This document shows, piece after piece, positions 1 to 35,970 of a stretch of DNA of 35,970 bases. The position numbers and the translations under genes were made by a program. This DNA is from Candidatus Kuenenia stuttgartensis. Lineage in GTDB: Bacteria > Planctomycetota > Planctomycetia > Gemmatales > Gemmataceae. Below the pieces are notes generated by a model. The model ran no database searches. It saw only the letters and a program-made list of their open reading frames with translations, and was not told where the DNA came from. Where the stretch lies: assembly GCA_945897965.1 (NCBI GenBank), contig CAMDHK010000011.1, positions 1-35,970 on the forward strand. Direction: 5' to 3'. How positions within the stretch are numbered: position 1 is the stretch's first letter; each line of letters begins with the position of its first letter.

Positions 1-10
1 CATTTGCCCT

Positions 11-195
11 GAAGGGGCAAAATGTGATAGCCCAGGGCAACGCCCTGGGGAAATGGCCCAATAAAACCCCCAGCCCTGAAAGGGCGAAAGGGTTCGGTAG
101 CTGATTATCGCGCCCTTTCAGGGCTTATTTGATGGGGGATTTATTACCCGGGGTTGCGCTCCGCTTTACCCCGGGCTATCACATTTCGCCCCTTC
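11..195. repeat. Nested palindromic (REP/MITE-like) element
   Basis: The outer arms at 11-33 and 173-195 are 23-bp inverted repeats with one mismatch (core AATGTGATAGCCC). Inside them lie a hairpin at 31-49 (CCCAGGGC/GCCCTGGG), a 14-bp perfect inverted repeat at 73-86 and 111-124 (GCCCTGAAAGGGCG), and an arm pair at 147-154/168-175 (CCCGGGGT/ACCCCGGG). The whole stretch can fold as one long branched cruciform or RNA. Gene-free palindromes of this make-up occur as dispersed intergenic repeats in several environmental bacterial phyla. Calling it REP/MITE-like is inference, because other copies cannot be looked for here. No transposase is adjacent, and the element may extend past the left edge. 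Confidence 0.6.
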
Positions 196-328
196 GGGGC
201 TTAGGAACCACCGCCCGTCATTCTCCGTGAAAGCGGGGAATCCATGGATATTAAATGCCAAGAATGGAACTCCGCATACGCGAAGTTGACATTAAAGCGG
301 GTGCAAAATCTAAAGGTTCAAATGGAGG

Positions 329-357
329 AGTTGCAGTGGGGCTTCCCCATCGCAACT
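329..357. repeat. Intergenic hairpin
   Basis: AGTTGC at 329-334 pairs with GCAACT at 352-357, and GTGGGG at 336-341 pairs with CCCCAT at 345-350. There is a single A/C mismatch and a 3-nt loop. No T-run follows on either side, so it is not an obvious terminator. It lies in the gene-free left edge between the palindromic element and the tandem repeats. Confidence 0.4.
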
Positions 358-450
358 AATCTGCCTTTAAACAAGCTAATATCAATCAATGGGAAGTAAA
401 AGTGGCGGAGGTTAGAAGTCGGGCTAGCGAAGCGAAGGGCCCTTTTCCCG

Positions 451-603
451 GAGGGAAGAGGGTTGGGAGTTGGGGGAAAAAGAAAGAAAAAATGGTGGTG
501 TAAAAGCTAGAGGGAAGAGGGTTGGGAGTTGGGGGAAAAAGAAAGAAAAAATGGTGGTGTAAAAGCTAGAAAGAAGAGGGTTGGGAGTTGGGGAAAAAGA
601 AAG
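451..603. repeat. 59-bp tandem repeat, 2.6 copies, G-rich
   Basis: Units start at 451, 510 and 569, a period of 59 bp. Copies one and two are essentially identical over 451-568, and the third is a partial, slightly diverged copy. Each of the first two units has four G-runs on the plus strand (GGG, GGG, GGG, GGGGG separated by 4, 2 and 4 nt), which fits the canonical intramolecular G-quadruplex pattern. The third unit keeps three runs. The rest of each unit is purine-rich followed by TGGTGGTGTAAAAGCTAG. There are no unique spacers, so it is not a CRISPR array, and no coding frame runs through it. Confidence 0.85.
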
Positions 604-618
604 TAATACAAAAGCAAG

Positions 619-646
619 AAGCTCATCCAGCGAAGTGGATGAGCTT
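619..646 (-). terminator. Probable rho-independent terminator of the leftward operon
   Basis: There is an 11-bp perfect stem, AAGCTCATCCA/TGGATGAGCTT, with a 6-nt loop. Read on the minus strand the stem is followed by CTTGCTTTTG, which is T-rich but interrupted. It lies about 50 nt past the stop of the leftward PQQ-propeller gene, where the end of that operon is expected. Confidence 0.5.
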
Positions 647-696
647 GAAGGGATTAAAATAAGAACACTACAAAGTCTTTTAGATATTGCATTTTT

Positions 697-1914
697 TTAC
701 TTTGAGCCAATGCAGTAGAGGGTTGAATCGGAGCGCAGGAAAATCTTCCCGCCTGAAACCGCGGGCGTGCATTGGATTGTATCTTTAATTTCGTTGGTTG
801 CGATAAGCTCCGTTTTTTCGCCTAGGCTCACAACAAAAGCAGAGCCTTCCTCGTTGATTAGATAAAGATGATTGCCCGCAATGATGGGTGAACCCGAGAA
901 TGGGCCCTTCATGCGAACCTGAGCAACTTCCTTACCATCCTTAGCTTCAAATACATTGAGGCCGATGCTTGATAGGCCATAGACTTTGCCTTTGTGAACT
1001 AGTGGGGAGGCGTAGCCACCTACCAACTTGTTGGACTTCCATTGTGGAACAGGAACCTTCTTGCCTGAGGATGGGGATAGGACAAGTGTTTCTTTTCCTG
1101 GTGCAAGAAGAAGGCCTTCGCCCAAGGTGGGGGAGGGAATGGTAGAAGGGCCGGAGCTTGCGAGGGACCAGTTTTCTTTGCCCGTAAGTGCATCAACGCT
1201 AAGAACGGAGCTATCGGTTTGCAGAATGACTTCAGCGGTGCCATTGGCGTTGGGCATAATAAGCGGGCTGCTCCAGTTGATGGTTCTGGGTCGGTTGAAC
1301 TTCCAGAGGTTTTTGCCAGTATTAGCATCAATGCCTAGTACGAAGGAATCGCCAGCGTTATCCATGGGGATGACAAGCACATCTTTCCAAAGAACGGGGG
1401 AGGAAGCCATGCCTACCATGTTGGTGATATCTGGGTAGTCAAGTGCGAGGGAACGATACCAGAGGAGGTTTCCATCGCGGTCGAGTGCAGCAACGTCGGC
1501 GCAGGCAAAGAGAGCAAAAATGCGCTGGCCATCGGTTGCTGGGGTTGGGGCAGCCATGTTGGTTTTGGGATGGCAGTTGGTGTTGCCTGTTGCGTTGAAT
1601 TGTCGTTCCCAAAGCTTGGAACCTTTATTGGGATCGAAAGCCATCACATGAAGGCGGGATTCTTTGTAGTTAGAACTAGAGGTAAGAAAAAGTCTGCCAC
1701 CCGCGATAACAGGACTGGATAACCCGCGCCCTTGAAGTGGTGTTTTCCAGAGGAGGCCTTCGGCTGCGGACCATTTTAAAGGTAGGTTTTGTTCTTCGGA
1801 TACGGCAGAGCCGCCAGGGCCACGGAACTGGGGCCAATCAGCAGCATGAAGAATACCGGTGAGGATAAAGGCACCTAGAAAAACTCGGACGATAGTTGAA
1901 TTGAGTGTGTACAT
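697..1914 (-). CDS. Secreted PQQ-like beta-propeller (BamB-like) repeat protein
   Basis: The 405-aa product has an N-terminal signal peptide (hydrophobic stretch VFLGAFILTGILHA, cleavage near HAA-DW). The mature protein opens with WPQFRGPGG, a motif typical of the many secreted PQQ-propeller proteins of planctomycetes. Propeller-type repeats follow along the whole length (for example SSPVIAGGRLFLTSSS, ASPLVHKGKVYGLSS, GSPIIAGNHLYLINEEG and a last blade ending in DSTLYCIGS). The family forms eight-bladed propellers. Many members are not enzymes, and no quinoprotein dehydrogenase residues can be assigned here, so the function is unknown. The ATG overlaps the stop of the preceding secreted protein by one base (TAATG), which indicates translational coupling and a joint extracytoplasmic role. 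Confidence 0.8.
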   Translation of the reverse strand: MYTLNSTIVRVFLGAFILTGILHAADWPQFRGPGGSAVSEEQNLPLKWSAAEGLLWKTPLQGRGLSSPVIAGGRLFLTSSSNYKESRLHVMAFDPNKGSKLWERQFNATGNTNCHPKTNMAAPTPATDGQRIFALFACADVAALDRDGNLLWYRSLALDYPDITNMVGMASSPVLWKDVLVIPMDNAGDSFVLGIDANTGKNLWKFNRPRTINWSSPLIMPNANGTAEVILQTDSSVLSVDALTGKENWSLASSGPSTIPSPTLGEGLLLAPGKETLVLSPSSGKKVPVPQWKSNKLVGGYASPLVHKGKVYGLSSIGLNVFEAKDGKEVAQVRMKGPFSGSPIIAGNHLYLINEEGSAFVVSLGEKTELIATNEIKDTIQCTPAVSGGKIFLRSDSTLYCIGSK

Positions 1915-3071
1915 TACTTAGCGCTCCCTTCTTGTTTGGCGATGGTGTAAGGAATCTTGACGCCTGCGAAATCGGTAAGTCTAAGTTGGAACTCCCATTT
2001 TTGGGCCCAACTCTCGGTCTGATTATTTTGGCAGATCTTAAGAAGAATATCGTTCACACCTTTTTTAAGGTGGATGGGAGCAGCGTGTTGATCCATGGTC
2101 ATGCCATGGTGATACTCATCGCGTGCAAAGATTTGTTTGCCATCATGAAAAATCTTGAGTGAGGTGATGCAGCCTGCCCGAACATAAACGGTGCCCTCAG
2201 CGGGGCTGTTAATGCGCGTGAAAGCATAGGCGGTGGCTTCCTTCTTTTTACCAAGCACTTTGTTAATATCGATGACGCCATAGGAATCTTCAGTGGTGAA
2301 ATTGATCCATTTAATTGCGCCTTCTTTACCTTCGTAAGAAGCATCAAGCTTGACATCTTTTTCAGGTGGGTAGGGCAGGTCGAAGCCTTTGTTCTTGGTG
2401 TTATCAAAGGGCCCGACCAGATACCAGGTGCGAACAAAGCCGAAGTGTGCGGGAAGATCAACTGTCTCGCCTAGGCCTTTAAGCTCTTTGGCAAGTGTAT
2501 CGACTTGGTCTTTATCGGAAGCGCTCATGAAAGCTTTACGGAAAGTGGCCTTGGCTTCTGAGTCTTTTTTAGCTTTCTTTTGGGTGGAGCCTTCATCGAT
2601 GAGAAGGGCGATTGCTTCGCGCCTGAGTTCTGCTGCGGGGTCAGTAATGAAGGATGGGATCAAGCTCTGAGCTTTATCTTTGTCTGCTGATTGCAGGATT
2701 TCAAATGCGAGCTTGCGGCCCAGGGCGGGCTTTGAAGTATCTTTTACTAGGGCGGTGATTTTTTCGAGGGGCAATGCCTTAGTGTTGCCGTTGGCTTTTT
2801 CAACAATCGCATTGATTGCAGAACGAAGCCAGTTGGAAAGCACAGGCTGGCTGGCATCCATGGCTGCAAGAACTTCGGGTAGCGCATCGGGTGAAAGATT
2901 GGCAATCTGCTTCCAAGCCTTTTGAGCTTCGATATTGCCTAGGCCACTTTTTCCAACCTTGCGAATAGGCTCAAGAATTTTAGAAACATTCCCAGACGAT
3001 TCTTGCACCCATGCCAGGGCGTTGGTGCCCAAACAAACAACCAAAGCGAGAAGAAGCGCAGTGATTCTCAT
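1914..3071 (-). CDS. Secreted HEAT-like repeat protein with C-terminal beta-rich domain
   Basis: The 385-aa product has a signal peptide (LLLALVVCLGTNALA). Residues about 30-200 are helical and HEAT/ARM-like (for example AAELRREAIALLIDEGS). From about residue 205, after FVRTWYLVGPFDN, a beta-rich domain follows. The WYxxGPF motif recurs in planctomycete secreted proteins carrying HEAT repeats or propellers. The start is supported by GAGG six bases upstream of the ATG. The gene is 32 nt downstream of dapB and overlaps the propeller gene by 1 nt. No catalytic residues are recognisable. A periplasmic or surface scaffold/binding role is inference. Confidence 0.65.
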   Translation of the reverse strand: MRITALLLALVVCLGTNALAWVQESSGNVSKILEPIRKVGKSGLGNIEAQKAWKQIANLSPDALPEVLAAMDASQPVLSNWLRSAINAIVEKANGNTKALPLEKITALVKDTSKPALGRKLAFEILQSADKDKAQSLIPSFITDPAAELRREAIALLIDEGSTQKKAKKDSEAKATFRKAFMSASDKDQVDTLAKELKGLGETVDLPAHFGFVRTWYLVGPFDNTKNKGFDLPYPPEKDVKLDASYEGKEGAIKWINFTTEDSYGVIDINKVLGKKKEATAYAFTRINSPAEGTVYVRAGCITSLKIFHDGKQIFARDEYHHGMTMDQHAAPIHLKKGVNDILLKICQNNQTESWAQKWEFQLRLTDFAGVKIPYTIAKQEGSAK

Positions 3072-3103
3072 GACAGCCTCTAATAGATGATGACAACTTA
3101 AGC

Positions 3104-3901
3104 TTAGCCGATGCCAAGCACATCATTCATAGAGTAACTGCCCGCAGGCTTGTCCGCCAGAAATTTAGCTGCAAGAAGTGCACCACGGGCATAACTATCG
3201 CGGGTATGGCCTTTGTGCACGAGTTCCATGGTTTCGCCCAGGGTGCTGAATATTACGGTGTGCTCGCCCACATTATCGCCCACACGAACGGCATGAATGC
3301 CTATTTCTGAAGGCTTTCGTTCGCCTACCAGACCTTCGCGACCATGCAATAATTCGGTTTGGCCCTGAACTTCCTGCACGATCTTGGCAAACTGCAGCGC
3401 AGTCCCACTAGGGGAATCTTTTTTGAATCGGTGATGTCTTTCGATAACCTCGACATCGAATCCTTTATCTGCAAGCAAGGTGGATGCAACCTTGACGAGT
3501 TCGAAAAGAACATTAACCACGAGGCTCATGTTGGGTGCAAATAGAATTGCAATTTCATGTGCTGCAGATTCGAGGGCTTTCTTTTCGGCAGCGGTATGCC
3601 CGGTGGTTGCGATCACTAGCGGGATTTTTCTTTGCAGGCAGATGGGCAATACATTCATCGTGCCTTCAGGGGTGGAAAAATCGATGATGGCACTAACAAC
3701 TTGATCGATGGGGATTTGGGAACGAAGTGGTACGCCTAGATGGCCGATGCCTGCGATTTCGCCTGCATCTTTTCCCATCATAGGATGACCATGGTATTCG
3801 AGAGCGCAGGCGATTTTCAACGCTGGGTCTTCTTTGCCCAATGCAACAAGCCTTTGCCCCATTCTTCCGCCAGCACCGTTGATCCCGATTGCAATCTTCA
3901 T
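3104..3901 (-). CDS. dapB: 4-hydroxy-tetrahydrodipicolinate reductase
   Basis: The enzyme reduces the DapA product to tetrahydrodipicolinate with NAD(P)H, a step in lysine and diaminopimelate synthesis in the cytoplasm. The 265-aa length is normal. The N-terminal Rossmann motif GINGAGGRMGQRL binds the cofactor. ATTGHT (about residue 99) and PNMSLVVNVLFELV (about 123) are conserved family segments. HHRFKKDSPSGTA (about 155) carries the catalytic histidine, the lysine and the substrate-binding DSPSGT loop. An AAGGA Shine-Dalgarno sequence lies in the 17-nt gap after thrC, so the two aspartate-family genes are co-transcribed. Confidence 0.96.
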   Translation of the reverse strand: MKIAIGINGAGGRMGQRLVALGKEDPALKIACALEYHGHPMMGKDAGEIAGIGHLGVPLRSQIPIDQVVSAIIDFSTPEGTMNVLPICLQRKIPLVIATTGHTAAEKKALESAAHEIAILFAPNMSLVVNVLFELVKVASTLLADKGFDVEVIERHHRFKKDSPSGTALQFAKIVQEVQGQTELLHGREGLVGERKPSEIGIHAVRVGDNVGEHTVIFSTLGETMELVHKGHTRDSYARGALLAAKFLADKPAGSYSMNDVLGIG

Positions 3902-3918
3902 GAAATGCTTCCTTATGC

Positions 3919-5325
3919 TTAAGCGTAAACTTCAATGGCCTTGATGATATCATCAAGACTGTTAGGCACCTGAACTGCGCGGTTTGCAAATCCTGCCCTG
4001 CGCACTCCCCTTACCCCAAGAACATCGTCAAAGGTTTTTTGATCTGAACTATGATATGCGACTGTTGCAGTGGAATCTTTCATTTGATGTGCGGTAAGAA
4101 TGCAGACCACTCTATCGGAGGGAGCAATAATGCCTTCGGCTCTTAATTTTTTGGCGCCCGCAACACTTGCAGCAGATGCAGGTTCGCAGCCCATGCCGCC
4201 TGCGCCTACTTTTGCCTTGGCATCCATGATTTCTTGATCGTTGGTTTCTCTTACTAAGCCGTTGCAAAACTCAATCGCTCGCAAACCTTTAACCAAGTTG
4301 ACAGGCCGGTTGATTTCAATCGCACTTGCAATGGTGGATGCCCTGCGGTTCTCTGTGTCCATGTCGGTATAGAACTGATTCATCACCGGCTTATTCGGTT
4401 CACCTTTATTCCAAGAGACGCTATTCATATTGGTGAGAAGATTGAAGGTATTGGCACCCGCGGCGTTGATAACTGCAAGCCTGGGGATTTTGCTGATAAG
4501 TCCCAAATGCTTGAGCTCGATGAAAGCTTTGCCAAAGGCAGAGCTGTTGCCGAGATTTCCACCGGGAACTACGATCCAATCAGGGGATTCCCATCGTAGA
4601 GCCTCGAGCACACGATACATTACGGTCTTCTGGCCTTCGAGCCTGAATGGGTTGATGCTGTTTACGAGGTAGATGCCCATTTTTTTTGCAATTTGCTGAA
4701 CGCGCTGCATTGCATCATCGAAGTCGCCAGCGATTTGGATTGTAAGGGCGCCGTGATCGAGGGCTTGTGCGAGTTTACCGTAAGAGATTTTGCCACTACC
4801 GATGAACACGATGCCGCGCATAAGACCAGTGGCAGAACAATAAAGAGAAAGGGAGGCGCTGGTGTTGCCGGTGCTGGCGCAGGCCGCTCTTTTTGCACCT
4901 GTCATGTGGGCATGAGTGAAAGCCGCAGTCATGCCGTTATCTTTAAAACTTCCGGAGGGATTCATACCTTCGTATTGAAGGAAAAGATTGCCGTTGTTGA
5001 CACCAACATATTGAGCAACATGATCAGATTGCCTGAGCAGGGTCTGCCCTTCGCCAATGGTGAGAACAGAGGGTTTGGGAGCGAAAGGAAGAAGTTCGTA
5101 GAAGCGCCAAACGCCACTGAAAGACAAAGGCTCATGTCTAAGCGACCACTTGGCTTCGAAATCTTTTAAGGATTTGGGTACGGGGAGTTTATCCCAATCG
5201 TAAGCGACATCCATAATGCCCCCACATTTGGGGCAAGCGAAGGCGGTGTCATCGAGGGAGTTGGTACCCCCGCAATGTGGCATGACACAGCGTTGGAAAA
5301 CAAGATTATCATTAAAGGCAGTCAT
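3919..5325 (-). CDS. thrC: Threonine synthase
   Basis: A PLP enzyme converting O-phosphohomoserine to threonine. It has an N-terminal zinc-ribbon-like segment (CVMPHCGG, then CPKCGG). The PLP lysine is in [11 protein letters not shown] (about residue 125), and [14 protein letters not shown] (about 260) is the phosphate-binding loop. This layout matches the archaeal/plant-like class of about 400-470 aa rather than the shorter E. coli type. The frame opens at a GTG two codons upstream (5331). I prefer the ATG at 5325 (MTAFNDN), although neither start has a clear Shine-Dalgarno. The gene sits 53 nt below ribonuclease D and 17 nt above dapB, in one leftward operon. Confidence 0.94.
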
Positions 5326-5378
5326 ACGCACCGGAAAGCATATGGGTAATGTAAAAAATATAGAAACCGAGACTCAAT

Positions 5379-6563
5379 TTAGAGTTTCGGTTTAGAGTCA
5401 TCATACTCAAAAGGGGACTCGTTATCGACCCGAGCTAGCCTTAAAGATGTCTTTCCTTCAAGAAAATCCATTAAAACCGGAAATACATGCTTCAGACGCC
5501 ACCCTTTTGCAAGAGAATTAGTACCAGAAAGTGAAGTATTGTCAATTTTAGAGCGAACTAGCTCGCGTAAATCAGAGGCGGTAGCGACCAAGCCTGGTAT
5601 AAGGCTTTTACGGTTACATAGGTCGCCAAGCAGCCCTGCCATCACTTGCCCGATAAGGCCTACTTGGGGTGCATCGGGTTTGGTTTCATCTTGAAGGGGC
5701 AAGGTATCAAGAGGGAGTGCCCGCGCTTTTTGGATAGCAGCCATGATTTCTTCGGAATCGCGATGCTGAATGCCCCTAAAGGCTAAAATATCTTGAGCTT
5801 TCTGAGGGTTTCGTTTGACAATATCAGCAATAAGATCATCGCGAAGGATGGCACGGGGCGGGCGATTGCGCTTAGCAGCAAATTCTTCGCGCCAAGCAAC
5901 GATTTCGCGCACCATCGCCAAGCGCTTGCGATCAAATCCCCCGGTTCCTTTAACCTTGCGCCAGCGTTCGCCAATCGGTTCATCAAGGTTGGATCTTGCT
6001 TGGAGATCAGCAAATTCTTCTTCGGCCCAATCGATCCTGTCGAGTTCGAGAAGCCTTGCAGAAATTTTCTCATGGCACTGCAAAAGATAGCGAACATCAT
6101 CAAATGCGTAGGTGATCTGATCAGCAGTTAGCGGGCGAATGCGCCAGTCGGTGAGGGTTTCCTGCTTGGAAAGTCGGGTGCCTGCAAAGGTTTGCACTAA
6201 TGTACCATAGCCTGCGGGGTAGCCGACTCCTATCAACCCTGCAGCCACCTGAATATCAAACAATCTAGCAGGGGCTTTTCCGGATAAATGCTGGCAGATG
6301 CGGATTTCTTCCCTGCCTGCATGAACGATAACATTGCGTTTTCCATCGGTTACTAAATCCCAAAATGCCCCGAGTGATCCAATAGCGATGGCATCGATAA
6401 CAAAAAGATCTTCTGGGGTTGCAACCTGAACCAGGCATAATTCAGGGCGAAAGGATTCTTCGCTTACAAACTCCGTATCAAAACCAAACACACTGCTTTT
6501 GGCAATTTTCTCGCAACTCTTAAGGAAATCAGCTTCATTAGCCACAAAATGCTCGCGCATCAT
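5379..6563 (-). CDS. rnd: Ribonuclease D (3'-5' exoribonuclease, DEDD family, HRDC domain)
   Basis: The exonuclease domain (about 1-190) shows Exo I FDTEFV and Exo III YAFDDVRYLL (Tyr-x3-Asp, DEDDy type). At Exo II it reads HAGREEIRI, where the family normally has Asp in the position of the second Glu, a conservative change. An HRDC region follows (about 215-290, with WREEFAAKRNRPPRAILRD). RNase D trims 3' ends of tRNA precursors and other stable RNAs. The open frame extends to 6605, but the ATG at 6563 has AGGGA seven bases upstream and gives a 394-aa protein that begins shortly before Exo I, so that start is preferred. It leads the operon with thrC and dapB. Confidence 0.9.
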   Translation of the reverse strand: MMREHFVANEADFLKSCEKIAKSSVFGFDTEFVSEESFRPELCLVQVATPEDLFVIDAIAIGSLGAFWDLVTDGKRNVIVHAGREEIRICQHLSGKAPARLFDIQVAAGLIGVGYPAGYGTLVQTFAGTRLSKQETLTDWRIRPLTADQITYAFDDVRYLLQCHEKISARLLELDRIDWAEEEFADLQARSNLDEPIGERWRKVKGTGGFDRKRLAMVREIVAWREEFAAKRNRPPRAILRDDLIADIVKRNPQKAQDILAFRGIQHRDSEEIMAAIQKARALPLDTLPLQDETKPDAPQVGLIGQVMAGLLGDLCNRKSLIPGLVATASDLRELVRSKIDNTSLSGTNSLAKGWRLKHVFPVLMDFLEGKTSLRLARVDNESPFEYDDSKPKL

Positions 6564-6606
6564 TAAAATCCCTGACAAAGTTGTTAAATCACTACTGCAA
6601 TACAAA

Positions 6607-6638
6607 AATGATTATGCCTCATTTATAATCATTGTCAT
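6607..6638. promoter_or_regulatory. Palindrome and candidate promoters between rnd and the Sm-like ORF
   Basis: A perfect 9-bp inverted repeat (AATGATTAT at 6607-6615, ATAATCATT at 6625-6633) lies in the divergent gap. On the minus strand, ATGACA (6638-6633) and CATAAT (6616-6611) are 16 nt apart, a plausible sigma70-type promoter for rnd. On the plus strand TATAAT (6624-6629) is a perfect -10 without a clear -35. The palindrome overlaps both, so it could be an operator. This is pattern-based only. Confidence 0.35.
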
Positions 6639-6725
6639 ACCTTTTATTCTAGGATGGATTAAAATTAATGTTAATGCGACCAGTGTTGTGATAACTGAAC
6701 CAAAGCTTCCCCAAGCGAGGGCCTT

Positions 6726-6989
6726 ATGATTGAAGAGTACCTGAATCAAAAAGTGGTGATAGATTTACATAGCCCTTATGTCTGCCTTGGAACCCTCACC
6801 CGCTTTGATGAGGGCTTTTTTGAAGTCGTTAATGCGGATCTTCATGACCTACGCGACACCAAAACCTCCAGAGAAAACTACATAGCAGCATCACTTTCGA
6901 CAGGCATTAAACGCAATCGCAAGAAAATTCTGGTCTCCCGCAGAGACATCATCTCGGTTTCCCTGCTTGCAGATGTCATGGATGAATAA
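6726..6989 (+). CDS. Small Sm/LSm-like protein of unknown function
   Basis: The 87-aa ORF has GAGGG four bases before its ATG and is divergent from ribonuclease D. I do not recognise a named family. The pattern of strands resembles an Sm fold: KVVIDL (about 9-14), a bent pair YVCLGTLTRFDEGFFEVVNADLHD (residues 18-41, with the Gly and FDE spaced as in an Sm1 motif), a variable charged insert, then KKILVSRRDIISVSLLADV (67-85) in the Sm2 position. The RG of true Sm2 motifs is absent, so the fold is an inference. The low-complexity-free sequence, good ribosome binding site and separate promoter region argue that it is a real gene. Its position next to an RNA-processing enzyme hints at an RNA-related role. 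Confidence 0.6.
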   Translation: MIEEYLNQKVVIDLHSPYVCLGTLTRFDEGFFEVVNADLHDLRDTKTSRENYIAASLSTGIKRNRKKILVSRRDIISVSLLADVMDE

Positions 6990-6993
6990 GGGT

Positions 6994-8076
6994 TTATTTC
7001 TTATCCCATGCATTGGTGAAGAATCTGACCCAGTTGCCATGCGAGATCTTTGCAATATCCGCATCGTTATAACCTCTCAGCTTTAATAAAGCTGGAAAGC
7101 CCTGCAAATCTGCAATGGTATCGATGTCGCCGGGAGATTGCTCGGTACCAAACCCACCATCCAAATCGGTTCCCAAAGCCGCATGATCCGAATTTCCTGC
7201 AAGCTGGCAAACCCTATCGATATGATCGATGACGGTGTTCATGGTGACGCCACTTTCTTTTACCGTGGTTTTACCGCGAACCCAATTTGGGTATAGCATC
7301 CAGTTGTCGAAAGCAGCACCAATAACAGCTTTTCGAGAAATAAGCTTTTTAATCTGATCATCGGTAAGTTGCCTTTGGTCGGGCACTAACGCCCTGCAAT
7401 TATGATGGCTTGCAAGTACGGGCCCGCCATAAAGTTCCATGGCTTCATCAAAGCATTGGTCTGAAAGATGGGTGATATCCAAAATCATGCCACAAGCCTG
7501 CATCTCTTTTAAAAGATCGGGGCCCATGGGGAAAAAGCCACCAATGGTGCTGGTGCCATGTGCGTAGGGGCTGACGCCATAATGTGCGGGGCCGATGATT
7601 CGTAAACCCAGATCAAACCAATGATGAACCTGGCTGGGGTGAAGAACAGGGTCTGCGCCTTCCATGCTTAGGATAAAGCCCAGAGGTTCGGTCTCGGACA
7701 CAGGTTCCTGCCAGCGTTGGACATGATTTACAAGATCTTTAGAATTCTTGATAAAGCGTAATTGCCCCGCCTCAACCATGGCTTCGTAGTAGGCGAGTTG
7801 GCCCCTTCCTGCGGCATACGAAGCGGGCATGGATTCGTAGCGCTGCAGGGGTGGCATCATGCCCTGTCGCATGAGCCTTGCAAGGAGAGTTGCGATAAAA
7901 ATGCCTACTTTTCCCTTACGAAGCTCGGGAAATGAGACGGTGCCCACGCCACGGCCTTTGCCGGTCATGAGTAGTTCATTTTCCCGCTTTCTAATAAGGG
8001 AAACATCGAGTCGGAGGTCTCGATTCCAGTCCAGGGCATTCCATGCAAGATCTAGATGAGCATCGAAAATTAGCAT
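6994..8076 (-). CDS. Membrane dipeptidase-like peptidase, M19 family
   Basis: A zinc-dependent dipeptidase of the renal dipeptidase/AC-peptidase family. Visible metal-site segments are DAHLDLAWN (HxD, residues 5-13 of the chosen start), SMEGADP (bridging Glu), DITHLSD (His), ASHHNCRAL (His) and LGTDLDGGFG (Asp). The open frame starts at 8118, but GGAAAGAG precedes the ATG at 8076 and MLIFDAHLDLAW is the usual M19 beginning, giving 360 aa. There is no signal peptide, so it is probably cytoplasmic. The stop is only 5 nt from the stop of the convergent Sm-like gene. The substrate is unknown; M19 members also hydrolyse D-amino-acid dipeptides. Confidence 0.88.
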   Translation of the reverse strand: MLIFDAHLDLAWNALDWNRDLRLDVSLIRKRENELLMTGKGRGVGTVSFPELRKGKVGIFIATLLARLMRQGMMPPLQRYESMPASYAAGRGQLAYYEAMVEAGQLRFIKNSKDLVNHVQRWQEPVSETEPLGFILSMEGADPVLHPSQVHHWFDLGLRIIGPAHYGVSPYAHGTSTIGGFFPMGPDLLKEMQACGMILDITHLSDQCFDEAMELYGGPVLASHHNCRALVPDQRQLTDDQIKKLISRKAVIGAAFDNWMLYPNWVRGKTTVKESGVTMNTVIDHIDRVCQLAGNSDHAALGTDLDGGFGTEQSPGDIDTIADLQGFPALLKLRGYNDADIAKISHGNWVRFFTNAWDKK

Positions 8077-8128
8077 GTTTTTTTCTCTTTCCGGGTTTGG
8101 CAAGTAGTCATTAGGCATGTCGCAATGT

Positions 8129-8143
8129 ACACTAATATAGTGT
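8129..8143. promoter_or_regulatory. Small palindrome in the dipeptidase-ilvC divergent gap
   Basis: ACACTA and TAGTGT form a 6-bp inverted repeat around ATA. It lies 48 nt upstream of the preferred ilvC start and 53 nt upstream of the dipeptidase start. It could be an operator or chance in an AT-rich gap. Confidence 0.2.
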
Positions 8144-8190
8144 CCGGGCCAATATTCCTGGTTGAAAATCCATCATTGTTGGGGAATGTC

Positions 8191-9249
8191 ATGCAAAAGA
8201 TTCAGATCGACTCAGAATCAGAAACCGTAATCGAGCGTTCAGATTATCCACCAGAAAAGATTCGCCAAATAATGGCGAATGAAATTGTAGCTGTTTTAGG
8301 CTACGGTGTACAAGGGCGTGGCCAATCGCTCAACATGAAGGATAACGGCGTTAATGTCATCATCGGGCAGCGCGAACATTCCAAATCTTGGGATCTTGCT
8401 GTTAAAGATGGCTGGGTTCCTGGCAAAACCCTCTTCCCAATGGAAGAAGCGGCTGCCAAGGGTACCATCATTCAATATTTGCTTTCTGATGCTGGCCAAA
8501 AAGAACAATGGTCCAAGCTTAAGCCCCACCTTACCAAAGGCAAGGCGCTTTATTTCTCCCACGGGTTCAGCATTGTTTACAAAGACCAAACCCATGTGAT
8601 ACCTCCAGCAGATATCGATGTGATTTTAGTTGCACCCAAGGGTTCTGGTACCTCTGTAAGAAGGTTGTTCCTCGAAGGCAAGGGTATCAACTCTAGCTAT
8701 GCAGTTTTCCAAGATGCAACTGGCAAGGCTTATGACCGTGCTCGTTCGCTAGGCATTGCAATCGGCTCGGGCTACCTTTTCGAAACTACTTTCCAAAAAG
8801 AAGTGTTCAGCGATTTAACAGGCGAACGTGGTGTGCTTATGGGCGCCATCTATGGCCTTTGGCTCGCTCAATATGAAGTGCTTCGTGCAAACGGGCATTC
8901 CGCCAGCGAATCTTTCAACGAAACCGTTGAAGAAGCAACCCAAAGCCTTTATCCCTTGATTGCAGAAAATGGCATGGATTGGATGTATGCCAACTGTTCC
9001 ACCACTGCACAACGAGGCGCATTGGATTGGTTCAAGAAGTTTCATGATGCTTCCAAGCCTGTTTTCGAAGAACTATATCGCAGTGTTGCAGATGGTTCTG
9101 AAACTCGCAGAACGCTTGAATCAAACAGCCATCCTGATTATCGCAAGAACCTTGAAGTTGAACTCAAGGAAATTGCAGATAGCGAAATGTGGCGTGCAGG
9201 CGCTGCAGTGCGAGCACTCAGGCCAGAACGAGCCAACGACAAGAAGTAA
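8191..9249 (+). CDS. ilvC: Ketol-acid reductoisomerase, fungal mitochondrial-like type
   Basis: The enzyme converts acetolactate and acetohydroxybutyrate to the dihydroxyacids of valine, leucine and isoleucine synthesis, using Mg2+ and NADPH. The Rossmann motif is VLGYGVQGRGQSLN, with cofactor loop GQREHSKSW. FSHGFS and APKGSG are conserved family segments. The metal-binding acids lie in SDLTGERGVLMG and FNETVEEATQSLYPL. The segments FNETVEEATQSLYPL, INSSYAVF and DWMYANCSTTAQRGALDW resemble the fungal Ilv5 type more than the E. coli or common short bacterial types. The frame opens at 8125, but GGGGAA stands five bases before the ATG at 8191, giving 352 aa. A terminator follows at 9282. Confidence 0.95.
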   Translation: MQKIQIDSESETVIERSDYPPEKIRQIMANEIVAVLGYGVQGRGQSLNMKDNGVNVIIGQREHSKSWDLAVKDGWVPGKTLFPMEEAAAKGTIIQYLLSDAGQKEQWSKLKPHLTKGKALYFSHGFSIVYKDQTHVIPPADIDVILVAPKGSGTSVRRLFLEGKGINSSYAVFQDATGKAYDRARSLGIAIGSGYLFETTFQKEVFSDLTGERGVLMGAIYGLWLAQYEVLRANGHSASESFNETVEEATQSLYPLIAENGMDWMYANCSTTAQRGALDWFKKFHDASKPVFEELYRSVADGSETRRTLESNSHPDYRKNLEVELKEIADSEMWRAGAAVRALRPERANDKK

Positions 9250-9281
9250 TTTCTTCTTCTACGCATCGTAATACCAATTGC

Positions 9282-9312
9282 AAAACCCCGGGTACTCTTA
9301 CCTGGGGTTTTT
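9282..9312 (+). terminator. Rho-independent terminator after ilvC
   Basis: A 12-bp stem (AAAACCCCGGGT with ACCTGGGGTTTT, one G-T pair) surrounds a 6-nt loop and runs into a T-run (TTTTT, then GCTTTT). It is 32 nt past the ilvC stop and shows that ilvC is transcribed on its own. Confidence 0.85.
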
Positions 9313-9379
9313 GCTTTTCCAGCCGTCTTCATATGCCTGCCGTTTCGTTTCGACTTATGTTTATTGTTCTGGGCCACAT

Positions 9380-9411
9380 AAGCAAAAAGCTGATTAAGCA
9401 AAAAGTTCATC
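9380..9411. repeat. 16-bp imperfect direct repeat upstream of the propeller-phosphoesterase gene
   Basis: AAGCAAAAAGCTGATT at 9380 is followed directly by AAGCAAAAAGTTCATC at 9396, with 12 of 16 positions identical. It is about 75 nt upstream of the next start and may be a regulatory site. Otherwise the 9313-9484 gap shows nothing recognisable. Confidence 0.3.
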
Positions 9412-9484
9412 AAAATATCATTGGACTTATAGCTCAGATTGCTGAAACTGATGTGATCATTTGTTTTTTGTCAAAGGGTGCATC

Positions 9485-11983
9485 ATGAAAATAAAACTAG
9501 TTCTCTCGTTTGCAATTCTAACTTCTATGGCGATTGGCTTTGTTATCACCGCTGATGAACCAGCAAAAAGTGTTAAGAAAGATTTGCCTGGCCCACAAAG
9601 TTCGGGCGAAGTAAAACTCCCCAATGGGTGGTCATTGAAACCTGCAGGCAAGCAGATCCCTCTGGGTGATTTTCCCGTTAACATGGTGGTGCACCCCAGT
9701 GGCAAATATCTTGCAATCCTTCATGCAGGTTATGGCCCACACGAAATTCATATTGCAGAACTTGATAAATCGGGCGCAACCATCATCAGCAAGGTTGGTA
9801 TCAAGCAGACTTTTTGTGGTATTTGTTTTTCCCCTGAAGGCGATAAGCTTTATGCCAGTGCTGCAGAGTTTGCCAGCGCTTATGTTTACGATTTTAAAAA
9901 TGGTTACCTCTCTAACCGGAGCGAGATTAGCGTAGCTGATGAGAAAAGTAAATTTGTCACTACGGGGTTGGCGCTGGATTCGAGTGGTAAGAAAATCCTT
10001 GCTGCAGGTTGCTGGAGCCATTCGCTTAGCATAACTCCGCTTGATAAGCCAGAAGCCCGCAAGATGGTTGAACTTAAAGTTGATTCCTATCCGTTTGGTT
10101 TTCTTGCGTTGCCTAAGAAAGATCAGGCATTGGTTAGCCTTTGGGGCGCTTCCGCTGTAGCACTCATTGATACCAAAGATGCCAAGATTCTTGAAACATG
10201 GCCTACCGAAAGCCATCCAACCGAAATGGTTTTATCCCCCGATAACAAAACTCTTTTTGTTGCTTGCTCGAACTCCACACGCGTTAGCATTCTTGATGCC
10301 TCGCAGAATGGTAAAAGCTTGGGCACGCTTAATTGCGCACTTTATCCCAACGCACCCAATGGCAACACCCCAGGAAGTCTGGCTCTTACAAACGATGGAA
10401 AGATCCTTCTCGTAGCTAATGCGGATGCTAATAATCTTAGCATGTTTCAAGTGGAAGATCCGCTTAAGCCTGTGCCTATGGGCTATATTCCCGCTGGATG
10501 GTATCCAACAAGTGTTCGCATTAATCAGATTGATGGAAAAATCTATTTCTGTAACGGTAAAGGCTTAACCTCGAGGCCGAATTCGCAAGGGCCCAATCCT
10601 CTTGCGGCCAAGGATCTTCCCATTAGGCAGTATATTGCAGGCCTTATGCAGGGTTCGTTGGGGGTTCTGGATATGCCCACACCCGAGAAAATGATCGCCT
10701 TCACCAAGGAAGCGTATTCTTGCAGCCCTCTTCAGGCGGATAATCTTCCAATGGCTCAATGGCCCAGTAGTAATCCCATCCCCAGAAAAGTCGGTGACCC
10801 CAGCCCTATTAAGTATTGCGTTTATGTCATCAAGGAAAACCGCACCTATGATCAGGTGTTTGGTGATATCAAAGAAGGCAATGGCGACCCATCCCTTTGC
10901 ATCTTTGATGAAAAGGTAACACCCAATCAACATAAGATCGCAAGAGAGTATACCTTGCTTGATAACCTTTATGTGGATGGTGAAGTTTCTGCGGATGGCC
11001 ATCAATGGAGCATGGCTGCTTACTCTACTGACTTTGTGGAAAAGGTTTGGCCATTGACCTATCGTGGCAGCCCACTTAAAAAGCTTACTGCTTATCCTTC
11101 GGAGGGTGCCTTTGATGTTATCGCCCGGCCTGCGGGTGGTTACATCTGGGATCGTTGTGCAGAAGCCAAGGTTTCATTCCGCAGTTATGGCGAATGGATT
11201 GATAATGCTAAAAAACTAGGCGAACCTTCTAAGGCTAGGGTTAAGGCACTGGAAGGCAAGTTTGATCCTTTCTATCGGGGCTATGATCTTGATTACCCTG
11301 ATGTAAAAAGAACAGAGCGCTTTTTAGAAGAAGTTGCCCGCTTTGAAAAAGAGGGTGGTATGCCCCAGCTAAGTATTGTTCGACTTCCAAATGATCATAC
11401 CTATGGCACCAGGCCTGATAAGCCCACCCCTACTGCTATGGTTGCAGAAAACGACCTAGCTATGGGCATGCTGGTAGAGGGCCTTTCGAAGAGTAAGTTC
11501 TGGAAAGAGACTGCGATTTTTGTGATTGAAGATGATGCACAAAATGGTTCGGATCATGTGGATGCACATCGTACTATTTCGCTGGTGATCAGCCCTTATA
11601 CGAAGCGCAAATTTGTAGATTCCACCATGTATTCAACCTCAAGTATTTTAAGAACCATGGAACTGATTTTAGGGTTAAAGCCCATGAGCCAGTTTGATGC
11701 TGCTGCAACCCCGATGTTTAATTCCTTTCAAGCAAAACCTGATCTGACTCCTTTCAAGCATGTTGCAGCAAAAGTTAGCCTGACAGAAAAGAACACCGAG
11801 AAATCGTGGGGCGCGAAGCAGTCTCTTGCCTTTGATCTTGATAAAGAAGATGCAGCAGATGATTTACTTTTTAATGAAGTCATTTGGAAATCGGTCAAGG
11901 GAGCCAATAGCCCCATGCCTTCGCCTGTAAGGGCGGCTTTCTTCCTGCCCAAATATGCCACCAAGCCTGTTTCTAAAGATTAA
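9485..11983 (+). CDS. Secreted YncE-like beta-propeller / phosphoesterase fusion
   Basis: The 832-aa product has a signal peptide (LVLSFAILTSMAIGFVITA). Residues about 45-380 are a YncE/cytochrome-d1-like seven-bladed propeller (NMVVHPSGKYLAIL, GICFSPEGDKLYASAA, EMVLSPDNKTLFVACSN, SLALTNDGKILLVANAD). From about 440, after YCVYVIKENRTYDQVFGD, comes a phosphoesterase domain of the acid phosphatase/phospholipase C type (alkaline-phosphatase superfamily), with DGEVSADGHQWSMAAY, LPNDHTYGT and VIEDDAQNGSDHVDAHRT as likely metal and active-site segments. The substrate is unknown. AGGG seven bases upstream selects the ATG at 9485 over 9461. Such propeller-phosphoesterase fusions are common in planctomycetes. 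It is likely extracytoplasmic and a single-gene unit. Confidence 0.85.
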   Translation: MKIKLVLSFAILTSMAIGFVITADEPAKSVKKDLPGPQSSGEVKLPNGWSLKPAGKQIPLGDFPVNMVVHPSGKYLAILHAGYGPHEIHIAELDKSGATIISKVGIKQTFCGICFSPEGDKLYASAAEFASAYVYDFKNGYLSNRSEISVADEKSKFVTTGLALDSSGKKILAAGCWSHSLSITPLDKPEARKMVELKVDSYPFGFLALPKKDQALVSLWGASAVALIDTKDAKILETWPTESHPTEMVLSPDNKTLFVACSNSTRVSILDASQNGKSLGTLNCALYPNAPNGNTPGSLALTNDGKILLVANADANNLSMFQVEDPLKPVPMGYIPAGWYPTSVRINQIDGKIYFCNGKGLTSRPNSQGPNPLAAKDLPIRQYIAGLMQGSLGVLDMPTPEKMIAFTKEAYSCSPLQADNLPMAQWPSSNPIPRKVGDPSPIKYCVYVIKENRTYDQVFGDIKEGNGDPSLCIFDEKVTPNQHKIAREYTLLDNLYVDGEVSADGHQWSMAAYSTDFVEKVWPLTYRGSPLKKLTAYPSEGAFDVIARPAGGYIWDRCAEAKVSFRSYGEWIDNAKKLGEPSKARVKALEGKFDPFYRGYDLDYPDVKRTERFLEEVARFEKEGGMPQLSIVRLPNDHTYGTRPDKPTPTAMVAENDLAMGMLVEGLSKSKFWKETAIFVIEDDAQNGSDHVDAHRTISLVISPYTKRKFVDSTMYSTSSILRTMELILGLKPMSQFDAAATPMFNSFQAKPDLTPFKHVAAKVSLTEKNTEKSWGAKQSLAFDLDKEDAADDLLFNEVIWKSVKGANSPMPSPVRAAFFLPKYATKPVSKD

Positions 11984-12024
11984 GCTTGATGACTTTGTAT
12001 CTCTAACGCCCATGGAGAATTGCA

Positions 12025-14529
12025 ATGCCTTCCGCCCAGAAGGCCGACACCGATACTTCCCCAGCTTGGTATTTCACACTCTGGAAAGTTCCATCGGTAC
12101 CTGCAGCCTTGGCTATAACCCTAGGCTTCTTAATCGATATTGCATATCAACCTCCGTTGCTATTCATGATGGCGTTGTCGTTGGGCCTTCTTCTCGCTTG
12201 GTTAGTTTGCATCGTTGGGAAGAAGCTAAACCTTGCTCTGATATATCTGCTGCTTTTCATTGTTTGCTTGGGCGCATTCAGGCACTTTATTGCTGCCCGT
12301 TTGGTTACCTCCGACGATGTTAGGCGCTCTCTTGACGATTCGCTTTCTCTTTGCAAGTTTAAAGGTTTTCTGCAGGAAGAACCAAGGCTTTGGGTTGGCG
12401 AAACCAACAATCCATTGCGTACGGTTCCTGCTGCTAATCGAAGTTCTGCAATTCTTTATTTGCATGAGATGCAACAAAATGGCGTATGGAACCCGGTCAA
12501 AGGTAATTTAAGGATGGTGAGTAATGATACCTTGGCAGAGTTTCATTTAGGGGATACGGTCGAAATAACAGGGCGGGCTAAGTTGATATCGGCGCCCATG
12601 AATCCAGGCGAATGGGACTACCGGAGTTTTCTAAATCAACAGGGTATTTATGGCGAAATCAGGATCAATGATTCTTCAGCGATTCGAATGGTTGAGGAAG
12701 GATCGTGGTTCAACTTTTCTTCTTTATTGTGCTTTATCCGGGCGAGGGCAGCCAACCTTCTTGTCAGCAATCTCCCTACCCCTGAAGGCCCTCTTGCTGA
12801 GGCATTGCTTTTGGGCGATAGCCCTTTGTTGCACAACAGCGAGTGGGATAAATTTAAAAATACCGGGGTGCTTCATGTGCTTGCGATCAGTGGGCAACAC
12901 CTTGCAATATTAGGTGGAACTTTGGCATGGTTACTGCGTGCCTTCAGATTCAAGCCTGCATCCATTGCTTTCATGGTAACTCTTTTTCTTTTGGTTTATG
13001 CGCTGCTTACCGGGGGTAGGCCCTCTGCGATGCGTGCCGTCATCATGGTGGGGTGCTTCAGTTTGGGAATTATCCTGCGTAGGCCTGCGCCTGCGATTCA
13101 TACCCTTACCGCTTCTTGGATCATTCTTGCGTTTGTCCAACCATGGGATTTATTCAGCCCCGGATGCACTCTTTCATTTCTTGCAACTGCTTGCCTAATC
13201 TGGGTGATTCCAAAGTTTTCGCAACCAGAAGAAAGCCCGCTCGAGCTTTTAACACATGAATCCAAACCCTTATGGCGCAGAATGCTTGCTGATTTTTTGA
13301 AGGCAACACGCGAACTATTTTTTATCTCTGCTATTGTCTGGGTTTTTGTAACTCCCTTGGCAACTGCATTCACCCATGTGGTTTCACCCGTTGCACTTTT
13401 AATTGGCCCGCCTCTTATCATCCTGACAACCATTGCGCTTTTAGCAGGATTCATTGGCATTGTTTTGGGAAGTTTTATCAGCCCGATTGCGGTGGTCGCA
13501 ACTTGGATTATTTTCCCCTGCCTTTGGTTATGTGGCAAACTTGTTGATCTGGCTTTGCTGATCCCCATGGGCCATTTTTATCTTCCTGATCTGCCCTTTT
13601 GGTTGATTCCGCTCGGGTATGCCTGCGTTTTTATCTGGCTGAATTGGGCTTCTCTTTTGCCTAAATATGCATGGTGCTGCGTTGCGATTCTTTGGACTTT
13701 GCTTTTTATCCTCCCTATTCGAATACCGCCTAGAGATCTTTGCGTGACGTTTTTGGCTGTGGGGCATGGCACCTGCGTAGTGATGGAAACTCCAGATGGA
13801 AAGGTGTTGGTATATGATGCTGGGTCGATCTCGGGGCCTGAAGTTTCACGCAGGAAGATTGCTCCTTTCCTTTGGTCGAAGAAAATTACCACCATCGATA
13901 AGTTGTTAATCTCTCATGCAGACCTTGATCACTTCAATGGCTTGCCTTTCCTGTTGCAAAGTTTCAATGTGCGATCGGTGGCAACAACCCCAAGTTTTTC
14001 ACAGAAACCTACTCCGGGTGTTGCTTTGGTCAACCAATTGCTTGGCAATCCCCGTGCGAATCTTGAATTGATCACCAAAGGTAAAAGCTGGAGTTCTGGT
14101 GGTGTTGATTTTGAAGTGCTTCACCCACCTCAAGTTGGCCCTTCGGGAAATGAAAACACCCGAAGCATGGTTATAGAAGTTGGTTACAAGGGATTTAAAA
14201 TGCTTTTGACAGGCGACTTGCAAAGCCCCGGCTTGGAAATGGTAATGCAACTTCCCCCAAGGGCGATTGATGTGCTGATGGCGCCACACCATGGAAGTAC
14301 CAAATCTTTACCCTCTGAGTTTTTGAATTGGTGCCAGCCCGCAAGTGTGGTGATAGGTACACAAGGGGATATTTATCCCTCTATGCCATTGCCTGTAAAC
14401 TCATCATCTAATTGGATGTCGACGAGGGAAGAAGGCGCGATAACTTTGCGTTTTCATAAGTCAGGAATTGCAATCGAGACTTTCATGAATTCGAAAAGCG
14501 AAGCGTTGCCTGAGGGAATGCTTCATTAA
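12025..14529 (+). CDS. comEC: ComEC/Rec2-type DNA-uptake channel with beta-lactamase-like domain
   Basis: The 834-aa polytopic membrane protein is the presumed inner-membrane channel for single-stranded DNA in natural transformation. Two hydrophobic segments lie at about 30-90. A soluble OB-like region (about 105-225) is followed by the competence domain (about 255-560), with VLAISGQHLAILGG and YALLTGGRPSAMRAVIM as typical signatures. The C-terminal metallo-beta-lactamase-like domain begins at about residue 570 (VTFLAVGHGTCVVMETPDG) and contains ISHADLDHFNGL (HxDxDH), LLTGDL and APHHGS. GGAG eight bases upstream supports the ATG at 12025. The protein is full length with no frameshift. The rest of the competence machinery is not in this window. 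Confidence 0.93.
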   Translation: MPSAQKADTDTSPAWYFTLWKVPSVPAALAITLGFLIDIAYQPPLLFMMALSLGLLLAWLVCIVGKKLNLALIYLLLFIVCLGAFRHFIAARLVTSDDVRRSLDDSLSLCKFKGFLQEEPRLWVGETNNPLRTVPAANRSSAILYLHEMQQNGVWNPVKGNLRMVSNDTLAEFHLGDTVEITGRAKLISAPMNPGEWDYRSFLNQQGIYGEIRINDSSAIRMVEEGSWFNFSSLLCFIRARAANLLVSNLPTPEGPLAEALLLGDSPLLHNSEWDKFKNTGVLHVLAISGQHLAILGGTLAWLLRAFRFKPASIAFMVTLFLLVYALLTGGRPSAMRAVIMVGCFSLGIILRRPAPAIHTLTASWIILAFVQPWDLFSPGCTLSFLATACLIWVIPKFSQPEESPLELLTHESKPLWRRMLADFLKATRELFFISAIVWVFVTPLATAFTHVVSPVALLIGPPLIILTTIALLAGFIGIVLGSFISPIAVVATWIIFPCLWLCGKLVDLALLIPMGHFYLPDLPFWLIPLGYACVFIWLNWASLLPKYAWCCVAILWTLLFILPIRIPPRDLCVTFLAVGHGTCVVMETPDGKVLVYDAGSISGPEVSRRKIAPFLWSKKITTIDKLLISHADLDHFNGLPFLLQSFNVRSVATTPSFSQKPTPGVALVNQLLGNPRANLELITKGKSWSSGGVDFEVLHPPQVGPSGNENTRSMVIEVGYKGFKMLLTGDLQSPGLEMVMQLPPRAIDVLMAPHHGSTKSLPSEFLNWCQPASVVIGTQGDIYPSMPLPVNSSSNWMSTREEGAITLRFHKSGIAIETFMNSKSEALPEGMLH

Positions 14530-14535
14530 CTTTGG

Positions 14536-15006
14536 TTAAGGGTTTACAAATTCATGTTCGGGGTTTCGTAGTGAAAGCACCGGGCAGGGTGATTTTCGCA
14601 CAAGGGTTTCAGCAAGGCTGCCTAAAAACAAGTGCGCTAACCCTGTATGCCCGTGAGTTCCAAGGATGATGAGGTCGATGTTTTCATCCGTTGCGAGGGA
14701 AATGATTTCGTCAAGTGGGTTGCCTTCTTGACAGTGGGAAATCAATTCAATCCCGTGATGCTTGTACGGCTCGAGAAAATCAGCAAGCGATTTGCCCGCA
14801 GCAAGTAGCATGGGTTCAATGTTGGAAAGTGCAACAGATGGATTGATGAATCCCATTTCGGGGATGAATATTGAAACATCTTGAACCACATGGAGAACAT
14901 GAAGTTTTGCACCGAATTTAGTGGCAAATTCTAACCCATAGCGGATTGCACTTTGAGATTGTTTGCTGAAATCGGTCGGCACCAATATGGATTTTAAAGT
15001 AATCAT
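14536..15006 (-). CDS. Universal stress protein (UspA family)
   Basis: The 156-aa single-domain protein starts with ITLKSILVPTDFSKQS. The nucleotide-binding pattern GTHGHTGLAHLFLGS (G-x2-G-x9-G-S) indicates the ATP-binding subclass, and CPVLSLR forms the usual last strand. The frame opens at 15048, but GGAG eight bases upstream of the ATG at 15006 and the family start favour 15006. It is last in the leftward lysS-ABC transporter-ilvE run and converges with comEC, with 6 nt between stops. Confidence 0.9.
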   Translation of the reverse strand: MITLKSILVPTDFSKQSQSAIRYGLEFATKFGAKLHVLHVVQDVSIFIPEMGFINPSVALSNIEPMLLAAGKSLADFLEPYKHHGIELISHCQEGNPLDEIISLATDENIDLIILGTHGHTGLAHLFLGSLAETLVRKSPCPVLSLRNPEHEFVNP

Positions 15007-15062
15007 GGCCCTATCTCCGGATATTTGGTGGAAACACGGGCCAACCATGGCCTATACAATAA

Positions 15063-15917
15063 TTATATACCAACGAATTTGCGAAATCGTGCTCGGAGCA
15101 ATTTTGTCATCTCGCCCGGCACGCCATCACCTATTTTTCTTCCATCACATTTTACCACGGAGATTACTTCTGCAGCAGTGCCTGTAAGAAAACATTCATC
15201 TGCAACAAAAACATCATGCCTGGTAATTACAACTTCCTGCACCGTAATTTTTTCGGCCCTCGCAAGATCCATTACCGTATTTCGGGTGATGCCTTCGAGG
15301 ATACCACATTGGGGCGCGGGAGTTTTTAGCACTCCGTTCTTAACCAAGAAAATATTGTCTGCGGTGCACTCTGCAACTTCGCCCAGATGATTAAGCATGA
15401 TTGCTTCGGGTACGCCTGCCCTGTTGGCTTCAAGCTTTGCAAGAATGTTATTGAGATAATTCAGCGATTTGATTCTGGGGTTTAATGCGTTGGGGATATT
15501 TCGAATCGTTGCTGCTGTTATGATTTCCATCCCTTTTTCGTACATCTCTTCGGGATAGATGGAGATATCATCCACGATGATGATGATCTGGGGGTTCGTT
15601 GTTTTTCGTGGGTCGAGCCCAAGGTTGCCCACCCCTCTCGATACGATAAGCCTTATATAACCATCTTTTTTTGCGTTCGCTTGTACTGTATCTTTTACCG
15701 CTTTGCACATCTCATCGATACTTAGCGGGATGGTCAAATCAATAGACTTGGCGCTTTCGTAAAGCCTGACGATGTGTTCATGCAATTTAAATACTACAGA
15801 GTTGTAGATTCGAATGCCTTCGAAAATCCCATCACCATAGAGGAAGCCATGGTCGTAAACAGAAATAACCGCATCAGCTTTTTCAACAAGCTTGCCATTC
15901 ATGTAAATCTTAGACAT
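15063..15917 (-). CDS. ilvE: Branched-chain amino acid aminotransferase (class IV)
   Basis: A PLP-dependent transaminase for the last step of leucine, isoleucine and valine synthesis. The 284-aa length is normal. YDHGFLYGDGIFEGIRIYN (about 21-39) is the class IV N-terminal signature. The PLP lysine lies in RIKSLNYLNNILAK (about 150). EAIMLNHLGEVAECTADNIFLVKNG and LTGTAAEVISV are conserved. D-amino-acid transaminase and aminodeoxychorismate lyase share this fold, but the length and EAxxLN..G.V.E segment fit IlvE best. GGAG lies eight bases before the ATG. It is 30 nt below the ABC ATPase gene. Confidence 0.88.
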   Translation of the reverse strand: MSKIYMNGKLVEKADAVISVYDHGFLYGDGIFEGIRIYNSVVFKLHEHIVRLYESAKSIDLTIPLSIDEMCKAVKDTVQANAKKDGYIRLIVSRGVGNLGLDPRKTTNPQIIIIVDDISIYPEEMYEKGMEIITAATIRNIPNALNPRIKSLNYLNNILAKLEANRAGVPEAIMLNHLGEVAECTADNIFLVKNGVLKTPAPQCGILEGITRNTVMDLARAEKITVQEVVITRHDVFVADECFLTGTAAEVISVVKCDGRKIGDGVPGEMTKLLRARFRKFVGI

Positions 15918-15947
15918 TAAAAAACTCCGAAGGATGCCAGAAGATTA

Positions 15948-16754
15948 TTAAAAGCCTGCTTGGCGCCTAGTTTCGTCCGGGTGATTCTCATCTTCCGGAA
16001 GATTATCAAATGATTCAGGCCTAACTATGCCAAAGGCTTCAGGCTGCAGTTGAAGAGGCACTTCCACATGGCCTGCAACAAGTTTAATAATTCTATGGGT
16101 TCCACGGGCAATCTCAAGATTATGGGTGACCATGATAATGGTTACATTGTCGATTTCGTTCAATTCCCGCAGTAGTTGTACGATTTCTCGCCCAGTATCT
16201 TCGTCCAAGTTTCCTGTGGGTTCATCTGCAAAAAGAAGTGCAGGGTTACCAATTAAAGCCCTTGCGATTGCTGTTCGCTGCATTTCGCCACCCGAAAGTT
16301 CTTTGGGTAAATGGTGCATTCGATGGCCTAAGCCCACTTTTTCCATCAGGGTGATTGCCCGTTTTCTCGCTACGCTTCCATTGCCCAGCCATGAAAATAC
16401 CGAGCTTCGAATCATTAACGGGATCATTACATTTTCGAGCGCAGTCAATTCTGGAAGTAGATGATAAAATTGGAAGATGAAACCGAAATCATGATTGCGA
16501 AGATGGTCTCTCTTATCTGCGGAGAGGTTGTCGATTCTTTTTTCTCGGTAATAGATTTCCCCTTCATCGGGTTTGTCGAGCGAACCCAATAGATGCATCA
16601 GGGTGCTTTTTCCCGAACCTGATGCGCCCACCACGCTTAGAAATTCCCCTTCTGCAACTTCCATATCCACGCCCTTTAATACCGGCGTGCTTATCGCACT
16701 CTTGCGATAAATCTTGTGCAGATTTCGCGCATACATGAATGTATTTCCAGCCAT
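15948..16754 (-). CDS. lolD: ABC transporter ATP-binding protein (LolD/MacB-type)
   Basis: The 268-aa ATPase shows Walker A GASGSGKST (about 42), Q-loop FQFYHLLPELTALENVM, signature LSGGEMQRTAIARAL (about 152), Walker B LLFADEPTGNLD and switch VTHN. This spacing is typical of the LolD/MacB/FtsE group. It has a C-terminal tail of about 35 residues, rich in acidic residues and proline, beyond the usual LolD length. It starts 22 nt after the permease stop, and the two should form one transporter. LolD would power lipoprotein release from the inner membrane; the alternative is a MacB-like exporter. Confidence 0.88.
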   Translation of the reverse strand: MAGNTFMYARNLHKIYRKSAISTPVLKGVDMEVAEGEFLSVVGASGSGKSTLMHLLGSLDKPDEGEIYYREKRIDNLSADKRDHLRNHDFGFIFQFYHLLPELTALENVMIPLMIRSSVFSWLGNGSVARKRAITLMEKVGLGHRMHHLPKELSGGEMQRTAIARALIGNPALLFADEPTGNLDEDTGREIVQLLRELNEIDNVTIIMVTHNLEIARGTHRIIKLVAGHVEVPLQLQPEAFGIVRPESFDNLPEDENHPDETRRQAGF

Positions 16755-16776
16755 TAGCTTTTATCCTTAGTTGAAA

Positions 16777-18189
16777 TTATTCATATCGTAGCGCACGTAC
16801 CGGATGCAGCATCGATGCCCTTAATGCAGGGAGTATGCTGAAAAGAACAGCAATCCCGATCGATCCCAGATTTACCAGAAACACACTAAGCAAATTGATG
16901 TCAGTGGGGATCTTGTCGAAATAGTAAACATCCCGTGGGAAGATATCTTGGCCCGTTACATTTGCAATAAACTTCTCGATATCGTTGATATGCACCGTGA
17001 TTTCCAATCCTATGATGGTGCCTAGTCCCGCACCCACCAAACCCAGTAGAAATCCATAACCAATGAATATGGTTAGAATTCCACCATTGGATGCACCCAA
17101 CGCTTTTAGGATTCCTATGTCCCTGGTTTTTTCTACCACGATCATCGAAAATATCGCTAAAATTCCAAAGCCTGCCACGGCTATGATTAAAAACAAGAGT
17201 ATGTTCAAAATCCCTTTTTCAACTCGGATTGCTGCAAGAACTGCACCCTGCTTTTGTTCCCAAGTTTGCACTTCCAAGGGTGCATTGGCAAATAACTCTC
17301 TCAGCCTTGCAACCACCTTAGGCGCTTTGTTGTAATCCTTCAATTTGATTTGTATGCTCGTCACACGATCTTCCATCGTGCGCAGTTTTTGAAGGTGTTC
17401 GATGGGCATAAATACATAGTTCGAATCGTATTCGCTCATTTCTGATTTGAAATAATCAGAAACCACAAAACGATCGAATACAGGCGACATCTTTGCACCA
17501 CTCACTGTTGTAATCACAACTTCATCACCCGGTTCCAAGGTTCGAACATCCTTGTTGGGAAGATCTGCAGGCGCATTGCGATCGCGGTAATGAGCGATGG
17601 CATATCCTAAAATCACGCCTTGGGGTTCGTGGGGTTTGCTTGGTGGTGGATCGGGTGGTGGCGGTTCGTTCAGGTTGGGCGCTTCTCTGGGTCCAGGAAA
17701 ATCTATGCCCCTCGATGCCCGCCTGATGATAAACCTCTCACGCGCATTTTCATCCAGATTAAAAGTAGGCTTATCATGATTCTTTGGGTTCACCAGGTGT
17801 TCTGCAAACCCACCTACGGCTTTGCGGCCTTCGGGTTCTATCCCGATGATTCTTACTGGTCGGGTAAAGGGAACTTCACGAAAGTTGAACTGCAGCATCG
17901 CAAAGATTTCAAGCGTTGCTGTCATCGCATCGACTTCGGTGCTTAAGAAAGGGTCGTTTCTTATCAGTGCCATTTTACTGGGCGCATCGGTAAAACCATC
18001 GTAATCGTAGGCCTCAAGCACCACATCCGAAAGCAGGCCATGCAACCTTTCCTTCAATTTCGTACTGAATCCACCCATGACACTGTTCACAACAATTAAG
18101 GTTGCAACTCCTAGCATCACGCTGACAATGCATACCATCGCCAGATATCGGGTTCGTAAATATTTCCAGCACAGCAAAAGCTTGTACAA
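16777..18189 (-). CDS. lolE: ABC transporter permease, LolC/LolE (FtsX-like) type
   Basis: The layout is one N-terminal membrane helix (about 12-40, VCIVSVMLGVATLIVVNSVMGGF), a large extracytoplasmic domain with a proline-rich loop (PPPPDPPPSKP), then three helices from about residue 345 with the FtsX-domain hallmark EKTRDIGILKALGAS. The open frame begins at a TTG at 18219 without a Shine-Dalgarno. A TTG at 18189 is preceded by GAGG and gives MYKLLLCWKYLRTRYLA, a more typical start, so 18189 is preferred (470 aa). It partners with the adjacent ATPase. Assignment to lipoprotein trafficking is by family resemblance and operon; LolC and LolE cannot be told apart here. Confidence 0.82.
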   Translation of the reverse strand: MYKLLLCWKYLRTRYLAMVCIVSVMLGVATLIVVNSVMGGFSTKLKERLHGLLSDVVLEAYDYDGFTDAPSKMALIRNDPFLSTEVDAMTATLEIFAMLQFNFREVPFTRPVRIIGIEPEGRKAVGGFAEHLVNPKNHDKPTFNLDENARERFIIRRASRGIDFPGPREAPNLNEPPPPDPPPSKPHEPQGVILGYAIAHYRDRNAPADLPNKDVRTLEPGDEVVITTVSGAKMSPVFDRFVVSDYFKSEMSEYDSNYVFMPIEHLQKLRTMEDRVTSIQIKLKDYNKAPKVVARLRELFANAPLEVQTWEQKQGAVLAAIRVEKGILNILLFLIIAVAGFGILAIFSMIVVEKTRDIGILKALGASNGGILTIFIGYGFLLGLVGAGLGTIIGLEITVHINDIEKFIANVTGQDIFPRDVYYFDKIPTDINLLSVFLVNLGSIGIAVLFSILPALRASMLHPVRALRYE

Positions 18190-18234
18190 GTACCACCTCA
18201 ATCCTTGAGAACAATTCAATCTAGGGCTTAATGC

Positions 18235-19716
18235 CTATTCTTCCTTCGAAGCCACCGCTTCTTCCCGATGCTCGGGCCTTAATAAAGGAAATAGAATCAC
18301 ATCTCGAATGGTTGGAGTGTTCGTAAGCAACATCACCAGCCTATCAATACCAATGCCCAAACCGCCTGCGGGGGGCATGCCATACTTCAACGCTTGAACA
18401 AAATCGTCGTCCATCTTTGACATCGAATCTTCTTCCTTCAAGCCACCAAGTTGTTGGCGGAAGGTTTCTTCCTGCGTGACCGGGTCGTTCAATTCGGTGT
18501 ATGCATTGGCTAGTTCCATGCCACATACATAAAGCTCGAATCGTTCTGCGATTTCTGGGTTACCTGTTTTTCGTTTGGTCAGTGGGCAGAGTGTAGCAGG
18601 GTAATCATACACGAAAATAGGGCCCATTAAGTTGTGCTCGACTTTCATTTCGAACAGTTCCTGAATAATTACATCTTTATGTTTGCCCTTGGTGTTTAAA
18701 CCCAAGGCAGTCGCCTTTTGGGTTACAGCGTCCGCATCTTCCATGGCAACGCCAACATGCTCTTTGAATAATTCAGAGTAAGTTGCCCTGCGCCAGGGGG
18801 CTGTGTAATCAACTTCATGTGCGCCAAAAGGTCGAACAGTTCCTTCGCCAAGATTCTTGATGCATGCAAGTATCAAGCCTTCGGTAAGATCCATCATGGA
18901 TTGATAATCGCCATAGGATTGGTAGAGTTCAAGCATGGTGAATTCGGGATTGTGCTTGGGGCTGATGCCTTCATTGCGGAACACTCTGCCGATTTCATAC
19001 ACCTTTTCGATACCACCCACTAGAAGTCGTTTTAGATGCAGCTCTAAAGCGATACGAAGGTATAGTTGGAGATCCAAGGTATTGTGATGGGTGATGAAAG
19101 GCCGTGCTGCAGCGCCGCCTGCAATGTTATGCAGCGTGGGCGTTTCCACTTCCCAAAAGCCTGAATCATCAAGATGGCGCCTGATCGTTCGCACCATAAG
19201 AATTCGCTCTCGGGTGCGCTTTAAAGTTTCGGGTGTGTAGATTAAATCCAAGTAACGATGGCGTAAACGGAATTCGATATCTTGCATCCCTTGATATTTA
19301 TCTGGGTGGGGCAGAAGCGATTTACCTAAGAAAGTGATCTTGGTTGCGAAGACTGTCAGCTCGCCTGTTTTTGTTTTCCCATACGAACCATCGATGCCCA
19401 GAAGATCGCCTAGGTCGATATGCTTTGCAATATCCCAACCCAGTTCGCCTACTTGTTTCTTGCCTATCATTACTTGAACTTGGCCAGTCCAGTCACGCAG
19501 ATCGATGAAGTAAACATTGCCCATGCCCCTGCGCAGGACGATTCTTCCTGCCAATCTGGTTTGCACTGGGTTTTCTGGATCGACGGGTAACTCGCGTACT
19601 TGGGCAATGGGAATATGATTATCGAAGCGCTGGCCCCAAGGGTCAACACCTAAGGCGGTCAGGGCTTTTACTTTTTCAGTTCGTACGCTTTCAAGGCTTT
19701 CAATTGGTTCTGTCAC
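18235..19716 (-). CDS. lysS: Lysyl-tRNA synthetase, class II
   Basis: The enzyme charges tRNA-Lys. At 493 aa it has normal class II length. The N-terminal OB-fold anticodon domain (about 55-160, AGRIVLRRGMGNVYFIDLRD) is followed by the catalytic core with motif 2 FRNEGISPKHNPEFTMLE (about 250) and motif 3 GIGIDRLVMLL near the C-terminus. The start codon is GTG with GGA about 11 bases upstream, and MTEPIESLESVRTEKVKAL is a normal beginning. It heads the leftward run with the ABC transporter, ilvE and the Usp gene, 45 nt from the permease start. Confidence 0.96.
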   Translation of the reverse strand: MTEPIESLESVRTEKVKALTALGVDPWGQRFDNHIPIAQVRELPVDPENPVQTRLAGRIVLRRGMGNVYFIDLRDWTGQVQVMIGKKQVGELGWDIAKHIDLGDLLGIDGSYGKTKTGELTVFATKITFLGKSLLPHPDKYQGMQDIEFRLRHRYLDLIYTPETLKRTRERILMVRTIRRHLDDSGFWEVETPTLHNIAGGAAARPFITHHNTLDLQLYLRIALELHLKRLLVGGIEKVYEIGRVFRNEGISPKHNPEFTMLELYQSYGDYQSMMDLTEGLILACIKNLGEGTVRPFGAHEVDYTAPWRRATYSELFKEHVGVAMEDADAVTQKATALGLNTKGKHKDVIIQELFEMKVEHNLMGPIFVYDYPATLCPLTKRKTGNPEIAERFELYVCGMELANAYTELNDPVTQEETFRQQLGGLKEEDSMSKMDDDFVQALKYGMPPAGGLGIGIDRLVMLLTNTPTIRDVILFPLLRPEHREEAVASKEE

Positions 19717-20002
19717 AACAATTCATCCATTTCAATCAGGAACAATGGCAGACAATAGCCTGCGGTCTATGATTTTTATGACCTGCCGGTGCGTGGATCA
19801 TTACACGAACCCGATCAGGCCTACACTTTCGACTCCTAAAGCATACCCAGAACCGCTAGAACCGTACTAGATCGATCTTGGAGAAAAGCCTTTTGTGGCT
19901 TCTAAACCCAATAAAAATCTTCTTAAAACAGCTACTTGCTTCTGAGCCTATCTTGACTTATCTTGCTGTATTGCTTGTTTTTACGAAAAAAGAGAGGTTC
20001 AA

Positions 20003-20761
20003 ATGAAACTTGTAGAATCCACTTGGGAAGATGTCAGCAAACTCGATAAAAACACCCCTGTTGTCATCCCCATAGCTGCAATCGAGCAACACGGCAGACA
20101 TTTGCCCGTTTCTGTGGATTCCATGCTTTGTGGCGAAGTTATCCGCAGAGTTTCTGAAACCCTTCATGGCAAAGTATTATTTGCTCCTCTCACTTGGTTT
20201 GGTAATTCTCACCATCACATGGATTTCGCAGGCACTCTTTCAGCGAACCCTAGGCTTTATCTCGATATGCTCAACAACCTTGCGGATAATTTCATCGATC
20301 ATGGTTTTAAACGCATTGTGTTTATCAATGGTCATGGCGGGAATATTTATCCTGGCAAGCAGGCCACCTTTGAACTAAGGCAGAAATACAGGCATCGTTC
20401 TGATCTTCTTCTTTTGTTCAGCACCTATTGGGATTTAAGCCCTGCGCCACAAGTTGAGCTTAAGGATTTCGTGCAGAAAAAAATGGGGCATGCCTGCGAG
20501 TGGGAAACTTCGATGATGATGAAGCTTGCTCCCAATCTTGTTAAAGGGAATGTTTTAGACCTTAAGAAAGTGGAGTTTGGATTTGCGTTTGAACCAGCGT
20601 ATCGGGGTTGGATTACCAAGGATCGCACCGAGCCTGGTCACATCGGCGACCCAAAACATGCCACCGCAGAAAAAGGTGAGATCCTCTTTTCTACTTTCGC
20701 AAAAGATGCAGTCACCTTTTTGGAGAAAGTCATCGCTTGGGATGGCAAATCCTGGTTTTAA
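20003..20761 (+). CDS. Creatininase-family amidohydrolase
   Basis: The 252-aa metal-dependent amidohydrolase belongs to the creatinine amidohydrolase family. Metal and active-site segments are AAIEQHGRHLPVSVDSML (Glu, His and Asp ligands, about 30), FGNSHHHMDFAGTLS (about 73), INGHGGN (about 111) and ACEWETSMMM (Glu ligand, about 163). The family includes creatininase, FAPy deformylases (ArfB-like) and MftE-type peptidases. Nothing here fixes the substrate. GAGAGG is five bases upstream of the ATG. The 286-nt gap upstream (19717-20002) contains TTGACT at 19953 as a possible -35, but no convincing -10. Confidence 0.85.
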   Translation: MKLVESTWEDVSKLDKNTPVVIPIAAIEQHGRHLPVSVDSMLCGEVIRRVSETLHGKVLFAPLTWFGNSHHHMDFAGTLSANPRLYLDMLNNLADNFIDHGFKRIVFINGHGGNIYPGKQATFELRQKYRHRSDLLLLFSTYWDLSPAPQVELKDFVQKKMGHACEWETSMMMKLAPNLVKGNVLDLKKVEFGFAFEPAYRGWITKDRTEPGHIGDPKHATAEKGEILFSTFAKDAVTFLEKVIAWDGKSWF

Positions 20762-20806
20762 TTAAAGGGCTTTTCATTTTTTAACGAAGTGTAACACTTT
20801 ATACTG

Positions 20807-22240
20807 TTACAACATTGGTTCTTGTAGCGCCATTAGCCAATGGCGCGCTTGTTCAGGATAAAAGAGGCTGCGTATCGCATGCATGTTTTTGAATTGTCCC
20901 TGTTTCACATGCCATCGATTGTCGCAGCACTCTATCCACCCTGCATTGATGGCGTGATCAAGTTCTTCTGCAAATGTTTCTGTTAATTTCACACCGAATC
21001 GCCGCATGAAACGGCTTTCGTCAACGAAGCCGTAATTTAGTGAGTAAAGAATGTATTTTGCCTGCGACTCAGCAGCGGGTAATTCGTAAAAATATGCGCA
21101 AGGATTTGAACCATTACTGATGTTCATCATGTAATCCGAAGCGCTGTAAGTGTTAAAACTCCAGTGGTTGCCTCGAAGTGAAGATGCATAATTGCCTAAA
21201 CCTAGGTAGGGCATGCCATCTAGTAATCGCCCTTCAAAGCAAGCGCTAGTCCCAGTTTCGTTGTGGTGTTTGCTAAAGTTAACTGAACCATAAGTTGTTT
21301 TCCACCCTGCAAGATACAATTTTTCAAAAGCGAGATCATATAGCGCCCCGTAGGTTTCTGGCGTTGGCAGTATAACAGTGCGTTTGGTAAGTGCCCGACC
21401 TTTTCCGCGATATAAACAGTCATAGGTGGTGATGCTGTCTGGGTCCAGCGCGATGATTTGATCCAGATCATATTTCCAATCTTCTAGAGTTTGGTTGGGT
21501 AGCCCGAAAATAATATCTAAATTGATACGCTTAAAACCGGTTCTGCGTAGGTTGGCCATCGCTATGTCGGTCTGTGCGATTTGTCGCAAACGGTTAACGG
21601 ATGCAAGAGTAATGGCATTAAAGCTTTGTACCCCAAGGCTGACCCTGTCCACGCCTTCATCATGTAGGACCTGAAGTTTCTCTTGTTCTTCCGCAGCGAT
21701 TCGCGGGGTTGTCTCGATGCTGAACGGGAACGGGTGGGCACTTTTTTTGAGCAGAGGTTTTACTGCCCGAGCAATTCGGCGCAATTCTGAAGTGGCAAGT
21801 ATTGTAGGTGTACCACCCCCGATGTCTACTCCTGCGATCTCGCAACTCGGTAGCCAGTTAGCGTGAGAATCAAGCTCGCGAAGAAGTGCATCTACATATT
21901 TGCGATGGAAGTCTTCACTCCGATTGACATCAACTGCAAAATTGCAGTAATAGCATTTGGCCTCACAAAAAGGAATATGCAGATACAGCAATAATTGATC
22001 TAGGTCTGATAACCATTCACTGGTCCGGGGCGCAGGTTCGCAGCGAAAGTTCTGAATGAAATATTCCCGGCGTGCGGGGTACTGAATCGTAAAATCATGT
22101 GGATGGGCTTTGACAAATGCCAACCAATTTACAAGTGTTAGGGTGCTGAGCATTAAAAATTTTGGCCGAGTAGGCTTTCTCTTCCACCCTGTGCTATGGG
22201 TAAGAGTCTGATGAAGGGCATTAAAGAAACAACTTTTCAA
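20807..22240 (-). CDS. HemN/HemW-like radical SAM protein
   Basis: The radical SAM cluster motif is HIPFCEAKCYYCNF (CxxxCxxC), about residue 93, followed by DIGGGTPTI (SAM-binding GGG segment) and IFGLPNQTLEDW. The C-terminus resembles the HemN_C winged-helix region (YGFVDESRFMRRFGVKL). This fits the family of coproporphyrinogen dehydrogenases and the heme chaperone HemW. A roughly 90-residue N-terminal extension before the radical SAM domain is longer than in HemW and resembles other HemN-like subfamilies, so heme synthesis is not assured. The start is uncertain: 22240 is a TTG without a Shine-Dalgarno, and ATG at 22153 (MLSTLTLVNW) is an alternative. Confidence 0.78.
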   Translation of the reverse strand: MKSCFFNALHQTLTHSTGWKRKPTRPKFLMLSTLTLVNWLAFVKAHPHDFTIQYPARREYFIQNFRCEPAPRTSEWLSDLDQLLLYLHIPFCEAKCYYCNFAVDVNRSEDFHRKYVDALLRELDSHANWLPSCEIAGVDIGGGTPTILATSELRRIARAVKPLLKKSAHPFPFSIETTPRIAAEEQEKLQVLHDEGVDRVSLGVQSFNAITLASVNRLRQIAQTDIAMANLRRTGFKRINLDIIFGLPNQTLEDWKYDLDQIIALDPDSITTYDCLYRGKGRALTKRTVILPTPETYGALYDLAFEKLYLAGWKTTYGSVNFSKHHNETGTSACFEGRLLDGMPYLGLGNYASSLRGNHWSFNTYSASDYMMNISNGSNPCAYFYELPAAESQAKYILYSLNYGFVDESRFMRRFGVKLTETFAEELDHAINAGWIECCDNRWHVKQGQFKNMHAIRSLFYPEQARHWLMALQEPML

Positions 22241-22599
22241 GCATAAGCACGTTACCAGAATGCAAAAAGGCTATTAGTCGATCTTACCATCAAGTTGCTA
22301 ATGTTCGAGGTAAATCCCTTCGGGTTAAGCTGTTCTCCTTAAACGAAGCCTTAATTTAAGACTTATACCTAAAGTTATTGGCCTTCTGGCAAAGCAGTAA
22401 TCATTTCGCCAAAACCAGACGGAGAGCGCCTCTGCTGTACCGAATCGCTACTTCGGTATTCCTCCTTCTTGGAGGCGATGGCCGGTTCCGCTGCAGCACT
22501 TTGTAAGACATTTCCGGTTTCAAAAATAGACCTCTCATGTCTGCCGGATCTCGCAAATGGCGCAACCTTCCTGCTACAGCGCCCAGTTCGGCGTCTTCG
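22241..22599. other. Gene-free stretch at the edge of the GC-shifted island
   Basis: From 22241 to about 22400 the sequence has the base composition of the flanks and shows no RNA gene or terminator that I can recognise. From about 22400 it becomes GC-richer. A 72-codon leftward frame (22401-22619) is open but has no recognisable domain or ribosome binding site, so I do not call it a gene. Confidence 0.4.
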
Positions 22600-22861
22600 T
22601 TATCGCACCCAACCAGCAATCGTGCCTATCCCGATGACGAAAACGAACAGCATCACAAACCCGACAACCCCACACCCGAGCAGCGCGAGCGGGTCCTGCC
22701 CACCCGAACCGCCGGCGGGGAACCGTGAATCGGCCCGGCCTCGCCGCCCACACTCGGGTGAACGCCTCGGTTCCGCAAGTGAGGGTGACTTGCCCGTCGT
22801 CCGGGTAGCAGTGAACCTCAATGTCATCCGACACGCCGTCACACTTCATGGCTTTCTGCAT
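22600..22861 (-). pseudogene. Frameshifted remnant of a small membrane protein
   Basis: Two overlapping leftward frames appear to be halves of one small gene. The first half starts MKCDGVSDDIEVHCYPDDG, reads on through VTLTCGTEAFTRVW, then degenerates into arginine-rich sequence. In the next frame the DNA resumes with PAGGSGGQDPLALLGCG and a clean hydrophobic helix, VGFVMLFVFVIGIGTIAG, ending just before a stop. The frame switch must lie around 22730-22780. I do not recognise the family. The reading rests on the protein-like character of the two halves and could be wrong. It lies directly downstream of the small toxin-partner gene. Confidence 0.4.
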
Positions 22862-22862
22862 C

Positions 22863-23081
22863 CTAATTAGGTTTTATGCAGACCTGTGTAATATCGGTCT
22901 CGGTCGGTTGCAGCGCATGGTTAGGCTCAGCATCTTGGGCAGAAGAAACCAGCTTGCGGCCACTTCGCTTTTCCTGTTCTTTCAAATCGCGGAAGATGGC
23001 ACGTAAATCGTAATCGAAACGAGCTGCGTACGCATCGCGTGCTCGCCGTACTTCATCAACTATTGGGTCTGACCAAGTCAT
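22863..23081 (-). CDS. Small partner (putative antitoxin) of the PIN-domain toxin
   Basis: The 72-aa product starts MTWSDPIVDEVRRARDAYA and continues with RAIFRDLKEQEKRSGRKLVS. Small ORFs with this DPIVxEVRxxR...DLxAIxxDLK pattern commonly follow VapC-like PIN genes, where they are taken to be the antitoxin or accessory partner. The start overlaps the toxin stop by 4 nt (ATGA), so the pair is translationally coupled. The last about 20 residues (from NHALQPT) look like read-through into an attC-like sequence at 22905-22926, not native protein. GC content is above that of the flanking housekeeping genes. Confidence 0.65.
   Translation of the reverse strand: MTWSDPIVDEVRRARDAYAARFDYDLRAIFRDLKEQEKRSGRKLVSSAQDAEPNHALQPTETDITQVCIKPN
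22905..22926 (-). other. Half-site resembling an integron attC
   Basis: On the minus strand GCCTAACCATGCGCTGCAAC reads as an attC-type R'' box (RYYYAAC) followed by a potential stem arm, within the end of the small ORF. The complementary half (ending in GTTRRRY) is not found within the next few hundred bases, so at most a half-site or remnant is present. Upstream of the toxin a GTTAGAC (GTTRRRY) lies at 23595-23589, where the preceding cassette border would be. Confidence 0.3.
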
Positions 23082-23563
23082 GGCTTCGCCTCCATCATTT
23101 CTTCAGGGGTACAGATAATTGGGGCCTTGAATCCTTTGATCGCACAGACGCTTTCTATCATGGGCCGCATTACGGCGTTGGCCATATGTCGGCAATTCCA
23201 AGTCATCAGATACGGGATCCGATGGATCGCCGCTATTGCGATGTGCAGAGCGTCGTTTTCCGCTTTATCTGGCAACGCCCCTGCTCGGATCAGTTCTTCG
23301 GCCAACGACATTGCCTCTTCCTCGATCTCCAGCACCGTCATGTTCGCCAGAATGTCAAGGCGCTCTTGAGCTGCCTGCGGGTCGCCGTCTCCAGCCTCTT
23401 GAATGACCAATTGCGAGGCGCAAAGTTCGTAGCCATTGCGCTGGGTATCCCACCAATCATGGGTGATTTGCTGATGGCCGGCAACGATCAGATCACGGCT
23501 GGGCCGGGCCGTCAAGTAACTGATGATGTCGTTTCGATGTAGACTCGTTCCATCGTGGCTCAT
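23078..23563 (-). CDS. PIN-domain (VapC-like) toxin, 5' end frameshifted
   Basis: The body is a PIN-domain ribonuclease-type protein: YLTARPSRDLIVAGHQQITH, then LCASQLVIQEAGDGDPQAA (acidic residue), DKAENDALHIAIAAIH (Asp) and YLMTWNCRHMANA. The open frame begins MSHDGTSLHRNDIISYL, which is not a PIN start. In the +1 frame, from the ATG at 23553, the DNA reads MERVYIETT, the expected first strand with the first acidic site residue. That frame ends in a stop within 14 codons. One missing base near 23527-23531 would join MERVYIETT to IISYLTARPS. The gene is therefore probably inactivated, unless this is a sequencing error. It is coupled by a 4-nt overlap to the small downstream partner. Confidence 0.7.
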   Translation of the reverse strand: MSHDGTSLHRNDIISYLTARPSRDLIVAGHQQITHDWWDTQRNGYELCASQLVIQEAGDGDPQAAQERLDILANMTVLEIEEEAMSLAEELIRAGALPDKAENDALHIAIAAIHRIPYLMTWNCRHMANAVMRPMIESVCAIKGFKAPIICTPEEMMEAKP

Positions 23564-23736
23564 TTCGCTTGGAAGCCTGTCACGCTAGGTCTAACCCCTA
23601 ACTCGCCCGTGTTGATTGCCTCATGCATGCTACCACATAATCTTCTTGTTGACATTAGCCAAGCACGGTCATTCCAAGTAAAGTTTATGAAGAATGGATG
23701 CTAATTGGCGGGATCGATGAAGCCGGTTCGAAGCCC

Positions 23737-23828
23737 AAAAAAGGGACAGGCACCTTTTATTATTTTTCATAGCAATTTTAGAGTCAAAAACAGAACCTTA
23801 ATACAAATAAGGGTGCCTGTCTTTTTTT
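23737..23828. repeat. Short inverted-repeat element (REP/MITE-like)
   Basis: The left end AAAAAAGGGACAGGCACC (23737-23754) and right end GGGTGCCTGTCTTTTTTT (23811-23828) are inverted copies around a 56-nt AT-rich centre. Elements with ACAGGCACC ends next to A/T runs are a recurring intergenic repeat in environmental bacterial genomes and are often linked to REP-associated tyrosine transposases, but no transposase is present here. The right T-run supplies the stop codon of the adjacent TPR remnant. Confidence 0.55.
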
Positions 23829-24057
23829 ACTTTCCCGTTTCATCCGCATCCGTTTTAGAATTGGCGGGAACGGTCATCTTAATTCTTTTACCTTTTGCAA
23901 ATTCGGCATCGGCTTCTTGGTTTTTGCCTAGTGCTTTATATGATTCACCGCGATTGAAATATGCATCCGCATACTTGGGGGCTAGCTCGACAGCTTTAGT
24001 GAAATCATCAATGGCTCCAAAGTATTGTTCCTGTTTGCTAAATCCAAACCCAGGGTG
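23827..24057 (-). pseudogene. 5'-truncated TPR-protein remnant
   Basis: The minus strand encodes a clear tetratricopeptide repeat without an in-frame start codon: GFGFSKQEQYFGAIDDFTKA, then VELAPKYADAYFNRGESY and KALGKNQEADAEFAKGKRI, ending in a polar tail (VPANSKTDADETGK). Upstream, the frame runs only a few codons into the end of the alcohol dehydrogenase gene before a TAG. It is the last one and a half TPR units of a lost gene, cut off where the dehydrogenase gene now ends. Confidence 0.6.
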
Positions 24058-24079
24058 ATTTAATTTGGGGTGAAAGTAA

Positions 24080-25090
24080 TCAAGGAACTAGGACGATTCT
24101 TGGAGAGTTGTTTTTTCCTGCAGCTAGTTCTTCGAAAGCAATGCGAATATCTGCAAGTGGCCTAGTTTCAACCAAGACATTGGCTTTGCCTAGATGATGA
24201 TATTGCACAACTTCTTTTAGTGTCGAAATCGGCCCGACATGCGAACCCAGAATCCGGACTCCACGGGTGACCAGTTCAAACCAAGGCAATGACAATTCTT
24301 TATTCTTTCCCAATCCCACTAAAGCAAGCGTGCCACCATTTCTTAACGCATTCATCGCGCCTGTAACTGCGCTTGGGTCTGCAGCAAAAACTGCAGCAGC
24401 ATCTACCAATGGTTTGGGATTAAGAGAAAGCCATTCTTCTGAGGAATAAGTTTCTGCGCCTAAAAGTTTGGCTTGGGCAATGCGAATTGCAGATGGGTCG
24501 ATTGCAATGATGCGGGTGAAAAACTCTTTAGCATACTGAATTGCAAGATGGCCCACTCCCCCAACACCCATGATTAAGAGTGTTTGATTTTCATTAGATC
24601 GCAACTTTTTGATGGTTTCAAAAGCGGTAAGCCCTGCACACGCCAAGGGGGCAACCTGCACAGGATCGATATCTTTTGGAAGAGGAAGGATGTAGCGAAA
24701 ATCTGCAGTGGTATATTCGGCATGGGTACCCGGGATGACATACCCCGTGTTAAATTGCCTGTCGCAATAATTTTCGTTTCCTGAAGAACAGAACGAACAA
24801 GTTCTGCAGGTTCTACCAACCCATGGGATAAGAACTTTTTGATCTAAGCTAAAGCCTGTTACTTTCGAGCCCAAAACCTCAATGACTCCTACGCCTTCAT
24901 GGCCTGGAATAAGCGGAAGAATAGGCTTTTTGTCCCATGAACCGTTGATGGCGTGAAGATCGGTATGGCAGATTCCTGATGCGAGGATACGAACCAGAAC
25001 CTGATTGGGCTTGGGTTCTGGGATGGGCAGATCTTCCAACTGAATCCCTAATGAAAAATCTCTTAATACCGCTGCCCGCATGGTTCGCAT
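24080..25090 (-). CDS. Zinc-dependent alcohol dehydrogenase (AdhP-like)
   Basis: The 336-aa medium-chain dehydrogenase has catalytic zinc ligands in GICHTDLHAINGSW (Cys about 40) and IPGHEGVGVIE (His and Glu), four structural-zinc cysteines in CRTCSFCSSGNENYC (about 93-107), and the cofactor motif GVGGVGHLAIQYAK (about 176). This pattern matches bacterial NAD-dependent ethanol-type dehydrogenases. ATG starts at 25090 and 25081 are both possible. It begins 15 nt after the agmatine deiminase gene and is probably co-transcribed with it, although no shared pathway is evident. Confidence 0.92.
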   Translation of the reverse strand: MRTMRAAVLRDFSLGIQLEDLPIPEPKPNQVLVRILASGICHTDLHAINGSWDKKPILPLIPGHEGVGVIEVLGSKVTGFSLDQKVLIPWVGRTCRTCSFCSSGNENYCDRQFNTGYVIPGTHAEYTTADFRYILPLPKDIDPVQVAPLACAGLTAFETIKKLRSNENQTLLIMGVGGVGHLAIQYAKEFFTRIIAIDPSAIRIAQAKLLGAETYSSEEWLSLNPKPLVDAAAVFAADPSAVTGAMNALRNGGTLALVGLGKNKELSLPWFELVTRGVRILGSHVGPISTLKEVVQYHHLGKANVLVETRPLADIRIAFEELAAGKNNSPRIVLVP

Positions 25091-25105
25091 AACCTAGTTT
25101 TTCCT

Positions 25106-26167
25106 TTAAGCGGGTTGCTGCTGGCTGAGGCAGTGCAGCGTACCAAGCCCTAGCACTAGATCCACGCAATGGATACCAACAACCTTACGAGTCGGGAACA
25201 ATTGAGAAAACATATTTAATGCAACGCGATCGTTTGCATCGTTGAATGTGGGAACTAACACGATGCCATTGGCAATATAAAAGTTTGCATAACTTGCAGG
25301 CAGGCGTTGGCCTGCAAAAACAACAGGTGCTGGCATGGGAAGTTCGAACACTTGCAACTTGTTTCCTTGGGCATCGGTCATGGATTTAAGCCGTGCAAGA
25401 TTATCACTCAAGGATTCATAGTTTATATCAGATTTATTCTCTTCGATCATGGTGACGACTTTTCCGGGTGCGATAAATCTTGCAAGGTCATCTACATGGC
25501 CATGGGTGTCGTCACCAGCAATTCCATTACCTAGCCAGAGGACTTTTTTAACACCAAGATAGTTAGCGAAGAAAGTTTCATAATCTTGTTTGGAGAACCC
25601 AGGGTTTCGTTCCTGAGTTTTGGAAAGCAGACATTCTTCGGTGGTGAGAAGAGTGCCTTGGCCATCGACATCGATACTGCCTCCTTCGAGGACTGGCTGG
25701 GTGTTGTTATGTTTGGGTTCCCAGAGAGGGCAATTGACATTGGAAGAGACGAATTTGGGGATATCATCATCGAAATTAAAGTTGTCGTATTTGGCCCAGG
25801 CATTGAAGCGTAAATTGAGAATGGTTTTATTGGAATGTTTGTCTTTGAGGAACATAGGGCCGTAGTCGCGAATCCAAGAGCGATTGGTGGGTGCGTGAAT
25901 AAAAGTAATGTTATCGAGGTTGGCGCCAGCTTCGAAAAGTATTTGAGAGACTGCATCTGCAGAATGCTGGTTTGGAACAATAAGTTTGACCAGTTCGCGG
26001 GAGGCAAGATTTTTAATGATTTCTGAATAGACAAAAGGGATGGCAGGGAATTTTCCGGGCCAGTCGCTTGGTTCGTGAGGCCAGGAAAGCCAGGTTGCGG
26101 CATGATCTTCCCACTCCGCAGGCAATCTAAATCCTATCCCTGTAAGCTCTTCGGTTGATTTTCCCAT
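25106..26167 (-). CDS. aguA: Agmatine deiminase
   Basis: The enzyme hydrolyses agmatine to N-carbamoylputrescine and ammonia, an arginine-to-putrescine route. The 353-aa protein has FRLPAEWEDHAATWLSWPH at the start, SWIRDYGPMF (about 98), EGGSIDVDGQGTLLTTEECLL (about 150-170) and DDTHGHVDDLARF (about 212), the guanidine- and metal-free active-site segments of the peptidyl-arginine-deiminase fold. The catalytic cysteine lies in GTLHCLSQQQP at the C-terminus, where most members have GxIHCITQQ. AAAGGAG lies ten bases before the ATG. AguB, the next enzyme of the route, is not in the window. Confidence 0.92.
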   Translation of the reverse strand: MGKSTEELTGIGFRLPAEWEDHAATWLSWPHEPSDWPGKFPAIPFVYSEIIKNLASRELVKLIVPNQHSADAVSQILFEAGANLDNITFIHAPTNRSWIRDYGPMFLKDKHSNKTILNLRFNAWAKYDNFNFDDDIPKFVSSNVNCPLWEPKHNNTQPVLEGGSIDVDGQGTLLTTEECLLSKTQERNPGFSKQDYETFFANYLGVKKVLWLGNGIAGDDTHGHVDDLARFIAPGKVVTMIEENKSDINYESLSDNLARLKSMTDAQGNKLQVFELPMPAPVVFAGQRLPASYANFYIANGIVLVPTFNDANDRVALNMFSQLFPTRKVVGIHCVDLVLGLGTLHCLSQQQPA

Positions 26168-26296
26168 TATGCCTGACTCCTTTAATTTTGATGCTTCTCA
26201 AAAAGAATAAAGTTCTTGGGAACATTTAAGTTCGATATTAAGATATTTTCCTATAAACTATTAGATCGTTGGGACTAATTGTTGCAAGGGTTAATT

Positions 26297-27301
26297 ATGT
26301 ATTTGGATAAGAAGAACGAATTGGCAAAAGCCAGCTTCTCTTTAAATGATGAATTCCGACCTTTTTCTTTGATGGGCAACCGCCATCTTCAGACCTTGTT
26401 AGGATCCTTATCGGATAGTTCCCCTCCAGAATTCCCCTCGAAGGAAGTGGTTCTGCCTGTAAGCGATGGCGATTCGATTCTAGTATTAGATAGCAAGCCT
26501 GTTTCTTGGGTACCCGGTAAACCGATTGCGATTTTAGTGCATGGTTTGACTGGAAGCCACAGGTCAAGCCATGTGGTACGGGTGGGCGATCGGTTGTATA
26601 GGCGCGGTTGCAGAGTCATCCGGATGAATCAGCGTGGTGCTGGCCCTGGTTTGCATCTTGCGCGGTGGTCCTATCACGCAGGTCGTTCTGAAGATATCCG
26701 CAAGGTAATGGAATACTTTCAAAGCGCGGTAGATCCTTCGCCTTTATTTCTTGTTGGTTTCTCATTGGGCGGGAATCTGATATTAAAAACTGCAGGGGAA
26801 AGCGGCGATTTACACGGCCTTGCAGGGGTTGCAGCGATGGCGCCCCCTATCAATCTCATGCAGTGTTCAGAATTAATCGGGAAGCAGGAAAACCGGATCT
26901 ATGAAAAGCATTTTTTATCTTACCTGATGCTGGAAGCCAAAAAGCGCCAACGGTATTTTCCAGAGTTGCCACCGCTGAAATTTCCATCCAACATGTCGAT
27001 TCGATTGTTTGATGAGCACTACACTGCGCCAAGGGCAGGTTACGACTGCGCAGAACATTATTATCAGGAATGCTCATCTGAAAGATTCATCAAAAACATC
27101 ACCGTGCCAACATTGATACTAACTTCGCGGGATGATCCATTTATATCTGTTGGGCCCTTTGAAAAGCTGAATGCCCCGGATTGTGTTTCGATTTCGATTC
27201 AAAATCGTGGGGGCCATCTTGGATTTCTAGGCTCCGATGGTAGGGGTGGCATTCGCTGGGGCGAAACAAAATTGATTCAATGGATCGATCAGCATTTATA
27301 A
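26297..27301 (+). CDS. YheT-type alpha/beta hydrolase
   Basis: The 334-aa cytoplasmic protein belongs to the YheT/ABHD1-3-like hydrolases. FRPFSLMGNRHLQTLLGSL at the N-terminus is the family signature (NxHxQT). ILVHGLTGSHRSSHV (about 79) is the oxyanion region. LVGFSLGGNLILK contains the nucleophile Ser (about 155). Asp in ILTSRDDPFI and His in NRGGHLGFLG complete the triad. A TTG at 26279 extends the frame, but AAGGG six bases before the ATG at 26297 sets the start. Esterase or lipase activity is expected; the substrate is unknown. The gene ends 9 nt from the convergent pckA stop. Confidence 0.88.
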   Translation: MYLDKKNELAKASFSLNDEFRPFSLMGNRHLQTLLGSLSDSSPPEFPSKEVVLPVSDGDSILVLDSKPVSWVPGKPIAILVHGLTGSHRSSHVVRVGDRLYRRGCRVIRMNQRGAGPGLHLARWSYHAGRSEDIRKVMEYFQSAVDPSPLFLVGFSLGGNLILKTAGESGDLHGLAGVAAMAPPINLMQCSELIGKQENRIYEKHFLSYLMLEAKKRQRYFPELPPLKFPSNMSIRLFDEHYTAPRAGYDCAEHYYQECSSERFIKNITVPTLILTSRDDPFISVGPFEKLNAPDCVSISIQNRGGHLGFLGSDGRGGIRWGETKLIQWIDQHL

Positions 27302-27310
27302 TCGTTGTTT

Positions 27311-28849
27311 TTAAAGTGGCTTGGGCCCTGCATTACAAACTTCCAACGCGACCTTTCCTGCAAACTTTTTAAAATTCGCTTCAAACAAGCTAGAAAGCTT
27401 GCTGGCACTTGCCCGGTAATCTTCATGATTTTGCCAAGCCAGCATGGGATTGAGCATGTCCTTTTCCACACCGGGGCAAGCCGAGGGCACTTCCAGACCA
27501 AAATAAGAATCTTTCGTAAAAGCAATGGAATCGAAGTTCCCGTGTAAAACACCAGATAACAATGCCCTAGTTACCTGAATAGGGTAACGGTGGCCCACGC
27601 CTGGTTTGCCCCCCCTCCAACCAGTGTTAATTAGCCAAACTTTGCAATGATGAGATTGCAGTTTCTTTTGTAGTAGCCCTGCATAAACGGAAGAATGCCT
27701 AGGCATGAATGGCGCACCAAAGCAGGAACTGAATGTGGCTGAGGGTTCGGTGACTCCCTGCTCGGTGCCTGCAACCTTGGCAGTGTATCCTGAAAGGAAA
27801 TGATACATGGCTTGAAATTCGTTGAGCCTACTAAGTGGCGGAAGAACGCCAAAGGCATCACAGGTAAGGAAGAAGATATTTTTAGGATGCCCGCCCATGG
27901 AATCTGGGCAGATATCACGAACTAAATCGAGAGGGTATGCAGCACGGGTGTTTTCAGTTAAAGAGCCATCAAAGAAATCAGGGACGCGCGATTTTTCATC
28001 GAGTGGAACATTTTCAAGTACCGACCCAAATTGAAGCGCATTAAAAATATGCGGCTCTGCTTTAGGAGAAAGCTTGATGGTCTTGGCATAGCACCCGCCC
28101 TCGAAATTAAAAATCCCGGTATCCGACCACCCATGCTCATCATCGCCAATAAGAAGGCGCTCGGGGTCTGCAGAGAGCGTGGTTTTGCCCGTGCCCGACA
28201 AACCAAATAACAATGCGACATCACCTTCCCTACCCATGGTGGAAGCACAATGCATGGGAAATACTTGCTGTTCGGGTAGGATGAAATTAAGGAAGCTGAA
28301 AACAGCTTTCTTGATCTCTCCCGCGTAGGAAGTGCCTGAAATAATCACCAGATTTTTGGTGAGATCTAGCACAATGTTGGTTTTTGCTGCATGCGTATCA
28401 ACGAGGATGGTTAGAGTTTTACCATTGAAGTTTTTGATTGGTTTACGAAACATGCAGCGGGCGAATAAATTGTGCCATGCTAAATCTGCGATTACCTTTA
28501 CCCCGATGGCGTGTTTATTATCTGCGCATGCAGATGCCGACATCATAAATGTTTCTTTTGAAGCAAGCGCTTTTATGGTGGCAGAAAATAGCAAATCAAA
28601 ATCGGTGGGGCTCATTGGCTGATTGATCGTGCCCCATTCAATTGCTGCACTTATTGATGGGTCATCTACTAAATAACGGTCTTTGGGTGATCTCCCTGTG
28701 TGGGTTCCTGTTTTTACTGAAAAGGATCCTCTGTCGCTTAGTTGCCCTTCGTTGCGTTGAAGGGCTAGTTCGATAAGGCCTGCATTGCTGTTTAAAGATT
28801 TGCATTTTGGTGACTTTACCAGTGTTTCGATCATTTCTTGGTGATTCAT
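27311..28849 (-). CDS. pckA: Phosphoenolpyruvate carboxykinase (ATP)
   Basis: The enzyme converts oxaloacetate and ATP to PEP, ADP and CO2, the entry step of gluconeogenesis. The 512-aa length is normal for the ATP type. RSPKDRYLVDD (about 54) binds oxaloacetate. GLSGTGKTTLSADP (about 216-230) is the kinase-1a P-loop. LIGDDEHGWSDTGIFNFEGG (about 233-252) is the kinase-2 and metal segment and the ATP-type PEPCK signature. NTGWRGG (about 406) and the adjacent HRYPIQVTRALL are further conserved parts. AAAGGAG lies nine bases before the ATG. It stands alone, divergent from the membrane-TPR gene. Confidence 0.97.
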   Translation of the reverse strand: MNHQEMIETLVKSPKCKSLNSNAGLIELALQRNEGQLSDRGSFSVKTGTHTGRSPKDRYLVDDPSISAAIEWGTINQPMSPTDFDLLFSATIKALASKETFMMSASACADNKHAIGVKVIADLAWHNLFARCMFRKPIKNFNGKTLTILVDTHAAKTNIVLDLTKNLVIISGTSYAGEIKKAVFSFLNFILPEQQVFPMHCASTMGREGDVALLFGLSGTGKTTLSADPERLLIGDDEHGWSDTGIFNFEGGCYAKTIKLSPKAEPHIFNALQFGSVLENVPLDEKSRVPDFFDGSLTENTRAAYPLDLVRDICPDSMGGHPKNIFFLTCDAFGVLPPLSRLNEFQAMYHFLSGYTAKVAGTEQGVTEPSATFSSCFGAPFMPRHSSVYAGLLQKKLQSHHCKVWLINTGWRGGKPGVGHRYPIQVTRALLSGVLHGNFDSIAFTKDSYFGLEVPSACPGVEKDMLNPMLAWQNHEDYRASASKLSSLFEANFKKFAGKVALEVCNAGPKPL

Positions 28850-28945
28850 TAAAATAAACTCCTTTTATCAGGCGCAGTAAGGTAAAAATAATGGTGTGAA
28901 TAATAAAGTACTTAAGTAATATCACTGTAATTATATTAGGGAAAC

Positions 28946-28984
28946 ATGAATAATAAAATCTTTTCTTTATGGGTAGCAGCATAA
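28946..28984 (+). CDS. 12-codon leader ORF coupled to the membrane-TPR gene
   Basis: ATG at 28946 has the only good Shine-Dalgarno here (TTAGGGAAAC before it) and encodes MNNKIFSLWVAA. Its stop overlaps the start of the large downstream gene as TAATG (28982-28986). The downstream start itself lacks a Shine-Dalgarno, so ribosomes finishing the leader may restart there. The leader is too short to judge by composition. No amino-acid-biased attenuation pattern and no terminator hairpin are seen inside it. If it is not translated, the true start of the large gene would be unexplained. Confidence 0.4.
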   Translation: MNNKIFSLWVAA

Positions 28985-31422
28985 TGCGAGCGCATGTACT
29001 AGAATACTTTTTAAAGGGTATATTTCTTGGGCTGGCGATTTATGGATCTCTCCAAGCTGGAAGGCTGGAAACCCCCACCTATTTAACATTTCTTTTATTA
29101 AACGGTGTAGCTTGGGCGGGCTTGTTTGTTGCATTTATCGCAGGAGTGATATCTCAACGAGCCCAGCTTAAAGTCGGGCTCAAAAATCCCGCAGCTTTCA
29201 TTCTTTTTCTCATTCTCGAAAATTCCAGCAAGATATTTGATGGGATATTGCTAGGCACGGCCCTTGGCGTGTTTGTTGCTGTGCCTTCAGATTCTAAATT
29301 GTTGATTTCCTGCGTGGGGCTGGGTGGAGCTTTGGGCCTTAGCTTCTTCAGCATTCGAAAAGTAAAAGTACCAAACATTCGGTTGGGGATTATTTTTGCT
29401 GTTGCAGCTGGCTTATGCGCTGCGATCGCTTATTTCCTTGGTGTTACACCTTGGAACGAAAACCCATTAATTCTCCCACATCCACAATTGTTTTCATTGC
29501 AATTGATCGCCTTTCTTCCTTTGTTTTACATTCTGACTTTTTGTGGCATTGCGGAAGAATCAGAAGTTGAAATTGGTGCTTTCAGCTCGTTACTCGGCAT
29601 TGCACTTGGTATCCTGACCATGGAACATGTTCCTTTACGAACCTTGGGGTTCCTTGCACCGATAGTTTTATTTTTTGTCTACACCATGCGAATACTACCA
29701 GCCTTAAGAATTCTGAAGCATGTTTTTCGAGGCATGAGCTTTGCCAAGCTAGGCCAGCAAAAAAATGCACTAATGGCTTTCAAAAGAGCCTTGCAACTAG
29801 ATCCGCAAAATAATCTAGCACGCAATAACTATTGGAAACTTCATGCAGATCTAGATCCTATTAAACTCGAAACCGATCCCGAAACCATGGCTCTGGTTGA
29901 TTGCGATCTATGCCTTGACCGAGTCGAATCTCTTTTGGTTTCAGGAAAACCCAGTGATGATAAAGTTGCTGAAGCTTTAAGGTTGCTTTCTTTGGTCGAA
30001 AAACTCAAGCCTTCGCTTAATGATGGCACTCGTTATTGGAGGGCTGTGCTTGCCCTACATGATAAAAACTTTGTAGGTGCTGCTGCAATCCTAATTAAAA
30101 ACCTGAATAATTATCATGTTTCGGAAGAGCAATTGGCGGGGAAGTATCTGTATCCTTCGTGGTCTTTGGCGTTGGCAGGGCACCCCGAAATGAAATCCCG
30201 GGTTGGCTTTCCCCTGCTTACAGATGCCGCTATTAAAATGAATGCCATTGCTGCTGTTGAAAGGCATATTGCCCAAGAAAAGGATGATCAGGCAGCATGG
30301 GGTATCAAGCGATTTTTATACACTGATATGACAAGTAAGATCTTTTTCCAAAACCCGCCCCGCAGCATTGCAGACTTCGACTTTATGTTTGTCAAAGATC
30401 TTGGGCTTGCGCTTTTGGAACAACAAAAAGAACTTGCAAGGGGTGCAGAATATTTGGATATTGCTGTTGCGGGCCTCCCCCAGCACGCACCGTTTTTAAT
30501 GGTGCAAGTAGGCAAGGCGTTTGCCCAGCAGGGCCAAGAAGCAGAAGCTGAAAGCTACTTTGAAAAAGCTGTTGCGATGGGTCGTAAAAGTGGTCACAAA
30601 AACTTGCAGGATCAAGATCGATTGGCTTATTTCTCGGCATTGAAGTTCCTTGCTGATTCTTACTTACATCGTAAAGACACCGATAAAGCCATTGAATATT
30701 ATCATTTATTTGCGCAGTTTGAACGCAGTGGTGTTGAAACATTGCGTACGCTTGCAACCCTGCACGAAGAAAAAGGCGAGGCCCTTGCTGCACTCCGTGC
30801 AGTCGAACAAGCACTCATTTATCAACCCGACGAAAAGGATCTTATCGCCCGCAAAGATCGATACCTTTATTCCATCACCGTGGAAGAACTTACCGCAAAT
30901 AAAGACCTTCTAGCCAAGGGTTTTGATGTTGATTATTGCATGAAAAGGGCTAAAGGCATTCTTGAAAGCAAGCTCGATGGACCTGATTGGATTGATGTTG
31001 CAAGGCACCTTTCAAACTTGGCTATGGTATTTGCTCCCGAAAGTATTCAGGCCAGAACTTTATATGCAAAGGCACTTTTAAGGCATGGCGATCGTACTGA
31101 AGCGAAAGAAATTCTTGAACAAGTGCGAGATCCAAAGCCCGGAAGTTTTTCGAGCAGTGATGATGAGGATTCCTGGTATGGCTCATGTCAGGTGCTTGGG
31201 GATATTTACATGGAGCTTGATGAATTCGAAAAAGCAGTCGCATGTTTTCAGGATTTTAAAAAGAGTCCAAAGAGTGGGGCAAGAACTTGGCTTAAATTGG
31301 GCATTGCCCTAGAGAAATTGAATGATACGAAAAAGGCCATCGCGTGTTATGAGCAGGCAACAGCCTACGAAGGCAACCCCTTTGCCAGAGAAGCACAAGA
31401 AGCCCTGTACCGGTTAAAGTAA
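28984..31422 (+). CDS. Polytopic membrane protein with C-terminal TPR domain
   Basis: The roughly 812-aa protein has no recognised family name. Residues about 1-260 hold about eight hydrophobic helices (for example TYLTFLLLNGVAWAGLFVAF, LGIIFAVAAGLCAAIAYFLG and FLAPIVLFFVYTMRI). The rest is soluble and helical with tetratricopeptide repeats: SFAKLGQQKNALMAFKRALQ (about 262), FAQQGQEAEAESYFEKAVAM (about 522), DIYMELDEFEKAVACFQDF and LGIALEKLNDTKKAIACYEQ near the C-terminus. TPRs suggest a scaffold for protein partners on the cytoplasmic side. An ATG at 28969 would add five residues, but the ATG at 28984 in the TAATG overlap with the leader ORF is preferred. Confidence 0.7.
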   Translation: MRAHVLEYFLKGIFLGLAIYGSLQAGRLETPTYLTFLLLNGVAWAGLFVAFIAGVISQRAQLKVGLKNPAAFILFLILENSSKIFDGILLGTALGVFVAVPSDSKLLISCVGLGGALGLSFFSIRKVKVPNIRLGIIFAVAAGLCAAIAYFLGVTPWNENPLILPHPQLFSLQLIAFLPLFYILTFCGIAEESEVEIGAFSSLLGIALGILTMEHVPLRTLGFLAPIVLFFVYTMRILPALRILKHVFRGMSFAKLGQQKNALMAFKRALQLDPQNNLARNNYWKLHADLDPIKLETDPETMALVDCDLCLDRVESLLVSGKPSDDKVAEALRLLSLVEKLKPSLNDGTRYWRAVLALHDKNFVGAAAILIKNLNNYHVSEEQLAGKYLYPSWSLALAGHPEMKSRVGFPLLTDAAIKMNAIAAVERHIAQEKDDQAAWGIKRFLYTDMTSKIFFQNPPRSIADFDFMFVKDLGLALLEQQKELARGAEYLDIAVAGLPQHAPFLMVQVGKAFAQQGQEAEAESYFEKAVAMGRKSGHKNLQDQDRLAYFSALKFLADSYLHRKDTDKAIEYYHLFAQFERSGVETLRTLATLHEEKGEALAALRAVEQALIYQPDEKDLIARKDRYLYSITVEELTANKDLLAKGFDVDYCMKRAKGILESKLDGPDWIDVARHLSNLAMVFAPESIQARTLYAKALLRHGDRTEAKEILEQVRDPKPGSFSSSDDEDSWYGSCQVLGDIYMELDEFEKAVACFQDFKKSPKSGARTWLKLGIALEKLNDTKKAIACYEQATAYEGNPFAREAQEALYRLK

Positions 31423-31451
31423 GGGCTTCTCTTGGCGTTTCGAAAATAAAA

Positions 31452-32168
31452 TTACTTGGATTTCTTGACGGCAGCAGCAGGTTTTTTGCTGGCAGGTTTG
31501 GCATTTTCGGTGGCAAACTGGCATTCCTTTGCAAGAGGGCAAGCAGCACAGTTAGGCTGTTTTTCGTGGCAATACTCCATTCCCACGGTGCTAATAAGAT
31601 CGGTAAATTCAACGCCTTTGGCCTTGGGGATCAGATGTTCCAAGGTGTTGCGGATTTCTACCACTTGCTCTTGGGTCTTTTCAATCAACCCAAGCCTTTT
31701 AGAAACTCGGAGTGTTGGCGGATCGATGGGGATCGCGTGGCCACCTAAAGCCCGTTGGGTAACCCAGGCGCCAAGATAATCATTAGAAACCTGATAGCGG
31801 GAAAGATGCTTGGTAGCTTGCTTTAAACCCTTTTTGTGCAGGAACTCTAATTCGAATGAGTAGGTTGTTTCGAATAGTTCTTGAAGAAAACCAATCACCC
31901 TGTTGGCCCGGTCGACTGGCCTGCTCATGCCTCGGAAACATTCTTCTAGCTCGCGTACCGAGCTTACTCGAAGTTCGTTCCAATCGAAGAATTGGGCGGT
32001 AAGTTTTTGATAAACTTCGTCGGCCTGCTCTTTGCTTGAACCTTCTCTGCAAATGGAATAAATCACTTGTTCCATTATGGGCAGTTCTTGTTGCTCTTGT
32101 GAGACAACTTTCTTGACCTTCGAAAAAAGAACTGTAACAATTTTCTGCTTATTGACTGTCGTCGCCAT
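31452..32168 (-). CDS. Endonuclease III-like Fe-S protein lacking the catalytic lysine
   Basis: The 238-aa protein resembles the HhH-GPD/endonuclease III family in overall helical pattern and ends with a 4Fe-4S cysteine set, CHEKQPNCAACPLAKECQF (C-x6-C-x2-C-x5-C). In Nth the helix-hairpin-helix reads GVGRKTA with the catalytic Lys, then VDTH with the Asp. Here the corresponding stretch reads YQVSNDYLGAWV, without GxG or Lys, followed by HAIPIDPPTLRVSKRL, keeping only the Asp. It is probably not a bifunctional glycosylase/lyase. A DNA-binding or diverged repair role is inference. The ATG at 32168 (MATTVNKQK) is preferred over the GTG at 32177. A lysine- and alanine-rich tail follows the cluster. 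Confidence 0.7.
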   Translation of the reverse strand: MATTVNKQKIVTVLFSKVKKVVSQEQQELPIMEQVIYSICREGSSKEQADEVYQKLTAQFFDWNELRVSSVRELEECFRGMSRPVDRANRVIGFLQELFETTYSFELEFLHKKGLKQATKHLSRYQVSNDYLGAWVTQRALGGHAIPIDPPTLRVSKRLGLIEKTQEQVVEIRNTLEHLIPKAKGVEFTDLISTVGMEYCHEKQPNCAACPLAKECQFATENAKPASKKPAAAVKKSK

Positions 32169-32241
32169 ATCTTTCACAACTCCATGAATGAGTCAGGCGT
32201 AAGAGTCAGGAAACCAATTTTCCTGTCTCACTGTCCGGGAT

Positions 32242-32682
32242 CTATTCTTCCTTGATTACCTCTGATGGATCGCCATCAGAATCCTCTTGCTCAACATCAT
32301 CAGATTCTTCTTCTTGATCGGAATCAGAAAGTTTAGAGGGATTAGCCAGAGCTTCCTGAATAAGCTTGCTGATTTCAAGGCTCTTCTTGATACCTTGGTC
32401 AAGTACGAAAGTAAGAACAGGTAGAAACCTAGTTTTCATTCTATCAGCCAATTGCGATTGAACAAACCCAGCAGCGCCGTTGAGCGCATAGAGAGTTTCT
32501 TTTTGGTGTTCTTCATCGCCCATGACCGAAACATAGATTTTGGCATGTTGAAGGTCGCCTGAGACATCAGCGCGTAAAACGGTAACCATGCTGATTCTAG
32601 GGTCGCTCATTTTAAATAAAATGGTTTCGCTTGCGACTTCGCGTATGACTTCAGCGATTCTAGCAACTCGATGCGTTTTCAT
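32242..32682 (-). CDS. rbfA: Ribosome-binding factor A
   Basis: RbfA binds the 30S subunit and assists late 16S rRNA maturation and cold adaptation. The KH-like domain (about 1-110) shows RVARIAEVIREVASETILFK, the conserved DPRISMVTVLRADVSGDLQHAKIYVS segment (split at about residue 28-53) and FVLDQGIKKSLEISKLI. A strongly acidic tail of about 30 residues (SDSDQEEESDDVEQEDSDGD) is longer than in most relatives. It is 16 nt below the DUF503 gene, in the usual infB-rbfA arrangement. Confidence 0.93.
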   Translation of the reverse strand: MKTHRVARIAEVIREVASETILFKMSDPRISMVTVLRADVSGDLQHAKIYVSVMGDEEHQKETLYALNGAAGFVQSQLADRMKTRFLPVLTFVLDQGIKKSLEISKLIQEALANPSKLSDSDQEEESDDVEQEDSDGDPSEVIKEE

Positions 32683-32698
32683 TAATTCTCTTTGCTAG

Positions 32699-32989
32699 TT
32701 AGTATATTTCCATCGTCTGATCCACAAATTCTGCAATAGGATGCAACCGTAAAGCCTGTGCGATCTTTTCCAAACCATTGCGCACATGCTGCGATTCATT
32801 TCCAATCATCGCGATGCCAAGTACGATCATCTGTCGGTTTTCCTGCTCGTCAATCTCTGCAACCGAAACATTGAAACCATTTTTCAATTTATCCTTGATG
32901 CTGTTGAGAACCTGCCTTTTATCCTTGAGGCTATGAGATTCCCTAACAATCATCCTGACTTTCATGGCACCCACATACATTTCATCCAT
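32699..32989 (-). CDS. DUF503 (YlxP-like) protein
   Basis: The 96-aa small protein has the family pattern VGAMKVRMIVRESHSLKDKR (residues 6-25), then KDKLKNGFNVSVAEIDEQEN and IAMIGNESQHVRNGLEKIAQ. DUF503/YlxP proteins are typically encoded between infB and rbfA, as here, and have been tied to ribosome assembly in Bacillus. AGGA seven bases upstream of the ATG at 32989 fixes the start, although the frame is open to 33049 inside infB. The Shine-Dalgarno lies directly after the infB stop. Confidence 0.88.
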   Translation of the reverse strand: MDEMYVGAMKVRMIVRESHSLKDKRQVLNSIKDKLKNGFNVSVAEIDEQENRQMIVLGIAMIGNESQHVRNGLEKIAQALRLHPIAEFVDQTMEIY

Positions 32990-33005
32990 ACTGATTCCTT
33001 TAGAA

Positions 33006-35876
33006 TCAGGAGAGGGTTCTGAGAACCTGTTCAACCTTGTAAGCTTCAATCACATCATCAACCTTGATATCATCATAGTTGAGGATTTTGATACCACATT
33101 CGAAGCCTTCACGCACTTCGCGCACATCATCTTTGAAGCGCTTGAGAGATTCGAGCCCGACATTTTTTTCAGGAGGTGGATAGATCACTACGCCATTCCT
33201 GATCAATCTTATTTTAGCAGATCGTTCAATGGTGCCTTGGGTTACATAACAACCTGCAATGGTACCAACCCTGCTGATTTTGAAGGAATCGCGCACCACA
33301 GCCCTGCCAAGATGAATAATATCTTCGCGTGGTTTGAGCTTTCCTTCTAAAGCATTACGTACATCTTCTGCAAGTTTGTAGATGATGTTGTATTGCCTGA
33401 TTTGAATGCCCTTTTCTTCCGCAAGTGCCCTGGCTCGATCGTCTGGAACCGAATTGAAACCAACAATGATGGTGTCATCGGGCGATGCAAGTGCAAGCTG
33501 AACATCGCTTTCAGTGATCCCGCCTACACCGGTGTGAAGCACGCGTACCGCAACTTCTTCGTGAGTAAGCTTTTCAAGTTCTTTACGGATGGCTTCGATG
33601 GAGCCGCGGAAATCTGCCTTCAAGATTACTTTAAGTTCGGTAACTTTGGCGGCAGACAAATTCTCGAGCGTCATGGGTGAGCGCTTGTAAATGTTCGATT
33701 CCAAGGCCCGCATTTTTCGCTTCTCTGCTATCTCTCGAGCCTCTGCCAAATCTGAAATCACCACGAAGGTGTCATCAGCGTTAGGCAGTTCATCAAGCCC
33801 TGTAATTTTGCATGGTATGCTTGGGCCCGCTTGCGAAATCGGTTTGCCCATATCGTCATACATCATGCGAACTCGGCCGTAACCGGATCCGCAAAGGATG
33901 ACATCGCCCTTTTTCAAAGTACCATCTTGTACAATAACGGTGGCAAAAACCCCTTCGCCTTCGCTAACATTGGCTTCTAAACAAACGCCCTTGGCAGTCT
34001 TGTTAGGGTTGGCCTTGAACTCTTCAACTTCTGCAACAAGCGAAATGTTGTCTAGAAGTTCATTGATGCCTTTGCCAGTTGCTGCGCTGGTTTGTACGAA
34101 TTGAACATCGCCACCCATGGTATCGGGGATCAAGCCTTGGCCGTATAACTGCTGTTCGGTTTTGCGCAGGTTGGCATTGGGAAGATCAATCTTGTTGATT
34201 GCAACAATGATTTTAACATTGGCAGCCTTGGCATGGCTGATAGCTTCTTCAGTTTGGGGCATTACGCCATCGTCTGCAGCAACCACGATGACTGCAATAT
34301 CGGTAACATTTGCACCACGTGCACGCATTTTTGTAAAGGCTTCATGGCCCGGGGTATCAAGGAAGGTAATGGGCTTGCCATTATGTTCAACTCGCCAAGC
34401 ACGGATACACTGGGTGATACCACCTGCCTCGGAAGCAGCAATTTCGCTTTTCCGAATTTTGTCGAGGAGCGAGGTTTTACCATGATCCACATGGCCCATG
34501 ATGGTAACAATAGGTGCGCGAAGGATTAAATCTTCGGGAGCGTTATCTTTGCTGGAATCGGAAATGATCTTGTCTTCGAGATCTTCCTTGCGCTTGATTT
34601 CAAGCTCGCAACCAACTTCCAAGGCAATGGTGGCGGCATAATCAGGATCGACAATCGAGTTGATGTTCAATCCTGTTGCAAGGCCTGCGCCCATTAGTTT
34701 CATCAGCAATTCGCCCGATTTTATACCTAAGGCTTCGGATAATGCCCGCACCGTGATGGGCACTTCAACTGGTACTTTGCCTTTGCGAGGCTGAGGGCCT
34801 TTGAGCGTTTTCTGCCTACGGCGTTCGCGCACAATTCTTTGTTGTTCTAATTCTTCTTGATCAAGCAACCCGGAAAGGCTGGTGACTCTTGGTATCGTGA
34901 CATCGTTCTTTTTGCGAACTTCGCGTTCGCGATGGCGGTCAGATCTGCCTGCAACCCCACCAGGGCGCTTGCTGCCACCTTTGGATTTTCCTTTACCATC
35001 ATCATCTTCTTCATCGAAGGGAACAACAACGGGTACTTGGGGTTGAGCAACAGCAGCTTGCTGATTAAGGGCAACCTGACGCTTAATATCCTCAAAGCGT
35101 ATTGGCCCACCACCTTTACCTACTAAGTCTTTGGGGATTTCGCCTATTTTGCGAGGGCCCGTTGGAACTGGAGGTGGTAGCTTCTTTTCTTCAACTGGCC
35201 TTGGCTTAATAATGGGAGGCGCAGTGAAATGCACCCCTGTTGGCCTCATCGGAGTCCGAGCCTTTAATCTTCGTAAGCCTGGGTCGCCAGCGCCTGGCCT
35301 AGGTGCTGCATCTAGATTGCGCATGCGCATGTTTCGAACTGATGGAACCGATGGAACCGAAGCAATTGGCGCATCTTTGACAGTTGCAACTTCAGGTATT
35401 TCGGTCGAAATTAGATTAGGTTCTGGGGTAGCAATGTGCACTTCGGGTGCAATCACTTCTGGTACTTGTACTTCGGGCGCAATCACATCTGGTACGGGTA
35501 CTTCGATTTTCGCAACAGGTGCTATAGGTACGGCTGTTATTGGGGTTGGTTCAGTAGGAACCTTTGGGGCTTTTGCAGGTTCTTTTTTAACTGCAGCAGG
35601 CTTTGCAATTGTGGGTGGCTTAGTAGGCGCAATTACCGTTGGGGCAGTAGGGATTGTCGGAACCGAAGGTGTGGATGATCCAGCAGTCGCAATTCCAGCG
35701 GTGTTTAATCCGCCTTTGCTGATGATGGTTTCAACCTGTTCACGCTGGACAGGTTCTAAACTGCTCAGTTGATTTTTTATATCGAATGCCAGCCTGTGAC
35801 AAAGAGCAATCAAATCTTTGCAATCAACATCCAACTCTTTGGCAAGAACATAGATTCGAATTTTATCTTTTAGCAA
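33006..35876 (-). CDS. infB: Translation initiation factor IF-2
   Basis: IF-2 is the GTPase that brings fMet-tRNA to the 30S subunit. The N-terminal IF2_N motif [19 protein letters not shown] is followed by a long proline/valine/alanine-rich linker (about 75-370) and a second IF2_N-like region ([20 protein letters not shown]). The G domain has G1 [11 protein letters not shown]2 around GGITQ, G3 DTPGHEAF and G4 NKID. Domains II-IV run to VEQVLRTLS. The frame is open to an ATG at 35918, but that has no Shine-Dalgarno. GGAG six bases before the TTG at 35876 gives [15 protein letters not shown], the usual IF-2 beginning, so 35876 is preferred (956 aa). It heads the infB-DUF503-rbfA cluster. Confidence 0.95.
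35440..35505. repeat. 30-bp tandem repeat inside the infB linker
   Basis: Two 30-bp units (35440-35469, 35470-35499) and a 6-bp start of a third encode the ten-residue repeat [10 protein letters not shown] / [10 protein letters not shown] in the IF-2 linker. This is in-frame and compatible with a flexible spacer. It explains the open plus-strand frame across this region. Confidence 0.75.
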
Positions 35877-35970
35877 GCTTGGCTCCAGTACCTCTTCAAA
35901 AAACCCCCGCAAATGCATTCAAACGAATGTCATAATACTATTCTAACGCAATAAAACTGGTTGAAAAGAT

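Follow-up and report, generated by a model that had tools for sequence, protein, structure and literature searches.

A small planctomycete protein encoded beside an RNase D-like gene has a predicted Sm fold and conserved residues outside the canonical uridine-contact sites

Does a short gene lying back to back with an RNase D-like gene encode a distinct Sm-type protein, and if so, are RNA and the neighboring exonuclease its partners? The gene, an 87-amino-acid open reading frame with an ATG start at positions 6726 to 6989 of the plus strand, lies in a 35,970-nucleotide stretch of Candidatus Kuenenia stuttgartensis DNA that we call the window. On one side, on the minus strand at 5379 to 6605 with a likely ATG start at 6563 as judged from sequence, is a gene with PF01612 and HRDC domains, whose product scores 247 bits on the TIGR01388 rnd model, under the cut-off of 299. 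On the other side is a convergent M19 membrane dipeptidase-like gene (6994 to 8118, minus strand; PF01244, E 4.2e-47). Both neighbors serve here as context only.

Comparison with relatives identifies the 87-amino-acid frame as a real gene, because differences concentrate at third codon positions: counts at positions 1, 2, and 3 are 9, 4, and 52 against L035 and 30, 14, and 59 against L042. The frame is under purifying selection. A reading in which the frame is spurious, or its resemblance to Sm proteins a matter of chance, could appeal to the Pfam LSM profile, which gives the window protein 13.2 bits, under the gathering cut-off of 23.4. The codon-position pattern, the presence of homologues across many families, and a confident structural model with Sm-type matches all oppose such a reading, and we give it practically no credence.

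AlphaFold2, supplied with an alignment of 48 rows (A1), modeled the window protein with a mean pLDDT of 93.3 and a pTM of 0.84. The model consists of a helix at residues 2 to 5, strands at 9 to 14, 18 to 27, and 31 to 41, a second helix at 49 to 59, and strands at 65 to 71 and 75 to 80, which amounts to five strands in Sm order after an N-terminal helix, with an extra helix in the loop between beta3 and beta4. Model strands and conservation together define an Sm1-like segment (beta1-beta2, residues 9 to 27, positions 6750 to 6806, plus strand) with invariant D13 and G22. An Sm2-like segment without Arg-Gly (beta4-beta5, residues 65 to 80, positions 6918 to 6965, plus strand) is placed by the last two model strands and by the hhalign register to archaeal SmAPs. 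An earlier note on this DNA had described an Sm1-like strand and glycine pattern and the lack of a classical Sm2 motif. The first is visible in both model and alignments; the second also holds, in that Arg-Gly is replaced by x-Arg while the hydrophobic Sm2 pattern still aligns in hhalign.

Structure searches agree with this assignment. The best 50 Foldseek rows against the PDB are Sm, LSm, SmAP, snRNP, and spliceosome chains together with the NatC complex, the listing leaving the chain's protein unnamed for some complexes; the best match has an E value of 2.5e-4, and 12 matches fall at or below 0.001. VIA-align superimposed the model on Sm, LSm, and SmAP structures with Z scores of up to 10.4 (71 residues aligned, rmsd 2.4), and in both searches archaeal SmAP1 and eukaryotic LSm proteins were the top matches. 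A library of viral structures returned one match at E <= 0.001, which carries no name, then a phage protein labeled RNA binding (E 1.3e-3), and one row labeled Sm-like (E 0.045). With a confident monomer prediction and Sm, LSm, and SmAP proteins first among the structure matches, the Sm-like fold suggested earlier stands as a prediction, and membership of the window protein in the LSm superfamily is supported by that predicted fold.

Similarity at the sequence level is fainter. The Pfam LSM profile, at E values up to 1, matches 27 of the 48 relatives in A1, and its cut-off is passed by one of 19 relatives scored individually (L022, 31.2 against 23.4 bits). Searched against PDB sequences, the A1 profile matched LSm2 and 1ycy in seven rows, none of them better than E 0.058. 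A profile covering both subfamilies described below (A3) gave 18 rows, three of them non-Sm by name, with LSm2 best at E 0.0027. Sm-like chains of NatC occur among the Foldseek matches of the window protein, the A3 sequence matches, and the Foldseek matches of the sister subfamily; EDC3 occurs in the last two sets and LSM14 in the last. In direct profile comparison by hhalign, the window's family aligned with three archaeal SmAPs over 67 columns (E 4.6e-4, probability 33%). Weak matches to DUF6897, DUF2642, and the NCBIfam family MM0924 turned up in 19 of 48, 5 of 48, and 9 of 46 relatives, respectively; in the Pfam and NCBIfam scans the window protein passed no cut-off of these three. As a separate observation, L022 scores above the Pfam cut-off for DUF2642 (26.1 against 22.7 bits) as well as for LSM, which hints that DUF2642 is perhaps Sm-like too.

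The most strictly conserved residues of the family form a signature, D38-x-H40-D41, E50-x-Y52, G60, and N64-R65 (residues 38 to 65, positions 6837 to 6920, plus strand), in which all 48 A1 rows agree on D38, H40, D41, Y52, N64, and R65. It runs from the end of beta3 through the inserted helix to the start of beta4, and the conserved residue set encloses this loop-4 helix. Among 64 family I sequences (the window's subfamily), taken from 65 loci with L026 left out and near copies included, D13, G22, D38, H40, Y52, N64, and R65 are invariant and D41 (63/64), E50, and G60 (62/64 each) nearly so. A wider set of 31 family I rows keeps D38, Y52, and R65 in all, H40 and N64 in 30, D41 in 29, and E50 in 28. 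Loop 4 of an Sm ring lies away from the pore loops.

The residues by which LSm proteins ordinarily contact uridine tell a different story. Asp of Sm1 is represented by D28 in 44 of the 64 family I sequences. Across the same 64 sequences, Asn of Sm1 does not rank among the six most frequent residues at any of positions 31, 32, and 33, nor does Gly of Sm2 at positions 71 and 72, where the usual pair is R or S followed by R (R at 71 in 21 of 64, R at 72 in 43 of 64). Read from these alignments, the canonical contact residues, Sm1 Asn and Sm2 Arg-Gly, are missing in family I. Their loss weakens the case for an RNA chaperone, and RNA may still be bound by another surface. The acidic isoelectric point of the family (median 5.25) was considered as a further argument against RNA binding and dropped, which tipped our assessment very slightly toward RNA; it is uninformative, because archaeal Sm proteins are similar (5.2 to 6.6 for three of them; controls were 8.06 for Bacillus subtilis Hfq and 6.97 for Escherichia coli Hfq, or 9.99 for its first 72 residues).

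Family I has a sister, family II, to which it is joined by a profile comparison at E 1.8e-19 and from which it is split by a branch with 99% SH-aLRT in a tree of 108 rows, a tree built on 88 columns in which 58 of 105 inner branches are under 80%. Five of the genomes with retrieved loci carry both, so the two are paralogues. A family II model (pLDDT 90.4) again retrieved Sm-type chains at the top of its Foldseek matches, with a best E of 1.1e-3 and no match at or below 0.001. None of its 26 members (A2) matched LSM even with the threshold set at E 1, and hhalign to the SmAPs was poor (E 0.046, probability 1%). Family II retains H40 in 14 of 15 rows, D38 in 11, and Y52 in 9, and the position of N64-R65 is mostly Lys-His.

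Genomic context sets family II apart. Of 31 chosen loci, 24 (from 13 of 16 families) have a PF06491 gene, which we take to encode a bacilliredoxin, no more than 500 bp upstream and in the same orientation; the assignment was checked with Pfam on four proteins. In three genomes, all of one family (f49), the domain runs on into an IscA-type Fe-S_biosyn domain, PF01521 (L141:5959-6654, L160:5977-6681, and L161:3730-6270); in L161 this is followed by GCV_T and TPR repeats. Two further loci, L156:5998-6615 and L165:5642-6237, have tandem Sm-like genes downstream of the PF06491 gene, the first of the pair being the more divergent. One cluster (c0) was rejected as an antisense shadow of the PF06491 gene.

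The usual Sm protein of bacteria is Hfq, and the distribution of the new family has to be read beside it. Used alone as the query, the window protein matched 90 of the 294 phylum genomes and 34 of 41 relatives, its own genome counted. The family profile raised the phylum count to 144 of 294, in which genomes that supplied rows of A1 match by construction, since those rows come partly from the same 294. Among assemblies with completeness of 90% or more and contamination of 5% or less, it matched 64 of 154. About half of the sampled phylum genomes are without a family match, and many of the 294 are incomplete. A contig scan that reaches close relatives only returned six records, each labeled Planctomycetota; tblastn with the window protein gave no match in plasmids and phages, and the A1 profile found no relative in viral contigs. 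The Hfq cut-off was passed in 1 of 294 genomes, with 15 matching at E <= 0.01, by a profile that found Hfq in 5 of 14 control genomes; the Hfq_1 cut-off was passed in none, with 11 matching at E <= 0.01. The sole Hfq match above cut-off (G071:C68:35016-35159) sits within a 376-amino-acid frame. Neither profile matched the window genome at E <= 0.01, and Hfq is absent from the Pfam matches of the window protein at E up to 10. That the family is distinct from Hfq, as had been suggested, agrees with this lack of a profile match and with an hhalign E value of 0.2 against two Hfqs. The suggestion that it is undescribed also holds for the libraries and literature searched: among the literature matches listed, which include PMC9029176, PMC4071446, and PMC11607428, none was seen to describe an LSm family, or any Sm-type protein, from planctomycetes.

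The link to the neighboring exonuclease gene holds at close range. A divergent rnd gene lies within 300 bp in all six gene-bearing genomes of the window's genus (seven searched) and also in L036, and among 20 other genomes of the same order with a located gene, four have it within 300 bp and eight within about 2.2 kb. The flanks covered were 1.5 kb in six of these 20 genomes, and one further genome with a fragment only (G310) was left uncounted. Farther out we tallied 77 family I loci chosen by hand from search lists; 30 belong to the window's class and 47 fall outside it, nine of the latter with flanks of at most 1.5 kb. Divergent rnd occurs in 3 of the 30, in none of the 47, and in none of 31 sister-family loci. 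An rnd neighborhood conserved across planctomycetes was therefore not borne out, divergent rnd being seen only within the window's order, and a partnership with RNase D is rejected as the general function of the family.

Between the two genes, the shared palindromic region proposed earlier fared unevenly. A perfect 9-bp inverted repeat (AATGATTAT at 6607-6615 and ATAATCATT at 6625-6633) does lie in the divergent intergenic region beside the PF01612/HRDC gene. Five relatives conserve it poorly: it is exact in L032, has one mismatch in L033 and two in L031 and L034, and was not found in L035. We rejected it as a palindromic operator, and its poor retention among these five gives a functional site little support. 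A dedicated cofactor of RNase D, the most specific form of the original proposal, can thus point to the linkage in the genus and part of the order, but it must contend with the absence of that linkage from the 47 outside-class and 31 sister loci, with a gene pair that is divergent and forms no operon, and with the unkept palindrome. We consider it very improbable.

Outside the window's class, the commonest neighbor of family I is rseP, the site-2 protease gene (PF02163 plus PDZ domains, with Pfam checks on four loci). It lies in the same orientation no more than 500 bp upstream in 24 of the 47 loci, which come from 15 of 26 families. The share is 12 of 19 in a set picked for long upstream frames, a choice that inflates it, and 12 of 28 elsewhere; in the window's own class the link occurs in 0 of 30. 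In 18 of the 24 rseP loci, dxr comes before rseP (by a Pfam check on L173; the frame tested from L171 gave no Pfam match). The long upstream frames themselves, which occur in high-GC genomes, looked like N-terminal fusions of family I; we read most of them as shadow frames because those 12 of 19 loci have a co-oriented rseP upstream. Other upstream neighbors are sparse. Four loci of one family (L102, L104, L174, and L179) have a DHH-domain gene, Pfam checked on L104 only, whose product in the two loci scanned (L104 and L174) is closer to Mn pyrophosphatase than to NrnA, all below cut-offs. A TgpA-like gene occurs in three loci of the window's class (Pfam check on L085 only), and a GDSL-lipase-like gene in L105, L175, L023, and L027, from three families, with L105 below the Pfam cut-off.

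What, then, might the protein do? We tentatively favor, at a little short of probable, an LSm-superfamily protein that probably assembles into a ring, whose working surface has moved, and that takes part in RNA handling. By analogy with LSm proteins, it would build the ring through beta4-beta5 pairing and would meet its partner through the D-x-HD/E-x-Y/N-R cluster near the loop-4 helix rather than in central uridine pockets; that partner could be RNA. The fold model, the SmAP alignment, the breadth of the family, and the rarity of detected Hfq count for this proposal. Against it we count the LSM score below cut-off, the 33% probability of the SmAP alignment, the E of 0.058 for PDB sequences, the lack of Sm1 Asn and Sm2 Arg-Gly, a DHH-domain neighbor closer to Mn pyrophosphatase than to NrnA, main outside-class neighbors that are envelope and isoprenoid genes (rseP and dxr) and not RNA genes, and a sister subfamily whose context is thiol redox and Fe-S. 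The choice between an RNA and a protein partner is its weakest step. Most characterized ring-forming LSm proteins bind RNA, and for that reason we lean slightly toward RNA handling over a protein-adaptor role; the DHH neighbor, the order-level RNase D link, and the phage RNA-binding match point faintly the same way, the neighbors suggesting an RNA-turnover theme.

A competing possibility, somewhat doubtful to us, is that the Sm fold has been repurposed as a protein adaptor, much as in the Sm-like domains of EDC3, LSM14, or the NatC auxiliary subunit, serving membrane proteolysis with RseP here and thiol-redox or Fe-S functions in the sister subfamily. The missing contact residues argue for a protein partner, as do the redox, Fe-S, and envelope contexts: rseP upstream in about half of the outside-class loci (12 of 28 without the biased set) and mostly preceded by dxr, PF06491 upstream of subfamily II, and the fusions to PF01521. 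The NatC and EDC3 Sm-like chains among the structure and sequence matches fit as well. Neighborhood need not imply joint function, however, and the rseP link is lacking in the window's own class, while the fusions are limited to family f49 of the other subfamily. The same elements allow a broader proposal, which we rate as rather unlikely, of a phylum-wide Sm-fold family whose invariant functional site moved from the RNA-holding pore loops to the face of the loop-4 helix and that acts as a non-RNA ring or adaptor, allied with membrane proteolysis in one branch (dxr-rseP operon) and with thiol-redox or Fe-S assembly in the other (PF06491 operon and IscA-type fusions). Functional replacement of Hfq, with a canonical uridine pocket and proximal-face sRNA binding, would suit the predicted LSm-type fold and a phylum where Hfq and Hfq_1 are rarely detected, but Sm1 Asn and Sm2 Arg-Gly are not conserved, the profile comparison with Hfq is insignificant, and with the family in 144 of 294 genomes only, many genomes without a detected Hfq lack the family too; this we regard as improbable.

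An Sm-fold family, as predicted here, in about half of the sampled Planctomycetota genomes, with recurrent operons, where Hfq is rarely detected, is a candidate for one of two roles, that of a missing RNA chaperone and that of an Sm fold put to use outside RNA biology. Its nearest counterparts in structure are archaeal SmAP1 (1jbm, 1h64, and 1i4k) and eukaryotic LSm proteins, which share with the model a helix followed by five strands, the Sm1 glycine, and the Sm2 hydrophobic pattern. In contrast to them, the window family has neither Sm1 Asn nor Sm2 Arg-Gly and instead has a longer beta3-beta4 connection with a helix and the invariant D-x-HD/E-x-Y/N-R set. Hfq (PF17209) and the Hfq-related PF21979 are, like the window protein, of similar size and bacterial members of the Sm superfamily, yet profile similarity to two Hfqs is not significant, and Hfq_1 is matched weakly by 4 of 48 relatives (best E 0.0069). 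PMC11607428 distinguishes classic and mobile Hfq clades and describes a protein annotated as Hfq that turned out to be a flagellar component; that reassignment serves as a warning, although the fold there was not Sm. DUF6897, DUF2642, and MM0924 touch the family through several weakly matching relatives, the window protein itself passing none of them. The Sm-like domains of EDC3, LSM14, and the NatC auxiliary subunit are eukaryotic, belong to other complexes, and are weakly related in sequence to the window family; in them, the Sm fold serves protein contacts.
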